In this document: one piece after another, positions 1 to 62,912 of the stretch
How positions within the stretch are numbered: position 1 is the stretch's first letter
How the letters are laid out: each line of letters begins with the position of its first letter
DNA from: Candidatus Rokuibacteriota bacterium
GTDB lineage: Bacteria; Methylomirabilota; Methylomirabilia; Rokubacteriales; CSP1-6
DNA length: 62,912 bases
NCBI GenBank assembly: GCA_023248995.1
Contig: JAHFDN010000016.1
Coordinates: 1 to 62,912 of the forward strand
Direction: 5' to 3'
Position numbers and translations under genes: made by a program
Notes under the pieces: generated by a model
Told to the model about the DNA's origin: nothing
Seen by the model: the letters and a program-made list of their open reading frames with translations, nothing else
Databases searched by the model: none

Positions 1-812
1 TCGGCCAGACCGGTCCCTACCGGGAACGCGGCGGCTTCGACCTGATCGCCCAGGGAATGTCCGGCCTCATGTCCATCACGGGGGAGGAAGACGGACCGCC
101 GCTTCGGGTGCCGATCCCCCTGTCGGACATCGGCGCCGGGATGTTCGGCGCCATCGGCGTCCTGGCCGCCCTCAGGGCGCGCGACCAGAGCGGCCGGGGG
201 CAGTGGGTCGACACCTCGCTCCTCGAGACGCCGATCGCCTGGTCGGTCTACGAGGCGGCCAGCTACTTCGCCACCGGCGAGATCCCCCCGCGGCTCGGGG
301 CCGGGCACCGGGCCAGCGCCCCTTACCAGCCGTTCCGCACGAAAGACGGCTGGCTGAACCTGGGGGCGGCGGGCCAGCAGTTCTGGCCGAAAGTCTGCGA
401 GGTCCTGGGCCTGACAGACCTCGTCAGCGATCCTCGCTTCGTCACCAACGCCCTGCGCGTCAAGCACCGGAAGGAGCTCGCCGCACTCCTCCAGGAGCGG
501 TTTGACCGCGCGACCACCGCTCATTGGCTGTCCCGGCTGGAGGCCGAGGGAATCCCGGCCGGCCCCATCCTGACCTACGACCAGGTCTTCGCCGACCCGC
601 AGGTCCGGCACCGCGAGATGGCGGTGGACGTGGACCACCCGGTGGCGGGGCGCACGCGCGTCCTCGGAGTGCCCATCAAGCTGGGAAACACGCCGGCCGG
701 CGTCCGGCAGCCCGCCCCGACCTTGGGCCAGCACACCGAAGAGATCCTGAAGGACTTGGGTTACTCCGAGTCCGAAGTGCGCCGACTGAGAGCCGAGGCC
801 GTCATCGGCTAG
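1..812 (+). CDS. CaiB/BaiF family CoA-transferase, 5' truncated by window edge
   Basis: Family III CoA-transferase, which moves CoA between organic acids through aspartyl-CoA intermediates. The frame is open from base 3, so the start lies outside the window; 269 residues are visible of a family length near 400. Visible family motifs are GFDLIAQGMSGLMS near the left edge and LSDIGAGMFGAIG, whose Asp (codon 126-128) aligns with the catalytic Asp of formyl-CoA transferase. The tail carries the usual GQHTEEIL segment. It converges on the DJ-1/PfpI gene with an 11-base overlap of the two 3' ends. CitE and MaoC genes follow nearby, suggesting dicarboxyl-CoA metabolism. The substrate cannot be told from sequence. 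Confidence 0.9.
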   Translation, partial: GQTGPYRERGGFDLIAQGMSGLMSITGEEDGPPLRVPIPLSDIGAGMFGAIGVLAALRARDQSGRGQWVDTSLLETPIAWSVYEAASYFATGEIPPRLGAGHRASAPYQPFRTKDGWLNLGAAGQQFWPKVCEVLGLTDLVSDPRFVTNALRVKHRKELAALLQERFDRATTAHWLSRLEAEGIPAGPILTYDQVFADPQVRHREMAVDVDHPVAGRTRVLGVPIKLGNTPAGVRQPAPTLGQHTEEILKDLGYSESEVRRLRAEAVIG

Positions 813-1467
813 AACGACGCCCGCGTCGGCCCGCGCCGCGCCGGGCTTTGGCCCGGGGGGCGGCCCGCGCCACGGGGCGCTTGAGGCTCCCGGGGTAGAC
901 AGGGTATTCCATCTGCTGGCTGATACGCTCGCGCGCGTTCGCCCCCCAGAACCGTTCGACGAGGTAGAGTCCCAGGTCCAGCGCCGACGACACCCCCCCG
1001 GCGGTGATCACGTTGCCCTCGTCCACGATGCGCCGGTTGCGCACGACCTCGCCGCAGTACGGCGCCAGCAGCTCGTAGGCGTTGTGGTGCGTGGTGGCGC
1101 GCTTGTCCCGGAGGTACCCGGCCTTGCCGAGCAGGAGCGACCCGGTGCAGACGCTGGCGACGGGGCGCTCCGACCCCCATTTCTTGAGGTACTCCATGCA
1201 CCAGCCGTCTCCCATCAGCCGCCGGGTCCCGAGTCCCCCCGGGATGTAGAGGAGGTCAAAGGCCGAGAGGTCATCGTAGACCCCATCGGGCGAGAGCTTG
1301 ATCCCGGACTCGTCGGAGATCTCGGAGTGGGTCCCGACGAATCGGTGAGTCACCTCGGGGTCAATGCCCATAAGGGCCACTCGCCGGAGGCTGTCGTACG
1401 CGCCGACCAGGTCGAGGAGCGTCAGCCCCGGAAAGACGAAGAACGCGATCCGCTTAACGGGCCGCAC
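802..1467 (-). CDS. DJ-1/PfpI family protein (class I glutamine amidotransferase-like fold)
   Basis: 221 aa. The nucleophile elbow ASVCTGSLLLGKAG places Cys107 where DJ-1/PfpI proteins carry their reactive cysteine, followed by RATTHHNAYELL, as in isonitrile hydratases and the N-terminal domains of GlxA regulators. There is no AraC-type HTH domain, so it is not a GlxA regulator. The last 25 residues are a basic, Arg/Ala-rich low-complexity tail that is probably disordered. It lies 10 bases downstream of the CitE-like gene on the same strand, so it probably shares that operon. The exact reaction is unknown; isonitrile hydratase, glyoxalase III-like or chaperone roles are all possible. Confidence 0.8.
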   Translation of the reverse strand: MRPVKRIAFFVFPGLTLLDLVGAYDSLRRVALMGIDPEVTHRFVGTHSEISDESGIKLSPDGVYDDLSAFDLLYIPGGLGTRRLMGDGWCMEYLKKWGSERPVASVCTGSLLLGKAGYLRDKRATTHHNAYELLAPYCGEVVRNRRIVDEGNVITAGGVSSALDLGLYLVERFWGANARERISQQMEYPVYPGSLKRPVARAAPRAKARRGAGRRGRRSSR

Positions 1468-1477
1468 GCCGGTCTCC

Positions 1478-2371
1478 TTACGCGTGCCGCGTGCGCTCGG
1501 CGCGCTCGATCACCTTCCGGGCGCGCGTCAGGTGAGGCATGTCCATCATCCGTCCCCGCAAGGCAAAAGCGCCTCGACCCTTCCGCTGGTGCTCCTCGAA
1601 GGCGGCGATCACTTCCCGGGCCTCTTCGACCGCCTCCTTCGAAGGGGTGAAGACCTCGTTGATCACGGGGATCTGGTTCGGATGGATGGAGATCTTCCCC
1701 GTGAACCCCATCAGGACCGCGTCCTGGCACTCCCGCCGGAGCCCGTCCAAATTGGGAATATCGGTGAAGACGGTATCAACGGCCTCCACCTCCGCGGCGG
1801 CAGCCGCCACCGCCGTCATCACCCGCGCGTACCGCGGAATGTCGAGATACCGCCCGTCCGCGTCCCGGGTTCTCTCGAGCCCCATAGCGGCTCCCAGATC
1901 CTCGACCCCCCAGGAGACCGCGGCGATGCGCGGGCTGGCCTTGGCGACCTCCGCGATGTTGAGTAATCCCTCGGGAGTCTCAGTCGCGATGAGGAGAAGC
2001 CTGGCCGATCCACGCGGCAGGCCGTGCGCTCGCTCCAGCTCGTCGAGGATCGCGGCGACGGCCCGGACGTCCGCGGCGTTCTGCGGCTTGGGGACGACGT
2101 AGCCATCGGGACGTCCGGCAATCGTGCCCTCCAGGTCGGCCCGGCCGAGCTCGGTGGACGGCGGGTTGACTCGAACCCACCGCTCCCTGCCGCCGAAGTC
2201 CAGGGTCTGGAGCCAGCGGAGCACGATCCCCCGGGCCTCAGCTTTTTTCTCGACGGTCACCGCGTCCTCGAGGTCCAGAATCAGCGCATCCGCGGGCAGG
2301 GTGCGCGCCTTGCCCATCATCCGCTCATTGCCGCCGGGAACGAAGTGAAACGAGCGCCGCAGGCCCGTCAC
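1478..2371 (-). CDS. HpcH/HpaI aldolase / CitE-like acyl-CoA lyase
   Basis: 297 aa from a GTG at 2371 that overlaps the MaoC stop as GTGA; a longer in-frame extension would run well into maoC and lacks family homology. The N-terminus [15 protein letters not shown], then [10 protein letters not shown] (acidic Mg2+ site) and [13 protein letters not shown] near the C-terminus are typical of the CitE-like branch of malyl-CoA and citramalyl-CoA lyases. These cleave a beta-hydroxyacyl-CoA into two parts, one of them acetyl-CoA. Coupling to a MaoC hydratase and proximity to a CaiB transferase suggest a C4/C5 route such as mesaconyl-CoA to citramalyl-CoA. The substrate is inferred, not shown. Confidence 0.85.
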
Positions 2372-2832
2372 GCCGGCGGACCCGGGATCCGCCGCCGCAT
2401 CATCGCCGCGCGTCGGCAGCGCATAATGAGCTCGCCCCGCTGATTCCTGGCGCGGTGCTCGAAGATCACGATCCCCCACTGGGGGCGCGAGCGCGACTCG
2501 CGCTTTTCGATGACCTCGGTCTCGGCGTAGACGGTGTCGCCGTGGAACACCGGCTTGGGAAATTCGACTTTCTCGAAGCCGAGGTTACCGACCGTCGTGC
2601 CCAGTGTCGTGTCCCGCACCGAGAGCCCGACCGCGAGGCCGAGGGTCAGGAGACTGTTGACCAGGGGCTTGCCGAACTCGGCCTTCGAGGCCGCCTCGAA
2701 GTCGAGGTGGAGCGGCTGAGGGTTCATGGTGAGGCAGGTAAAGAACACGTTGTCCGCCTCCGTGATGGTGCGGCCGGGCTCGTGCTGGAACACCTGCCCC
2801 ACGGTAAATTCCTCGAAGAGCTTCCCCGCCAC
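2368..2832 (-). CDS. MaoC-family acyl-CoA dehydratase/hydratase
   Basis: 154 aa, a single hot-dog-fold MaoC domain. The segments [32 protein letters not shown] and [17 protein letters not shown] fit the mesaconyl-CoA hydratase-like group. The active-site Asp/His expected in MaoC enzymes may correspond to the NPQPLHLD motif. It precedes the CitE-like lyase with a 4-base GTGA overlap, so the two are translationally coupled. The likely role is hydration of an unsaturated acyl-CoA to feed the lyase. Substrate is inferred only from neighbours. Confidence 0.87.
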
Positions 2833-2838
2833 GGTATC

Positions 2839-3267
2839 TCACTCGACGGCGACACCGGCCACCGTGAATGTCCCGTCGCGCTCCTCGAGCGTCACCGTCC
2901 CCTTCCCTTTTCGCTCGGAGCCCCCCGCCTTGACCGTGATCTCGTCCACGGTCACACCCTTCACCCTACCCTCCACGCGGACCGCCGAGAGGCCCCGGAA
3001 CGGGAAGATCAGTTCGGCGTCCGCTTTCTTCGCCTCCGCCTCCAGCGCGTACTCTGTCCCGCCGACCTTCACCGTCACCTTGCTGCCCGCCCGGGCCTTG
3101 ACGGCTTCCCAGTCCTTTTTCCCCCAAGCCAGCAGAAACTCTTGGGCCGTCTGGATGTGCAGAGTCGCCCCGGGCGCGGGAGCCTCCTTCTTTTCCTGGG
3201 CCCAGGCGGGATTCGACCCAAGAAGGACAGCGAGCCCCATCACGAGAATTGCCGCGAGCCAAGCCAT
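2839..3267 (-). CDS. small exported protein of unknown function
   Basis: 142 aa from the ATG at 3267, chosen because a GGGAGG/AGGAAAGG Shine-Dalgarno lies just upstream and the protein then opens with a classic signal peptide (MAWLAAILVMGLAVLLG, then an Ala-x-Ala-like site before QEKK). Upstream in-frame ATGs at 3306 and 3435 would bury this signal. The mature part is charged, beta-rich and Lys/Glu/Val-rich with no motif I recognise. It sits 6 bases upstream of maoC on the same strand, so it may be the first gene of the acyl-CoA operon, although its role looks unrelated. A promoter is visible at 3324-3353. Confidence 0.6.
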   Translation of the reverse strand: MAWLAAILVMGLAVLLGSNPAWAQEKKEAPAPGATLHIQTAQEFLLAWGKKDWEAVKARAGSKVTVKVGGTEYALEAEAKKADAELIFPFRGLSAVRVEGRVKGVTVDEITVKAGGSERKGKGTVTLEERDGTFTVAGVAVE

Positions 3268-3323
3268 GGTCGCCTTTCCTCCCTTCCTGCTGTGCTTCGT
3301 CTCCATTTTCCCGAACGCCCCCG

Positions 3324-3353
3324 ACTCTACTTGTGCCCCGAGCACCTTGTCAA
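3324..3353 (-). promoter_or_regulatory. sigma70-type promoter for the exported-protein/maoC operon
   Basis: On the minus strand, TTGACA (3353-3348) and TAGAGT (3329-3324) are separated by 18 bases, about 57 bases before the ATG at 3267. The -35 is perfect. The same TTGACA/TAGAGT hexamer pair recurs divergently at 3520-3548. Confidence 0.55.
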
Positions 3354-3427
3354 TTGCCCAAGTCCCGGAAATTTCAGCACTCAACCTAGCTCCAAAACAC
3401 GGTTCCGCTCCAAAAATCAGCTTGATT

Positions 3428-3459
3428 TTATCCACAAATTAGCCACAACTTGTGGATAA
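3428..3459. promoter_or_regulatory. cluster of three DnaA boxes (DnaA-binding site)
   Basis: TTATCCACA (3428-3436, perfect), TTAGCCACA (3439-3447, one mismatch) and TGTGGATAA (3451-3459, a perfect box in reverse orientation) lie within 32 bases. The cluster is in a locally AT-rich gap between two divergent promoters, about 35 kb from dnaA. It may be a DnaA titration or regulatory site, or part of an origin. Confidence 0.65.
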
Positions 3460-3519
3460 TTGCGCCCATGAGCCCTAGATCTGGTGTCAAGACAGAATGG
3501 CAAGCCAAAAGCCCTTCTG

Positions 3520-3548
3520 TTGACAGGGGTTTGGGCTTCGTCTAGAGT
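3520..3548 (+). promoter_or_regulatory. sigma70-type promoter for the DGQHR-domain gene
   Basis: TTGACA (3520-3525), a 17-base spacer and TAGAGT (3543-3548), 20 bases before the ATG at 3569. The perfect -35 and ideal spacing make this one of the clearest promoters in the window. With so short a gap the leader would be only about 13-15 nt. Confidence 0.6.
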
Positions 3549-3568
3549 GAGGGTTCGGGAAAAAGCCC

Positions 3569-4702
3569 ATGATCACTGTTCCAGCGCATCGGGTAAAGCA
3601 ATTCGGTCTGGAATTCTACCAGGCCTCGTTTTCGGCCAAGGACATCGATCGCCTGGTCAAGTTCGAAGTCCTGGACTATTCAGGCGGCTTGCCCGAGGAG
3701 GCCCCCAAACCGAAGCGCGTCTCCCGCTCCCGCGTCAACTGGGAGATGCTGGAAAAGCGGATCGGCGAGAGCGAGGCTGCCTACCAGCGGCCGGTCATCC
3801 GGCGAAAGATCGAAGAGCTCGTCTCGTACTACCGGGATTGCAGGGAGGCGGGGACCCTGCCGGCGATCCCAGGCGCGGTCATCATCACCTCGGAGAAGCG
3901 CTTCACGTTCACGCCGCTGGCGAGCCACCACGACCTGGGCCTCCTGCAGATCCCCGAGGAGCACGGCGTGCTGAGGGTCCTGGACGGCCAGCACCGACTC
4001 CTGGCTCTCCACGCGCTGACCCAGGCCGGCGAAGTGTTGGGGATCGAGGTGCCGGCGGTCTTGTTCGACACGCTGGACGCGCGGCAGATCGTGGAGCTCT
4101 TCGTCACGATCAACGCCAAGCACACCCGTCTCAACCCCTCCCACATCGTCAGCCTGGCCGGACGCAAGCTCTACCCCGACCCCAACCAGGCCATGGCCCA
4201 CGATGTGATCCGGTCCCTGAACGAGGACGACACGTCTCCGCTCCACGGCGACATCAAGATGCTCGGCACGGGGCGCGGCCGCGTTTCCCAGGCGCCCCTG
4301 GCCGAGGAGATCGTGGATTTCCTGGAGACGGTCCAAAACGTCGGCGGCAGCGCCCGGATCCAGGAACTCCGCCAGGGTGCCAAGCGGTTCTTCCTGAACT
4401 ACGTGAAGGCGATGGGCGGCGTCTTCGCGACCGCCTGGGCGGGCCGGAAGTACTCGATCAAGACGGGCGCGGCTCTCCGAGCGTTCATCCGGGTGGCGCC
4501 GGACGTCATGGCGCGGGCGCGGGAGCTCCGCAAGGATCCGTTCGACCTTCACGCCATCCGCGAGGCGATCAAGCCCTGGGGCTCCCGGCTCGGCGACCGT
4601 CGTTTCGAGACCGAGGGCGAGTGGAAGCAAAAGCTGGCGGGCGGCACCCGGGGGACCGTGGAGACGCTGACGCGAGAGCTCCGCGAGGCCCTTCGAAGCT
4701 AG
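3569..4702 (+). CDS. DGQHR-domain protein (DndB-related)
   Basis: 377 aa. The DGQHR signature is at residues 139-143 ([11 protein letters not shown]), followed by [12 protein letters not shown] at 178-189. Both are shared with DndB and other DGQHR-domain proteins, which belong to the ParB/sulfiredoxin-like group and are mostly linked to DNA modification or defence. No dndC/D/E, dpd or other defence genes are adjacent, so this is an orphan. It has its own strong promoter and sits beside a DnaA-box cluster. It converges with greA: the two stop codons overlap inside one CTAG. Function unknown; nucleotide or DNA binding is a reasonable guess. Confidence 0.8.
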
Positions 4703-5184
4703 CTATCGCCCCACCGGAAGTTGGCCGCCAGGATCTCGTAAGTTTTCCTCCCGCCCGGCACCTGTGCAATCACCCTGTCACCGACCTCTTTGCCGATCAG
4801 CGTGCGCGCCAGCGGGGACATGATCGAGATCTTCCCCTTGGCAGGCTCTGCCTCATCCGAGCCCACGATCTGGTAGCGGACCTCCTTGCCCTCCTCATCC
4901 TGGAGGCGGACGGTCGAGCCGAAGGTCACCCGGTCGCCATTGGTCGGCAGGTCAATGACCTCAGCGTGGCCCAGCTTGGCTTCCAGCTCGTTGATGCGTC
5001 CTTCGATGAAGGACTGCTTCTCCCGGGCCGCGTGGTATTCGGCGTTTTCGGCCAGGTCGCCGTGGCTGCGGGCCTCGGCGATCGCCCTCGTGATCCGGGG
5101 GCGCTCCTCCCTCTTCAGCCGTTCGAGCTCGGCCTTGAGGTGAGCGAAGCCCTGCCGGGTCATGGGCGTGCGCTGTAGAGCCAT
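4699..5184 (-). CDS. greA: transcription elongation factor GreA
   Basis: 161 aa, normal family length. The N-terminal coiled coil begins [17 protein letters not shown] and contains the tip motif [16 protein letters not shown], whose acidic residues enter the RNA polymerase secondary channel to stimulate cleavage of backtracked RNA. The C-terminal FKBP-like domain ends with [14 protein letters not shown]. An alternative start at residue 8 (MTRQGF) is possible. It converges with the DGQHR gene and is divergent from marR. Confidence 0.95.
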
Positions 5185-5227
5185 GGATCCTAGAGCCTCA
5201 CGAAGCCTTAGTGTACGGCAAGTCCCC

Positions 5228-5256
5228 TTGACACAAAAAGATTTAGATGATTAACT
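5228..5256 (+). promoter_or_regulatory. promoter of the marR-RND operon
   Basis: TTGACA (5228-5233), 17-base spacer, TTAACT (5251-5256), 25 bases before the marR ATG. The AT content is strikingly higher than in the surrounding DNA. Confidence 0.55.
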
Positions 5257-5258
5257 AA
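5243..5258. promoter_or_regulatory. putative MarR operator overlapping the -10
   Basis: The 16-mer TTAGATGATTAACTAA is an imperfect palindrome with TTAG/CTAA arms, a typical size for a MarR-dimer site. It covers the -10 hexamer of the marR promoter, a position suited to autorepression. The assignment to this MarR is inference. Confidence 0.45.
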
Positions 5259-5280
5259 TTGAACCTGCGGGGATGGGACG

Positions 5281-5727
5281 ATGCAGGATGACCTCGCCGA
5301 CACGAGCCGTCACCTAGTGGATCTGCTCACCACGCTTTTGTCCTCGACCTTCCGCCAGATCCTCTGGAAGCAGGCGCTCGAACTCGACCTCAACTACTCC
5401 CAGGCCCAGCTCCTCTTCCACGCGGCGCGCCATCCGGGCGCCCTCATGGGGGATGTGGCCCGGAGCTTCGGCATCACGCTTCCCGCCGTCACCCAGGTCG
5501 TGGACCGGCTGGAAGCCAAGCAGTTTCTCCGCCGCGCCGACGACCCCCGAGACCGGCGCCAGGTCCACCTCTTCCTCACCCGGGACGGGGAAATCCTGGC
5601 CCGGAAACTGGAAATCCTCCAGGTGAAAGGCCTCTCCCGCGTCCTCAGGCGGCTTACGCCTGCCGACCGCAAGGACGTGATCCGAGGCATCGAGCGGTTG
5701 GTCTCCGCCGCGCGGGACACCGTATGA
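5281..5727 (+). CDS. MarR-family transcriptional regulator
   Basis: 148 aa winged-helix protein. The helix-turn-helix region (LMGDVARSFGITLPAVTQVV) and the wing with DPRDRRQVHLFLT (the MarR D-x-R-x-R signature) are clear. The stop overlaps the start of the efflux adaptor gene as ATGA, so it is the first gene of a marR-adaptor-RND operon. It probably represses that operon through the palindrome at the -10. The inducer is unknown, presumably a compound the pump exports. Confidence 0.9.
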   Translation: MQDDLADTSRHLVDLLTTLLSSTFRQILWKQALELDLNYSQAQLLFHAARHPGALMGDVARSFGITLPAVTQVVDRLEAKQFLRRADDPRDRRQVHLFLTRDGEILARKLEILQVKGLSRVLRRLTPADRKDVIRGIERLVSAARDTV

Positions 5728-6851
5728 AACGGGTGGGATGGGCGCTGCTCCTGGCACTCCTGCTCACGGCCTGCGGCCAGTCCCAGGCGCAGGACCCCAA
5801 GAGGAAAGAGCAGGCGGAACCCAAGCCGTTGCCCGTCACGGTGGCCCGCGTGGAGACCCGTGCGGTCCAGCGAAGCGTCGAGACCATCGGCAGCCTCCTT
5901 GCCTGGGAGGAGAGCCAGGTCAAGGCGGAAGTTGCGGGTACCGTGGACAAGCTTTTCGCGGATCTGGGAGACCGGGTGAAACCCGGCCAGACCCTCGCCA
6001 CGCTGGATGCCCGCGAGTTCATCCTGCAGGTGCAGCAGGCCGAGGCCGGCCTCCGCATGGCTCGCGAGACCGCGGGGCGGACGCGCGCCGAGCAGGAGGA
6101 GGCCAAAGCCAACGCGGAGCGGGCGGAGGAGCTGTACGGGCGAGAGCTGATCGCCGCCCAGGAGCGCGACCGCTGGCGCACCCAGTACCGGGTCACGCAG
6201 GCTCTGGCCCAGTTGAGCGACGCCGACATCCAGCGGATGGAGGCCGCCCTGGGCGTCGCGCGGAAGAAGCTCCAGGACGCGACGATCCGCGCGCCGATCG
6301 GCAGCGCGGTCGCCAAGCGCCACGTCAACGTCGGCGAATTCGTCAAGGACGGCACCGCCCTCTTCTCCCTCGTCGTCGCCGACCCGCTGAAGTACGCCGG
6401 CACGGTCACCGAACGGTATGCCCCCGAGCTTCGGGGCGGCCAGGCCCTCCAGCTGACGGTGGAGGCTTATCCGGGGCAGACCTTCTCGGGCCAGGTGACC
6501 CGGGTGGCGCCCGCGGTGGAGGTGCAGACGCGCAACCTTTCGCTGGAGGCCCGAGTGCCGAATCCCGACGGCCGCCTCCGTCCCGGTTTCTTCGCCAAGG
6601 GATCCGTGCTGACCCGAAAGGACGAAGCGATCGCCTTCGTTCCCGCCGAGGCCGTCACGTACTTCGTCGGCATCAACAAGGTCTTCGTCGTGTCCGACGG
6701 GAAGGTTCAGGAGCGCCTGGTGAAGCCCGGCGCGCGCCAGGGCGGCTGGGTCGAGATCGTCGAAGGCGTCAAGGCCGGCGAGGTCGTGGCCACGACCAAC
6801 CTCCCCCAGCTCTTTCACGGCGCGTCCGTCACGGTGGTTCAGAAACCATGA
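5724..6851 (+). CDS. RND efflux periplasmic adaptor (HlyD/AcrA type), lipoprotein
   Basis: 375 aa. The signal ends in a lipobox, LLLTAC, with Cys17 as the lipidated residue, as in AcrA. Membrane-fusion motifs follow: a barrel-sandwich/lipoyl half (VAGTVDKLFADLGDRVKPGQ), a coiled-coil hairpin of about 80 residues, the second lipoyl half (DATIRAPIGSAVAKRHVNVG) and a beta-barrel domain. It links the inner-membrane RND pump to an outer-membrane channel. It overlaps marR and the pump gene by ATGA at both ends. No TolC-type gene is nearby, so the channel must be encoded elsewhere. Confidence 0.93.
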   Translation: MKRVGWALLLALLLTACGQSQAQDPKRKEQAEPKPLPVTVARVETRAVQRSVETIGSLLAWEESQVKAEVAGTVDKLFADLGDRVKPGQTLATLDAREFILQVQQAEAGLRMARETAGRTRAEQEEAKANAERAEELYGRELIAAQERDRWRTQYRVTQALAQLSDADIQRMEAALGVARKKLQDATIRAPIGSAVAKRHVNVGEFVKDGTALFSLVVADPLKYAGTVTERYAPELRGGQALQLTVEAYPGQTFSGQVTRVAPAVEVQTRNLSLEARVPNPDGRLRPGFFAKGSVLTRKDEAIAFVPAEAVTYFVGINKVFVVSDGKVQERLVKPGARQGGWVEIVEGVKAGEVVATTNLPQLFHGASVTVVQKP

Positions 6852-9800
6852 GCTTCCTCGAGGTCTTCGTCCGGCGTCCGGTCTTCACCACGATGCTCAT
6901 CACCGCGCTCGTGGTGCTGGGGGTGGCCTCCTTCATCCAGCTGGGCGTGGACATCTTCCCCAAGGTGGACCTCCCCACCATCACCATCACGACGCGGCTG
7001 CCCGGCGCCAGCCCCGAGGAGATCGAGAGCCAGATCACGAAGCCCATCGAGGAGGCCGTCAACACGATCAGCGGCCTCGACGAGCTCCGTTCCAGCACCA
7101 TCGAGGGACAATCTCAAATCTTCGCGACCTTCGTGCTGGAGCGCAACGTCCAGGAGGCGGCCAACGACGTGCGGGAGAAGGTCGCCGCGGTAGTCTCCCG
7201 CTTTCCGGCAGGCACCGAATCGCCGATCATCGAGAAGGCCGACCCGGATTCGGCCCCGATCATGGCCCTGGTGGTCTCGGGCCAGCGCTCGGCCCGCGAG
7301 GTCACCGAGATCGCGGACAAACGCATCAAGCGCCAGCTCGAGACCGTGCAGGACTTAGGCGCCATCACGCTGGTGGGCGACCGGAAACGCGAGATCCAGG
7401 TGCTTGCGGACCCGAACAAGCTGACCGCCTTCGGCCTCTCCATCCAGCAGATCAAGGACGCCCTCCTCCGTCAGAACGTCGAGATCCCGGGTGGGCGCGT
7501 CACCGAAGGCGGCCGCGAGGAAGGGCTCCGGACCCTCGGCCGCCTCGAGTCCCCCGCGGCCTTCAACGACCTGATCGTGGCGGACTTCAAGGGGGCGCCG
7601 GTCCACGTCCACGACATCGCCACCGTGCTGGACGGCGAAGAGGAGCCCAGGACGCTCTCGCGCCTGAACGGCCAGAACGCCGTCAGCCTCCTCATCCGCA
7701 AGCAGTCGGGCACCAACACCGTCGAAGTCGTGGACGCCGTGAAGAAAAAGCTCATCGAGGTCCAGAAAGGATTACCACCGGACATCAAGTTCGAGATCGT
7801 CCGAGACCTTTCCCGCTTCATCAAGCGATCATTCCACGAGGTCCAGGATCACGTGCTCCTGGGCGGCCTCCTCGCCAGCCTCATCGTCGCCATCTTCATC
7901 GGCAACCTGCTCTGGTGGGAATCCGCGGCCATCGCCGCCATCGTGGCCGCGGTGGGGACAGCCTTCGCCGCGGGCGACCCCGAGGTCCTGCTCCGGGTCA
8001 CCGGCGCGGCGATCGTCGTCACGATGATCTTCTTCCTGGCCATCAACAGACTCCGCCCCGCGTTCGTCGCCGCCCTGGCCATCCCCTGCTCCATCATCGC
8101 CACGTTCACGGCCATGCGCATCGCGGGATTCACGCTGAACAACCTGACGATGCTGGGGCTTTCCCTCTCCACGGGCATCGTGATTGACGACGCCATCATC
8201 GTCCTGGAAAACATTTTCCGCCACCACGAGGAGGAGGGCCGCCCGCCGTTCGAGGCCGCGATCACGGGCACCCGCGAGATCGCGCTCGCAGTCATGGCCA
8301 CCACACTCTCTCTCGTCGTGATCTTCCTCCCGGTGGCCTTCATGGGCGGGCTCGTCGGAAAATTCTGGAACTCCTTCGGGCTGACGGCGACGTACGCCAT
8401 CATGGTTTCCCTGGTGATGGCGTTCACGCTGACCCCGATGCTGACCGCCCGGATTCTGTCCGCCCGCACCGGGGAGCATGCCCCCCACGCGTCGAAGGAG
8501 TCCCGGTTCTACCGGATGATCGAGCATTCATACGAGGCCCTCCTCGCGCCGTGCCTCCGTCACCGTCTCCTCGTGCTGGGAATGACCGCGTTCATCCTGG
8601 TGGGCGGCGTGTATCTCCTGAGCCGCTCCAAGCTGGAGTTCGTGGTGGACGACGACATGAGCGAGTTCGAGGTGCTCGCCGAGGCCCCTCCCGGCTCGTC
8701 GCTCGAGCGAAGCACCGAGATCGCCCGAGCGCTGGAAGGGGAGATCCGCAAGGTTCCCGAGGTGCAGACCCTGTTTGCCACCATCGGCGTCCGCGGCCAG
8801 TACCAGTCGAACGTCACGGACATTTCCGTCTACGTGGGCCTCAAGCACCTCTCCCAGCGCCAACGGTCCCAGGAGGAGATCAAACAGGACGTCCGGCAAC
8901 GGCTCACCGCCTTCCCCGGTCTCCGCATCAGCGCCCAGCAGATCGGTCTGGTCGGCGGCGGTGGTTTCCGTCAGACCCCCTTCAACCTAGTCCTCCGCGG
9001 GCCAGACCTTCAGCAACTCGAGGGGTACGCCACCGCAGTGATCAGGAACCTCTCGACCAAATCCGGCTTCGTAGACCTGGATACCGCTCAGACCCAGCGC
9101 CAGCCAGAACTCCAAGTGGTCATCGACCGAAAGAAGGCTTCCGACCTCGGCGTGAAGGTCGAAAGCATCGCCTCCGCCCTCCGGACCATGGTCGGCGGAG
9201 AGAAGGCGGGATTCTACCGCGAGGCGGGCGAGCAGTATGACGTCCGCGTTCGCCTGAAGGAAGATTACCGGAAGGACGCCTCGGTCATTTCCGAGCTCAT
9301 GGTTCCGGGAGGGGACAGCCAGCTCGTCAAACTCTCCAACGTGACCACGCTCGCGGCCGGGATGAGCCCGGGCCAGATCGAGCGCTACGCCCAGGAGCGG
9401 TCCATCACCGTCATTTCGAACCTCTACCAGAAGCCCCTCGCCGACGCCCTCAAGGAAGCGTCCGCGGCGGTAGGAAGGCTTAAGATGCCGCGGGAGTACG
9501 GCACCGTCACCATCGGGCGAGGAAAGCTACTCGGCGAGACCATCCAGAATTTTCTGATTGCCTTCGTCCTCTCGCTGGCCTTCATCTATATCGTGCTGGC
9601 CGCCCAGTTCGAGTCCTTCGTCCATCCCATCACGATCATGGTCTCCATGTTCCTGTCCATCCCATTCGGTCTGCTCACGCTCCTGCTCGTCGGCAAGACC
9701 CTCAACATCTACTCGATCATGGGCCTGTTCCTCCTGATGGGAGTCGTGAAGAAAAACGCGATCCTGCAGGTCGACTACACCAACGTGTTGAGGGGGCGCG

Positions 9801-10141
9801 GGTTGCCGCGCTTCGAGGCTCAGATGCAGGCCGATCGGGCCCGGCTGCGGCCCATCCTGATGACCACGCTCGCGATCATCGCGGGGATGCTCCCGGTGGC
9901 CCTCGGGCGGGGGGACGGGTCGGCGTCGCGCGCATCGCTCGCCACCGTGGTAGTCGGCGGCCAGGCACTCTGCCTCCTCGTCACCCTCCTGGTCACGCCA
10001 GTGATCTACTCCATGTTCGACGACCTCCGGGGGCTCCGCGCCTTCTCCCAGGTCCGGTTCCCCCGGTGGAAGGAAGCGCTCGCCGCCCGCTGGCAGTGGG
10101 TGAACAGCCGCGCCGCCAACAACCGTCGCCCCACCAGATAG
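6848..10141 (+). CDS. RND efflux pump, AcrB/HAE-1 type, with an extra hydrophobic insertion
   Basis: 1097 aa from the ATG overlapping the adaptor stop. The N-terminus FLEVFVRRPVFTTML and the TM4 motif GIVIDDAIIVLENIFRH (Asp-Asp proton relay) identify a proton-driven RND exporter. About 50 residues (roughly 350-402), rich in Ala/Ile/Val, are inserted after the TM2 segment LLASLIVAIFIGN and before RPAFVAALAIPCSIIATF; AcrB has only a short linker here. The insertion could add up to two membrane spans or a re-entrant hairpin. The rest of the protein, including both porter-domain repeats, is complete. The substrate is unknown. Confidence 0.93.
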   Translation: MSFLEVFVRRPVFTTMLITALVVLGVASFIQLGVDIFPKVDLPTITITTRLPGASPEEIESQITKPIEEAVNTISGLDELRSSTIEGQSQIFATFVLERNVQEAANDVREKVAAVVSRFPAGTESPIIEKADPDSAPIMALVVSGQRSAREVTEIADKRIKRQLETVQDLGAITLVGDRKREIQVLADPNKLTAFGLSIQQIKDALLRQNVEIPGGRVTEGGREEGLRTLGRLESPAAFNDLIVADFKGAPVHVHDIATVLDGEEEPRTLSRLNGQNAVSLLIRKQSGTNTVEVVDAVKKKLIEVQKGLPPDIKFEIVRDLSRFIKRSFHEVQDHVLLGGLLASLIVAIFIGNLLWWESAAIAAIVAAVGTAFAAGDPEVLLRVTGAAIVVTMIFFLAINRLRPAFVAALAIPCSIIATFTAMRIAGFTLNNLTMLGLSLSTGIVIDDAIIVLENIFRHHEEEGRPPFEAAITGTREIALAVMATTLSLVVIFLPVAFMGGLVGKFWNSFGLTATYAIMVSLVMAFTLTPMLTARILSARTGEHAPHASKESRFYRMIEHSYEALLAPCLRHRLLVLGMTAFILVGGVYLLSRSKLEFVVDDDMSEFEVLAEAPPGSSLERSTEIARALEGEIRKVPEVQTLFATIGVRGQYQSNVTDISVYVGLKHLSQRQRSQEEIKQDVRQRLTAFPGLRISAQQIGLVGGGGFRQTPFNLVLRGPDLQQLEGYATAVIRNLSTKSGFVDLDTAQTQRQPELQVVIDRKKASDLGVKVESIASALRTMVGGEKAGFYREAGEQYDVRVRLKEDYRKDASVISELMVPGGDSQLVKLSNVTTLAAGMSPGQIERYAQERSITVISNLYQKPLADALKEASAAVGRLKMPREYGTVTIGRGKLLGETIQNFLIAFVLSLAFIYIVLAAQFESFVHPITIMVSMFLSIPFGLLTLLLVGKTLNIYSIMGLFLLMGVVKKNAILQVDYTNVLRGRGLPRFEAQMQADRARLRPILMTTLAIIAGMLPVALGRGDGSASRASLATVVVGGQALCLLVTLLVTPVIYSMFDDLRGLRAFSQVRFPRWKEALAARWQWVNSRAANNRRPTR

Positions 10142-10150
10142 CCCCGAGCT

Positions 10151-10226
10151 TGTTCGAGCGCCGGCTTTGCCGGCGCAAACTGTTCGCGGGGGAGGCATCG
10201 GAGGGGGTCGTCGAGACCCCCTCCGA
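10151..10226. repeat. dispersed two-hairpin intergenic repeat, copy 1
   Basis: Hairpin A: an 8-bp perfect stem GCGCCGGC/GCCGGCGC with a TTT loop (10158-10176). Hairpin B: a 12-bp perfect stem beginning TCGGAGGGGGTC (10198-10226, loop GTCGA). The linker CAAACTGTTC plus a G-rich run and GAGG is shared with the other copies at 29697, 47946 and 57556. This copy fills the convergent gap between the RND pump and the PPOX gene and may act as a two-way terminator. Confidence 0.75.
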
Positions 10227-10228
10227 CT

Positions 10229-10633
10229 TTAAAACCCCCAGGAAAAGACGTGACTCGGGGTGACCTCGACGACCACGGACTCCTTTTCGTCGAGGGCGGC
10301 TTCGGTCGGATACTGAGGATACTTCGCGTAGAGAAGCTTGCGCACCTGCCTGAAGCGGGGTCCCCGGTCGATGAGCTTGGCGATTCCCTGAACCATGACC
10401 CCCTTCAGCGTCGCCCAGTGGTCCGAGTAGAGGTCAACGGTGAGCGCGACGCGGGGGGTCGCCCTGAGGTTCAACACCTTCTTGGCGTCGCTCGCTGAGG
10501 CGAAGTAGATCCGACCGCCCTTGAGGACGTGGCAGACGGGCACACTGTGCGGCCATCCGTCGGCACCAACGGTAGCCACCCGGCAGACGCGCTCCCACTG
10601 GATGAACTGCGCCTCGGCCTTTTTCAAGCGCAC
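10229..10633 (-). CDS. pyridoxamine 5'-phosphate oxidase-like (PPOX) flavin/F420-type protein
   Basis: 134 aa from a GTG at 10633 with GGGAGGAAA upstream; a longer frame to 10729 would overlap the ppiD-like gene. It is a split beta-barrel PPOX domain: RVCRVATVGADGWPHSVPV, then GRIYFASASDAKKVLNLRA and PRVALTVDLYSDHWATLKGV. These resemble the general stress/F420-dependent branch (Rv1155-like). It binds FMN, F420 or haem in known relatives; the cofactor here cannot be told. It lies 17 bases downstream of ppiD on the same strand. Confidence 0.8.
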   Translation of the reverse strand: MRLKKAEAQFIQWERVCRVATVGADGWPHSVPVCHVLKGGRIYFASASDAKKVLNLRATPRVALTVDLYSDHWATLKGVMVQGIAKLIDRGPRFRQVRKLLYAKYPQYPTEAALDEKESVVVEVTPSHVFSWGF

Positions 10634-10650
10634 CGTCGTTTCCTCCCGAG

Positions 10651-12546
10651 CTAAGGAGCGGCCGGCGAAAGACTGGACGAGACCTGGATCTTCGCGGCCG
10701 CCCGGAGGCTCAGCACCCAGCCTTCCCACGCCTGGTTTCGCTTCGCCTCCAGCGCCTGCTGGCGGAGCTCCTCCCGCTCCTTTTCGAGCCCGGCCGAATC
10801 CGGCGGCCGACGCTCCAGCGTCCTGACCACGAAGACCCCCTGCGGGGTCGTGACCGGCTCGGCAACCTTACCTGGGGCCAGCAGGAGCGCCGCGCGCATC
10901 ACGTCGCCGGGAACGCGGCGATCCGCCGCCGGCTCGGAGCGCGAAAAGAACCCGGTGTCGCCTGAGGCGAGCCCCTGCCTCTTGGCAGCGGCCAGCAGGT
11001 CCTCCCCCTTTTCGACCGCTTGAACCAGCGTCCGCGCGCGGGCCCAGGCCAGGGCATCGGCCTTCTGCCGCTTCACCGCGTCGGTGACCTTCGTCTTGAC
11101 CTCGGCCAACGCCGGGACGGCGGCGGGAAGGGTCTCGACGACTTTGACAAGCACGTAGCCCGTCGGGATCTTGATCGGGCCTGCGACCCCTCCCATCGTC
11201 AAGGAAAAGACGGCCTCCTCCACGGACTGGACAGGGCCGGTTCCCTCGAGGGACTCCCCGCGCGCCACGAGCGCTGTCTTGGGCTCCAGGCCGCGCCGCC
11301 GGACCTCGGCGGGAAAATCCTTGGCGTCCTGGAGCGCGCTCCTGATCTCTTCGACCTTGGCCAGGGCGGCGCGGTCGCTCCGTTCGCCCTCCAGCTTTTC
11401 CTTGATTTGGCCCGCCACCTCTTTGAGCGGACGCCTGCCGGCCTCCTGGATACCGAGCGCCTTGAGCGCGTGATAGCCGAAGGGAGTGCGCACGGGCTCC
11501 CGGGAGATCTCGCCCTTCCTGAGCGCGAAAGCCGCCTGCTCGAAGGCCGGAACCAGCTCCCCGGGGGCAACGTATCCGAGATCGCCCCCGGCCCCGGCCG
11601 TGGCGGGATCCTCAGAGAGCGCCTTGGCGAGCTTGGCGAAATCCTCTCCGGCACGCGCCCGCTTGATGGCGCCCTCCACCTTGGCCCTGGCCTTATCCTC
11701 CGCTTCGCTCCCGCCCACCGGCGGCACCCGAGCCAGGATGTGCGCCACCCTCACGCGTCGCGGCCGCTCAAACTCGGATGCGTGCTCCTTGTAGTACGCT
11801 TGCACCTCCGCGTCCGTCACCGGGGTCGCGAAAGCCTTGGCGCTCACGACAGCGTACTGGACGCGCCGCCGCTCCGCTTGCTGGAACTGGAGGGAGTTTT
11901 GCTTCAGGAAGGCCTCGAGCTCGGCGTCGGTGGCGCTGACCTGCGCCATGAAGGGCTGAACCTCGACCTCCGCCCAGGCGGCGCGGACCTTCTCCCGCCG
12001 GAACTCGTAGGCCTGCCTGAGTTCCGCTTCGGACACTTTGACTCCCTCCTTGAGGGTCGCCTCCATCCTCTTCCGAAGGAGCTCCCGCCGCTGGTCCGCC
12101 TCGAAGGTGGCCGGGGTAATCTTCGCCCGGTTCAACAGGATCACGTAGCGTTCCCGGGAGAACCGGCCGTTTTCCTGAAAGATCCGGATCCCCTCGATCT
12201 GGGCGCGCAGCTCGTCGTCCCCCACGCGGATCCCCTCGGTGTTCGCGCGCTGGAGGATGAGGGTCTCGCGCACCAGGTCGTTCACGACCCGCTGGGAGAT
12301 GGCGAGGCGCTCCGCCAGCTCCGGGGTGAAACGCTCCTTGTAGAGCTGCCGGTAAAAATCCACGTAGGAGCGATAGAGCCGCTGGTAACGCTCCAGGGGG
12401 ATCTCTTCGCCGTTCACCGTGGCCACCCCGCCGGGAGCGCTCCCGGTGATGCTCCCCTTCCCCCAGACGAGGAAGGTCGTGCCAACGAAGGCAACGATGA
12501 CGATAATCAGGAGAATTTTCGTGTTGCGACGCAATGCCTGGATCAT
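10651..12546 (-). CDS. ppiD: membrane-anchored PpiD/SurA-like peptidyl-prolyl isomerase
   Basis: 631 aa, the size of PpiD (about 620). One N-terminal TM segment (residues 9-28) anchors it, with the bulk in the periplasm. A SurA_N-type chaperone region (about 40-260) starts with ATVNGEEIPLERYQRLYRS. A parvulin domain (about 262-365) follows, with VRVAHILARVP, FAKLAKALSEDPA and GGDLGYVAPGELVPAFEQA. A second, degenerate parvulin-like part lies towards the C-terminus. It assists folding of exported proteins at the translocon exit. Catalytic activity of the parvulin domain is not certain, since E. coli PpiD is inactive. Confidence 0.88.
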   Translation of the reverse strand: MIQALRRNTKILLIIVIVAFVGTTFLVWGKGSITGSAPGGVATVNGEEIPLERYQRLYRSYVDFYRQLYKERFTPELAERLAISQRVVNDLVRETLILQRANTEGIRVGDDELRAQIEGIRIFQENGRFSRERYVILLNRAKITPATFEADQRRELLRKRMEATLKEGVKVSEAELRQAYEFRREKVRAAWAEVEVQPFMAQVSATDAELEAFLKQNSLQFQQAERRRVQYAVVSAKAFATPVTDAEVQAYYKEHASEFERPRRVRVAHILARVPPVGGSEAEDKARAKVEGAIKRARAGEDFAKLAKALSEDPATAGAGGDLGYVAPGELVPAFEQAAFALRKGEISREPVRTPFGYHALKALGIQEAGRRPLKEVAGQIKEKLEGERSDRAALAKVEEIRSALQDAKDFPAEVRRRGLEPKTALVARGESLEGTGPVQSVEEAVFSLTMGGVAGPIKIPTGYVLVKVVETLPAAVPALAEVKTKVTDAVKRQKADALAWARARTLVQAVEKGEDLLAAAKRQGLASGDTGFFSRSEPAADRRVPGDVMRAALLLAPGKVAEPVTTPQGVFVVRTLERRPPDSAGLEKEREELRQQALEAKRNQAWEGWVLSLRAAAKIQVSSSLSPAAP

Positions 12547-12588
12547 CCGAACCTTCCTGAACTCCTCAAGACTGCCGCCTGACCGTCC

Positions 12589-13398
12589 TCACTCGCGGGG
12601 GTTTTCCTCCTCGGGCACCACCCGGCGGGCCACGGTAATGAACCCGGTATGGGCCACCATCCGATGGAACGGGCGGACGGAGGACGCCTCGATGTTCCAC
12701 GGGCGGAAGAGGGTCTCGAAGGTCTCCACCAAGCCGTAGGCCGGGTGCCGGCGGAGCGCCTCGCTGAGCTGGTGGGACTGGATGATGGTGGGCACATAGG
12801 ACAGGAAGATGCCCCCGGACCTGAGGGTCTTCGCCACACGTTCAACCAACTGCCAGGGTTCGGGGAGGTCCAGGATCACGCGATCAACGGGCGCCTCGTC
12901 GGCGATCCCCTCCTCCACCGGGCAAAACCGGACGACGAGGTTCGTGACCTCTCCCAGGCGCGCCCGGATGTTGGCCAGAGCCCGTCGGGCGAACTCCTCG
13001 CGCTGCTCATAGGTGATGACCTTCCCCTCGGGCCCGACCGCCCGGAGCAGCGCCAGGGTGAGGGCGCCCGATCCGGTCCCCGCCTCCAGCACCCGGCAGC
13101 CCGGATAGACGTCCGCCCAGAAGACAATCATCGCCAGGTCCTTCGGATAGATCACCTGGGCCCCCCGCGGCATGTCGAGGACATACTCGGCCAGCGTGGG
13201 GCGGAGGGCGAGGTATCGCATGCCGAGCGACGAGCGCAGCCAGCGGCCGTCAGGATGACCGATGATGGCGTCGTGGGGGATCCAGCCGCGATCGGAGTGG
13301 AAGGTCTCGCCCTTTCTCAGAAGGAGAAGGTGCCGATTTCCCCGCTGGTCGATGAGGAGAACCTGCTCGCCGTCCTGGAAGGCTTCAAGCACGCTCAT
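12589..13398 (-). CDS. trmI: tRNA (adenine-N1)-methyltransferase, TrmI family
   Basis: 269 aa class I SAM methyltransferase. Motif I is VLEAGTGSGALT (residues 103-114). The N-terminal barrel ends with RPTLAEYVLDMPRGAQVIYPKD, typical of TrmI, and the catalytic-region motif is VDRVILDLPEPW. It methylates A58 (and in some species A57) in the T-loop of tRNA. The C-terminus is slightly longer than the core family. It lies 42 bases upstream of the ppiD-like gene on the same strand. Confidence 0.9.
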   Translation of the reverse strand: MSVLEAFQDGEQVLLIDQRGNRHLLLLRKGETFHSDRGWIPHDAIIGHPDGRWLRSSLGMRYLALRPTLAEYVLDMPRGAQVIYPKDLAMIVFWADVYPGCRVLEAGTGSGALTLALLRAVGPEGKVITYEQREEFARRALANIRARLGEVTNLVVRFCPVEEGIADEAPVDRVILDLPEPWQLVERVAKTLRSGGIFLSYVPTIIQSHQLSEALRRHPAYGLVETFETLFRPWNIEASSVRPFHRMVAHTGFITVARRVVPEEENPRE

Positions 13399-13453
13399 CG
13401 CACGACCCGACGAGAGTTATAACACATGGCGACCGGCGGGGGGAAGTCGTGGG

Positions 13454-14662
13454 TCAGGCGCGCCGGGGCTCGGGCAGGAAGAGCGCCGCGACGAAGCCCA
13501 GGAGCGGCAGCAGCGCCGAGATCCAGAGGGCGCTCATCAGCCCCAGGTGATCGGCCACCCAGCCGAGCGCGGTGACCCCCAGGCCCCCCGCGCCGATGGC
13601 GAAGCCCACGATGAGCCCCGAGGCCATGCCCGGATTGCGAGGCATGTAGGCCTGGCCGAGCACGACCGAGACCGTGAAGGTGGACACCAGGACGAACCCC
13701 AGCGCGCCGAGGATGACGAAGCTCATCGCGCCCCGGACGGCAAGGAACGCGATGGCGAGCGGGGTCGCGAGCAGGAACACGCTGACGACGTAGCGGCGAA
13801 CCCCCACGCGGTCGGCCACGGGCCCGGCGACGAGCGTCCCCGCGGCGCCGGCGCCCAGAAACACGAAGAGCAGCGTCCCGATCAGGCGCGGGTCGCCGTG
13901 CAGGACGTCGAGATAGTAGAAGGGCACGAACGTCGCGAACCCGAGCTGGGTCCACGAGCGGAGCGCGACCACGAGGAGCAGCAGGCTCATGCCTCCGACC
14001 ATGGTTCTGGGCGCGGACGCGACGCCCGCCTGTGCGCGGGAAGCGGGCGGTGCTGACAGTCCGGGGAGCGCCGCCATGAGCACCGCCGCCACGACAATGC
14101 CCGGGAGCAGAAGCCCCACGCTTCCGGGGAGGCCAAAGCCCGTCACGAGCGCTGTGATCAGCGGCGGGCCGATTGAGATTCCGATGTTGCCCCCCGTGGA
14201 GAAAATGGACAACCCCGTCGCCTTGCGATCGCCCGCCACGCGCGTCGCCGTCCGATAGCCTTCGGGATGGTAGGCGGCGATACCGAAGCCCGAGATGACC
14301 ACCAGCGCCAGCACGAGGCCGTAGGACGGCGCGAGCCCTGTCAAGCCGATCCCGAGGGACGAGAGGAACACCGAGATCGGCAGGAGCCACCGGCGTGCCG
14401 TCCGGTCGGCCAGGTAGCCGAAGAGAGGCTGGATGAGAGAGGAGGTGACGTTGGCCATGAGCACGATGGTCCCCGCGGCCGCGTAGGACAGACCGAGAGC
14501 TGTTCTGAGGAACGGCAGGATCGCGGGGAGCGACCCCTGGTTGGTGTCAACGACCAGGTGCCCCACGGCCAGGAGCCCGAGCAGGCGCATGTCGGGCCTG
14601 ACGCGCTCCGCCGGCGCCGCGGCCATCGGGGCGGGCAGAGGGGCCGCGCGGTCGGGCGTCAT
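13454..14662 (-). CDS. MFS transporter, fosmidomycin-resistance (Fsr)-like
   Basis: 402 aa from the ATG at 14662, giving a cytoplasmic lead of about 25 residues. Twelve hydrophobic spans are visible. The early segment VDTNQGSLPAILPFLRTALG and the loop AYHPEGYRTATRVAG resemble Fsr-type major-facilitator exporters; the inter-TM2/3 signature appears as GYLADRTARRWLL. It follows the next MFS gene by 16 bases on the same strand, so two MFS genes are in tandem. The substrate is unknown. Confidence 0.85.
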   Translation of the reverse strand: MTPDRAAPLPAPMAAAPAERVRPDMRLLGLLAVGHLVVDTNQGSLPAILPFLRTALGLSYAAAGTIVLMANVTSSLIQPLFGYLADRTARRWLLPISVFLSSLGIGLTGLAPSYGLVLALVVISGFGIAAYHPEGYRTATRVAGDRKATGLSIFSTGGNIGISIGPPLITALVTGFGLPGSVGLLLPGIVVAAVLMAALPGLSAPPASRAQAGVASAPRTMVGGMSLLLLVVALRSWTQLGFATFVPFYYLDVLHGDPRLIGTLLFVFLGAGAAGTLVAGPVADRVGVRRYVVSVFLLATPLAIAFLAVRGAMSFVILGALGFVLVSTFTVSVVLGQAYMPRNPGMASGLIVGFAIGAGGLGVTALGWVADHLGLMSALWISALLPLLGFVAALFLPEPRRA

Positions 14663-14678
14663 AGGCCCATATCCTACA

Positions 14679-15848
14679 CTAAACCTCGCGTCCTCGGACC
14701 GGATGATGTACCTGCCAGATCCCCGCAATGCCCGCCAGCAGGACCAACACCACGAACCCGAACGCCCAGAGGTAACTCCCGGTCAGATCGAAGAGCGCGC
14801 CCCCCGCCCAAGCCCCGATCGCCTCGCCCGGACCGGCGGCCAGAACAATCCAGCCGTAGATGGCGCCGAAGTTCTTCCCCGCGAAAACGTCGGCCGCCCG
14901 CGACGCCGTGACGATGCCGCTCGACCCTTGGGCCAGGCCGTAGAAGAGCACGTAGCCCGCCAGCCACCCCGGCCAGCCGGTCCACGCTAGGAGCCCGAGG
15001 TTCGCGATCCCCACCACGGCGCTCGCATAGGTCAGGGTGAGCGTCTCGGCCCGCCCGAGACGATCGGAAAGCCATCCGGTCAGGAGTCGACCGGCAAGGC
15101 TCACCAGGCTCACGGCGGCGAAGGCGGCCGCGGTCGCACGCGGCGAAACCCCCACTCCGACGGCAAAGGCCACCATGTGGACGTTCATCAGGGGAAACCC
15201 CATCGCCGAGAAGAACCGGACGGCCACGAGCCACCAGAAGGCCGGCGCCCGCGTCGCGCGCGCGAGCGTCCACGCCTCCTGGGGCCACGGGCCGGCGGCG
15301 GCCTTGTCCCGGCAAGCGCGCCGGGCCGCCGCCGCGGGCAGACGCTGAAAGGCGTTGGCCGGAATCACGAGGACGACGAGGAGCGCCGCCCACACGAGGA
15401 GCGATGACCGCCAGCCATACCGGCTCACGAGCCACTGGGCGAGGGGGATGAAGAGAAAGGCGCCGAGGCCGGTGCCCAGGTCGGCCACCGCGATCGCCCG
15501 CCCCGAAGCGCCCGGGTACCAGAGTGCCGCCACGACCATGTTAGGCTGGCTCCCGAGGGCCGCGAGGCCGAGTCCGCCGATCAGCCCATAGGTCACGAAG
15601 AGGGCGGAAAGGCTCCCCGCCTGGCTCGCGAGGATAAACCCCGCCGCCGCCAGCAACGCCCCAGCGTGGAACAGCCGTCGCGGGCCCAGCCGGTCCAGGG
15701 CGTGGCCGATCAAAGGCCCGCCGAAGCCGCCCAGGAGCAGGACCGCCGACTGGATCCCCGCGACCTCCCCCCGCGAGGCGCCGAACTCTTCGATGAACGG
15801 CAGGTACAGGAGGGCGAAGGCGATGACGATGCCGTTCTGGATCGCCAT
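14679..15848 (-). CDS. MFS transporter, oxalate/formate antiporter-like (OFA/MCT group)
   Basis: 389 aa from the first ATG, but TM1 homology clearly starts earlier: the in-frame upstream codons read PWSLAIAALT directly before the ATG and continue the membrane span back to the stop codon of the acyl-CoA dehydrogenase gene, which is in the same frame. No ATG, GTG or TTG exists in that stretch; CTG at 15911 is the only plausible earlier start. The segment FIEEFGASRGEVAGIQSAVLL and the loop HALDRLGPRRLFHAGA fit the OFA/monocarboxylate group. Proximity to glutaryl-CoA dehydrogenase hints at an organic-acid substrate. Confidence 0.82.
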   Translation of the reverse strand: MAIQNGIVIAFALLYLPFIEEFGASRGEVAGIQSAVLLLGGFGGPLIGHALDRLGPRRLFHAGALLAAAGFILASQAGSLSALFVTYGLIGGLGLAALGSQPNMVVAALWYPGASGRAIAVADLGTGLGAFLFIPLAQWLVSRYGWRSSLLVWAALLVVLVIPANAFQRLPAAAARRACRDKAAAGPWPQEAWTLARATRAPAFWWLVAVRFFSAMGFPLMNVHMVAFAVGVGVSPRATAAAFAAVSLVSLAGRLLTGWLSDRLGRAETLTLTYASAVVGIANLGLLAWTGWPGWLAGYVLFYGLAQGSSGIVTASRAADVFAGKNFGAIYGWIVLAAGPGEAIGAWAGGALFDLTGSYLWAFGFVVLVLLAGIAGIWQVHHPVRGREV

Positions 15849-15914
15849 CGTGAGCGCGGCAATGGCGAGGCTCCAGGGGCCGCGCGTGGAAGCGTCCGGG
15901 AGGTCGTTCAGTGG

Positions 15915-17090
<1,176 letters not shown>

Positions 17091-17099
17091 GCCGAGCCC

Positions 17100-18503
17100 T
17101 CACACGTTGGTGGGGACGGCCGGCGCGTCTTCGCCGAGGGCCTGCTCCAGGGCCTGGGCCAGGAGTTCGTCGTGCTCGTGGCTCGCCGCGAAGATCCGGC
17201 ACTGGGCCACCTTCCCCGGGAGGTACTTGAAGAGCTCGGTGAGCCGCTCCTTGGAGACTTTCTTGGAGGCGGAGTCGTAGATGTAGATCTGCCGGTCGCC
17301 CATCGCGAGCGGGTTCAGGGGGCGCGGGTCCTGGAGCGCCATGTCGATCTTGAACGGAAACGTCCTGAGGGCCGCCGGCAGGCGCTCCCGGACACGCGCC
17401 TCGACCTCCTCGGCCTTCATGAAATCCATGCCCCGCTGGAGCTGGTGCTTGTCCAGGGTCACCTCGTGCGACATGCGCCACTTGAGCCGCCGCTCCAGGA
17501 TCTGCCGCCATTCCGCCCCGAGCGCCTTCCGCTCCGGATCGTCCGCATCGTGCCAGCGCCCCACCTCCTCCAGGAGCGTCCACTCGGTCAGGTGCAGATA
17601 GGGGTGGAGCTCCCTCCTGGGGTCCCAGGGAAACGCGATCTTCATCGTGTCCCGGAAGATCTCCTTCAGATGCAGATCGATCCCCCGGGTCGTCCGATGG
17701 TAGTAGACGTTCGTGTACATGTAGAACCGGGCGTTGAGGAACATGATGAAGGCCTGCGTACCGCCGCGATCCAGGGTCAGCCCCTCGTCGGTGAAGAAGG
17801 AGTAGTAGATGATCCGATCGATGTCTATGGGCCCGACCGCCACACCGCACATGTACGAGTCACGCAGGACGTAGTCCATGTTGTCCGCGGTGTAAATGCC
17901 GGAGAGGATCGGCTTCAGGAACTGGAGCCACCGTGGATGGCCCGCCTCGGGCCGGGTGAACGCCTTGCCCATGAGGTAGCAGATCCAGTCGGGATCGATC
18001 CTCTCGCCCGGCGCGAACGTTCCCGACGGGCTTCGCCTCAAGCCCCGGACGATGTCGCCCAGCTCCTCCCCGATAATGCGCTGACCAACTCTTTCGTGAG
18101 TCAGGTCGAAGTCCACGAGAAAATTCTCGTCGAAGAAGTGCCCGAAGGGCCCGTGGCCGACGTCATGAAGCAACCCGGCCATGCGCAGCAGCTCCTCGAT
18201 GAGCGGCGCCGAGGGGCAGTCGGGGAAAACGGCTTTGAGCGAGGGATACAGCTGCTGGGCGAAGCGGCCCGCCAGGTGCATGGCCCCCAGCGCGTGCTGG
18301 AAGCGGCTGTGCTCCGCGGCGGGGAAGACCCACCGCGCGGACTGGAGCTGCGGGATCCGCCGGAGGCGCTGCACCCAGGAGGTATCCACCAGATCTTGCT
18401 CGGTGCTCTCTCCGGGCACGCCGTTCGGACGGGTGTAGAGAATATAGCGGTGGATCGGGTCCGCGATGAGGCCGCGCCCCTGGTAGGTGTCCACGCCCTT
18501 CAT
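17100..18503 (-). CDS. HD-domain dNTPase-like phosphohydrolase (dGTPase/SAMHD1-like)
   Basis: 467 aa from the ATG at 18503, preceded by GGAGGT 9-10 bases upstream; a longer frame would overlap rfbD. Metal-site motifs are visible: SRFQHALGAMHLAG (His70) and GLLHDVGHGPFGH (His113-Asp114). The spacing matches dNTP triphosphohydrolases and SAMHD1-like enzymes that hydrolyse dNTPs or nucleotides. The C-terminal 200 residues include a segment rich in aromatics and Arg. The true substrate is unproven; the YdhJ/COG1078 group is the closest match I recognise. Confidence 0.85.
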   Translation of the reverse strand: MKGVDTYQGRGLIADPIHRYILYTRPNGVPGESTEQDLVDTSWVQRLRRIPQLQSARWVFPAAEHSRFQHALGAMHLAGRFAQQLYPSLKAVFPDCPSAPLIEELLRMAGLLHDVGHGPFGHFFDENFLVDFDLTHERVGQRIIGEELGDIVRGLRRSPSGTFAPGERIDPDWICYLMGKAFTRPEAGHPRWLQFLKPILSGIYTADNMDYVLRDSYMCGVAVGPIDIDRIIYYSFFTDEGLTLDRGGTQAFIMFLNARFYMYTNVYYHRTTRGIDLHLKEIFRDTMKIAFPWDPRRELHPYLHLTEWTLLEEVGRWHDADDPERKALGAEWRQILERRLKWRMSHEVTLDKHQLQRGMDFMKAEEVEARVRERLPAALRTFPFKIDMALQDPRPLNPLAMGDRQIYIYDSASKKVSKERLTELFKYLPGKVAQCRIFAASHEHDELLAQALEQALGEDAPAVPTNV

Positions 18504-18529
18504 CTCAGCGGTGACCTCCGGATGCCAGT

Positions 18530-19381
18530 CTACCCCCCGAGTTCCGGGTGCGCCAGATAGTCGCGCAGGGCATCGGCCCAGGGGCGGAGCGGCGGCCACC
18601 CCTCGAGTTCCCAGCAGTAGTTTCGTAAGACGGAGTTCCGCGGGCGACTGGCCGGGCGGTCCAGGTTCTTGGACGTGATCGGCTCCAGGCGCGTCCCCGT
18701 GAGGCCGGTATTCTCAAGAACGGCGGCGGCGAGATCGTACCATGAGCACGAGCCGCTGTTCGTGATATGCCAGATGCCGTAGTGGGGACCCCTGACGAGC
18801 CGCGAGATGGCCCGCGCCAGATCGTGCGCGTAGGTGGGCGAGCCGACCTGATCGTCCACCACCCGGAGGTCGTCACCCGCCCGGGCCTTGGTCAGGATCG
18901 TCTTCACGAAGTTCTTCCCGCCCGGCCCGAAGAGCCAGGAAGAACGGACAATCCAGTGGCGCGGGGTCAGGGTCTGGACGTACCGCTCTCCGGCCAGCTT
19001 GGAGCCGCCGTAACACGAGAGCGGGTTCGGCACATCGAACTCGGTGTACGGCCCCGACTTCTCGCCGTCGAACACGTAGTCGGTGGAAAGATAGCAGCAG
19101 GCCGCCCCGAGCTCCTGGCAGGCGACGGCCAGGTTCCGGCTGCCCAGGGCGTTGACGCGCCAGGATCGGTCGGGGTCTTGCTCGCAGCCATCCACGTCGG
19201 TCCACGCCCCGGCGTGGATGACGACGTCGGGCCTCGCCCGGCCCAGCGCGGTCCGGGTCGCTCTGAGGTCGGTGATGTCCAGGTCCGCGTGGGCGAGGGG
19301 AACCAGCTCGAACTCCAGGCTCAGATTCTCCCTGAGCGCCTGGCCCAGCATGCCCGTGGCCCCCGTGAGGAGGATCGTCAT
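18530..19381 (-). CDS. rfbD: dTDP-4-dehydrorhamnose reductase
   Basis: 283 aa from the ATG at 19381, which overlaps the rfbB stop as TGATG. The Rossmann motif LLTGATGMLGQAL is at the N-terminus, followed by VDGCEQDPDRSWRVNALG and the catalytic YxxxK region YGGSKLAGERYV. It performs the last step of dTDP-L-rhamnose synthesis. It is the final gene of the rfbA-C-B-D operon on the minus strand. Confidence 0.95.
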   Translation of the reverse strand: MTILLTGATGMLGQALRENLSLEFELVPLAHADLDITDLRATRTALGRARPDVVIHAGAWTDVDGCEQDPDRSWRVNALGSRNLAVACQELGAACCYLSTDYVFDGEKSGPYTEFDVPNPLSCYGGSKLAGERYVQTLTPRHWIVRSSWLFGPGGKNFVKTILTKARAGDDLRVVDDQVGSPTYAHDLARAISRLVRGPHYGIWHITNSGSCSWYDLAAAVLENTGLTGTRLEPITSKNLDRPASRPRNSVLRNYCWELEGWPPLRPWADALRDYLAHPELGG

Positions 19382-20379
19382 CAGCGGTCGGCGTACTGCT
19401 TGCCGTAGTAGGTCTTGAACTCCCCCGACTTGATGGGGCGCCACCAAGCCTCGTGCTCACGGTACCACCGAACGGTCTCCGCCAGCGCCGCCCCGAACTC
19501 GTGCGCCGGCTTCCACCCGACCGCCCGGATCTTGTGGCAGTCCAGCGCGTAGCGGCGATCGTGGCCAGGCCGATCCGCGACGGACTGGATCAGGCTTTCG
19601 GGCTTGCCGAGGAGCCGGAGGATCTGCCGGGTGAGGACGATGTTCTCCACCTCCGTGTCGCCCCCGACGTTGTAGATCTCGCCCGGGACCCCCTGGTGGA
19701 GCACCAGGTCAATGGCCGCACAGTTGTCCAGGACGAACAGCCAGTCCCGCACGTTCCTCCCGTCGCCGTAGAGCGGGAGCGGACGGTCCTCCAGGGCGTT
19801 GGTGATGAAGAGCGGAATGACCTTCTCCGGGTACTGGTTCGGACCGAAGTTGTTGGAGCTCCGCGTGATCAGGACGGGCAGCCGGTAGGTGGTCCAGTAA
19901 GCGCTGACGAGGAGGTCCGCAGCGGCCTTGGAGGCCGAGTACGGGTTGGACGGGCGGAGCGGTGCCTCTTCCCGGACCGCACCCCGGTCGACGGAGCCGT
20001 ACACCTCGTCCGTCGAGATCTGCACGTAGCGAGGAATCCTGAGCTCCCGGGCCGCATCCAGCAGCGACGCGGTTCCCAGCACATCTGTTTTCAGGAACTC
20101 CCCCGCGCCCAGGATGGACCGGTCCACGTGGGATTCGGCGGCAAAATTCACCACCGCGTCCGACCCGCGCGCCGCCTCACGCACCAGCGCCCGGTCGCAG
20201 ATGTCCCCGTGGACGAACTGGTAGCGTGGATCCCGCTCGACCTCCCGGAGGTTTTCGAGATTGCCCGCGTAGGTGAGCTTGTCGAGGTTCACGACCGAGT
20301 AGGACGGGTACTTCCTGAGGACCTGCCTGATGAAGTGGGAGCCGATGAACCCCGCACCGCCCGTCACCAAGAGCTTCAT
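19381..20379 (-). CDS. rfbB: dTDP-glucose 4,6-dehydratase
   Basis: 332 aa extended short-chain dehydrogenase. It has the NAD+ motif VTGGAGFIGSHFIR, the catalytic region ISTDEVYGS (Asp-Glu pair) and YSASKAAADLLV (YxxxK), and NNFGPNQYPEKVIPLFI, all characteristic of RmlB. It converts dTDP-glucose to dTDP-4-keto-6-deoxyglucose. The start is 6 bases after the stop of the rfbC-like gene; rfbD overlaps its 3' end. Confidence 0.96.
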   Translation of the reverse strand: MKLLVTGGAGFIGSHFIRQVLRKYPSYSVVNLDKLTYAGNLENLREVERDPRYQFVHGDICDRALVREAARGSDAVVNFAAESHVDRSILGAGEFLKTDVLGTASLLDAARELRIPRYVQISTDEVYGSVDRGAVREEAPLRPSNPYSASKAAADLLVSAYWTTYRLPVLITRSSNNFGPNQYPEKVIPLFITNALEDRPLPLYGDGRNVRDWLFVLDNCAAIDLVLHQGVPGEIYNVGGDTEVENIVLTRQILRLLGKPESLIQSVADRPGHDRRYALDCHKIRAVGWKPAHEFGAALAETVRWYREHEAWWRPIKSGEFKTYYGKQYADR

Positions 20380-20385
20380 GCGTTC

Positions 20386-20922
20386 TTATTCACGGGCGAT
20401 CTCCCAGACGTCGGCCCCGGCGAAGTCCCAGGGGAGGCGGCCCTCGTCGGAGGAGTCGGGCGCGGGGGAAAAGTGCGTGTCGGTGAAGTAGATGATCCGG
20501 GCCCGCGTCGGCCCGACATTTCGACAGCCGTGGGCCACTCCCGGCGGAATCCGCACCAGGCGCGAGTGCCCGTCGCCGAGCACGAATCGCATCCGGGTCC
20601 CTTCCGTGGGGGAACCGGCGCGAACGTCGAGGAGCACCAGGAGCACCTTGTCTGACGCCGGGACAAACCAAAGATCGGTCTGCCGCTCGTGCAGGTGAAA
20701 GGCCTTGATGGCTCCGGGCTCCATCTCGCTCCAGTTCGCTTGGGCGAGGACGAAGCCTCCAAACACCGCCGAGGCGCCGGCCTGGAAGCGGCCGAGCTCG
20801 GTGAGCGAGCCGCCGTCGTCCGTGTGGCGGGCCAGCTCGACGATCTCCACGCCCTTGATCGGGGGCTTAGGAGCGTAGTCCTGAACCCGGAAGGTCCGCT
20901 TGGCCTCGTCGCTCAGTTCCAT
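20386..20922 (-). CDS. rfbC: dTDP-4-dehydrorhamnose 3,5-epimerase-like cupin
   Basis: 178 aa. The cupin core with AFHLHERQTDLWFV, VRIPPGVAHGCRN and an ending DEGRLPWDFAG matches RmlC-type epimerases, but the usual GLHYQ motif and several spacing features differ. It is therefore a divergent member. Its place between rfbA and rfbB in a four-gene operon supports epimerase function. Alternative: a related 3- or 5-specific sugar epimerase, which would change the final deoxysugar. Confidence 0.78.
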   Translation of the reverse strand: MELSDEAKRTFRVQDYAPKPPIKGVEIVELARHTDDGGSLTELGRFQAGASAVFGGFVLAQANWSEMEPGAIKAFHLHERQTDLWFVPASDKVLLVLLDVRAGSPTEGTRMRFVLGDGHSRLVRIPPGVAHGCRNVGPTRARIIYFTDTHFSPAPDSSDEGRLPWDFAGADVWEIARE

Positions 20923-20939
20923 CGAGGCGCCCCCGCCGC

Positions 20940-22001
20940 TCAGACGAGGCCCACCTGCGAGCGGTCGCCGAGCATCAGGTTATACGACTTGGGCTTCGAC
21001 CCGGAGCGATAGATCATCACGTTGCGCCCAACCAGGCTGGACTCGATGCGCCCCGCCACGTCCGAGATGCTCGAGCCCTCCAAGATGATCGAATGCTCCA
21101 CCTCGCTGCCTCGGACTACCACCTGGTCCCCCACCGCGGTGAAGGGTCCGATGTAGGCGTTCTCGATCATGGCGCCCTTGCCGATGATCGCGGGGCCGCG
21201 GACCACGCTCCGGACGATCTTCGCGCCGACCTCGACGATCACCTTGCCGTGGATCTCCGAGGCCTCGACCTCCCCTTCGACGCGGGCTTCGAGCATTTCG
21301 AGGACGAGGCGATTTGCCTCCAGCAAATCCTCGAGGCGGCCCGTGTCCTTCCACCATCCCTCGATCACGTGCGGCCGGACCGTCCGGCCCGTGTCAATCA
21401 GCCACTGGATCGCGTCGGTGATCTCCAGTTCGCCGCGGGCCGACGGCCGTATCGCCTTCACCGCCTCGAAGACGCTCCGATCGAACATGTAGACGCCGAC
21501 CAGCGCCAAGTCCGACGGAGGGATTCTGGGCTTCTCGACGAGGCGGACGACCTTCCCCTCCGCGAGCTCCGCCACGCCGAACTGCTCCGGGTTGGGGACG
21601 TGGGCCAGCAGGATCTGCGCGGCCGGCCGTTCTTCCCCAAAGCGCCTGACGAGCGCGGAGAGCTTTTGCCGAATCAGGTTGTCGCCGAGATACATGACGA
21701 ACGGGTCGGCGCCGAGGTACGGCTCCGAGACGAGCACGGCGTGCGCCAACCCGAGCGGGGCCTCCTGCTCGATGTAGCTGACGGCCACCCCGAAGCGCCC
21801 GCCATCGCCCACGGCGTCCCTGATGTCCCGCCCCGTGTCCCCGACCACGATGCCGATCTCCCGGATTCCCGATTCGGCCAGGGCCTCGATCCCGTAAAAA
21901 AGGATCGGCTTGTTGGCGACGGGCACCAACTGCTTGGCCGAGGTGTAGGTGATCGGGCGGAGACGGGTGCCCCGACCGCCGGCGAGGATGAGCCCCTTCA
22001 T
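20940..22001 (-). CDS. rfbA: glucose-1-phosphate thymidylyltransferase, long form with beta-helix domain
   Basis: 353 aa from the ATG at 22001; a GTG at 22019 adds six residues and cannot be excluded. The nucleotidyltransferase signature GLILAGGRGTRLRPIT opens the protein, followed by FVMYLGDNLI and EKPRIPPSDLALVGVYMF. The last 120 residues (IVEVGAKIVRSVVRGPAIIG and on) form a left-handed beta-helix repeat. This is the long RmlA type seen in archaea and antibiotic producers rather than the 290-aa enterobacterial form. It makes dTDP-glucose and is the first gene of the operon. Confidence 0.92.
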   Translation of the reverse strand: MKGLILAGGRGTRLRPITYTSAKQLVPVANKPILFYGIEALAESGIREIGIVVGDTGRDIRDAVGDGGRFGVAVSYIEQEAPLGLAHAVLVSEPYLGADPFVMYLGDNLIRQKLSALVRRFGEERPAAQILLAHVPNPEQFGVAELAEGKVVRLVEKPRIPPSDLALVGVYMFDRSVFEAVKAIRPSARGELEITDAIQWLIDTGRTVRPHVIEGWWKDTGRLEDLLEANRLVLEMLEARVEGEVEASEIHGKVIVEVGAKIVRSVVRGPAIIGKGAMIENAYIGPFTAVGDQVVVRGSEVEHSIILEGSSISDVAGRIESSLVGRNVMIYRSGSKPKSYNLMLGDRSQVGLV

Positions 22002-22054
22002 CGAAGTTCCAGAATCCACTAGGTTTTCCCTGCTGAGGCCCCTAAAATGAGGCG

Positions 22055-22084
22055 AGTATAACAGCCACCCCTCGGGGGAACAAG
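22055..22084 (-). promoter_or_regulatory. probable promoter of the rfbACBD operon
   Basis: On the minus strand a -10 TATACT (22060-22055) lies about 55 bases before the rfbA ATG, with a weak -35 TTGTTC 17 bases further upstream. The -35 is poor, so the call rests mainly on the -10. Confidence 0.35.
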
Positions 22085-22085
22085 G

Positions 22086-22107
22086 GTCAAGGTGATTCTA
22101 CCTTGAC
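22086..22107. promoter_or_regulatory. perfect inverted repeat overlapping the -35 of the rhodanese/MoeB gene
   Basis: GTCAAGGT (22086-22093), a 6-base spacer GATTCT, then ACCTTGAC (22100-22107): 8-bp perfect arms. The right arm contains most of the -35 TTGACT, the position expected for a repressor or activator operator. It lies in the divergent gap between rfbA and the rhodanese/MoeB gene. The binding factor is unknown. Confidence 0.5.
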
Positions 22108-22130
22108 TTGATCGGGAATGGTGGTATTCT
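22103..22130 (+). promoter_or_regulatory. promoter of the rhodanese/MoeB selenoprotein gene
   Basis: TTGACT (22103-22108), 16-base spacer, TATTCT (22125-22130), 31 bases before the chosen ATG at 22162. Confidence 0.5.
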
Positions 22131-22161
22131 ATTTTCGCTAACGTTGGCGGGGGACCAGGGC

Positions 22162-23394
22162 ATGAAAACGCTGAGGGAGATGCTGGCGGAGGCTCGGCGG
22201 GTCGTCCCGGAGCAAGGGCCGGCCGAGCTCAAGGCCCAATTGGACCGGGGGGAGGCGCTCGTCCTGATCGACGTGCGCGATCCTGACGAGTACCGCGACG
22301 GCTACATCGACCCTGCGGTCAATATCAGCCGCGGCTTTCTCGAATTCAGGGTCGCGAGCGCAGCCGCCGACCCCAACGTTCCCATCGTCCTCTACTGCCA
22401 GACCGGCCTCCGCTCGGTCCTGGCCGCCAAAGCGCTCAAGGAGCTCGGATTCACCAACGTGACCAACCTCGCGGGCGGCTACCAGCGGTGGGTGCAGTCG
22501 GGCCTGCCGATCGCCAAGGACTCGCCGCTCAACACCGATCAGATCCAGCGGTACAGTCGCCACTTCCTCCTGGGTCCGATCGGCGAAAAGGGCCAGCGGA
22601 AGCTCCTCGGCTCCAAGGTGCTCCTGATCGGCGCAGGTGGGCTCGGCTCGCCGACCGCGTACTACCTCGCCGCCGCCGGCGTGGGCACTCTCGGCATCAT
22701 GGACGGTGACCGCGTGGACATCACCAACCTCCAGCGCCAGATCCTCCACAAGACCTCGGACATCGGCCGGCCCAAGGTGGAATCGGCGACCGAAACCATC
22801 CGCGCCTTGAATCCCGATGTCACCGTCGTCCCCTACCCGGTCCGGCTCACGGTGGACAACGTCGAGGAGATCCTCAAGGACTACGACCTGGTCATTGACG
22901 GCTCGGACAACTTCGAGACTCGCTACCTCGTCAACGATGCCTGCTATCTCCAGGGCAAGACCAACGTCCACGGCTCCATCTTCCAATTCGAAGGGATGGC
23001 GACGGTCTTTGCCCCGGACCGGGGGCCCTGCTACCGCTGCCTCTACCCCACACCGCCGCCGCCGGGTCTCGTCCCCTCCTGAAGCGAGGCTGGCGTCCTG
23101 GGCGTGCTCCCAGGCATGATCGGGCTGGTGCAGGCGACGGAAGCGATCAAGCTGCTCGTCGGCTTCGGCGAGCCCCTGATCGGGCGCCTCCTGACCTACG
23201 ACGCCATCGGGATGAACTTTAGGGAAGTGAAACTCCGCCGGGATCCCAACTGCCCGCTCTGCGGCCAGAACCCGAGGATCAAAGACCTCTCGATTCACAT
23301 GGAAGGCGCGGGGGGCCAGGTCTGCGCCGTCGGCGACGACGGCCAGGGCGCCCCGGCAGCCTCTAGCGCCCCCGCGGCAAAGCCGGGCGGTTAG
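22162..23394 (+). CDS. rhodanese-MoeB/ThiF fusion (E1-like sulfur-transfer enzyme) with in-frame UGA, probable selenoprotein
   Basis: 410 aa if TGA at 23080-23082 (codon 307) is read as selenocysteine. N-terminal rhodanese: LIDVRDPDEYRDGYID and the active-site loop YCQTGLRS (Cys79). ThiF/MoeB adenylyltransferase: GAGGLGSP (157-164), DGDRVDITNLQRQ, SDNFETRYLVND. Zinc ligands are CYRC (290, 293) and CPLC (364, 367). Relatives read VPSC-AEAGVLGVLPG; here it reads VPS-TGA-SEAGVLGVLPG, so the TGA replaces the Cys equivalent to ThiF Cys184 and MOCS3 Cys239, which carries the sulfur-transfer intermediate. Frame and homology continue unchanged to the TAG at 23394. The start is the ATG at 22162, since rhodanese homology begins there. 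Alternatives are a nonsense mutation or sequencing error; the hairpin at 23097 argues against them. Confidence 0.82.
23083..23116 (+). promoter_or_regulatory. candidate bacterial SECIS element
   Basis: Starting 14 bases after the TGA, CCTGGG (23097-23102) pairs perfectly with CCCAGG (23109-23114) around a 6-base loop CGTGCT. The loop lies 20 bases after the UGA and has G at its second position followed by U, fitting the bacterial SECIS geometry read by SelB. The 3' arm needs a CCA proline codon, uncommon in this GC-rich genome. Confidence 0.65.
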
Positions 23395-23414
23395 GGTCGT
23401 CCGCAGCCTGCAGC

Positions 23415-24569
23415 CTACGGGTGCGGCCCGGGCGGCGACGCCGGACGGACCACCGGTTCGCGGTAGGGCCCCACGGTCACCGCCAAGTCTGCCTCCTGAC
23501 CTCCTCGAACGATCGTCAGCTTCACGATCTTGCCCACGGGGGCGGTGGCGATGATCCGCTGGAGGTCTCTCGGCGCATCGACGCGGGTACCGTCCACCGC
23601 CAGCACCACGTCGTTCGGCCTGAGCCCCCCCTTTTCGGCGGGCTCGCCCGGCATCACCCGGCGGACCACTACCCCGCGAGACTCCTTCAGACCGAGTTTG
23701 GCCAGATCCTCGTCGGAGACCTCGTCGATCCCGACGCCGAGCCATCCCCACTCGACCTTGCCCTTCTCGATGAGCTGGGGCAGGAGCGATTTTACAAGGT
23801 TCACAGGGATCGCAAAGCCGATCGAGCCGTTTCGCGCCGCCATGCTGTTGACGCCGACGACCTCCCCGGCCATGTTCACCAGCGGGCCGCCCGAGTTCCC
23901 CGGGTTGACGCTGGCATCGGTCTGAATGAAGTCGAAGCCCGGGGCGGCGACCTGGAGGGGAGGGCCCTTCCGGCTGACGATCCCCAGCGACACGGTCTGC
24001 TCGAGCCCGAAGGGATGACCGAGGGCCAGGACGAACTCCCCCACCCGGAGGCGATTGGAGTCGCCCAGCGACAGAACGGGAAGCCCACGGACACCCTCGA
24101 CCTTCACGAGAGCCAAGTCCACGCGGGTGTCCTTGCCGATCACCTTCCCCTCGAACCGACGACCGTCCTGGAGACGAACCTGGATCCGCGTGGCGTCGGA
24201 AACGACGTGCGCGTTGGTCACGACCAGCCCATCCTCCCGGATCAGAAAGCCGGACCCGGACGCGCTGCGGGGCTCATCGGGGAGCACTGGCTCGGAGCCC
24301 TCCCCTGCGGGTGCCTCCGCGCGGCGCACCCGCACCTGCACGAGCCCCGCCCGGAGACGTTCGGCCAGCTGGCCCAGGTGCTCATTGAGCCGAGCGATCT
24401 CGGCTGGCACTACCCCAGCCGTCCCCTCCGGCCAGCGGCCTTCGCCGGCCGGCCCACCGCTGGCACACCCGGCGAGCAAGAGGACGGAAACGATGACCGA
24501 AGCAACTCTTCGAAAGGAATCGGCGCGCAGCGGCTGCTCCTTCAGGACCATGCTCTGCAGAGCCTCCAC
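23415..24569 (-). CDS. HtrA/DegP-like serine protease with one PDZ domain, lipoprotein
   Basis: 384 aa (378 if the second Met at 24551 is the start). The N-terminus ends in the lipobox LLAGC, so the protease is predicted to be lipid-anchored, unlike soluble DegP. The catalytic triad is visible: His in VVTNAHVVSD, Asp in DTRVDLALVKVEG, Ser in NPGNSGGPLVN. One PDZ domain (GVVVRRVMPGEPAEKGGLRP) occupies the C-terminal 100 residues. It degrades or refolds damaged envelope proteins. It converges with the rhodanese/MoeB gene and lies downstream of moaB. Confidence 0.92.
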   Translation of the reverse strand: MEALQSMVLKEQPLRADSFRRVASVIVSVLLLAGCASGGPAGEGRWPEGTAGVVPAEIARLNEHLGQLAERLRAGLVQVRVRRAEAPAGEGSEPVLPDEPRSASGSGFLIREDGLVVTNAHVVSDATRIQVRLQDGRRFEGKVIGKDTRVDLALVKVEGVRGLPVLSLGDSNRLRVGEFVLALGHPFGLEQTVSLGIVSRKGPPLQVAAPGFDFIQTDASVNPGNSGGPLVNMAGEVVGVNSMAARNGSIGFAIPVNLVKSLLPQLIEKGKVEWGWLGVGIDEVSDEDLAKLGLKESRGVVVRRVMPGEPAEKGGLRPNDVVLAVDGTRVDAPRDLQRIIATAPVGKIVKLTIVRGGQEADLAVTVGPYREPVVRPASPPGPHP

Positions 24570-24590
24570 GGGTCAGTATACCCCCAAAGT

Positions 24591-25109
24591 CTATCGCGAC
24601 ACTTCCCGCACGAGGTGGCCCAGTTCGGGGATGATCAGCTTCCCGAGGGCGAGGCGGCACGCGTTGGGTGATCCGGGGAGGGAGAAGATGATCCGCCCCT
24701 GGCGGACACCGGCCTGGGCGCGGGAGAGCATGGCCGCTGCGCCGATCTCCTCGTAGGAGAGCAGGCGAAAGAGTTCGCCGAAGCCCGGGAGGCGCTTGTC
24801 CAGCATCCCCGTCACCGCTTCGAACGTCGAGTCCCGGGAGGTAATCCCCGTCCCGCCGGACAGGATCAGCACCTGGACTCCGGGGTCCTCACAGCCTCGA
24901 CGGATCACGTCTTGCACCTGGGCGGGCTCATCCTTGACGATCGCCGATCGGACGACCTCGTGCCCGGCCTTGCTCAAAAGGTCCCGGATCAGCTGACCGC
25001 TGACGTCAGTCTCGGCAGTCTTCGAGTCGGAAATGGTCAGCACGAGGCAGCGGACCCTCCTGGGCGCCTGGGCTTTGTGTTCCTGAGGGACGGAGGCTCG
25101 GTCGGTCAC
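24591..25109 (-). CDS. moaB: molybdenum cofactor biosynthesis protein MoaB/MogA family
   Basis: 172 aa MoCF-fold protein. The molybdopterin-binding motif appears as LILSGGTGITSRDSTFEAV, and FSLPGSPNACRLALGKLIIPEL closes the domain. In known members it adenylates molybdopterin or, in some bacteria, has no clear role. It sits 1.2 kb from the MoeB-like gene on the opposite strand, with the lipoprotein HtrA gene between. This gives loose support for molybdopterin or sulfur-carrier metabolism here. Confidence 0.9.
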   Translation of the reverse strand: MTDRASVPQEHKAQAPRRVRCLVLTISDSKTAETDVSGQLIRDLLSKAGHEVVRSAIVKDEPAQVQDVIRRGCEDPGVQVLILSGGTGITSRDSTFEAVTGMLDKRLPGFGELFRLLSYEEIGAAAMLSRAQAGVRQGRIIFSLPGSPNACRLALGKLIIPELGHLVREVSR

Positions 25110-25204
25110 GCCGATCGCCCGTTTCGGCCGGCCGCCTCTCGGTAAGGCTCGTCCACTGCCCTGGCCAGACGGTGCACGGGGCCCTTTCGCCGTTCGCTGC
25201 GGAG

Positions 25205-25615
25205 CTACGGCGTGTCGGGGAAGGCCTCGGTAGGGCCGGGCTCGAACGGAAACTCCGGCTGAACCAGGGGCTCGTAATCGTTCACGGGGAGCGGGAACGT
25301 CAGGAGCTCGTAGAGGCCCACGGCCGTGCGGATTGCCCCGACGCCCATCCCCTTGAACAGTCCGATCGGAACGCCGTACAGCGCGCCGTGCTCTCGCGAC
25401 TCATAGTACATCGTCCTCGGCACATCCGTCACGAGCCCGAAGGCGAGGTTCTGGCCCCCGCGAATCGCCTTCTTGAGCATCTTCCCTGGCGTTCCTTCCT
25501 CTTCCGTCTTGGGGACCGCCGCGTTCGACGCTTTCGCCTCCTGTGCGAGCGCCTGGCCGGCCGCTTGACAGAGCACGAGCGCGACGCCCGCTCCGATCAG
25601 CCATCGCCGCCCCAT
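25205..25615 (-). CDS. exosortase system-associated protein, TIGR04073 family
   Basis: 136 aa from the ATG at 25615, giving a clean signal peptide (MGRRWLIGAGVALVLCQAAG, cleavage after AQALA). The mature region KKAIRGGQNLAFGLVTDVPR, then HGALYGVPIGLFKGMGVG and a final VNDYEPLVQPEFPFE match the TIGR04073 pattern as I know it. Members co-occur with exosortase/PEP-CTERM sorting in Gram-negative genomes. No exosortase gene is in this window. Molecular function is unknown. A longer frame would run into the tRNA-Asn gene. Confidence 0.75.
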   Translation of the reverse strand: MGRRWLIGAGVALVLCQAAGQALAQEAKASNAAVPKTEEEGTPGKMLKKAIRGGQNLAFGLVTDVPRTMYYESREHGALYGVPIGLFKGMGVGAIRTAVGLYELLTFPLPVNDYEPLVQPEFPFEPGPTEAFPDTP

Positions 25616-25651
25616 CCGCGGCCTCCCTGTTCTCGGCTGGATGAAAGCTGG

Positions 25652-25724
25652 CTCCCCGGGCAGGACTCGAACCTGCAACCTTGTGGTTAACAGCCACCTG
25701 CTCTACCGGTTGAGCTACCGGGGA
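25652..25724 (-). tRNA. tRNA-Asn (GTT)
   Basis: Cloverleaf with acceptor TCCCCGG/CCGGGGA, anticodon loop CTGTTAA (anticodon GTT) and T-loop GGTTCGAGTCC. CCA is encoded (25651-25649). Confidence 0.97.
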
Positions 25725-25737
25725 ACAACTTTTTATG

Positions 25738-26340
25738 TTACCCCATCTCCTTCCGCCCCTCCAACGCCTTGCCCAGGGTCACCTCGTCAGCGTACTCGAG
25801 ATCCCCTCCCACGGGGAGCCCGCGCGCGATCCGGGTGACCCGACCGACGAGGGGCTTCAACAGCTTGGCCAGGTAGATCGCGGTGGCCTCGCCCTCCACG
25901 TTGGGGTTCGTGGCGAGGATCACCTCGTCCACCGGCTGGCTCTCGAGGCGCGCGAGGAGTTCCCGCACGCGGAGGTCCTCCGGCCCGATGCCGTCCAGCG
26001 GTGAGAGCGCCCCGAGGAGCACGTGGTACCGGCCCCGGTATTGGCCGGTGCGCTCTATCGCGAGCAGGTCGTTAGGCTCTTCCACCACGCAGAGGCTCGT
26101 GGGGTCCCTTCCCGGGTCCGTGCAGATCCGACAGGGATCCTCCTCGGTCACGTTGAAGCAGACGGAGCAGGAGATGATGTGGGTCTTGACTCGCGCGATG
26201 GCCTCGCCGAGCGTGGCGACTTCTTCGGGCGGACGCTTGAGCAGGAAGAACACCAGGCGCTGGGCCGTCTTGGGACCGATGCCGGGCAGTTTTTGTAGCG
26301 CGTCTATCAACCGGGCAACCGGCTCCGGGTAATACGCCAC
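25738..26340 (-). CDS. recR: recombination mediator RecR
   Basis: 200 aa, standard length. It has the HhH motif (LQKLPGIGPKTAQRLVFFLL), the four-Cys zinc finger (SCSVCFNVTEEDPCRICTDP) and a TOPRIM domain with VVEEPNDLLAIE and ATNPNVEGEATA. It helps load RecA at gaps with RecO and/or RecF. It is the third gene of a dnaX-ybaB-recR operon, the common bacterial arrangement. recF is absent from its usual place between dnaN and gyrB in this window. Confidence 0.97.
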   Translation of the reverse strand: MAYYPEPVARLIDALQKLPGIGPKTAQRLVFFLLKRPPEEVATLGEAIARVKTHIISCSVCFNVTEEDPCRICTDPGRDPTSLCVVEEPNDLLAIERTGQYRGRYHVLLGALSPLDGIGPEDLRVRELLARLESQPVDEVILATNPNVEGEATAIYLAKLLKPLVGRVTRIARGLPVGGDLEYADEVTLGKALEGRKEMG

Positions 26341-26349
26341 CCTGTCCCT

Positions 26350-26664
26350 CTACGGAGTGAGCCCCGGGATCTTGAGGCCGCCGGCGATCTTGCCCATTTC
26401 GGCCTGCATCATCTCCCGGGACTTCCGGAGCGCCTCGTTGCACGCGGCGAGGACGAGGTCCTCCAGCATCTGAGGATCCTCGGGGTTGATCACCTCCCGA
26501 TCAATCTTGATAGAGAGGATTTCCTGGTTCCCGTTGGCCTCTACCGTGACCATGCCGCCGCCAGCAGTCGCCTCGACCTTCTTCTTGGCCACCTCCTCAC
26601 GGAGGGCCTCCAGTTGGACCTGGAGCTTCTGGGCCTCCTTCAGCATGTTGCCGAAGCCCTTCAC
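26350..26664 (-). CDS. ybaB: YbaB/EbfC family nucleoid-associated protein
   Basis: 104 aa. MKGFGNMLKEAQKLQVQLEA starts a helical dimerisation segment and VEATAGGGMVTVEANGNQEI forms the central sheet, both typical of YbaB. It binds DNA as a dimer. The start overlaps the dnaX stop by 4 bases (26661-26664), and recR follows 9 bases after it. Confidence 0.95.
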   Translation of the reverse strand: MKGFGNMLKEAQKLQVQLEALREEVAKKKVEATAGGGMVTVEANGNQEILSIKIDREVINPEDPQMLEDLVLAACNEALRKSREMMQAEMGKIAGGLKIPGLTP

Positions 26665-28337
26665 TGGCCTTCCCCCCCTTCCGCCGATCTCGGCCTGACC
26701 GCCACCACCTCGCCCTGGAACACCGACAGCGCGGCCTGGACCACAGGATGCCCTTCTGCCCCGGTGGCCTCGGCGGGCCCCACGCTGATCTCGAGTCGGC
26801 TCGCCCCCGGAATGTGGCGCTGCACCGATTCGGTTACCAGGTCGTGGTTCGCCCGATCCGCAAGGAGCTCTTTGTGAAAGTGGTTGCCCTCCAGCGCGAC
26901 CGTGAGCTTGCCCTCGGCGAGAGCCACGGGTGCGGATTGCTCAAGGACCGCGCCCAGCGCCGGTTTGCGGCGGACGACCTCCTCGACCACCCGTTGCCAT
27001 CCGGCCTCGAGCCCCTCCGGCGCAGCCGGCTGAGGCGCGGGCGCGCGGGATGGACCTCCCGCCGAAACCCGGGGCAGGGGCGGGACACCGCGGGACTCCG
27101 CGGCAGACGGCGGGCGCGCCGGCGGCTCGACGGGCAGAAGGCTCGCCTGAACCGGCCCGGGTGCGGGCGCTCCTCCGCCGATGAAGGCCATCTGGCGGAG
27201 CCGTTCCTCGGCTTCCTCCACCCGCTGGAGCACGCTCTCGATCGCCGCGGGGACGGGGCGCCGGGTGACCTTGACCGCGGCGATCTCCAGCTCCACGCGG
27301 GGATGTGGAGAGCGCCGGAGCTCGGCCTCGGCCTCCACGAAGACCCGCAGGAGATAGAGCAGCTCCTCCACGCTCGCCTCCGCGCCCGCGGCGCGAAATT
27401 CCTCCACCTCGGCGGCCGTCAAATCCGGCGGGGCCAGGCGTGGCGCGACTTTCAGGAGAAGCGCGCGGCGCAGAACCTCGACCGCCTCACGCGCGAGGAA
27501 GGTCAGATCCTCTCCCCCCCGCGCAGCCCGGTCAATAGCCCCCAGCGCGGCCGCCCCATCCCGGGCGACGAGCGCCTGGACGAACCCCCGCACCTCGGCT
27601 GGCGCGCTCGCGCCGAGCAGGTGCGCCAGCGATCCGGCTTCCAGGCGACCACCCCCGTAGGCCAGCGCGGTGTCGAGCAGAGAGAGCGCGTCCCTCAGGC
27701 TCCCTTCAGCGCTTCTGACCAGGAGAGGAAGGGCATCGGGCTCGAACTCCACCCTCTCCGCCCGGAGAATCCGCTCCAGGCTGGCCGCGAGCAGCTCGGG
27801 GGCGATGGGCTTGAAGTCGAAGCGCTGGCAGCGTGAGAGAACCGTCGGCGGCATCTCCTGGGGGTGGGTGGTCGCCAGGACGAAGACCACGTGGCTGGGC
27901 GGTTCCTCGAGCGTCTTCAACAGCGCGTTGAAGGCGGCTTCGGTGAGCTGGTGAACCTCGTCAATGATGTACACCTTGTACCGCCCCCGGGCCGGCGCGT
28001 ACTTGACGTTTTCCCTGAGCGTGCGGATCTCGTCAATGCCGCGATTGGAGGCGCCGTCAATCTCGATGACGTCCACGAGCGTTCCCGCCGCCAGCTCCTG
28101 GCAGGCCGGGCAGGCGCCGCAGGGCTCGGGCCCCTGGCGGGCGCCGCAGAGCAGGGCCTTGGCCAGGAGCCGCGCCGTGGTGGTTTTTCCCACTCCGCGC
28201 GGTCCGGCAAAAAGATAGGCGTGGGCAATCCGGTTCGCGGCCAGCGCGTTTTTGAGTGTCCGCGTGATCGGCTCTTGCCCGACGACCGCGTCGAAGGTCT
28301 GGGGCCGCCACTTCCTCGCCAGCACCTGATACGCCAT
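26661..28337 (-). CDS. dnaX: DNA polymerase III subunit gamma/tau
   Basis: 558 aa. Walker A is GPRGVGKT (45-52), with zinc-module cysteines at 64, 73, 76 and 79 and the Walker B/DExx region YIIDEVHQLTEAAFNALL. The C-terminal third has a Pro/Ala-rich linker and a domain with QRVVEEVVRRKPALGAVLEQ, the tau C-terminal region that contacts DnaE/DnaB in other bacteria. It is the clamp-loader motor. It is the first gene of dnaX-ybaB-recR; the SRP RNA gene lies just upstream. Confidence 0.96.
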   Translation of the reverse strand: MAYQVLARKWRPQTFDAVVGQEPITRTLKNALAANRIAHAYLFAGPRGVGKTTTARLLAKALLCGARQGPEPCGACPACQELAAGTLVDVIEIDGASNRGIDEIRTLRENVKYAPARGRYKVYIIDEVHQLTEAAFNALLKTLEEPPSHVVFVLATTHPQEMPPTVLSRCQRFDFKPIAPELLAASLERILRAERVEFEPDALPLLVRSAEGSLRDALSLLDTALAYGGGRLEAGSLAHLLGASAPAEVRGFVQALVARDGAAALGAIDRAARGGEDLTFLAREAVEVLRRALLLKVAPRLAPPDLTAAEVEEFRAAGAEASVEELLYLLRVFVEAEAELRRSPHPRVELEIAAVKVTRRPVPAAIESVLQRVEEAEERLRQMAFIGGGAPAPGPVQASLLPVEPPARPPSAAESRGVPPLPRVSAGGPSRAPAPQPAAPEGLEAGWQRVVEEVVRRKPALGAVLEQSAPVALAEGKLTVALEGNHFHKELLADRANHDLVTESVQRHIPGASRLEISVGPAEATGAEGHPVVQAALSVFQGEVVAVRPRSAEGGEGQ

Positions 28338-28408
28338 CTCTTATTCTCTAAAAAGGCCGTGCACCCTCAATCGACCTCTCTCGCCCTGCGATCTCCCCAC
28401 GGAACCTG

Positions 28409-28512
28409 CTCCGGTCAGGTACTCCCACGGCACACGGGAGGGTCGCCTTACCGTTGCTCCCTTCCGGGCCTGGCGGGGTTCGACGATTCCCGTTGCGTGA
28501 GGCCCAACCCTC
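28409..28512 (-). ncRNA. ffs: signal recognition particle RNA (small bacterial 4.5S type)
   Basis: The conserved domain IV reads CCAGGCCCGGAAGGGAGCA, with the GGAA tetraloop and asymmetric A-rich internal loop bound by Ffh. The flanks CTCACG...CGTGGGAG and CGGGA...TCCCG close a long single hairpin of about 100 nt. It lies just upstream of dnaX, a common site. The ends are estimated to within about 5 bases. Confidence 0.9.
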
Positions 28513-28642
28513 AACGCCGTCCCGTGAGGCTCAATTCAACGCGAGGAGGCCTCGAGAGGGGATTCAACCCCGCTGTAGCGGATTGCGGGCTACAGGGCAC
28601 CGCTACCTCCCCGTCTAGCACGGCCACGCTGTATGTCCCAAA
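28513..28642. other. gene-free stretch between ffs and tRNA-Ser(GGA)
   Basis: The only structure seen is a 7-bp inverted repeat CTGTAGC/GCTACAG (28573-28579 and 28589-28595, loop 9), possibly a terminator after the tRNA. No convincing promoter or ORF was found; the region must contain the ffs promoter. Confidence 0.3.
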
Positions 28643-28645
28643 TGG

Positions 28646-28735
28646 CGGAGAGGGTGGGATTCGAACCCACGGCACAGGGTTTACCCGTGCACGGCATTTC
28701 CAGTGCCGCACCTTCGGCCGCTCGGTCACCTCTCC
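28646..28735 (-). tRNA. tRNA-Ser (GGA)
   Basis: Class II tRNA with a long variable arm; acceptor GGAGAGG/CCTCTCC, anticodon loop CTGGAAA (anticodon GGA), T-loop GGTTCGAATCC. CCA is encoded at 28645-28643. Confidence 0.96.
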
Positions 28736-28760
28736 AGGCCTCAGCAGAATACGCAAATGG

Positions 28761-28852
28761 CGGAGGGGAGAGGATTTGAACCCCCGAGGGACCTTCTGGG
28801 CCCCTATCCGATTTCGAGTCGGACGCCTTCAACCGGGCTCGGCCACCCCTCC
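28761..28852 (-). tRNA. tRNA-Ser (CGA)
   Basis: Class II tRNA; acceptor GGAGGGG/CCCCTCC, anticodon loop CTCGAAA (anticodon CGA), T-loop GGTTCAAATCC. CCA is encoded (28760-28758). Confidence 0.96.
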
Positions 28853-28860
28853 GGTCAACC

Positions 28861-29361
<501 letters not shown>

Positions 29362-29420
29362 CTAGCACACCTGGTAGCTCCCGACGCCCGCGGGCGGAAG
29401 CGGCGACGGCCTCAGGCAGG

Positions 29421-29449
29421 CCCCCCGAGAGGCATGGCCTCTCGGGGGG
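29421..29449. terminator. 13-bp perfect GC-rich hairpin between tRNA-Arg and tadA
   Basis: CCCCCCGAGAGGC (29421-29433), loop ATG, then the exact complement (29437-29449). It lacks a U-tract. It sits downstream of the tRNA-Arg gene on the minus strand and may act as a terminator or processing signal. Confidence 0.45.
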
Positions 29450-29458
29450 ATGAGATGG

Positions 29459-29532
29459 CGCGCCCAAGAGGATTCGAACCTCTGACCTTCGGATTCGTAG
29501 TCCGACGCTCTATCCAGCTGAGCTATGGGCGC
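29459..29532 (-). tRNA. tRNA-Arg (ACG)
   Basis: Acceptor GCGCCCA/TGGGCGC, anticodon loop CTACGAA (anticodon ACG, the TadA substrate), T-loop GGTTCGAATCC; CCA encoded at 29458-29456. It lies three bases from the CCA end of tRNA-Ser(GCT), so the two are probably co-transcribed. Confidence 0.97.
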
Positions 29533-29537
29533 CGTGG

Positions 29538-29628
29538 CGGAGAGGCCGGGATTCGAACCCGGGACAGAGGTTTTGCCCCTGTAACCGCTTAGCAGGCGGC
29601 TGCCTTCGGCCAACTCGGCCACCTCTCC
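29538..29628 (-). tRNA. tRNA-Ser (GCT)
   Basis: Class II tRNA; acceptor GGAGAGG/CCTCTCC, anticodon loop CTGCTAA (anticodon GCT), long variable arm, T-loop GGTTCGAATCC. CCA is encoded (29537-29535). Confidence 0.96.
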
Positions 29629-29696
29629 CAAGCGTTAAGCCCTACCACTATAAAGCATTCCGCCCCGGCGGCAAAGCGCACAGCGGGCCGTGTCAC

Positions 29697-29765
29697 GCGC
29701 TGGCTTTGCCAGCGCAATCTGTTCCGGGGGGAGGAATCGGAAGGGGGGCGTAAGCCCCCCTCCGA
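29697..29765. repeat. dispersed two-hairpin intergenic repeat, copy 2
   Basis: Hairpin A: GCGCTGGC/GCCAGCGC with a TTT loop (29697-29715). Relative to copy 1 the fifth pair is T-A instead of C-G, a compensatory change. Hairpin B: 29737-29765, stem TCGGA(A)GGGGGGC with a GTAA loop and one bulged A. It sits between tRNA-Ser(TGA) and tRNA-Ser(GCT), both on the minus strand. Confidence 0.75.
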
Positions 29766-29773
29766 GCCTTTGG

Positions 29774-29860
29774 CGGAGGGGGAGGGATTCGAACCCCCGA
29801 TCCCTTGCGGGATTCCGGTTTTCAAGACCGGCGCCTTCAACCGGGCTCGGCCACCCCTCC
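29774..29860 (-). tRNA. tRNA-Ser (TGA)
   Basis: Class II tRNA; acceptor GGAGGGG/CCCCTCC, anticodon loop CTTGAAA (anticodon TGA), T-loop GGTTCGAATCC; CCA encoded at 29773-29771. It begins five bases after the serS stop. It is an ordinary serine tRNA by length and acceptor, not tRNA-Sec. Confidence 0.96.
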
Positions 29861-29865
29861 GGCGC

Positions 29866-31218
<1,353 letters not shown>

Positions 31219-33666
31219 CTATGATTCGCGCTCGCTTGGCTCCGCCTGCTCGGCCTCCACCCGTGCCACGCTCCCCACCTGGTCGTCGGGATCCAGGTCA
31301 ATCACCCGGACCCCCCACGTGTTCCGGCCCTGCGACGACACGTCGTCCGCGTGGATCCGGATGATCTTTCCCTTGGTCGTGATGACCAGGATATCGTCAC
31401 CCGGTCGGACCTGGACTCCTCCCACCACGCTTCCGTTCCGTCCGCCCGTCTTGATGTCGATGATCCCCTTCCCGGCCCGGCCCTGGAGACGATACTCCTC
31501 CAGCGGAGTCCGCTTGCCGTAGCCGCGCTCGGTCACGGTCAGGATGGCGGCCCCCTCCTGCACCACCTCCGCGGCGATGACCTCGTCGCCCTCCTCCACG
31601 TCGATCCCGCGTACCCCCGCCGCCACCCGGCCCATGGGTCGGACCTCGTCCTCGGAGAAGCGGATGATCAGGCCCTTCTTGGTGGACAGCACGACCTCGC
31701 GCCGGCCGTCGGTTCTGCGCGCCGTCATGACTTCGTCGCCATCCTCCAAGGCAATGGCCTGGATCCCCCCCGCTCGCGGATGCGAGTAGGCTTCGAGCTC
31801 GGTCTTCTTCACTTTGCCCTGCTTGGTGGCGAACAGGATGAACCTCCCGGCGTCGAACTCCCGGATCGGCAGGACGGTGGCGACCCGCTCGCCCTCGGCC
31901 AGCGACAGGAGGTTCACCATGGCCTTGCCTTTCGCCTGGCGGCCCCCCTCGGGGACCTCGTGAACCTTCAGCCAGTGGACCTTACCGCGGGAGGTGAAGA
32001 AGAGAAGATAGGAGTGCGTCGTGGCGATGAAGAGGTCCTCGACGACGTCCTCCTCCTTGGTCTCCATCCCCGTCACGCCCTTACCGCCGCGGCGCTGGCT
32101 CCGGTAGAGATCCACGTGCGTCCGCTTGATGTAGCCCGAGCGCGTGATTGTGACCACCATCTCCTCGTCGGCCAGGAGATCCTCGATCGTCAGCTCCGTG
32201 GTCTCGGTCAGGATCTCGGTCCGCCGCTCGTCCCCGTACTCCGCCTTCAAAGCCAGGAGCTCGTCCTTGATGATCCCCATCAACCGGCCTTCGGAGGCCA
32301 GGATGTCCCTCAGGTCCGCGATCAGCGCCAGGGTTCGCTCGTGCTCCTCGACGATCTTGTGGCGCTCGAGCTGCGTCAGGCGCTGGAGCCGCATGTCTAG
32401 GATCGCCTTGGCCTGGATCTCCGTGAGGTCCAGCCGCCGCATCAAGGCATCCTTGGCGGTCTCGGGGCTCTCCGCCCCCCGGATCAGCCGGATGACCAGG
32501 TCCAGGTGCTCCACCGCCTTGCGAAGCCCCTCCAGGACATGCGCGCGCTCCTCGGCCCGCGCCAGGTCGAACCGCGTTCGCCGCGTCACGACCTCACGCC
32601 GGAAGCGGATGAAGGCCTCCAGCATCTCCTTGAGGTTCACCACCTGGGGGCGCCGGTCCACGAGAGCCAGCATGATGACACCGAAGGTGGACTGCATCTG
32701 CGTGTGCTTGTGGAGCTGGTTCAGGATGATCTGGGGGATCTCGCCCCGCCCGGTTTCGAGCACGATCCTGATCCCCTCGCGGTTGGACTCGTCCCGGATC
32801 TCGGAGATCCCCTCGATCTTTTTCTCGCGCGAGAGCTCGGCGATCTTCTCGATCAGGGAGGCCTTGTTCACCTGGTAGGGCAGCTCGGTCACGATGATCG
32901 CCTCGCGCCCGCCCCGCATCTTTTCCGCGTGCGCCTTCGCGCGCATCGTGATCATCCCCCGCCCCGTCGTATAGGCCTCGCGGATCCCACCGGTGCCGTA
33001 GATGTACCCGCGGGTGGGGAAGTCGGGTCCCTTGATGACCGCCATGAGATCATCCGCGGTGGCCACCGGGTTATCGACCAACATCACGAGCCCGTCCACG
33101 ACCTCAGAGAGGTTGTGCGGCGGGATGTTCGTGGCCATTCCTACCGCGATGCCGGCGGAACCGTTAACCAGGAGGTTCGGCAGCTTCGTGGGGAGCACCG
33201 TGGGCTCACGTGTAGACTCGTCGAAGTTCGGGACGAAGTCCGCCGTATCCTTGTCAATGTCCGCCAGCATCTCGTGGGCGATCTTCGCCAGCCGGACCTC
33301 CGTGTAGCGATAGGCGGCCGGCGGGTCGCCGTCCACAGAGCCGAAGTTCCCCTGGCCGTCCACCAGCGGGTAGCGCAGGGAGAACTCCTGGACCATCCGG
33401 ACCAGCGCCTCGTAGGCGGGCGAGTCGCCGTGGGGATGGTACTTGCCCAGGACATCGCCCACGACCTTGGCAGACTTGCGATACGCCCGGTTCCACGCGA
33501 GCCCGAGCTCGTGCATGGTGTAGAGCACCCGGCGGTGGACCGGCTTCAGCCCGTCCCGGATGTCCGGCAGGGCCCGCCCGATGATGACGGACATGGCGTA
33601 GTCCAGGTACGACCGACGCATTTCCTCTTCGATCGGGATGGGGACTTGGCGATCGTTGGGAGACAT
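31219..33666 (-). CDS. gyrA: DNA gyrase subunit A
   Basis: 815 aa. The catalytic Tyr121 lies in [10 protein letters not shown]. The quinolone-resistance region reads [15 protein letters not shown], with Ser at the E. coli Ser83 site and Glu at the Asp87 site. The C-terminal third is a beta-pinwheel, with the GyrA-box-like sequence [11 protein letters not shown]. It cuts and rejoins DNA to add negative supercoils. It follows gyrB by 13 bases. The C-terminus is acidic and Glu-rich. Confidence 0.97.
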
Positions 33667-33679
33667 GGGGGGCGGGGGG

Positions 33680-36175
<2,496 letters not shown>

Positions 36176-36235
36176 TCAACGAAACGGGCTTGTTGATTCC
36201 ATCGCACGCGCACCCTATCCTGCTCCCATTCCGCA

Positions 36236-37327
36236 CTAAATCCTCATAGGCATTATAACACAGAAGTACTCCTCGCCCTCCCAGCTTCTGAAGATCCCGG
36301 GGCTCATTGCGTCTTTTAACTCGACGACGACCTGCTCGGCGTCGAGCGCGCCCAGCGCATCCAGCAGGTACCGGGAGTTGAATCCGATGGTCATCTCCTC
36401 GCCCGTGTAGTCCACGGACAGCGTCTCCTCCGCCTCCCCAAGTTCCGGATTGTGCGCCGCCAGCTTCAGGGCTCCTGCCGCGAGGACCAGTTTCACGGGT
36501 TTCGTCCGTTCCTCGGACAGGACCGACACCCGGCGAAGGGCGGCCGCGAGCGCCGTCCGGGAGAGGACCAACCGGCAGGGATGCCCTTTCGGCACCACCT
36601 GCTCATAGTTCGGGAATTGCCCCTCGATGAGACGGGCCAGAAGCAGGAAGTTCGGCATCCTCAAAATGAACTGATTTTCCACCAGCGCCAGCTGCACCTC
36701 CTCACCGACGCCCAAGACCCGCACAATCTCCTGCACCGCTTTCCGCGGCACAATGCCGCTTCCCGGAGCACCCTCGGCGAGGGATCGAGAACTGACGGCC
36801 AACCGGTGCCCATCGGTTGCAACCAGCCGGACCCGCCCGGCCTGGATGATGAACAGCACGCCGTTCAGCGCGTACCGGCTCTCATCATGCGAGATCGCAA
36901 ACGCCGTCTGCGCGAGCATCTCCTTGAGCACCTTCCCATCCAGCGAGACCCATCCCGGGGGCGATGTCGGGACCACGGCGGGAAAATCCTCGGCGGCCAG
37001 GCCGACCAGCTTGTAGGACACTCCCCCGCAGCGAAGCAGAACCCAGGCATTTTCCTGCACCTTCAAGGACAGCACACCTGACGGCAACTCCTTCACGATC
37101 TCACCAAGCTTCCGCGCGGAAAGGGTAATCGCACCCCTGGCCGCGACCTTGGCCGGGACCTCCACGCGCGCCCCGACGGCCAGATCGGTCGCGCTCACCC
37201 GCACAGAGTCCCCCTCAGTCTCGAGAAGCACATTTGCCAGGATGGGAAGTGTCTGCCGAGGCTCCACGATGTTCTGCACCATCTGCAGCCCCTTCGAGAA
37301 GGCGTCGCGCTCGATCTCCACTTCCAT
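36236..37327 (-). CDS. dnaN: DNA polymerase III beta sliding clamp
   Basis: 363 aa with the three-domain clamp pattern: MEVEIERDAFSKGLQMVQNI at the start, FAISHDESRYALNGVLF in domain 2, and the C-terminal CVIMPMRI. The dimer encircles DNA and tethers polymerase. It is preceded by GGAGG 5-6 bases before the ATG. The 171-base gap to dnaA includes an AT-rich stretch (37345-37385) that probably holds its own promoter. Confidence 0.97.
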   Translation of the reverse strand: MEVEIERDAFSKGLQMVQNIVEPRQTLPILANVLLETEGDSVRVSATDLAVGARVEVPAKVAARGAITLSARKLGEIVKELPSGVLSLKVQENAWVLLRCGGVSYKLVGLAAEDFPAVVPTSPPGWVSLDGKVLKEMLAQTAFAISHDESRYALNGVLFIIQAGRVRLVATDGHRLAVSSRSLAEGAPGSGIVPRKAVQEIVRVLGVGEEVQLALVENQFILRMPNFLLLARLIEGQFPNYEQVVPKGHPCRLVLSRTALAAALRRVSVLSEERTKPVKLVLAAGALKLAAHNPELGEAEETLSVDYTGEEMTIGFNSRYLLDALGALDAEQVVVELKDAMSPGIFRSWEGEEYFCVIMPMRI

Positions 37328-37498
37328 GGCATCCTCCGGATTCCTAGTTTTTTAGAAAAGTACTTATAAGAACTTAGTCATAAGCGTAGGCGTAGGTGAC
37401 GGGACAACGGGGAAAACGTCTAAGGGCGCGTCCTGAAAGCGCGGTCGCCAGGCTCGGGCTGGGGAGGGCGCGGGGGGAAGCCGTTGGATAGCTGTGGA
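37328..37498. other. AT-rich dnaA-dnaN intergenic gap
   Basis: The stretch 37343-37385 is unusually AT-rich for this genome and contains TTATAAG-like elements on the minus strand suitable for a dnaN promoter. I see no perfect DnaA box here, so it is a weaker origin candidate than the dnaA-rpmH gap. Confidence 0.4.
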
Positions 37499-38815
37499 TC
37501 ACGACGTGATCGCCTGGGTGAGGGTGTCGATAGTCTTGCGCAGTTTGGGGTCTTCCTGGAGGAGTCCGTTGATTTTCCCCACCGCGTGCAGAACGGTGGT
37601 GTGATCCTTCCCGCCGAAGGCGCGCCCGATCTCCAGGAGCGAAGCATGGGTGAGCTGCCGGGAGAGGTACATGGCCACCTGTCGCGGGAAGGAGATGGCG
37701 CGGGTCCGGTTCTTCGCCTTCATGTCGGAGGGCTTGATGCTGAAGAACTCCGAGACCTTACGCTGGATCTGGTCCACGGTGATCGGGCGCTCCTCTTCGC
37801 CCCAGAGGTCTGAGAGGACCTCCTGGGCCAGGTCCACCGTCATCTCCCGTCCGGTCAGGGCGCAAAACGCGATCATGCGGGTGAGGGAGCCCTCCAGCTC
37901 GCGGATATTGGATTTGATGCGGCTCGCGATCAGGTACGCGACATCGTCCGAAAAGCGCACGCGCTCGATCTCCGCCTTTTTCTTGAGAATCGCAACGCGA
38001 GTTTCGAAGTCGGGGGGCTGGATGTCGGCGATGAGCCCCCATTCGAAGCGTGAGCGGAGACGCTCCTCGATTTCCGGGATTTCTTTGGGCGTGCTGTCGC
38101 TGGAAACGACGATCTGTTTGCGAGAGTCGTAGAGGTCGTTGAACGTGTGGAAGAATTCCTCCTGGGTGCGCTCCTTCCCAGAGATGAACTGGATGTCGTC
38201 GATCAGCAATAGATCAATGGTGCGGTATTTGGCCCGGAACTCGGCAGTCCGGTCGTAGCGGATGGCGTTGATGAGATCGTTGGTGAACCGCTCCGAGGAG
38301 AGGTAGAGGACGGCCATGTCGGGGAACAGCCGGCTGATCTGGTGCCCCACGGCATGGAGGAGGTGCGTCTTGCCGAGGCCGACGCCGCCGTAGATGAAGA
38401 GCGGGTTATAGGCTTTGCTCGGGAGCTCGGCGACCGCCTGGCAGGCGGCCTGCGCGAACTGGTTGGAGGAGCCGACGACGAACGTCTCGAAGGTGTAGCG
38501 CGGGCTGAGCCCGCGGGCCGCCGAGCGGGATGTCCGGGAGGCCGGGGCCTCGGGCGAAGGCTGGCGGGCCTCAAACTCTTGGACAACGATTGAGACCTGG
38601 GGGTTTCCGCCCAGGCACTCCTGGGCCGCCGCGGTGAGCGCGCCCAGGTGGTGCTGCGCCAGCCAGTCCCGGGAGAACGTGTTCGGGGCCCCGATCTGGA
38701 CGTGGTCCCCCTCGATGGCGACCAGGCGGCTGGGACGGACCCAGGTTTCTAGGGCGGCGGCGGGCAGTCTTTGCTCAAGGGCGGACAGCAATCGAATCCA
38801 GAGGCTTTCAAGCAT
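37499..38815 (-). CDS. dnaA: chromosomal replication initiator DnaA
   Basis: 438 aa. Domain I is at the N-terminus and domain II is a short Pro/Ser/Ala-rich linker (about 84-104). AAA+ domain III has Walker A GGVGLGKT (143-150) and Walker B LLLIDDIQF. Domain IV carries the DnaA-box recognition signature GRAFGGKDHTTVLHAV. It binds DnaA boxes and melts the origin. A palindromic DnaA-box pair lies 46-65 bases upstream of its start, suggesting autoregulation. Confidence 0.98.
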   Translation of the reverse strand: MLESLWIRLLSALEQRLPAAALETWVRPSRLVAIEGDHVQIGAPNTFSRDWLAQHHLGALTAAAQECLGGNPQVSIVVQEFEARQPSPEAPASRTSRSAARGLSPRYTFETFVVGSSNQFAQAACQAVAELPSKAYNPLFIYGGVGLGKTHLLHAVGHQISRLFPDMAVLYLSSERFTNDLINAIRYDRTAEFRAKYRTIDLLLIDDIQFISGKERTQEEFFHTFNDLYDSRKQIVVSSDSTPKEIPEIEERLRSRFEWGLIADIQPPDFETRVAILKKKAEIERVRFSDDVAYLIASRIKSNIRELEGSLTRMIAFCALTGREMTVDLAQEVLSDLWGEEERPITVDQIQRKVSEFFSIKPSDMKAKNRTRAISFPRQVAMYLSRQLTHASLLEIGRAFGGKDHTTVLHAVGKINGLLQEDPKLRKTIDTLTQAITS

Positions 38816-39177
38816 TTAAGTCCTCTCCAGAACAGGCGCGAGGCAGAGTTACGCACAGAGTTATCCACAGGTGTGAATAACTGGGGCGTATCCCGGCGAC
38901 GAAGGGGTGATGGACGGCGGGGCGACGACCCATCGAAATTCGAACCCTCGTCGGCTCCGGTCGGAACGGAAAGAAACGAACACCCGGCGCAGAGGGCCGA
39001 GACGGCGCAAGGCGAGCCTGGCCATACGCGGGCCGAAGAATGCACGGTACCATAGCACGGCGACAATCGGCCAGGCAACCCCCTTCCTGGGGGGCGCGGG
39101 TCCGTCGGCCGCCTTGACTTCAAAGTTTCTGGTCAGTAGACTGGACAAGTTTTTCGACGAAGAGGAGGAGCCCTCCG
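38816..39177. other. putative chromosomal origin (oriC), dnaA-rpmH gap
   Basis: A 362-base gene-free gap between divergent dnaA and rpmH. It holds a DnaA-box pair at 38861-38880 and a weaker TTACGCACA at 38850-38858. Gene orientation switches here from mainly minus (left) to mainly plus (right). No long AT-rich unwinding element is obvious, so the call depends on synteny and DnaA boxes. Confidence 0.6.
38861..38880. promoter_or_regulatory. inverted DnaA-box pair upstream of dnaA
   Basis: TTATCCACA (38861-38869, perfect) and TGTGAATAA (38872-38880; TTATTCACA on the other strand, one mismatch) face each other with a 2-base spacer. With flanks they form a near-perfect AGTTATCCACA/TGTGAATAACT palindrome. 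Confidence 0.75.
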
Positions 39178-39312
39178 ATGAAGCGCACGTATCAGCCGAA
39201 TCGCCGTAAGCGCAAGGGCACGCACGGCTTCCGCGAGCGGATGAAGAGCCGCGGCGGACGGAAGGTTCTCAAGCGCCGACGCGCGAAGGGGCGGAGGCGT
39301 CTCACCGTTTAG
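39178..39312 (+). CDS. rpmH: 50S ribosomal protein L34
   Basis: 44 aa, exact family size: [20 protein letters not shown], then the Lys/Arg-rich [10 protein letters not shown] end. It is preceded by AGGAGGAG, an excellent Shine-Dalgarno. It sits at the classic position opposite dnaA and upstream of rnpA. Confidence 0.98.
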
Positions 39313-39329
39313 GAGGAGGGGCGAGGTCG

Positions 39330-39695
39330 GTGGGGGAACGGGCCCTGCCTCGCGGGGAGCGGCTCACGTGCCCGCGGGAGTTTCAGGCGGTCTTCCAACG
39401 GGGGGCACGGGTTGAACGCCCGTCGGTTCTCATTCTCTGGCGAGGGGCGGATGGTCTCCGGAGGGCCGGGTTCGCTGTCAGTCGTCAGGTGCAGGGGGCG
39501 GTGCGCCGAAACCGCGCTCGCCGGCGGATTCGGGAGGCATATCGTGCGAGTCGGCAGCTCGTCCCCGAAGGGATCCGCCTAGTGGTCGTGGCCCGGCCTC
39601 GCGCCGGGGACGGACCCTTTAGCGAGGTTCTCCGCGACATGCAGGACGCATTGGGAGCCGTCGCTAGGGAGCGGCGGCGGGCAGCCGAGGCGTGA
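39330..39695 (+). CDS. rnpA: ribonuclease P protein component
   Basis: 121 aa from a GTG. It has [20 protein letters not shown] and the RNase P RNA-binding signature [19 protein letters not shown] (RNR motif). It binds RNase P RNA and helps process tRNA 5' ends. It starts 17 bases after rpmH and overlaps yidD by 4 bases (GTGA). Confidence 0.94.
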
Positions 39696-39973
39696 CGCTC
39701 TTCGGACTGGGACTCGTTCGGGGATACCAGCGGTTCGTTTCGCCGCTCTTGCCTCGGGCCTGCCGCTTCGTCCCGACGTGCTCCGAGTATGCGCGGCAGG
39801 CGCTCGCGGGACACGGGTTCGTGCGGGGATGTTGGCTCGCGGGGCGCCGCCTGCTCCGGTGCCATCCATTTCATCCGGGAGGATACGATCCCCTCCCGCC
39901 GGCGCGGCTAGGGTCATCCGCAAGGAACACAGTGAGGACATGGAAAAGCGAGCGATTCTGGCCGCCGTCTTGA
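39692..39973 (+). CDS. yidD: membrane protein insertion efficiency factor YidD
   Basis: 93 aa. The hallmark [15 protein letters not shown] and [18 protein letters not shown] are present. It is a small membrane-associated helper of YidC insertion. It starts on a GTG overlapping rnpA and its 3' end overlaps the yidC start by 34 bases, so its C-terminus runs into the yidC coding region in another frame. Confidence 0.94.
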
Positions 39974-41553
39974 TGGCCGGCCTCCTGATTCTCTACCAGA
40001 CGCTCTTCGCTCCTTCCCCTCCCCCACCCGCTCCGGTTCAGGCCCCGGTTGAGTCGAAACCGGCCCCGCCGCCGTCACCGCCGGTGGCGGTGCCCCGGCG
40101 GGTCGAGCCGCCGCGCGCCATTCCTCAGCGCACGGTCGTCGTCGAGGCTCCACTGTTTCGCGCGGCGATCGGGAGCGACGGCGGGAAGCTTCAAGAGTGG
40201 ACGCTCCACTACCGTGGCGACAAACCCATGGTCCTTCCCGGAGCGCTCGGGCCGGCCGGCCTCGTGGTGCAGCGGCCGGGCGCAGGTTCCGAGCGCGTGA
40301 CCTTCGACGTGAAGGAGCAACCCCTCGCGCTGGGCCCGGCCCGGCCCCGCGGGGAGCTCCTCCTGGCGGGGCAGGACGCGTTCGGTCTGAAGGTAACCGA
40401 GGCGTTCCAGTTTCACGCGGAGGGCTTTCACGTCGAGCTCGCCCTGCGCGCGGAAAACCATCAGGCGGTTCCTCAGGCGGTGGAGCTGCTCCTGCCGTGG
40501 TCGACCTTGAAGAAGTGGCCCGACGACCAGAAGGAACAGTTTCAGGGGCAGCGACCCACCCGGGTCGTGCGACTGTCTCGAGGGGAGGTTCACCGGGACG
40601 AGCTCGCGAAGGTTGCGGATCTGAGCGAGCAAGGGACATGGATCGGATTCGAGAGCGAGTGGTACATCGCCGCGCTGGTGCCGCTGACGCCCGATTTCAA
40701 GCTCACGACGTCCGCGGAGGCCGACGGGACGGTGCAGATCGCCCTCAGAGCCACTCCCCCGCCCCTTGCCCCCGGCCAGGCGTGGGAGGGTCGGGCGCTC
40801 CTCTACGTGGGGCCGAAGGAACACGACCGCCTGAAAGCCCTGGGGGTCGGCCTCGAACAAGCGATTCACTTCGGACACCTCCTGTGGATCCTACCGATGG
40901 AGTGGATCGCCGTTCCCATCCTCTGGCTCATGAATTTCCTCTATCGCCAGGTCCCCAACTACGGCATTGCCATCATCGTGCTGACTGTGATCACCAGGAT
41001 CCTGTTCTACCCACTCACACTGAAGAGCATGGCATCCATGAAGGGCATGCAGGCCCTTCAGCCCCAGATCAACGCGCTTCGGGCCAAGCACCAGAAGGAT
41101 CCGCAACGGCTGCAGCGGGAAACCATGGAGTTGTACCGAAAGCACAAGGTGAACCCGATGGGCGGCTGCCTGCCGATGGTCGTTCAGATCCCCATCTTCT
41201 ATGCCCTCTACGTCGTATTCTCGCTCGCGGTGGAGTTGCAAAACGCCGTCTTCCTCTGCTTCGGTACGATCTTCCACACAGCGCTCTGGATTTGTGATCT
41301 CGCTGAGCAGGACCCCACATATATCCTGCCGATCCTGATGGGCATCTCGATGTTCGTCCAGCAGAAGATGACCCCGACCGTGGGCGATCCCCGCCAGGCG
41401 AAGATCATGCTGATCATGCCCGTCGTCTTCACCTACATGTTCTTGTACCTGCCGGCCGGCCTCGTTCTCTACTGGTTTGTCTCCAACGTCCTTCAAATCC
41501 TCCAGCAGTACTACACGAACCGCCGGGGCCGAGCGGCGAAGGCCGCGGGCTAA
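39940..41553 (+). CDS. yidC: membrane protein insertase YidC
   Basis: 537 aa from the ATG at 39940 ([20 protein letters not shown]). The N-terminal TM is followed by a Pro-rich linker and a large periplasmic domain (about 60-320), as in Gram-negative YidC. The conserved five-TM insertase core starts near [20 protein letters not shown] and includes [38 protein letters not shown] and [11 protein letters not shown]. It folds and inserts inner-membrane proteins, including ATP synthase subunits. Confidence 0.97.
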
Positions 41554-41576
41554 GAGGCGAAAGAGATCCAGCGCGA

Positions 41577-41630
41577 ATGAGGGTGGTGGAGGAGACGGCA
41601 CGGAATCTGGACGAAGCCATCGGGCCATAG
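41577..41630 (+). pseudogene. truncated jag/khpB remnant
   Basis: ATG at 41577 opens a 17-codon frame, MRVVEETARNLDEAIGP, then TAG. This matches the start of the Jag N-terminal domain (pattern V-E-x-x-x-x-x-x-E-A-I), and jag normally follows yidC directly. No KH or R3H domain coding follows in any frame before rsmG. mnmE and mnmG, usual next genes, are also missing. The motif is short, so chance resemblance is possible. Confidence 0.5.
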
Positions 41631-41779
41631 CCAGGAGCGAACTAAGAGGGTCGGCCGCCGCCGACAGCGCTAGCTTGTCATACGATCAGCCCTGGCCATC
41701 TTGAGGGTCAATAGAGCCAGAAAAGCATTTAACTAAAGGTAGTTGCAAGCCGCTCGCGTTTCTGGCCAGGACACGTAGA
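41631..41779. other. non-coding remainder between the jag remnant and rsmG
   Basis: It holds an 8-bp inverted repeat GCCAGAAA (41716-41723) and TTTCTGGC (41759-41766), separated by 35 bases, around a less GC-rich segment just ahead of rsmG. The segment presumably includes the rsmG-parAB promoter; I see no strong sigma70 pair. Confidence 0.3.
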
Positions 41780-42445
41780 ATGAAGGGGATGCCCCCCCAA
41801 CGGTGGGACTTCTCGCACGCTCTCGCCCAGGGTTTTGTGTCGCTCCTCGGGCGGGCCCCGGCCCCCGAAGAACTTCAGGCTTTCTCGCGCTACCTAGCTC
41901 TTCTCCTCAAATGGAATCGCGCCCAGCGCCTGACTGGGTATCGCTCCGCGCAAGAGATCACCTCTAAGCTCTTTCTGGATTCTCTCCGGTTTCTCCGATG
42001 GATTGAGCCAGGAGACGAAAAGGTTCTGGACCTCGGAGCTGGCCCGGGCATCCCGGGGGTTCCGCTCAAGATTGTCGAACCGCGAATGCACCTGACGCTC
42101 TTGGAGGCCCGCCGCCGCCGCGTGTCCTTCCTGGCGACCATCGTGCGAGAACTGGGGTTTACGGAGGTCCGCTTGCTTCACGGCCGAGCCGAGGCGCTTA
42201 GTGAGTCGGAGCCCGGGCTGCGGGCCACCTTCGACGTGGTGGTCACCCGGGGGGCAGGTCCGCTGCGGTCCATCATCCCGATTGCACTGGCCTTTCTCAG
42301 GCCGGGAGGACGCTTCATTGGGTCCGGTCCACCCATCGGCAGCCCCACCCCTTCTCTCCATCTCCAGGCCCCCCATCGATGGGAGTCGTTCCCCACCCTT
42401 GGGGGTATCGGGGGACGGCGCTTCCTAATTGCTGAAAAAACTTGA
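41780..42445 (+). CDS. rsmG: 16S rRNA (guanine-N7) methyltransferase RsmG
   Basis: 221 aa. It has NRAQRLTGYRSAQEITSKLF at the N-terminus, SAM motif I VLDLGAGPGIPGVPLKI, and VVTRGAGPLRSIIPIALAFL. It methylates G527 in 16S rRNA. It lies directly upstream of parS-parA. Its usual partner mnmG is not adjacent. Confidence 0.95.
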   Translation: MKGMPPQRWDFSHALAQGFVSLLGRAPAPEELQAFSRYLALLLKWNRAQRLTGYRSAQEITSKLFLDSLRFLRWIEPGDEKVLDLGAGPGIPGVPLKIVEPRMHLTLLEARRRRVSFLATIVRELGFTEVRLLHGRAEALSESEPGLRATFDVVVTRGAGPLRSIIPIALAFLRPGGRFIGSGPPIGSPTPSLHLQAPHRWESFPTLGGIGGRRFLIAEKT

Positions 42446-42470
42446 TTGACTCCCCCGCCCCGGGGCAAGA

Positions 42471-42486
42471 TGTTCCACGTGAAACG
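42471..42486. promoter_or_regulatory. parS site 1
   Basis: TGTTCCACGTGAAACG, two mismatches from the consensus TGTTTCACGTGAAACA. ParB loading site 45 bases before the parA start. Confidence 0.92.
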
Positions 42487-42496
42487 GTCGCATTCG

Positions 42497-42512
42497 TGTT
42501 TCACGTGAAACG
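42497..42512. promoter_or_regulatory. parS site 2
   Basis: TGTTTCACGTGAAACG, one mismatch from the parS consensus; 26 bases centre to centre from site 1. Confidence 0.94.
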
Positions 42513-42530
42513 GTTGGCTGGAGGGCCTGC

Positions 42531-43292
42531 TTGGGACGCGTCATATCAGTCGTGAACCAAAAAGGGGGGGTTGGCAAGACCACCACGGCGGTCAACCTGG
42601 CCTCGGGTCTCGCCGTCGCGGAGCACCCCACCCTCCTTGTGGATCTTGACCCCCAGGGCAACGCAACGACGGGTCTCGGCGTGGCGAAGGACGGGCTCTA
42701 TCCCACCGTCTACCATGTCCTCTTGGGCGGCGAGCCGCTAGAAAAGGCCGCAAGAGAAACGCTCGTTCCCAACCTATTCCTGGTGCCGGCTGACATTGAT
42801 CTCGTCGGGGCGGAGGTCGAGCTGGTGGGCCTTTCAGCAAGAGAGTCCAGGCTCAAGAATGCATTGGAGGCCCTACGGGAGAAGTTTGAGTACATCCTGC
42901 TGGACTGCCCGCCCTCCCTGGGGCTTCTGACCGTGAATGCCCTCACCGCCGCGGATTCAGCCCTTGTTCCGCTCCAGTGTGAGTACTACGCTCTCGAAGG
43001 GCTTGCCCAGCTCCTCAAGACCATACGTCTCATCAAGGAGCGGCTTAACCCACGGCTCGAAGTGGAGGGGATCGTACTCACGATGTTCGACGGCCGCACG
43101 AGCCTCGCCACCCAAGTTAAGACCGAGGTCCACCGGTACTTCAGCGGCCAGATCTTCCAGACGATCATTCCGAGGAACGTCCGCCTTTCCGAAGCGCCGA
43201 GTCACGGCAAGCCCATCCTGCTCTATGACGTCCGCTCGACCGGCGCGCTGGCCTACCTTGAACTGACCAAGGAGGTGCTCGCCCATGGCTAG
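42531..43292 (+). CDS. parA: chromosome partitioning ATPase ParA (Soj)
   Basis: 253 aa from a TTG start (MGRVISVVNQKGGVGKTTTA). The deviant Walker A KGGVGKTT is at residues 11-18, with LLVDLDPQGNATTGLG and YILLDCPPSLGLLTVNAL as further family motifs. It drives chromosome segregation with ParB-parS. The 3' end overlaps parB by 8 bases, and two parS sites lie just upstream. Confidence 0.97.
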   Translation: MGRVISVVNQKGGVGKTTTAVNLASGLAVAEHPTLLVDLDPQGNATTGLGVAKDGLYPTVYHVLLGGEPLEKAARETLVPNLFLVPADIDLVGAEVELVGLSARESRLKNALEALREKFEYILLDCPPSLGLLTVNALTAADSALVPLQCEYYALEGLAQLLKTIRLIKERLNPRLEVEGIVLTMFDGRTSLATQVKTEVHRYFSGQIFQTIIPRNVRLSEAPSHGKPILLYDVRSTGALAYLELTKEVLAHG

Positions 43293-44127
43293 GCGGGGGC
43301 TGGGAAGAGGGCTCGGAGCTCTCTTGTCTACGAGCCCGGAGGCAGGGGATAACCTCCGAGAGATCCCCATCGGGGACATTTCTCCCAATCCGCAGCAGCC
43401 ACGAAAAACCTTCAATATTGATAGGTTACGTGAACTCGCCGCCTCGATGCGGCAGTCGGGGGTTCTCCAGCCGATCGTTGTGCGGCGGGCCGGAAACGGC
43501 TATGAGCTGATCGTGGGGGAGCGCCGCCTCCGCGCGGCGCAGATGGCGGGCATGGAACGGGTCCCAGCCGTGATCCGAGAGGCCACCAATGCCGAGGCGC
43601 TTGAGTTGGCACTCGTGGAAAACCTCCTCCGGGAGGACCTGAACCCCATGGAGGAGGCCGAGGCGTACCAGCGGCTCTTGGCCGAGTTCGGGTGGACGCA
43701 GGAAGAACTTGCCGGTCGGGTAGGGAAGGACCGGAGCTCCATCGCCAACTGTCTTCGACTCCTCAAGCTTCCCGCGATCATTCAGGAAGACCTGAGAGCC
43801 GGGCGCCTGACGATGGGCCACGCTCGGGCGCTGCTCTCGTTGACAGGGGAAGCGGCCCAGCTCAAGCTCAGGGAGGAAATTCTCGCCCACTCGTGGTCGG
43901 TCAGGACGACGGAGGAGGGAGTACAGCGGAGCCACATCCCACGGCGAGCTCCGCGCCGGTCTCCGGAGCTGACCGCGCTCGAGGATCAGCTCCGCGAGCG
44001 CTTGGCCACCCGGGTGCGCTTGGTCGGCTCGGAGCGCCGGGGGCGTATCGAGATCGTATATGCCTCGCGCGAGGAACTGGAACGATTGGTCGAGCAGATC
44101 TCGAGGAGGTCCGGTCTGGGCCGATGA
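43285..44127 (+). CDS. parB: chromosome partitioning protein ParB (Spo0J)
   Basis: 280 aa. RRGLGRGLGALL is the ParA-stimulating N-terminus. CTP-binding motifs NPQQPRKTF and VGERRLRAAQMAG follow, then LVENLLREDLNPMEEAEAYQ and the HTH region (GRVGKDRSSIANCLRLLKL). A C-terminal dimerisation domain closes the protein. It spreads from parS as a CTP-dependent clamp. It overlaps mnmA by ATGA. Confidence 0.97.
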   Translation: MARRGLGRGLGALLSTSPEAGDNLREIPIGDISPNPQQPRKTFNIDRLRELAASMRQSGVLQPIVVRRAGNGYELIVGERRLRAAQMAGMERVPAVIREATNAEALELALVENLLREDLNPMEEAEAYQRLLAEFGWTQEELAGRVGKDRSSIANCLRLLKLPAIIQEDLRAGRLTMGHARALLSLTGEAAQLKLREEILAHSWSVRTTEEGVQRSHIPRRAPRRSPELTALEDQLRERLATRVRLVGSERRGRIEIVYASREELERLVEQISRRSGLGR

Positions 44128-45209
44128 GCGCGCGCATCGTCGTCGGGATGAGCGGCGGGGTGGATTCCTCGGTCGCGGCAGCTCTGCTGGTCGAGCAGGG
44201 GTTCGATGTGGTGGGGGTCACGCTTCGCGTCTGGCCCTGGCGGGAGGCTGCCGAAGCGCCCGGGCGCTTCGGCAGCTGTTGCTCGCCCGAGACCGTGGAG
44301 GACGCCCGTCAGGTCGCGCGGCACCTGGGGATTCCGTACTACTTGCTGAACACCGAGCGCGAGTTCGACCGGACGGTGATCGAAAACTTCGCCAGCGAAT
44401 ATGGGTCGGGGCGGACGCCGGTGCCCTGTGTCGTCTGTAACCAGAAAGTCAAGTTCGGCTCGTTGCTCGGTCGGGCTCGCGCGTGGGAGGCGACGGCGGT
44501 CGCCACTGGCCACTACGCCCGCGTGGCGCAGGACCCGCAGACGGGACGCCACCTCTTGTTCAGGGGACGGGATCGCCGGAAGGACCAGTCCGATTTTCTG
44601 TGGCCGCTGACCCAGTCCCAGCTGGCGGCTGCCAGGTTTCCCGTGGGCGACCTCGCGAAAGACGAGGTGCGCGCCAAGGCCCGGGCCCTCGGGCTTCCGG
44701 TGGCGGACAAGCCCGAGAGCATGGAAATTTGCTTCGTCCCCGACGACGACTACCGGGGGTTTCTGCGGAGACGGATTCCCGCGGCTTTCCAGCCTGGGCC
44801 CATCGTGGATCGCGCGGGGAAGCAACTGGGCGAGCACGAGGGGCTCGCAGCCTACACGATCGGGCAGCGGCGCGGCCTCGGCCTGGCGGCAGACCGCCCT
44901 CTGTATGTTCTGGCGTTGGACCCCGATCGCAACGTGGTCGTGGTAGGGGATCAAGAGGCGCTGGACACTAGGCGCCTGGTCGCTGTCGAGGCGAACTTCA
45001 TCCCGTTCGATTGGCCCGCGGACGAGATCCGGGTGCTGGCCAAGGTTCGTCACAACCACGCGCCGGCTCCGGCCCTCGTGCGGCCAGCAGGCGATCGACG
45101 CGTCGAGGCGATCTTCGACGCGCCCCAGCGGGCGATCACGCCGGGGCAGTCGGTGGTCTTTTATCAGGACGAGCTGGTGGTGGGAGGAGGGATAATCTCC
45201 AGGGCTTGA
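44124..45209 (+). CDS. mnmA: tRNA-specific 2-thiouridylase MnmA
   Basis: 361 aa from the ATG overlapping the parB stop. The PP-loop ATP site is VVGMSGGVDSSVAA. The two catalytic cysteines lie in PVPCVVCNQKVKFGSLL and SMEICFVPDDDY. It adds sulfur to U34 of Lys, Glu and Gln tRNAs. Translational coupling to parB is unusual; other parts of the U34 pathway (mnmE/mnmG) that often sit at this locus are absent. Confidence 0.96.
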   Translation: MSARIVVGMSGGVDSSVAAALLVEQGFDVVGVTLRVWPWREAAEAPGRFGSCCSPETVEDARQVARHLGIPYYLLNTEREFDRTVIENFASEYGSGRTPVPCVVCNQKVKFGSLLGRARAWEATAVATGHYARVAQDPQTGRHLLFRGRDRRKDQSDFLWPLTQSQLAAARFPVGDLAKDEVRAKARALGLPVADKPESMEICFVPDDDYRGFLRRRIPAAFQPGPIVDRAGKQLGEHEGLAAYTIGQRRGLGLAADRPLYVLALDPDRNVVVVGDQEALDTRRLVAVEANFIPFDWPADEIRVLAKVRHNHAPAPALVRPAGDRRVEAIFDAPQRAITPGQSVVFYQDELVVGGGIISRA

Positions 45210-45235
45210 CAGTTTTCACGTCGTCGTGATATTCG
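45206..45235 (+). promoter_or_regulatory. promoter of the atpFHAGDC operon
   Basis: TTGACA (45206-45211), overlapping the mnmA stop codon, with an extended -10 (TGA then TATTCG, 45230-45235) after an 18-base spacer. The leader to atpF would be about 50 bases. Confidence 0.5.
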
Positions 45236-45291
45236 TCTAGTGTTTTGCTTGCTCCTCTTTTCACAACACCTTCAACCCGGAGAATTCACGA

Positions 45292-45855
45292 ATGTTTAGG
45301 GTCTTAGGCAGGGTCAGCCTTCTTGTCGGGTCGCTCCCCGGCGTGGCGGCGGCGTCCGAGGGGGGCGGCTTCATTAACCTCGACCGGTCGATGCTTATCC
45401 AGGCCCTCAATTTCGGCCTCCTGCTGGCGATTCTCTGGCGGCTTCTCTACCGACCGTTCATGGCTAAGCTCGAGGAGCGCTCCCAGGCGATCAAAAAGTC
45501 TCTGGCCGAGGCCCAGGCGGCTCAGGCCGAGGCCGTGCGCCAGCGGGAAGAGCACAGGAAGCAGCTGGAGGCTGCCTACGCCGAGGCCCAGAGCATTCGC
45601 GGCGCGGCCGTGCAGGAGGCCGCGGTGGAACAGCGGCGCCTGGTGGAGGCCGCCCGGGCCGAAGCCGGGCGTCTGGTGGAGGCCGCCCGGGTCGAGATCG
45701 AGCAGGACGTTCGGCGGGCCAAGCAAGAACTCCGTCGTGAGGTCGGAGACCTCGCGGTGTCGGTCGCAGAGCGGCTCGTCCGCAGGAGTCTTCGGGGTGA
45801 GGATCACCAGAAGATCGTCGCCGACGCCATCGCCGACCTGGAACGCTCGCGATGA
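45292..45855 (+). CDS. atpF: F-type ATP synthase subunit b
   Basis: 187 aa. One TM span (QALNFGLLLAILWRLLYRPF, about residues 36-55) follows a short N-terminal hydrophobic stretch that may be a signal or second span. A long Ala/Glu/Arg-rich coiled coil makes up the peripheral stalk. It is the first gene of an atpFHAGDC operon and overlaps atpH by ATGA. No atpB or atpE precedes it. Confidence 0.93.
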   Translation: MFRVLGRVSLLVGSLPGVAAASEGGGFINLDRSMLIQALNFGLLLAILWRLLYRPFMAKLEERSQAIKKSLAEAQAAQAEAVRQREEHRKQLEAAYAEAQSIRGAAVQEAAVEQRRLVEAARAEAGRLVEAARVEIEQDVRRAKQELRREVGDLAVSVAERLVRRSLRGEDHQKIVADAIADLERSR

Positions 45856-46397
45856 GGAAGCAGGAGGCGACGGCCAGGCGGTACGCTAAAGCGCTCTTCC
45901 TGGCCGCGCGCGAGGCCGGCCGCCAGGAGGCCATCGGACAGGAGCTCGAGAGCGCGCTCAGGGTCGTGGCCACCAACCGCCGCCTGGAGGAGGTCTTGAC
46001 CCGGCCCTGGATCACGGGGGCGACCAAGAAAGCGATCGCGACGGCGATCGCCGAGCGGCTCGGGTGCTCCGCGCTGGTCAAGAACTTCCTGGGGCTCTTG
46101 GCCGGCCGGGGACGAATCGACCATGTGGCAGAGATCGCGCGGGCGTATCGGGACCTGCTCGATCAGGCCGCCGGCCGCGTGCGGGCTCAGGTGAAAAGCG
46201 CCGTGGCCTTGGGCGAGCGAGAGCGGCAGCAGCTCGGTACGGGGCTGGGGAGGATCGTGGGCAAAGCGGTGATCGTGGAGGATTCGGTGGACGCGACCCT
46301 CCTCGGGGGGTTCGTGGCCCAGATCGGTAGCCTCGTCCTGGATGGCAGTCTCGACGGGCAGCTCGCGCGGGTGCGCGAGCGCGTCGTGAGGGGATAG
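45852..46397 (+). CDS. atpH: F-type ATP synthase subunit delta
   Basis: 181 aa (OSCP). ARRYAKALFLAAREAGRQE opens the helical domain, and the C-terminal domain has LLGGFVAQIGSLVLDGSLDG. It links the b-stalk to the alpha/beta hexamer. It sits between atpF and atpA with a 4-base overlap and a 3-base gap. Confidence 0.95.
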   Translation: MRKQEATARRYAKALFLAAREAGRQEAIGQELESALRVVATNRRLEEVLTRPWITGATKKAIATAIAERLGCSALVKNFLGLLAGRGRIDHVAEIARAYRDLLDQAAGRVRAQVKSAVALGERERQQLGTGLGRIVGKAVIVEDSVDATLLGGFVAQIGSLVLDGSLDGQLARVRERVVRG

Positions 46398-46400
46398 CGG

Positions 46401-47927
46401 ATGATCAAGGCCGACGAAATCAGCGAGCTCATTCGGCGCCAGCTCCAAGGCTACGAGCCGCAGGTGGACCTCCAGGAAGTGGGGCGCGTCATCGAGGTCG
46501 GGGACGGGATCGCCCGCATCTACGGTCTGCAGAACGCGATGGCGGGCGAGCTCCTCGAGTTTCCCGGCGGCGTGTACGGGATGGTGATGAACTTGGAGGA
46601 AGACAACGTGGGCGCCGTCCTCCTCGGCGAAGACACCCTGATCAAAGAAGGCGATCAGGTGTCGCGGACGAAGCGGATCTCGCAGGTCCCGGTGGGCGAG
46701 GCCCTGGTCGGCCGGGTGGTGAATGCCCTCGGCCAGCCGGTGGACGGTCAGGGGCCCATCGAGACGAAGGAGTTCCGGCCTATCGAGCGGTACGCGCCGG
46801 GGGTGGTGGATCGGCGCCCGGTGAAGGAGCCACTTCAGACCGGGCTCAAGGCCATTGACTCGATGATCCCCATCGGGCGGGGCCAGCGGGAGCTGATCAT
46901 CGGCGACCGACAGACGGGGAAGACGGCGATCGGCGTGGACACGATCATCAACCAGGCAGGGCAGGGGGTCCACTGCTTCTACGTCGCCATCGGGCAGAAG
47001 CGCTCCACGGTCGCCCAGGTGGTCAAAGTCCTGGAGGAGGCCGGCGCCATGGCCTACACCACGGTCATCACCGCCTCGGCCTCCGAACCGGCCCCGCTCC
47101 AGTACCTGGCCCCCTACGCGGGCTGCGCCATGGGCGAGTACTTCCGGGACTCGGGGCGCCACGCCCTCTGCATCTACGACGACCTGTCGAAGCACGCTCA
47201 AGCGTATCGGCAGCTGTCGCTCCTGCTCAGACGCCCACCCGGGCGGGAGGCCTACCCCGGCGACGTCTTCTACCTCCACTCGCGCCTGCTCGAGCGGGCT
47301 GCGAAGCTCAACGACGAGCTGGGCGGCGGCTCCCTGACCGCGCTCCCGATCATCGAAACCCAGCTGGGCGACGTCTCCGCCTATATCCCGACCAACGTCA
47401 TTTCCATCACCGATGGCCAGATCTACCTTGAGACCGACCTCTTCTTCGCCGGGGTTCGCCCGGCGGTCAACGTCGGGCTGTCGGTGTCGCGGGTTGGCGG
47501 CAGCGCCCAGATCAAGGCGATGCGGCAGGTGGCCGGAAAGCTGCGCCTCGACCTTGCGCAGTACCGCGAGCTGGCGGCGTTCGCCCAGTTCGGTTCCGAG
47601 TTGGACAAGGCCACCCAAGCGCAGCTCGCACGCGGCCAGCGAATGGTGGAGGTCCTCAAGCAGGGACAGTACGTGCCGTTCCCCGTGGAAAAACAGATCG
47701 TCGTCATTTATGCGGGGACCCAAGGGCTTCTGGACGACCTCCCGATCGACACGATCTGCCCCTTCGAGGAGTTCCTTCATTCCTTTGTCGAAAGGCGCTA
47801 CAAGCAGGTCTACGCCGAGATTCGGGAGAAGCGCGAGATCTCCGATAGCCTTCGTCAGACGTTGGGCACGGCGATCTCGGAAGCCAAGGCCGAGTTCGTC
47901 CAGACCAAGGGCAGCCGCACCGCGTGA
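46401..47927 (+). CDS. atpA: F-type ATP synthase subunit alpha
   Basis: 508 aa, standard. It has the P-loop [23 protein letters not shown]-like [12 protein letters not shown] and the signature [17 protein letters not shown]. It is the non-catalytic nucleotide-binding subunit. A copy of the dispersed two-hairpin repeat follows its stop codon and separates it from atpG. Confidence 0.98.
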
Positions 47928-47945
47928 TGACTTGGCCGGGGTCGC

Positions 47946-48009
47946 GCGCGGGCATCACTCGCGCAGCCCGGGGGGGGAGGTTCGGAAGGGGGGCGTAGCC
48001 CCCCTCCGA
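47946..48009. repeat. dispersed two-hairpin intergenic repeat, copy 3, inside the atp operon
   Basis: Hairpin B (47982-48009) is the standard form, TCGGAAGGGGGGC with the complementary CCCCCCTCCGA. Hairpin A is diverged: GCGCGGG/CTCGCGC with a CATCA loop (47946-47964). It ends five bases before the atpG ATG, so it may cover or replace that gene's ribosome-binding region. Confidence 0.7.
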
Positions 48010-48014
48010 GGGAT

Positions 48015-48887
48015 ATGGCGACGCTCCGGGACATCAGGCGGCGGGTTCGAGCCGTCCAGTCCACCCAGAAGATCACGCGCGCCATGAAGCTCGTGGCCGC
48101 GGCCAAACTGCGCCGCGCCCAGGAACGCATCCTCGAGGCGCGACCCTACGCACAGAAAATGTCCGAGCTCCTTGGCAGCCTGGCGCTTCGGGCCTCTCCG
48201 GAGAGCCACCCTCTGCTGGCGCAGCGCGACGGGCGCCGCCGGCAGATCGTGATCATCACCGCCGACAAAGGCCTGTGCGGGGCGTTCAACTCCAACATCC
48301 TCCGTCGCTCCTTGGAGTTCATCCGCGCGAGCGGCGAGGCGGCGCTCACGCTGGTTATCGTAGGCCGGAAGGGGCGGGATCATTATCGGCGGCGCGCGTG
48401 GAGTATCAAGTCGGAGATGGTCGGATTTTTCGATCGGCTTGCGTACGCTCATGCGGTCGAACTGTCGGGGGGCCTCGTCGAGGACTATCTCACCGAGCAG
48501 ACCGATGAGGTCTATCTCATCTACAACGAGTTCCGTTCCGTCGCGGTCCAGCGCGTGGTGCGCGAGCGGTTGCTCCCGATCACCCCGGCCGAGGTAGCGG
48601 CCGACGCGGTCGCGGCGGATTACCTCTACGAACCCTCTGCCGACGCGATCCTGGCCGACCTGCTGCCGCGGCACATTCGGACGCAGGTGTACCGCGCCCT
48701 GATGGAGTCGCTGGCCGCCGAATACGGTGCCCGAATGACGGCGATGGAGGCCGCAACCCAGAACGCGCAGGAGATGATCGAGCTGCTGACGATCCAGTAC
48801 AACAAGGCCCGTCAGGAACGGATTACCAAGGAACTGCTGGACATCGTGGGCGGCGCCGAGGCCCTGAAGCAGTCGACCGGGGCGTGA
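48015..48887 (+). CDS. atpG: F-type ATP synthase subunit gamma
   Basis: 290 aa. It has MATLRDIRRRVRAVQSTQKI at the start, ITADKGLCGAFNSN in the middle and the C-terminal helix TQNAQEMIELLTIQYNKARQ. It is the rotor shaft. No clear Shine-Dalgarno is seen apart from a G-rich hairpin end (CTCCGAGGG) at 48003-48011. Confidence 0.97.
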   Translation: MATLRDIRRRVRAVQSTQKITRAMKLVAAAKLRRAQERILEARPYAQKMSELLGSLALRASPESHPLLAQRDGRRRQIVIITADKGLCGAFNSNILRRSLEFIRASGEAALTLVIVGRKGRDHYRRRAWSIKSEMVGFFDRLAYAHAVELSGGLVEDYLTEQTDEVYLIYNEFRSVAVQRVVRERLLPITPAEVAADAVAADYLYEPSADAILADLLPRHIRTQVYRALMESLAAEYGARMTAMEAATQNAQEMIELLTIQYNKARQERITKELLDIVGGAEALKQSTGA

Positions 48888-48945
48888 CGGCCACCATGGA
48901 GACAGCGATGATCGGGCAGCGGCGCGACAGAGGGTTTGAATCTGA

Positions 48946-50403
<1,458 letters not shown>

Positions 50404-50407
50404 CCGG

Positions 50408-50827
50408 GTGCCCGACCAGAGACTCCGTTTCGAGCTGGCGACGCCCACCCGTCTCGTCGTCTCCGAGGAGGTGGACGAGATGGTCGCGCCGGGCGTCCGG
50501 GGCTACTTCGGCGTTCTCCCCGGCCACGTACCGTTTCTCACCTCGCTCGAAAGCGGGGAGGTCTCCTACCGGGTCGGCCGCGTAGAGAAGTTTTTGGCCG
50601 TCACCGGGGGCTTTGCCGAAGTCCAGGGCGACCGGGTGATCGTCCTGGCTGAGCACGCCGAGCGTCCCGAGGAGATTGACCGGGAGCGGGCCGAGCGGGC
50701 GCGCGCGCGCGCCGAGCGGCGGCTCCACGGGAAGACCACCGAGGAGATCGACTACCAGCGCGCCCTGGCTCAGTTCTCGCGGGCGCTGATCCGGCTCCAG
50801 GTGGCGAGCCGGCCTCCCTCGCGCTAG
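50408..50827 (+). CDS. atpC: F-type ATP synthase subunit epsilon
   Basis: 139 aa from a GTG at 50408. The N-terminal beta-sandwich has RLFFELATPTRL-like RLRFELATPTRLVVSEEVDE, then GYFGVLPGHVPFLTSLESGE. A C-terminal helical hairpin rich in Arg/Ala/Glu follows. It regulates rotation and hydrolysis. It is the last gene of the operon. Confidence 0.95.
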   Translation: MPDQRLRFELATPTRLVVSEEVDEMVAPGVRGYFGVLPGHVPFLTSLESGEVSYRVGRVEKFLAVTGGFAEVQGDRVIVLAEHAERPEEIDRERAERARARAERRLHGKTTEEIDYQRALAQFSRALIRLQVASRPPSR

Positions 50828-50841
50828 CTTCTCGCGCTGTT

Positions 50842-50896
50842 CCTGCACACTCTGGGGGGCAGCCGCGTTCCCCGTCTGCACAGCCGGGAGTGCAGG
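50842..50896 (+). terminator. possible terminator after atpC
   Basis: CCTGCA/CTC arms at 50842-50852 pair with GAG/TGCAGG at 50888-50896 (9 bp with a 2-base bulge), with an inner GGGG/CCCC pairing. There is no U-tract; the call is tentative. Confidence 0.3.
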
Positions 50897-50978
50897 CCTT
50901 GCTGTCGTCGTGCGCTATGTCCCCGCCACTTGAGCCTCCAGGTCCTGGCACGGCGATTGCGTCAGGACATTCGAGCCC

Positions 50979-51365
50979 ATGGCCACCGTGCTCATCGTGG
51001 ACGACGAGCCGCCGATCGTGGAACTGCTGCGCTTTACGCTGGAGGACGAGCATGTCCGCGTCGTCGAGGCCTGCGACGGGCTGGAAGCGTTGGACGTCGC
51101 GCGGGCCGAGCGCCCGGACCTCGTTTTTCTCGATGTCCAGCTGCCGTATGTGAACGGGTTCGATGTCTGCCGCCGCCTCCGCCGGGAGCCCGGGCTGGAA
51201 AAGACGAAGATCGTCATGCTCACTGCGGCCGGCCAGGAAGAGGACGTTGCGCGCGGGCGGGCCGCCGGCGCCGATCTGTACCTGACCAAGCCTTTTTCTC
51301 CGCTCCGCCTGCTGACCCTCGTTCAGTCGCTTCTTCCGGAGGTTCCGCTGTGGCCGGAGAGGTAG
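50979..51365 (+). CDS. single-domain response regulator (receiver only)
   Basis: 128 aa CheY-like receiver. The acidic pocket is in VLIVDDEPP, the phosphoacceptor is Asp52 in LVFLDVQLP, and there is a conserved Lys in DLYLTKPF. It has no output domain. It overlaps the HD-GYP gene by 16 bases. In RpfG-like proteins these two domains are fused; here they are separate but coupled genes. The partner kinase may be the one at 52904. Confidence 0.93.
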   Translation: MATVLIVDDEPPIVELLRFTLEDEHVRVVEACDGLEALDVARAERPDLVFLDVQLPYVNGFDVCRRLRREPGLEKTKIVMLTAAGQEEDVARGRAAGADLYLTKPFSPLRLLTLVQSLLPEVPLWPER

Positions 51366-52105
51366 AAGTCGCGCAGGTGCTGCTCTACGCCCGAGACCTG
51401 AAGGTGCAGTACGACGCCACGCGCGCCCGGGAGCAGGACCTCAGGCTGGCGTATGGTCGCCTCCAGGCGGCGCACCGGCAATCCCTCCGGTATGCGGACG
51501 ACCTCAAGGGCACCCACGACCGGCTGCAGCGAGCGTTCTTTCAGAGTCTCCTCGGTTTGGCCAACGCGCTCGAGGCAAAGGATCCGTACACGCGCGGCCA
51601 CTCCGAGCGGGTGGCGCGCCTGGCCGAACAACTTGCGCTTCGCATCGGATGCTCGAGGAGCGAGGCGCGGATCATCGCCCAGGCCGGGCTGCTCCACGAC
51701 CTCGGGAAGATCGGGATGCCGGAGGCGGTCTTGCGGAAGGCGGGGCCCTTGACGGAGGAGGAGTGGAGGCTGATGCGCGAGCACCCCGTCGTGGGAGCCC
51801 AGATCGTGGCGCCGCTCGAGTTCTTCTCGGAAGGGGCCCGCATCGTTCGTCACCATCACGAGCGGAGCAACGGGAGCGGATACCCGGCGGGACTGTCGGG
51901 AGAGGCGATCCCGCTCGGAGCCCGAATCGTGGCCGTGGCCGATGTCTACGATGCCCTGACGTCGGACCGCCCCTATCGTGGTAGCCTCGGGCGTGCCGCA
52001 GCGCTCGACCACATCGAGGAGGCAGCGGGGCATCTCCTCGACCCGGAGATCGTTTCTGCATTCCTTCGGCTGGTGAGTGATGGATGTCCTGATCCGCGCC
52101 TTTGA
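51350..52105 (+). CDS. HD-GYP domain phosphodiesterase
   Basis: 251 aa from a GTG at 51350 with CCGGAGG seven bases upstream. An N-terminal helical coiled-coil segment (about 1-70) precedes the HD-GYP domain. The motifs GLLHDLGKIGMPE, HPVVGAQI, HHHERSNGSGYPAGLSG and VADVYDALTSDRPYRGSL are complete, so cyclic-di-GMP hydrolysis is likely. It is translationally coupled to the preceding receiver gene and overlaps the next membrane-protein gene. Confidence 0.93.
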   Translation: MAGEVEVAQVLLYARDLKVQYDATRAREQDLRLAYGRLQAAHRQSLRYADDLKGTHDRLQRAFFQSLLGLANALEAKDPYTRGHSERVARLAEQLALRIGCSRSEARIIAQAGLLHDLGKIGMPEAVLRKAGPLTEEEWRLMREHPVVGAQIVAPLEFFSEGARIVRHHHERSNGSGYPAGLSGEAIPLGARIVAVADVYDALTSDRPYRGSLGRAAALDHIEEAAGHLLDPEIVSAFLRLVSDGCPDPRL

Positions 52106-52907
52106 CCCGACCCCACCGATCCACCGTCCGCTCATTCCGTTCCCGTTGTGGGTGTTCCTTCCGTTCGCGGCGGTATGCCTGGTCGCCCTCGTCACCAGCC
52201 GAGCCAGCGGGCCCCCGGGGATGACCGTGCGGATTGTCGGGCTGCCCGCCTTCCACGGGGGGATGCTCGCGGCTTCCCTGGCGGCAGCATGGGAGGGCAC
52301 GAGCGGCTGGGGGCGGCATGCCTCGGGGGTGGCGCTCGTGCTCCTGGTCGCGTCGTCGGCGTGCGCTTGGATGCCGTGGGGGTGTCTGGCCTATCTCCTC
52401 CCGCCGCTCGCCGTGGCGGTATGTGCCGTTGGCCACGCCGAGTGTCGCAGGATGGGGCTGGCTCCGCCGGCTGACTGGCGCGCGCTGGGGGGCGGGGTGG
52501 CGGTCGGATGTTTTCTTGGCGGCCACCTGCTCCTGTCGGCGTCGCGGACGTTCGGCTATCCGGTGCGCTTGGAACTGCCGGCTCCCTACCTGACGGGGGT
52601 TCTCTATGACCTGGGCGCGAACGTGTTATCGGCGGAGTGCTTCTTCCGGGGCACCTTGTTCAACCGCTGGCACCGGCTTTGGGGCTTCTGGCCGGGCGCG
52701 CTGGCGGCCACAGGGCTCTGCCTCCTCCGCTATCTCGGCGACCCCGCTCTCCCACCGACCGTGGAGGTGATGGCGAGCGCGATCTTTTACCTCGCGCTCC
52801 TCTCGCTGTCGGGTTGCGCGCTCCTGTGGTACTCGGGGAGCCTCCTGCCCTCCCTCGCGGCTTCGCTCCTCTTCTTCTCGGCCTACCGGATGCTCCACGT
52901 GTGGTGA
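52080..52907 (+). CDS. multi-span membrane protein, weakly CPBP protease-like
   Basis: 275 aa, with about eight hydrophobic segments. NVLSAECFFRGTLFNRWHR resembles motif 1 of CPBP (CAAX-type) intramembrane proteases, but the usual double Glu is AE, and the motif 2 and 3 His residues are not evident. It may be a degenerate or non-catalytic member. The start is the ATG at 52080 (a GTG one codon earlier is possible). It overlaps the HD-GYP gene and the following kinase gene, so all four genes form one operon. Confidence 0.65.
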   Translation: MDVLIRAFDPTPPIHRPLIPFPLWVFLPFAAVCLVALVTSRASGPPGMTVRIVGLPAFHGGMLAASLAAAWEGTSGWGRHASGVALVLLVASSACAWMPWGCLAYLLPPLAVAVCAVGHAECRRMGLAPPADWRALGGGVAVGCFLGGHLLLSASRTFGYPVRLELPAPYLTGVLYDLGANVLSAECFFRGTLFNRWHRLWGFWPGALAATGLCLLRYLGDPALPPTVEVMASAIFYLALLSLSGCALLWYSGSLLPSLAASLLFFSAYRMLHVW

Positions 52908-54466
52908 ACGGAGCGCCCGGGATCCTCTGCGCGTTTGCGGCGGTGACGGCGGCCCTCGCGTGGAGCGACGCCGGTCCGGCGGCAGGGCTCCGACACCTCT
53001 ATCTCCTGCCGACCTTGTGGGCCGCACTCCGCTTCGGCGGTCTCGGCGGTGGCAGCGGCGGCCTGCTGGCCGCCCTGCTGCTGGCGCCGTTCGTGCTCCC
53101 CGCCATCGAGCGCCGCGGTCTCACGGGGGAGACCGTGGAGGGACTCATCAGTCTCGGTCTCTTTCCCTTCGTCGGGAGCGTGACCGGCCTCTTGGCTCGT
53201 CGCGCGAGGATCCAGACCGCCCGGTATCGCGCGCTCCTGGCGCTCCACCGGACGCTTACCGGGAGCGCAGCCCTGCCCCGCCTCCTCGAGGAGCTTGCCG
53301 AGCAGCTCAGGGACGCGCTGGAGGCGCATGCGGTCGCAATCGTGCTGGTCCCGCTCGCCACTGGGCGGCCGGTGGTCGTCGTGCGAGAGCCTGCGGCCCC
53401 GGCGTCCTCCGCCTTCGTCGCCGACTCCGCGGCCGGCTGGGTGATGCGCTCAGGGCAGCGCCTCTTCCTGGGCGATATGGCCAGCGACCCGCGCGTCCGA
53501 TCAGCCGAACCAGCCGCGGGGCCTCCCCGGCGGGTGCTCCTGCTGCCGCTTGAAGCCCGCGAGGGGCGCCTGGGCGTGCTGGCCGTCGAGCGGCGAGGGG
53601 AGTTCCCGCGCGAGCTGCGCGCCACCGCGAGATCGCTGGGCCTTCAGCTCGCGCTCGGCATCGAAAATGCTTGTCTGGCCGACCGCCTCCGCCGATTCGC
53701 CGAGGAGCTCGAGGAGAAGATTCAAGCGGCCACCCGACGGCTCAGGGAGCTGGATCGGGCGAAGTCAGACTTTGTCTCGATCGTCTCCCACGAGCTTCGG
53801 ACCCCCCTGACGTCAATCCAGGGATTCAGCGAGCTGCTCCTCAGCCGCCCGACATCGGAGGACGCGAGCGGCCGCTACCTGGCCGCCATCCATCGGGAGG
53901 CGGAGCGTCTGGGACGGATCGTCGCCGACCTCCTGGATCTCTCGCGGATCGAAAGTGGCCAGGGAGACGTCCTGCGCGTGGGGCCGCTCGCCCTCGCCCC
54001 GCTCATCGACGCCAACGTGGAGCTCTTCAGATCTCAGAGCGACTCGCACGCCATAGATCGAGAGATGCCGGATGGGCTCCCGGCGGCCCTCGCGGATCAC
54101 GACGCGCTGGATCGGGTGCTGAAAAATCTGCTCTCGAACGCCATCAAGTACTCCCCGGCCGGCGGCAGGGTCCGCGTCTGGGCGCGCCCCTGTGCCGAGG
54201 AACCGGACCGCGTGGAACTCGGCGTTGAGGACCAAGGGGTGGGGATCCCCGCTCAGGTCCGGGCGCAGATTTTTGAAAAGTACTGCCGCGTCCCTCACCC
54301 CGAGACGGGACACGTGCGGGGACTCGGCCTCGGGCTCGCCCTCGTCAAGTCGCTGGTGGAGTCCCAGGGCGGTCGGATCCGGGTCGAGAGCGAGGTGGGG
54401 GCAGGCAGCCGTTTCATCGTGAGCCTCCAGATGGTCCGGCCTCCTGCGGAGATGCACTCCGCGTAG
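52904..54466 (+). CDS. membrane-associated sensor histidine kinase with GAF domain
   Basis: 520 aa from the GTG at 52904 overlapping the previous stop (GTGA). Three or four hydrophobic segments (about 5-95) form a short membrane module. A GAF-like domain (about 115-255) and coiled coil follow. HisKA has phospho-acceptor His296 in [13 protein letters not shown]. HATPase_c has KNLLSNAIKYSPAGG, VEDQGVGIPAQVRAQIF and GLGLGLALVKSLV. The signal is unknown. It probably phosphorylates the receiver encoded at 50979. Confidence 0.92.
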   Translation: MNGAPGILCAFAAVTAALAWSDAGPAAGLRHLYLLPTLWAALRFGGLGGGSGGLLAALLLAPFVLPAIERRGLTGETVEGLISLGLFPFVGSVTGLLARRARIQTARYRALLALHRTLTGSAALPRLLEELAEQLRDALEAHAVAIVLVPLATGRPVVVVREPAAPASSAFVADSAAGWVMRSGQRLFLGDMASDPRVRSAEPAAGPPRRVLLLPLEAREGRLGVLAVERRGEFPRELRATARSLGLQLALGIENACLADRLRRFAEELEEKIQAATRRLRELDRAKSDFVSIVSHELRTPLTSIQGFSELLLSRPTSEDASGRYLAAIHREAERLGRIVADLLDLSRIESGQGDVLRVGPLALAPLIDANVELFRSQSDSHAIDREMPDGLPAALADHDALDRVLKNLLSNAIKYSPAGGRVRVWARPCAEEPDRVELGVEDQGVGIPAQVRAQIFEKYCRVPHPETGHVRGLGLGLALVKSLVESQGGRIRVESEVGAGSRFIVSLQMVRPPAEMHSA

Positions 54467-54485
54467 ATTTGTCGCGGACTTCGCC

Positions 54486-54515
54486 TTGACACCCCGAAGG
54501 CCTCCCGTGTAGTCT
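54486..54515 (+). promoter_or_regulatory. promoter of the DUF507-ubiX operon
   Basis: TTGACA (54486-54491), 18-base spacer, TAGTCT (54510-54515), 34 bases before the ATG at 54550. Confidence 0.5.
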
Positions 54516-54549
54516 GTGGGCGGACAGGGATCTGGTTTGACCGAGCGAG

Positions 54550-54828
54550 ATGCCTCGACGCGAAGCGATGGCTGACCGGATGGCCGCCGCCGTGCTGAAA
54601 CGGCTCCTGGTGAAAAAGCTCGTGGAAGCCCGGGACGAAGCCACGGCCCGGGCGGCGGTCCGCAAGGTTCTCCTGGAGAACCTCGAGGCGGAGGAACGCC
54701 TCGATGCCGAGGCGCGGAAGATCCTCCTGGAGCATACCCAGGAGATCCGGGAGACGGCGGTGGATTATCGTCGGCTCCTGACTCTCGTGAAGGGCAAGCT
54801 GGCCCGCGAGCGGGGGTTCATTCTTTGA
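54550..54828 (+). CDS. DUF507 family protein, first of a tandem pair
   Basis: 92 aa, all-helical and rich in Glu/Arg/Leu. The segments DRMAAAVLKRLLVKKLVEA and a final LVKGKLARERGFIL fit DUF507, a family of unknown function whose members often occur as adjacent pairs. It overlaps the second DUF507 gene as TGATG. Its own promoter is at 54486. Confidence 0.75.
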   Translation: MPRREAMADRMAAAVLKRLLVKKLVEARDEATARAAVRKVLLENLEAEERLDAEARKILLEHTQEIRETAVDYRRLLTLVKGKLARERGFIL

Positions 54829-55118
54829 TGCGGATGAGCCGCGAGCGCATCTTCTACTTGGCTGACCGGATTGTCGCCGAGCTTCAAGCCACGTCCGGAG
54901 TCGTGGTGCGGAACGGGGACGAGGAGGTTCGGAGGGACGTGAGGAACGAGGTCGTCCGGACCCTCACCGACGAGGCCAAGCTCGAGGAGACCATTGACCA
55001 GGAGGTCCGCCGGATGCTCTCTTCCTACGCCCGGCCCGCCCCCGAGGGCAGCCCGGAATGGAAGGTGCTCTACGCGCAGAAGCGCGAAGAAGTGTTCAAG
55101 AAGCGGTTCCGCCTCTGA
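54828..55118 (+). CDS. DUF507 family protein, second of a tandem pair
   Basis: 96 aa from the ATG at 54828. SRERIFYLADRIVAELQATS and DEAKLEETIDQEVRRMLSSY resemble DUF507. The end, YAQKREEVFKKRFRL, is strongly basic. It differs enough from the first copy that the two may form a heterodimer. ubiX starts 16 bases after its stop. Function unknown. Confidence 0.75.
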   Translation: MRMSRERIFYLADRIVAELQATSGVVVRNGDEEVRRDVRNEVVRTLTDEAKLEETIDQEVRRMLSSYARPAPEGSPEWKVLYAQKREEVFKKRFRL

Positions 55119-55134
55119 GCCCGGAGAGCGCCGA

Positions 55135-55743
55135 GTGGCCGACGCCAGACGGATCGTGGTGGGCATCACGGGTGCTAGCGGGGTGATCTACGGCATTCGC
55201 CTCTTGGAGGTGCTGCGGGGCTTTCCCGATGTCGAGACGCACCTCGTGATCTCGAACCCCGGCCAGCGCACCATCGTGGAGGAGACCGACTACTCGATCG
55301 GCGAGGTCGAGGCGCTGGCCCACCGGAGGTACGACAACAAGGACATCGGGGCTGCGCTGGCGTCGGGCTCCTTCCGTACGGACGGTATGATCGTGGCCCC
55401 CTGCAGCATCAAGACCGCTTCCGCGATTGCCTACTGCCACTCGGACACGCTCATCTCCCGCGCGGCCGATGTCACGCTGAAGGAGGGGCGCTCGCTGGTG
55501 CTCCTGGTCCGCGAGACGCCGCTCCACGCCGGCCACCTGCGGTGCTTCCTGGCTCTGGCCGAGATGGGAGCGGTGCTGTTGCCGCCCGTGCCTGCCTTCT
55601 ACCACCGTCCCAAGCAGATCGACGACCTCATCACCCATACTTTGGCCCGCGTGCTGGACCGTTTCCGCCTCCCCCACCGGCTCGCGGGGGAGTGGATGGG
55701 CACGCAGCCGAGGTCGCCCCGGCCCGATCCTTCCGGTGCCTAG
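55135..55743 (+). CDS. ubiX: flavin prenyltransferase UbiX
   Basis: 202 aa from a GTG. The N-terminal motif VVGITGASGVIYGIRLLE binds FMN; later IVAPCSIKTASAIAYCHSD and LLVRETPLHAGHLRCFLAL are UbiX signatures. It prenylates FMN to make the cofactor of UbiD decarboxylases. No ubiD is in the window. It may serve ubiquinone or menaquinone synthesis or aromatic acid metabolism. Confidence 0.95.
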   Translation: MADARRIVVGITGASGVIYGIRLLEVLRGFPDVETHLVISNPGQRTIVEETDYSIGEVEALAHRRYDNKDIGAALASGSFRTDGMIVAPCSIKTASAIAYCHSDTLISRAADVTLKEGRSLVLLVRETPLHAGHLRCFLALAEMGAVLLPPVPAFYHRPKQIDDLITHTLARVLDRFRLPHRLAGEWMGTQPRSPRPDPSGA

Positions 55744-55767
55744 TCTCCCGCGCCCCGGCTGCCGGCC

Positions 55768-56532
55768 GTGCCGCGCCGCCCTCCGCCCGTGAGCCTCGCC
55801 GAGCTCGACCTCTCGCTCGTCATTCCGGTCTATAACGAGGAGGAGAACCTCTCGCTGCTCTGGCCGGAGATCCGGGAAGTCCTGGATCCGACGGGCCTCC
55901 GGTACGAGATCGTCTTCGTGGACGACGGGAGCCGCGATCGGAGCCCCGAGCTGATCCGCGGGTTTCGCGAGCAGGACGTTCGCGTTCGCCTCGTCCGCCT
56001 GAAGAGCAATTCGGGCGAGACCGCCGCCACCGACGCCGGGTTCAAGGGCGCGCGCGGCCGCTGGGTCGTGACGATGGACGCGGATCTGCAAAACGATCCG
56101 CACGACATCCCGCTGCTGCTCTCGCACCTGGAACGCTGGGACGCCGTGACGGGATGGCGGACGCGGCGCGAGGACCCGTGGATTCGGCGGATCTCTTCCC
56201 GCATTGCCAACGCGGTGCGGAACGTGATCAGCGGCGACTCGGTCCAGGACAGCGGGTGCACCTTCCGCGCTTTCCGCCGCCAGTGCCTCTCCGGGCTGAC
56301 GCTCTACCGTGGGTTCCATCGGTTCCTTCCCACGCTCCTGCGCATGCAGGGGTACCGCGTCCTCGAGGTGCCGGTGAGCCACCGCCCGAGGCGATTCGGG
56401 CAGTCAAAGTACGGGATCGCGAACCGCGCCTTCAGTGCCTTCCGGGACCTCTTGGTCGTTCGCTGGATGGCGGATCGGCAGCTCCGTTACCAAGTGGTGG
56501 AAGACCTGGGTGGCGGCTTTCGCGAGGAGTGA
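55768..56532 (+). CDS. family 2 glycosyltransferase (polyprenyl-phosphate type)
   Basis: 254 aa. GT-A fold motifs are SLVIPVYNEEENLSLLWPEI, VFVDDGSRDRSPEL and the DxD-containing VTMDADLQNDP; RRFGQSKYGIANRA near the end is typical of dolichol- or undecaprenyl-phosphate sugar transferases. There are no clear C-terminal TM helices, unlike ArnC. It probably loads a sugar on a lipid carrier for envelope glycans. It is followed four bases later by a Gfo/Idh oxidoreductase. Confidence 0.9.
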   Translation: MPRRPPPVSLAELDLSLVIPVYNEEENLSLLWPEIREVLDPTGLRYEIVFVDDGSRDRSPELIRGFREQDVRVRLVRLKSNSGETAATDAGFKGARGRWVVTMDADLQNDPHDIPLLLSHLERWDAVTGWRTRREDPWIRRISSRIANAVRNVISGDSVQDSGCTFRAFRRQCLSGLTLYRGFHRFLPTLLRMQGYRVLEVPVSHRPRRFGQSKYGIANRAFSAFRDLLVVRWMADRQLRYQVVEDLGGGFREE

Positions 56533-56536
56533 GCCG

Positions 56537-57511
56537 GTGAACGTCCTGCTGATTGGCCTGGGGCGCTGGGGGGAAAAACACCTGCGCGTCCTCGACGAGC
56601 TGGGGCTCAGCGTGTGGGCCGCCGACGTCTCGCCCGAGCGCCGGGCGATGGCGACGAAGAGCGGCCTTGATCCCGCGCGGGTCGTCTCCGACTTCACCTC
56701 GGTCCTCGACAACGTGGATGCGGTGGACATCGTGACCCCGGCGGACACGCACCTCGATCTGGCCAGGCGGTGTCTCGAAGCGGGCAAAGTCTGCTTCGTG
56801 GAGAAGCCGCTGACGCTGACGGTTGGCGAGGCGCGACAACTCGTGGAGGTCGTAGAGCAAACCGGTGGGGCGCTCCAGGTCGGCCACATCTTCCGGTTTC
56901 ACCCCGTGAGCGACGTTCTGCGGCGTTGTCTCGCCGAAGACCGGATCGGCGGGGTCCGCTACCTGACCGGTCGCTTTGCCGGCTTCAAGCGCCCCAGGGT
57001 GGACGTCGGTGTCACTCAGACCGATGCCATCCATTATTTCGACCTCTTCGCCCATCTCCTGGGACGGACCCCGACGGCGGTGACGGCCACGCTCCGTGAT
57101 TACCTGGCGCGTGGGATGGATGACCTTTCCTTCGTCACCGTCGAGTACGGCGGGGTGCCGGCGTTCGTCGAGGCCGGCTACTTCGTGCCGGGCACCCACC
57201 GCGACTGCGTCCTCGTCGGCGACCGCGGGAGCCTCGTCGCCGACTTCGGCCGGTCCGTCGTGACGGTTTTCGACCAGGAGCACCGGCGCGTCGGCGGGGA
57301 GTGGACGGCCCGGGAAGGGGAGCCGCAAGAGGTCAAGGCCTCGGGCGAGGAGCCGCTTCGCCGGGAGTTGCGGGAATTCGTGGAGTGCGTGACCGGCCGC
57401 CGGCGGCCGGCGGTGGATGTCCACGACGGACTCCAGGCGCTCCGGGTCGTGGAGGCCGCCCAGCGCTCTTCGCATCTGGGTCGCCGCGTCACCCTCGACG
57501 AAGTGCCGTAG
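56537..57511 (+). CDS. Gfo/Idh/MocA-family oxidoreductase
   Basis: 324 aa from a GTG at 56537. The NAD(P)-binding start NVLLIGLGRWGEKHLRVLDE, then FVEKPLTLTVGEARQLVEV (EKP motif) and QTDAIHYFDLFAHLLG (catalytic His/Asp region) define the family. Members oxidise or reduce sugars, inositols or UDP-sugars. The preceding GT2 gene suggests a surface-glycan sugar. Substrate unknown. Confidence 0.9.
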   Translation: MNVLLIGLGRWGEKHLRVLDELGLSVWAADVSPERRAMATKSGLDPARVVSDFTSVLDNVDAVDIVTPADTHLDLARRCLEAGKVCFVEKPLTLTVGEARQLVEVVEQTGGALQVGHIFRFHPVSDVLRRCLAEDRIGGVRYLTGRFAGFKRPRVDVGVTQTDAIHYFDLFAHLLGRTPTAVTATLRDYLARGMDDLSFVTVEYGGVPAFVEAGYFVPGTHRDCVLVGDRGSLVADFGRSVVTVFDQEHRRVGGEWTAREGEPQEVKASGEEPLRRELREFVECVTGRRRPAVDVHDGLQALRVVEAAQRSSHLGRRVTLDEVP

Positions 57512-57555
57512 GTCGGCCACCACGGCCGATTGGCCGGGCGCCGACGCGTGTTCGA

Positions 57556-57624
57556 GCGCGGGCTTTGCCCGCGCAAACTCATGTTGGGGGGAGGTGTCGG
57601 AAGGGGGGCGAAGCCCCCCTCCGA
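57556..57624. repeat. dispersed two-hairpin intergenic repeat, copy 4
   Basis: Hairpin A: GCGCGGGC/GCCCGCGC with a TTT loop (57556-57574), where the fifth pair is G-C, a third compensatory variant. Hairpin B: 57597-57624, TCGGAAGGGGGGC and complement. It fills the convergent gap between the Gfo/Idh gene and the cyclase gene. Confidence 0.75.
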
Positions 57625-57628
57625 GATT

Positions 57629-58699
57629 TCAGGCGGGCTTGAAAAGGCGGACGAGCTCGTAGGCGACCACGGGCTTGGACCGGCCCCGAAGCTGGACCTC
57701 CCCGAACTTGCGGGTGACCACCAGGTCTTCGACCAGCGCGTGCGTGGCCTGGCCGATCAGGATCTGGCCGGGGCCGGCCAGCTCTTCCAGGCGGGCGCTG
57801 ATGTTGACGGCGTCCCCGATCACGGTGTAGTTCATCATCCGCTCGGAGCCCAGGTTCCCGACGATCGCCTCCCCCGAGTTGATCCCGACGGCCAGGCCGA
57901 GTTGCGAGCGGGGGCTGTCGCCCCACTCCTGCTTGAGTGCCTCGAAGGCGACGCGCATCTCTACAGCGGTCCGCACGGCGTTTAGGGCGTCGTTGTCGGA
58001 GCTGATGGGCGCCCCGTAGAAGGCCATGAAGCCGTCGCCGAGATATTTGTCGAAGGTGCCGTGGTTGTCGGCGACGATCTTGGTGAGGCGCGAGAAGGTC
58101 TGGTTGAGGGTCTCCATGACGTGCTCGGGCGGGACGGAGTCGGCGAACGTGGTGAAGCCCGTGAGGTCGGCGAAGAGGATGGTAACGAAGTCCCGCAAGC
58201 CCCCGAGCTTCAGGAGGCTCGCGTCCTCCAGGACCTTGGCGACCACCTCGTCGGGCAGGTAGCGGTTGAGGATCTTTTCCAGCAGCGCGTTCTTCTCGAT
58301 CACCTGCTGGCGGTAGAGCTTGGCCTTCACGAGGGCCTTGACCCGCGTCTGGAGCTCCACCATGTCCACGGGCTTGCTGAGGAACTCGTCGGCGCCCGCC
58401 TCGATGCCGCGGACCTTGTCGGCCACCTCCTGGAGGGCCGTGAGCATGAGCACTGGGATATTGCGCGTCTGCTCCCACTTCTTGAGGCGGCGACAGACTG
58501 CGAACCCGTCCTTGCCCGGCATCATGACGTCGAGGATGATCAGGTCGGGATTCGTCTCGGCGACCTTGAGGAGCGCTTCGTCCCCGTCGTAGGCGGTCAC
58601 CACCGTGTACGTCGCCGCCTCCAACATCTCGCGCAGGAGTGCGACGTTGTCGGGGTTGTCGTCGGCAACGAGGATGGTCGCCGTGAGTTCCTCAGCCAT
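57629..58699 (-). CDS. response regulator-class III adenylate/guanylate cyclase
   Basis: 356 aa. The receiver domain (1-125) has phospho-acceptor Asp57 in LIILDVMMP and Lys in EFLSKPVDM. The class III cyclase domain (about 165-350) has metal-binding TILFADLTGFTTFAD and DKYLGDGFMAFYG, and VIGDAVNISARLEE with the transition-state Asn/Arg. The Lys in DKYLGDG and the Asp in VIGDAVN suggest ATP rather than GTP. It is the last gene of a kinase-regulator-cyclase operon and overlaps the preceding regulator by 8 bases. Confidence 0.92.
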   Translation of the reverse strand: MAEELTATILVADDNPDNVALLREMLEAATYTVVTAYDGDEALLKVAETNPDLIILDVMMPGKDGFAVCRRLKKWEQTRNIPVLMLTALQEVADKVRGIEAGADEFLSKPVDMVELQTRVKALVKAKLYRQQVIEKNALLEKILNRYLPDEVVAKVLEDASLLKLGGLRDFVTILFADLTGFTTFADSVPPEHVMETLNQTFSRLTKIVADNHGTFDKYLGDGFMAFYGAPISSDNDALNAVRTAVEMRVAFEALKQEWGDSPRSQLGLAVGINSGEAIVGNLGSERMMNYTVIGDAVNISARLEELAGPGQILIGQATHALVEDLVVTRKFGEVQLRGRSKPVVAYELVRLFKPA

Positions 58700-59072
58700 T
58701 CTTCCGCTCCAGGATCTTGGTGATGGTTGGGATGAAGTTGGGGACGTCGATGGGCTTCGTCAGAAACTCGTCGCAGCCGGCCTCCAGGGTTTTCTCGCGA
58801 TCCCCGGGCATGGCGTGGGCGGTGACCGCCACGATAAGCGTGGAGGCGAACTCGGGCATCCGTCGCAGGATGCGGGCCACCGTCCACCCGTCCATCACGG
58901 GGAGCGACATGTCCAGCAGGATGAGGTCAGGACGGTGGGCGTGAGCCTGGCTGAGCGCCTCCCGGCCGTCACGGGCCTCGACGACCTGGAACTCCGCCAT
59001 CTCGAGGAGATTCTTGATGAGGGCCAGGTTGTCTTCGATGTCTTCCACGATGAGCACCCGGGGGGGCATCAC
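58692..59072 (-). CDS. single-domain response regulator
   Basis: 126 aa receiver: RVLIVEDIEDNLALIKNLLE, phospho-acceptor Asp54 in LILLDMSLPVMDG, Lys in EFLTKPIDVPNF. This is the DivK-like subtype common downstream of hybrid kinases. It begins on a GTG that overlaps the kinase stop (GTGA). It probably shuttles phosphate from the hybrid kinase to the receiver-cyclase. Confidence 0.93.
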   Translation of the reverse strand: MMPPRVLIVEDIEDNLALIKNLLEMAEFQVVEARDGREALSQAHAHRPDLILLDMSLPVMDGWTVARILRRMPEFASTLIVAVTAHAMPGDREKTLEAGCDEFLTKPIDVPNFIPTITKILERKNG

Positions 59073-61819
59073 ACGCCCGCTGGGTGCCGCGTGATGGCGC
59101 TCTGCACGTCGCTGATGAGTTTCTCCAGCGAGACCTGCCCTTTCTGGAAGAGCGCGTCGATTTTCCCGTCCAGCGCGGCCCGCTCGCGCTGGGTGAGATC
59201 CTTGGCGGTGAGGATCACGACCGGAATGTCCTTCGTGCTGGGCTCGTTCCGGAGATGCGTGAGCAGCTCGAAGCCGTCCATCACGGGCATGATCAGGTCG
59301 AGGACGATAAGGCGAGGGGCCTGCTGTTTGATCGCCTGCAGGGCTTGCTTGCCGTTGTAGGCCACTGCGACCGCGAAGTCCTTGAGCTCGAGCGCTTCCT
59401 TCACCACCACGGCCGACTCGTGGTCGTCGTCCACCACCAGAATGTATCCGGAGCCCGGGATGATGGAAAGGCGGGCCAACGCCTGGAAGAGCCCGTCGCG
59501 ATGGACCGGCTTGACGAGATAATCGGCCGCGCCGAGCGAGAAACCGAGCGACTTGTTGTCCACTGAGCTCATGATCACCACGGGAATCCCGGCGGTGATG
59601 GTGTTGGCCTTGAGGTCGTGAAGGACCTCCCAGCCGTCCTTGTTGGGCATGCGGACGTCCAGCATGATGAGGTCGGGCCGCGAGTCACGGGCAAGCCTGA
59701 CCCCTTCTTCGCCGTCGAGCGCGCGCAGGAGCTGGAAGTCGGCGTCCTTGAGGTTCTCCGCGATCAGCGTGTGGATTTCTGGGTCGTCGTCGATGACCAG
59801 GATCTTGCGCTTCCCCCTGAGGATCGGCGCCAGGGCTGCCACCCTGGCGGGCGCGGGCGACGGAGGGAGCACGATGGTCTCCGCCGCCGCGCTCGCGGCA
59901 ACCACCGGAAGGATGAGGGTGAACGTGGACCCCTCGCCCAGGCGGCTCTCGACCGAGATCGTCCCACCCATGGCCTCGACCAGCCGCTTGGTGATCGCCA
60001 GGCCGAGGCCGGTTCCCTCGTACTTGCGCGTCCGCGAGGTGTCGGCTTGGTAGAACTCCGTGAAGAGGTTGGCCAGGTCCTTGGCGTCCATGCCGATTCC
60101 CGTGTCCTGCACGGCGATGGTCACGCGGCCGCCCGAGACGAACTTCGCCCTGAGGGTCACGCTGCCCTCGTGCGTGAATTTCACCGCGTTCGACAGCAGG
60201 TTATTCAGGATCTGCAGAAGGCGAACCTCGTCGGAGGTGAGCGTCGGAATCGTCGGATCCACGTGGGCTTGGAGCGAGATCTTCTTCTCCACCGCCTTGA
60301 ATTCGAGGTTGCCGATCGCGGAGTCCACCAGCATCTTCAAATTGATGGGCGCGAGCTTCAACGTGAGGCGATCGGCTTCGATCTTGGAGAGATCGAGGAT
60401 GTCGTTGATCAGCTGCAGGAGGTTCTTGGCGTTGCGCACCACCCGCCCCAGGGCGTCGCGCTGCTTGTCGGAGACCTGCCCGAATGAGCCGGAGAGCACG
60501 AGGTCGCTGAAGCCGATGATGGAGTTGAGGGGCGTGCGGAGCTCGTGGGACATCTTGGCGAGGAAGTCCGACTTCATCTTGCTCATGCGGATCAGGTCTT
60601 CGTTGGCGCGCGCCACCTCTTCGGACTTCAGGGTGAGCTCCCGGGTGCGGTCGTTGACCTTCTGTTCCAGAGTCCTGAAGCTCTCCTTGATCTGCTCGGC
60701 CATAGTCCGGAAGCTCGACGCGAGGCGGGCGATCTCGTCCTTCCCTCTGAGGTCGATGGGCGTATCGAGGTGGCCGGCCCCGATCTCCTCCGCCGCCGTG
60801 GTGAGTACGCGGAGGCTCCGGGTGAGTCGCGCGGCCAGGAATAGGGCCGCGAGCCCCGCCAGGATGATGAGGATGGCCGACACGACGATGTAGTTGCGGA
60901 GCGCGCCGAAGACCCGGGTCTCGGAGGGGAGGTCCAGCGGGAGCAGCGTGAGCACGCGGAGGCCGCTGCCTGGGATGGGCGCGTGGGCGAAGATGTATCG
61001 CGTGCCGGCCAGGACGCCCCGGCCGTTTCCGGGCCGGCCCTCCCGGAGGTTCTGCAGCACGCGATTGCGCTGGTCGGCATTCTCCAAGAAGAAGTAGGAG
61101 AGGAAGACGCGATTCCCCTCCACGGACTCTGCCCGCAGCTCGAGCGGGATGAGGAGCCTGCCGCGCTCGTCGCCGAGGATAGTCCGGTAGAAGGTGCCCG
61201 ACAGCACCCCCTCGAAGGGCGCCGTGAAGTCCCGGGTGGTGGTCCACGCGATGAGGCTCCAGCCGGGAGCCTCCCGAGGAGCGACGCGCGTGGCAAGGAT
61301 GGAGTCGGGCCCCACGGCGATCGGCTGAAGCGTCACTCTCTCGCGCGCCCGGGCCAGGGGAAAGAGCGCGGCCTGGATGGCAGCGATCCGCTCCGCTGAA
61401 AGCGCGCGGGTCTGGATTTCGGTGATCCGCGTGCCCGGCGACGCCAGGAGCCCCTCGAGGTCGGGGTGGAGGCCCAGGAATTCCCGGATCAGGGAGCGGC
61501 AGGCGGGCGGGAGCTCCCCGCTGGGAGTGAAACACTTGCCCTCCTGCAGGCGCGCCCCGAGGAAGGTCAGCTCGCGGTCCAGCCGCTGGCCGACCGGGGT
61601 CAGGGCCCGGGCGACGGAGTCGTTGTGGGCGACCGCCGTGTTCCAATACCGGAGAGCGGCGCGCTCTTCAACTTCCTCCCGGCCGTGCCAGAGCAGATCC
61701 GCCCAGCCGAGGCCACCGAGAGCGGAGACCAGCGTGTTGATCCAGAAGAGGGCGGAAAACAAGAGGGGGGCGCCGATCAGGAGAAGAATGACGATCGTCA
61801 GCTTCGTTCGGATTGACAC
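59069..61819 (-). CDS. hybrid sensor histidine kinase with two C-terminal receivers
   Basis: 916 aa. TM1 (about 7-30), a periplasmic sensor domain (about 40-305) with two cysteines (Cys96, Cys107), TM2 (about 309-330), HAMP (about 331-385), then HisKA with His425 in [13 protein letters not shown]. HATPase has [15 protein letters not shown] and [15 protein letters not shown]. Receiver 1 has Asp721, receiver 2 has Asp841. No Hpt domain is present, so relay must pass through other proteins. The signal is unknown. Confidence 0.93.
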
Positions 61820-61899
61820 GGGAGACCGGTCCCCTAGGTCTTCTCTTGTCTCTCCCCGACGGGGAGCCGCGGCGTCAGTGTCGCCGGGGTGTAGAATGG

Positions 61900-61983
61900 T
61901 GCCGAAGCGGGGACTCGAACCCCGACACCCTTGCGGGCACTAGACCCTGAATCTAGCGCGTCTGCCAATTCCGCCACTTCGGC
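61900..61983 (-). tRNA. tRNA-Leu (CAG)
   Basis: Class II tRNA; acceptor GCCGAAG/CTTCGGC, anticodon loop TTCAGGG (anticodon CAG), T-loop GGTTCGAGTCC, variable arm GTGCCCGCAAGGGTGTC. CCA is encoded at 61899-61897. Confidence 0.96.
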
Positions 61984-62046
61984 TCGCATCCTTACGATAT
62001 CTTTAAACCTTACTACATGGCAGGGTTATCAAGTCAAGGAGACAGG

Positions 62047-62508
62047 ATGGCACCGGATCGGGTGGTGGTCACCAACCGCAAGGCCACCCATCTCTACGAG
62101 ATTCTGGAGACTTACGAAGCCGGCCTCGTCTTGCGCGGGACGGAAGTGAAATCGCTCCGGGAGGGCCAAGCCAACTTCAAGGACAGCTATGCCTTGGTCG
62201 AGGGGGGGGAGGCGTGGCTGGTGGGCTGCCACATCAACCCGTACCATCACGGGTCCGACGCCAATCACGACCCCGTGCGGCGGCGCAAGCTGCTGCTGCA
62301 CCGGGGCGAGATCAGCCGGCTCCTGGGCAAGGTTCAGGAGCGCGGGTTGACTCTGGTTCCCCTTCGCTTGTATTTTAAGAATGGGCGGGCCAAGCTGGAA
62401 CTGGGCCTGGGGCGCGGCCGGAAGCTTCGCGACAAGCGCCACGCCATCCGCGAGCGGGAGATGCGGCGCGAGATGGACAGGGCCGTGCGGGCCCGCCAGC
62501 GCGGCTGA
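62047..62508 (+). CDS. smpB: SsrA-binding protein SmpB
   Basis: 153 aa from the ATG at 62047, preceded by AAGGAG six bases upstream; a longer frame to 62017 is less likely. The beta-barrel core VVTNRKATHLYEILETYEAG, GTEVKSLREGQANFKDSYAL and HINPYHHGSDANHDPVRRRK are diagnostic. The tail is basic and enters the mRNA channel. It works with tmRNA, whose gene follows 59 bases later. Confidence 0.97.
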   Translation: MAPDRVVVTNRKATHLYEILETYEAGLVLRGTEVKSLREGQANFKDSYALVEGGEAWLVGCHINPYHHGSDANHDPVRRRKLLLHRGEISRLLGKVQERGLTLVPLRLYFKNGRAKLELGLGRGRKLRDKRHAIREREMRREMDRAVRARQRG

Positions 62509-62567
62509 GCGCGATGGTGTTCACAACACAGGTGCCCGCGCCCGGTCGGGGCGACGGGCGAGATATG

Positions 62568-62912
62568 GGGGTGACTGGTTTCGACGGGGATCAACGAGGC
62601 GCAGGTGGCATCTCGAGGTTCTCTCCCCTCGTAAAACCGAGAGAACGGTTATAGCTGCCGACACTCAGCTAAGTCTGGCCGCCTAAGAACGGCTAGCGTC
62701 CCGCCGGGTTGAGCCATCAGGGCCTGGACTTGGGGCGCCATATTCTGGTGGCTGGTCCTGAGCCCTGCCTCGGGGTGAGGGGCGAGAACTTTTGAGGCTG
62801 GCGGCCCAGGGATCCTGTCGGCAGGAGCCTCGGGTGGCGAGACTGAAAATACCGACTATTGATGTAGAAGCCTGACGCTGAGGGTTTCCGGACGAGGGTT
62901 CGATACCCTCCA
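62568..62912 (+). ncRNA. ssrA: tmRNA (ssrA), 3' end cut by window edge
   Basis: The start GGGGGTGACTGGTTTCGACG and the terminal T-arm GAGGGTTCGATACCCTC match tmRNA; the last few acceptor bases lie beyond the window. The tag reading frame starts at GCC (62657) after TAGCT and ends at TAA (62684-62686), giving ADTQLSLAA. The LAA end is the usual proteolysis signal. Confidence 0.93.

Follow-up and report, generated by a model that had tools for sequence, protein, structure and literature searches.

Positions 3428–3459 of the window, by which we mean the whole 62,912-nt stretch of DNA analysed here, are best explained as an origin-proximal DnaA-box cluster that would act as a DnaA-responsive control site for the promoter of a DGQHR gene while also binding up DnaA, an explanation that we hold with somewhat better than even confidence. 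The cluster probably links DnaA to this neighbouring gene. As part of the same explanation, and with the same modest lean, we take the cluster to have been present in the ancestor of this Rokubacterial family, and possibly in that of the whole order. The source organism is a Candidatus Rokubacterium (Methylomirabilota) with a genome of 2.34 Mb in 57 contigs, 97% complete.

Structure and setting of the cluster

The three boxes are arranged as TTATCCACA(+)-2-TTAGCCACA(+)-3-TTATCCACA(-), with spacers in bp and a total length of 32 bp, and the two outer boxes form a 10-bp inverted repeat (TTATCCACAA ... TTGTGGATAA). An earlier note on this DNA had described two perfect, opposed boxes around a one-mismatch middle box, lying in an AT-rich gap 35 kb from dnaA. 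Each of these points held: the boxes are as described, the distance to dnaA measured 34–35 kb, and the lowest-GC 100 bp of the whole window is 3361–3460 (42% vs ~67%). The features of the region are as follows.

2839..3267, minus strand: 142-aa protein with a signal-like N-terminus, found only in some cluster-bearing relatives
3324..3353, minus strand: divergent promoter-like site for the left gene, TTGACA-18-TAGAGT (consensus match only)
3428..3436, plus strand: DnaA box 1, TTATCCACA, perfect (from the sequence; relatives retain NNATCCMCA)
3439..3447, plus strand: DnaA box 2, TTAGCCACA, one mismatch (from the sequence and a 13-genome alignment)
3451..3459, minus strand: DnaA box 3, TTATCCACA, perfect (from the sequence and a 13-genome alignment)
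3520..3548, plus strand: promoter of the DGQHR gene, TTGACA-17-TAGAGT, conserved, including in relatives that lost the cluster
3569..4702, plus strand: DGQHR-domain / DndB-like protein, 377 aa, the constant partner of the cluster (TIGR03187, E 3.5e-33; PF14072)

The cluster sits in a 301-bp gap between the leftward gene for the 142-aa protein (start 3267), which matched no family in Pfam or NCBIfam, and the rightward DGQHR gene (start 3569), whose −35 element begins after 60 bp from box 3. A search of 3240–3700 for RNA elements gave no Rfam match. A promoter-like match within the boxes (TCCACA-18-GATAAT, 9/12) was discarded as a by-product of the scan, the conserved promoter being at 3520, and an NrdR-like reading by eye of a weakly conserved GATNTNGTGTC block 15–30 bp downstream of box 3 was dropped because the block was too variable. 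At 3510–3548 the DGQHR promoter was better conserved than its surroundings, and CCTCTGTTGACAGGGG, found around the −35 in relatives, is a near-palindrome that might be a separate operator. Elsewhere in the window, strong local AT skew was seen in otherwise even sequence at 13000–16000 (+0.28) and 52000–54000 (−0.29).

The DGQHR domain family is otherwise described from DNA-modification and defence islands. In this group the gene was found in 30 of 40 relatives and is a widely kept core-genome gene rather than part of a dnd island. The predicted structure of the protein had a mean pLDDT of 68, and a fold search against the PDB returned no significant match (ParB-N domains stood at ranks 3–4, E ~0.8); we therefore claim no fold-based function. 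A PDB sequence search with the protein gave nothing meaningful, and the collection of papers searched for a link between DGQHR and DnaA contained nothing relevant.

Rarity of DnaA boxes in the genome

Genome-wide counts were based on pattern searches. Perfect TTATCCACA occurs four times in the genome, twice at 3428–3459, once beside dnaA and once near pyrD, while sites with at most one mismatch number 95. Composition-matched simulation gave 1.6 perfect sites and 91 sites with at most one mismatch per genome, and DnaA boxes are thus not abundant overall. Because the box near pyrD lies in a further cluster (described below), all four perfect boxes fall in three clusters. The sole head-to-head TATCCAC pair within 30 bp in the genome is the one at 3428–3459.

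Conservation with the DGQHR gene

We then consider the relatives, which are soil and groundwater bacteria of Candidatus Rokubacteria / Methylomirabilota. The cluster was found upstream of the same DGQHR gene in 14 sampled genomes (G000, G015, G006, G020, G009, G071, G002, G019, G056, G057, AR4, CSP1-6, isolate 716 and G024, the last belonging to another family). When 60 genomes of the order were scanned with a box 2–box 3 pattern, 11 gave matches, and all matches whose surroundings were read lay upstream of DGQHR. Since the left-hand neighbour gene varies among genomes, the cluster belongs with DGQHR.

Across 13 aligned genomes, information content was 1.65, 1.66 and 1.68 bits per column in the three boxes, 0.43 and 1.0 in the spacers, and 0.25 and 0.71 in the flanks, the AT-rich flank, at 0.25 bits, being unconserved. 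The box spacing of 3 and 2 bp was kept in nearly all relatives. At the cluster, exact 9-mer DnaA boxes occur in the source genome, G015 and G024. The boxes agree with those found in the gap at dnaA, both in the source genome and in related ones, and a weak TTAC-type box is common to this cluster and the cluster in that gap. None of the 13 aligned genomes has the consensus T at position 4 of box 2, which is C or G instead. In several genomes box 1 has drifted and reads YCATCCCCA, whereas TTATCCACA is retained in the dnaA-gap boxes of G019 and G057.

The distance from the end of box 3 to the −35 element (TTGACA) was 59, 60 or 64 bp in 11 genomes, although the intervening sequence had diverged, so that the boxes stand at a nearly fixed distance from a conserved promoter. 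Among the three roles that the earlier note had offered, a DnaA-regulated promoter pair is the one best supported by these patterns, given the constant partner, the constant −35 distance and, in the window, the divergent promoter-like site.

Loss of the cluster and distance from dnaA

In a maximum-likelihood tree built from the DGQHR protein, the carriers form two clades plus the outgroup-like G024, and a clade of 13 members that lack the cluster is nested next to one of the carrier clades (support 92/85). G017 holds remnants of the cluster, and G025 and G026 also lack it. The simplest reading would place the cluster at the base of the family, as an ancestral site with one main loss. The earlier note had named absence from close relatives as a refutation; absence applies to one clade and not to the nearest relatives. 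The losing clade retains both the DGQHR gene and its promoter (TTGACA at about −38), and the cluster is therefore dispensable.

In the three carriers where it could be measured, the distance between dnaA and DGQHR was short: the window has 35 kb, G057 42 kb and CSP1-6 44 kb, the last with both genes on one 105,437-bp contig. In G057 the DGQHR-GreA-SurA block is inverted and lies on the other side of dnaA, so that proximity is kept despite the inversion. For four members of the losing clade, minimum distances derived from contig ends and dnaA contigs were ~87 kb (L113), 200 kb (L108), 72 kb (L114) and 57 kb (L125). Origin proximity and cluster loss form a single contrast on the tree, not several, and their agreement may be coincidence.

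Comparison with known DnaA control sites

The nearest known kind, on our best reading, would be the oriC-proximal DnaA-box clusters (DBCs) of Bacillus subtilis (Okumura et al. 2012, as described in PMC5295017; binding map in PMC4447404). Like 3428–3459, these consist of several boxes that lie outside but close to the origin, in some cases in a promoter region, with a few such clusters per genome, and DnaA acts there both as a titrated protein and as a transcription factor. Several close boxes, outside oriC and beyond chance, are likewise what we found here. The B. subtilis clusters differ in that they involve other genes in another phylum, and DnaA binding has been shown in Bacillus whereas it is putative at 3428–3459; ours is a single cluster whose three boxes keep a fixed geometry and which goes with a DGQHR gene.

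The strongest competing explanation, possible but in our estimate unlikely, is a DnaA control locus of the datA or DARS type, which would titrate DnaA or change its bound nucleotide, adjacency to the DGQHR promoter being incidental. Position fits such a locus: the cluster stays near the origin even after inversion and is absent where the gene lies at least 57–200 kb from dnaA. It also contains two of the four perfect boxes in the genome. Its orientation, with a single box opposed to two in tandem, is shared by the three-box cores of Escherichia coli DARS1 and DARS2 (PMC5742627, PMC4585315). DARS1 reads TTATCCACT(+)-5-TTATCCACA(-)-3-TAATACACA(-), and DARS2 has the same geometry (PMC5742627). 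Reverse-complemented, our cluster reads (+)-3-(-)-2-(-), with box I opposite II and III as in DARS, but this orientation is one of only four possible classes and hence a weak guide. The spacing differs, being 3 and 2 bp here against a fixed 5 and 3 bp in both DARS cores, and we therefore do not file the cluster as a DARS; DARS2 additionally has IHF and Fis sites (PMC5742627, PMC4585315). Promoting the release of ADP from DnaA is a further property of a DARS.

Resemblance to E. coli datA, a DnaA-box cluster on the origin side but outside oriC, also stops short of membership. The essential boxes of datA are unidirectional, flank a required IHF site and span ~260 bp (PMC5742627), whereas those at 3428–3459 span 32 bp in mixed orientation, with 2–3 bp between boxes and therefore no room for an IHF site. 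The suggestion in the earlier note of a datA-like titration site is partly supported by position, with proximity kept through inversion and the cluster absent where the gene is far, and fails on anatomy because the boxes do not all point in one direction. Further, three boxes would be a small number for titration, and a −35 distance held at 59–64 bp would be needless for a pure titration site.

Other DnaA-type clusters and the operator alternative

The 3428–3459 cluster is not the only one of its type outside the origin. A second lies at ~45495–45535 of contig C10 in G000 (L056, ~1485–1530), where ATACCCACA-2-TTATCCACTTATCCACA is followed by AATCCACA. It comprises four box-like words in a single direction, includes the fourth perfect box of the genome, and stands between pyrD and a conserved 79-aa gene (no Pfam family) that adjoins radC. 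Orthologues of this pyrD-type cluster were found in G015, G006, G020, G019 and G057 (L150, L151, L156, L158 and L161), and its pattern, with up to three mismatches, matched 22 of 60 genomes of the order, with zero control matches. A third kind, TTATCCACATTTCCACAGTTATCCACA (TTATCCACA-TTTCCACAG-TTATCCACA), lies between an M20 peptidase gene and a response-regulator gene in G015 and G006 (L147, ~1991–2017; L148, ~1946–1972), with similar words in L149 and L171. With these two further kinds found, 3428–3459 belongs to a limited number of DnaA-type clusters that are conserved, and clusters of this type are seen to recur in the group. The earlier note had held that equal clusters at many unrelated loci would refute its reading; this applies weakly, as the genome has one other extra-origin cluster, itself conserved.

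A GACGCGC-rich block follows both the third-kind and the pyrD-type clusters at a similar distance and might be part of a composite element. In G002, contig C86 (L176, 1128–1520) contains TATCCACA-GCG-TGTGGATA-GGTC-TGTGCATAG in a DARS-like orientation, ~370 bp from another box pair.

These clusters bear on a further explanation, which we consider improbable, namely that 3428–3459 is an operator bound by some other regulator, which might be the DGQHR protein itself, and resembles DnaA boxes by happenstance. The outer boxes are indeed inverted repeats of each other, boxes 2 and 3 together make up a near-palindrome (TTACCCACATATTGTGGGTAA in G056), and in several genomes the cluster deviates from the dnaA-gap consensus. 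There is also a precedent in Streptomyces lividans, where dndB is controlled by an inverted repeat near the promoter of this DndB-family gene (PMC6186775). That repeat lies near the −10, whereas ours is ~60 bp upstream of the −35, is DnaA-box-like and is not followed by a dnd operon. The operator explanation is further opposed by the exact 9-mer boxes in the source genome, G015 and G024, by the same weak TTAC-type box at the dnaA gap, by similar clusters near unrelated genes without DGQHR, and by genomes that encode an 84%-identical DGQHR protein and have no such site.

The main origin at dnaA

The main origin is at dnaA, not at 3428–3459. The window was confirmed to contain dnaA, dnaN, gyrB, gyrA, rpmH, rnpA and yidC, and the cumulative GC skew reaches its minimum near 37–38 kb, at dnaA, which upholds the earlier view that the cluster is not the main origin. 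The features at dnaA are as follows.

36236..37327, minus strand: dnaN (TIGR00663)
37328..37498, no strand assigned: dnaA–dnaN gap, probable unwinding half of oriC (AT-rich at 37336–37385; trio-like repeat)
37499..38815, minus strand: dnaA (TIGR00362, E 2.1e-168)
38849..38880, no strand assigned: three-box cluster upstream of dnaA, TTACGCACA(+)-3-TTATCCACA(+)-2-TTATTCACA(-), 32 bp (from the sequence)

The cluster at 38849–38880 probably serves as the upstream half of the origin and in dnaA control. Its strong pair was kept in nearly all relatives examined, and G033, a complete genome of the same class, has three perfect boxes in its cluster upstream of dnaA. It resembles 3428–3459 in its 32-bp length, its orientation class and its combination of strong boxes with one TTAC-type weak box, and differs in having spacers in the opposite order (3 then 2), a weak box that is terminal rather than in the middle, and dnaA as its neighbour. 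On the other side of the gene, the dnaA–dnaN gap contains a DnaA-trio-like CCTACGCCTACGCTTATGACTAAG on the minus strand (37373–37396). The gaps on both sides of dnaA look like a bipartite origin as in B. subtilis (PMC5295017). The collection of papers searched for a described origin in the phylum Methylomirabilota contained nothing relevant.

In the dnaA–dnaN gaps of relatives L064–L089, a box is followed by repeated CTAC/GAC trinucleotides (CGACTACTATGACTACG in G021), which, read by eye, resemble a DnaA-trio unwinding region in this phylum. Two long dnaA matches each were seen in G043, G047, G051, G054 and G063, ~76–81% and 72–78% identical to that of the window, reflecting either a second gene or a mixed bin.

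It is accordingly very improbable that 3428–3459 serves as a second part of the chromosome origin or as a secondary origin, and the bipartite-origin option of the earlier note falls with it. The lowest-GC stretch of the window does adjoin the boxes, but the GC skew changes sign at 37–38 kb and not at 3.4 kb, no DnaA-trio-like or unwinding repeat was read by eye beside the boxes, the AT-rich flank is unconserved, the cluster was lost in a whole clade, and 35 kb away the origin signature is already complete, with its two halves in the gaps at dnaA. Chance grouping of box-like words can be dismissed, as the earlier note had expected: the 95 one-mismatch sites do match the composition prediction of 91, but no triple within 32 bp arose in 46 simulated genomes, only ~4e-5 triples are expected from 95 scattered sites, and conservation of the boxes one by one in 13 aligned genomes already refutes it.

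Proposed mechanism and significance

Under the preferred explanation of a DnaA-responsive promoter site, DnaA would most likely bind the three boxes cooperatively as one complex, the outer two being strong and the middle one weak. From there, ~60 bp upstream of the −35, it would render the DGQHR promoter responsive to how much DnaA is present or to its nucleotide state; as the site would be replicated soon after initiation, it would also remove some DnaA from circulation. From sequence patterns we infer the binder (DnaA), a change in transcription, which could be either activation or repression, and the titration effect. Functional DnaA boxes with three mismatches have been reported in B. subtilis (PMC4447404), and this, together with the TTAC-type box also present at the dnaA gap, makes DnaA the best candidate, though not a proven one. 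The constant promoter distance and partner speak for promoter control, while the position pattern speaks for a dosage or titration effect. The 59- and 64-bp distances are half a helical turn apart, which would fit poorly with strict contact-type activation; this difference, and the fact that the promoter persists where the cluster is gone, point to modulation rather than an essential activator contact. It is a rather speculative further step to suppose that DnaA directly controls the DGQHR/DndB-like protein by way of an origin-anchored site, and that this protein takes part in replication or in chromosome control. On that view, selection would hold the cluster near the origin, and a gene that moved away from the origin would lose it.

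For a few model bacteria, DnaA control sites beyond the origin have been described, and the present cluster would be a new example that can be tracked by sequence alone through an uncultured phylum. Its closeness to the origin has survived an inversion, it has a single partner gene, and it is missing from genomes in which that gene is distant from dnaA. It therefore offers a natural contrast between clusters that act on the DnaA supply, for which position matters, and clusters that act on a neighbouring promoter, for which spacing matters. It may also provide a first lead on the role of a conserved standalone DGQHR gene.
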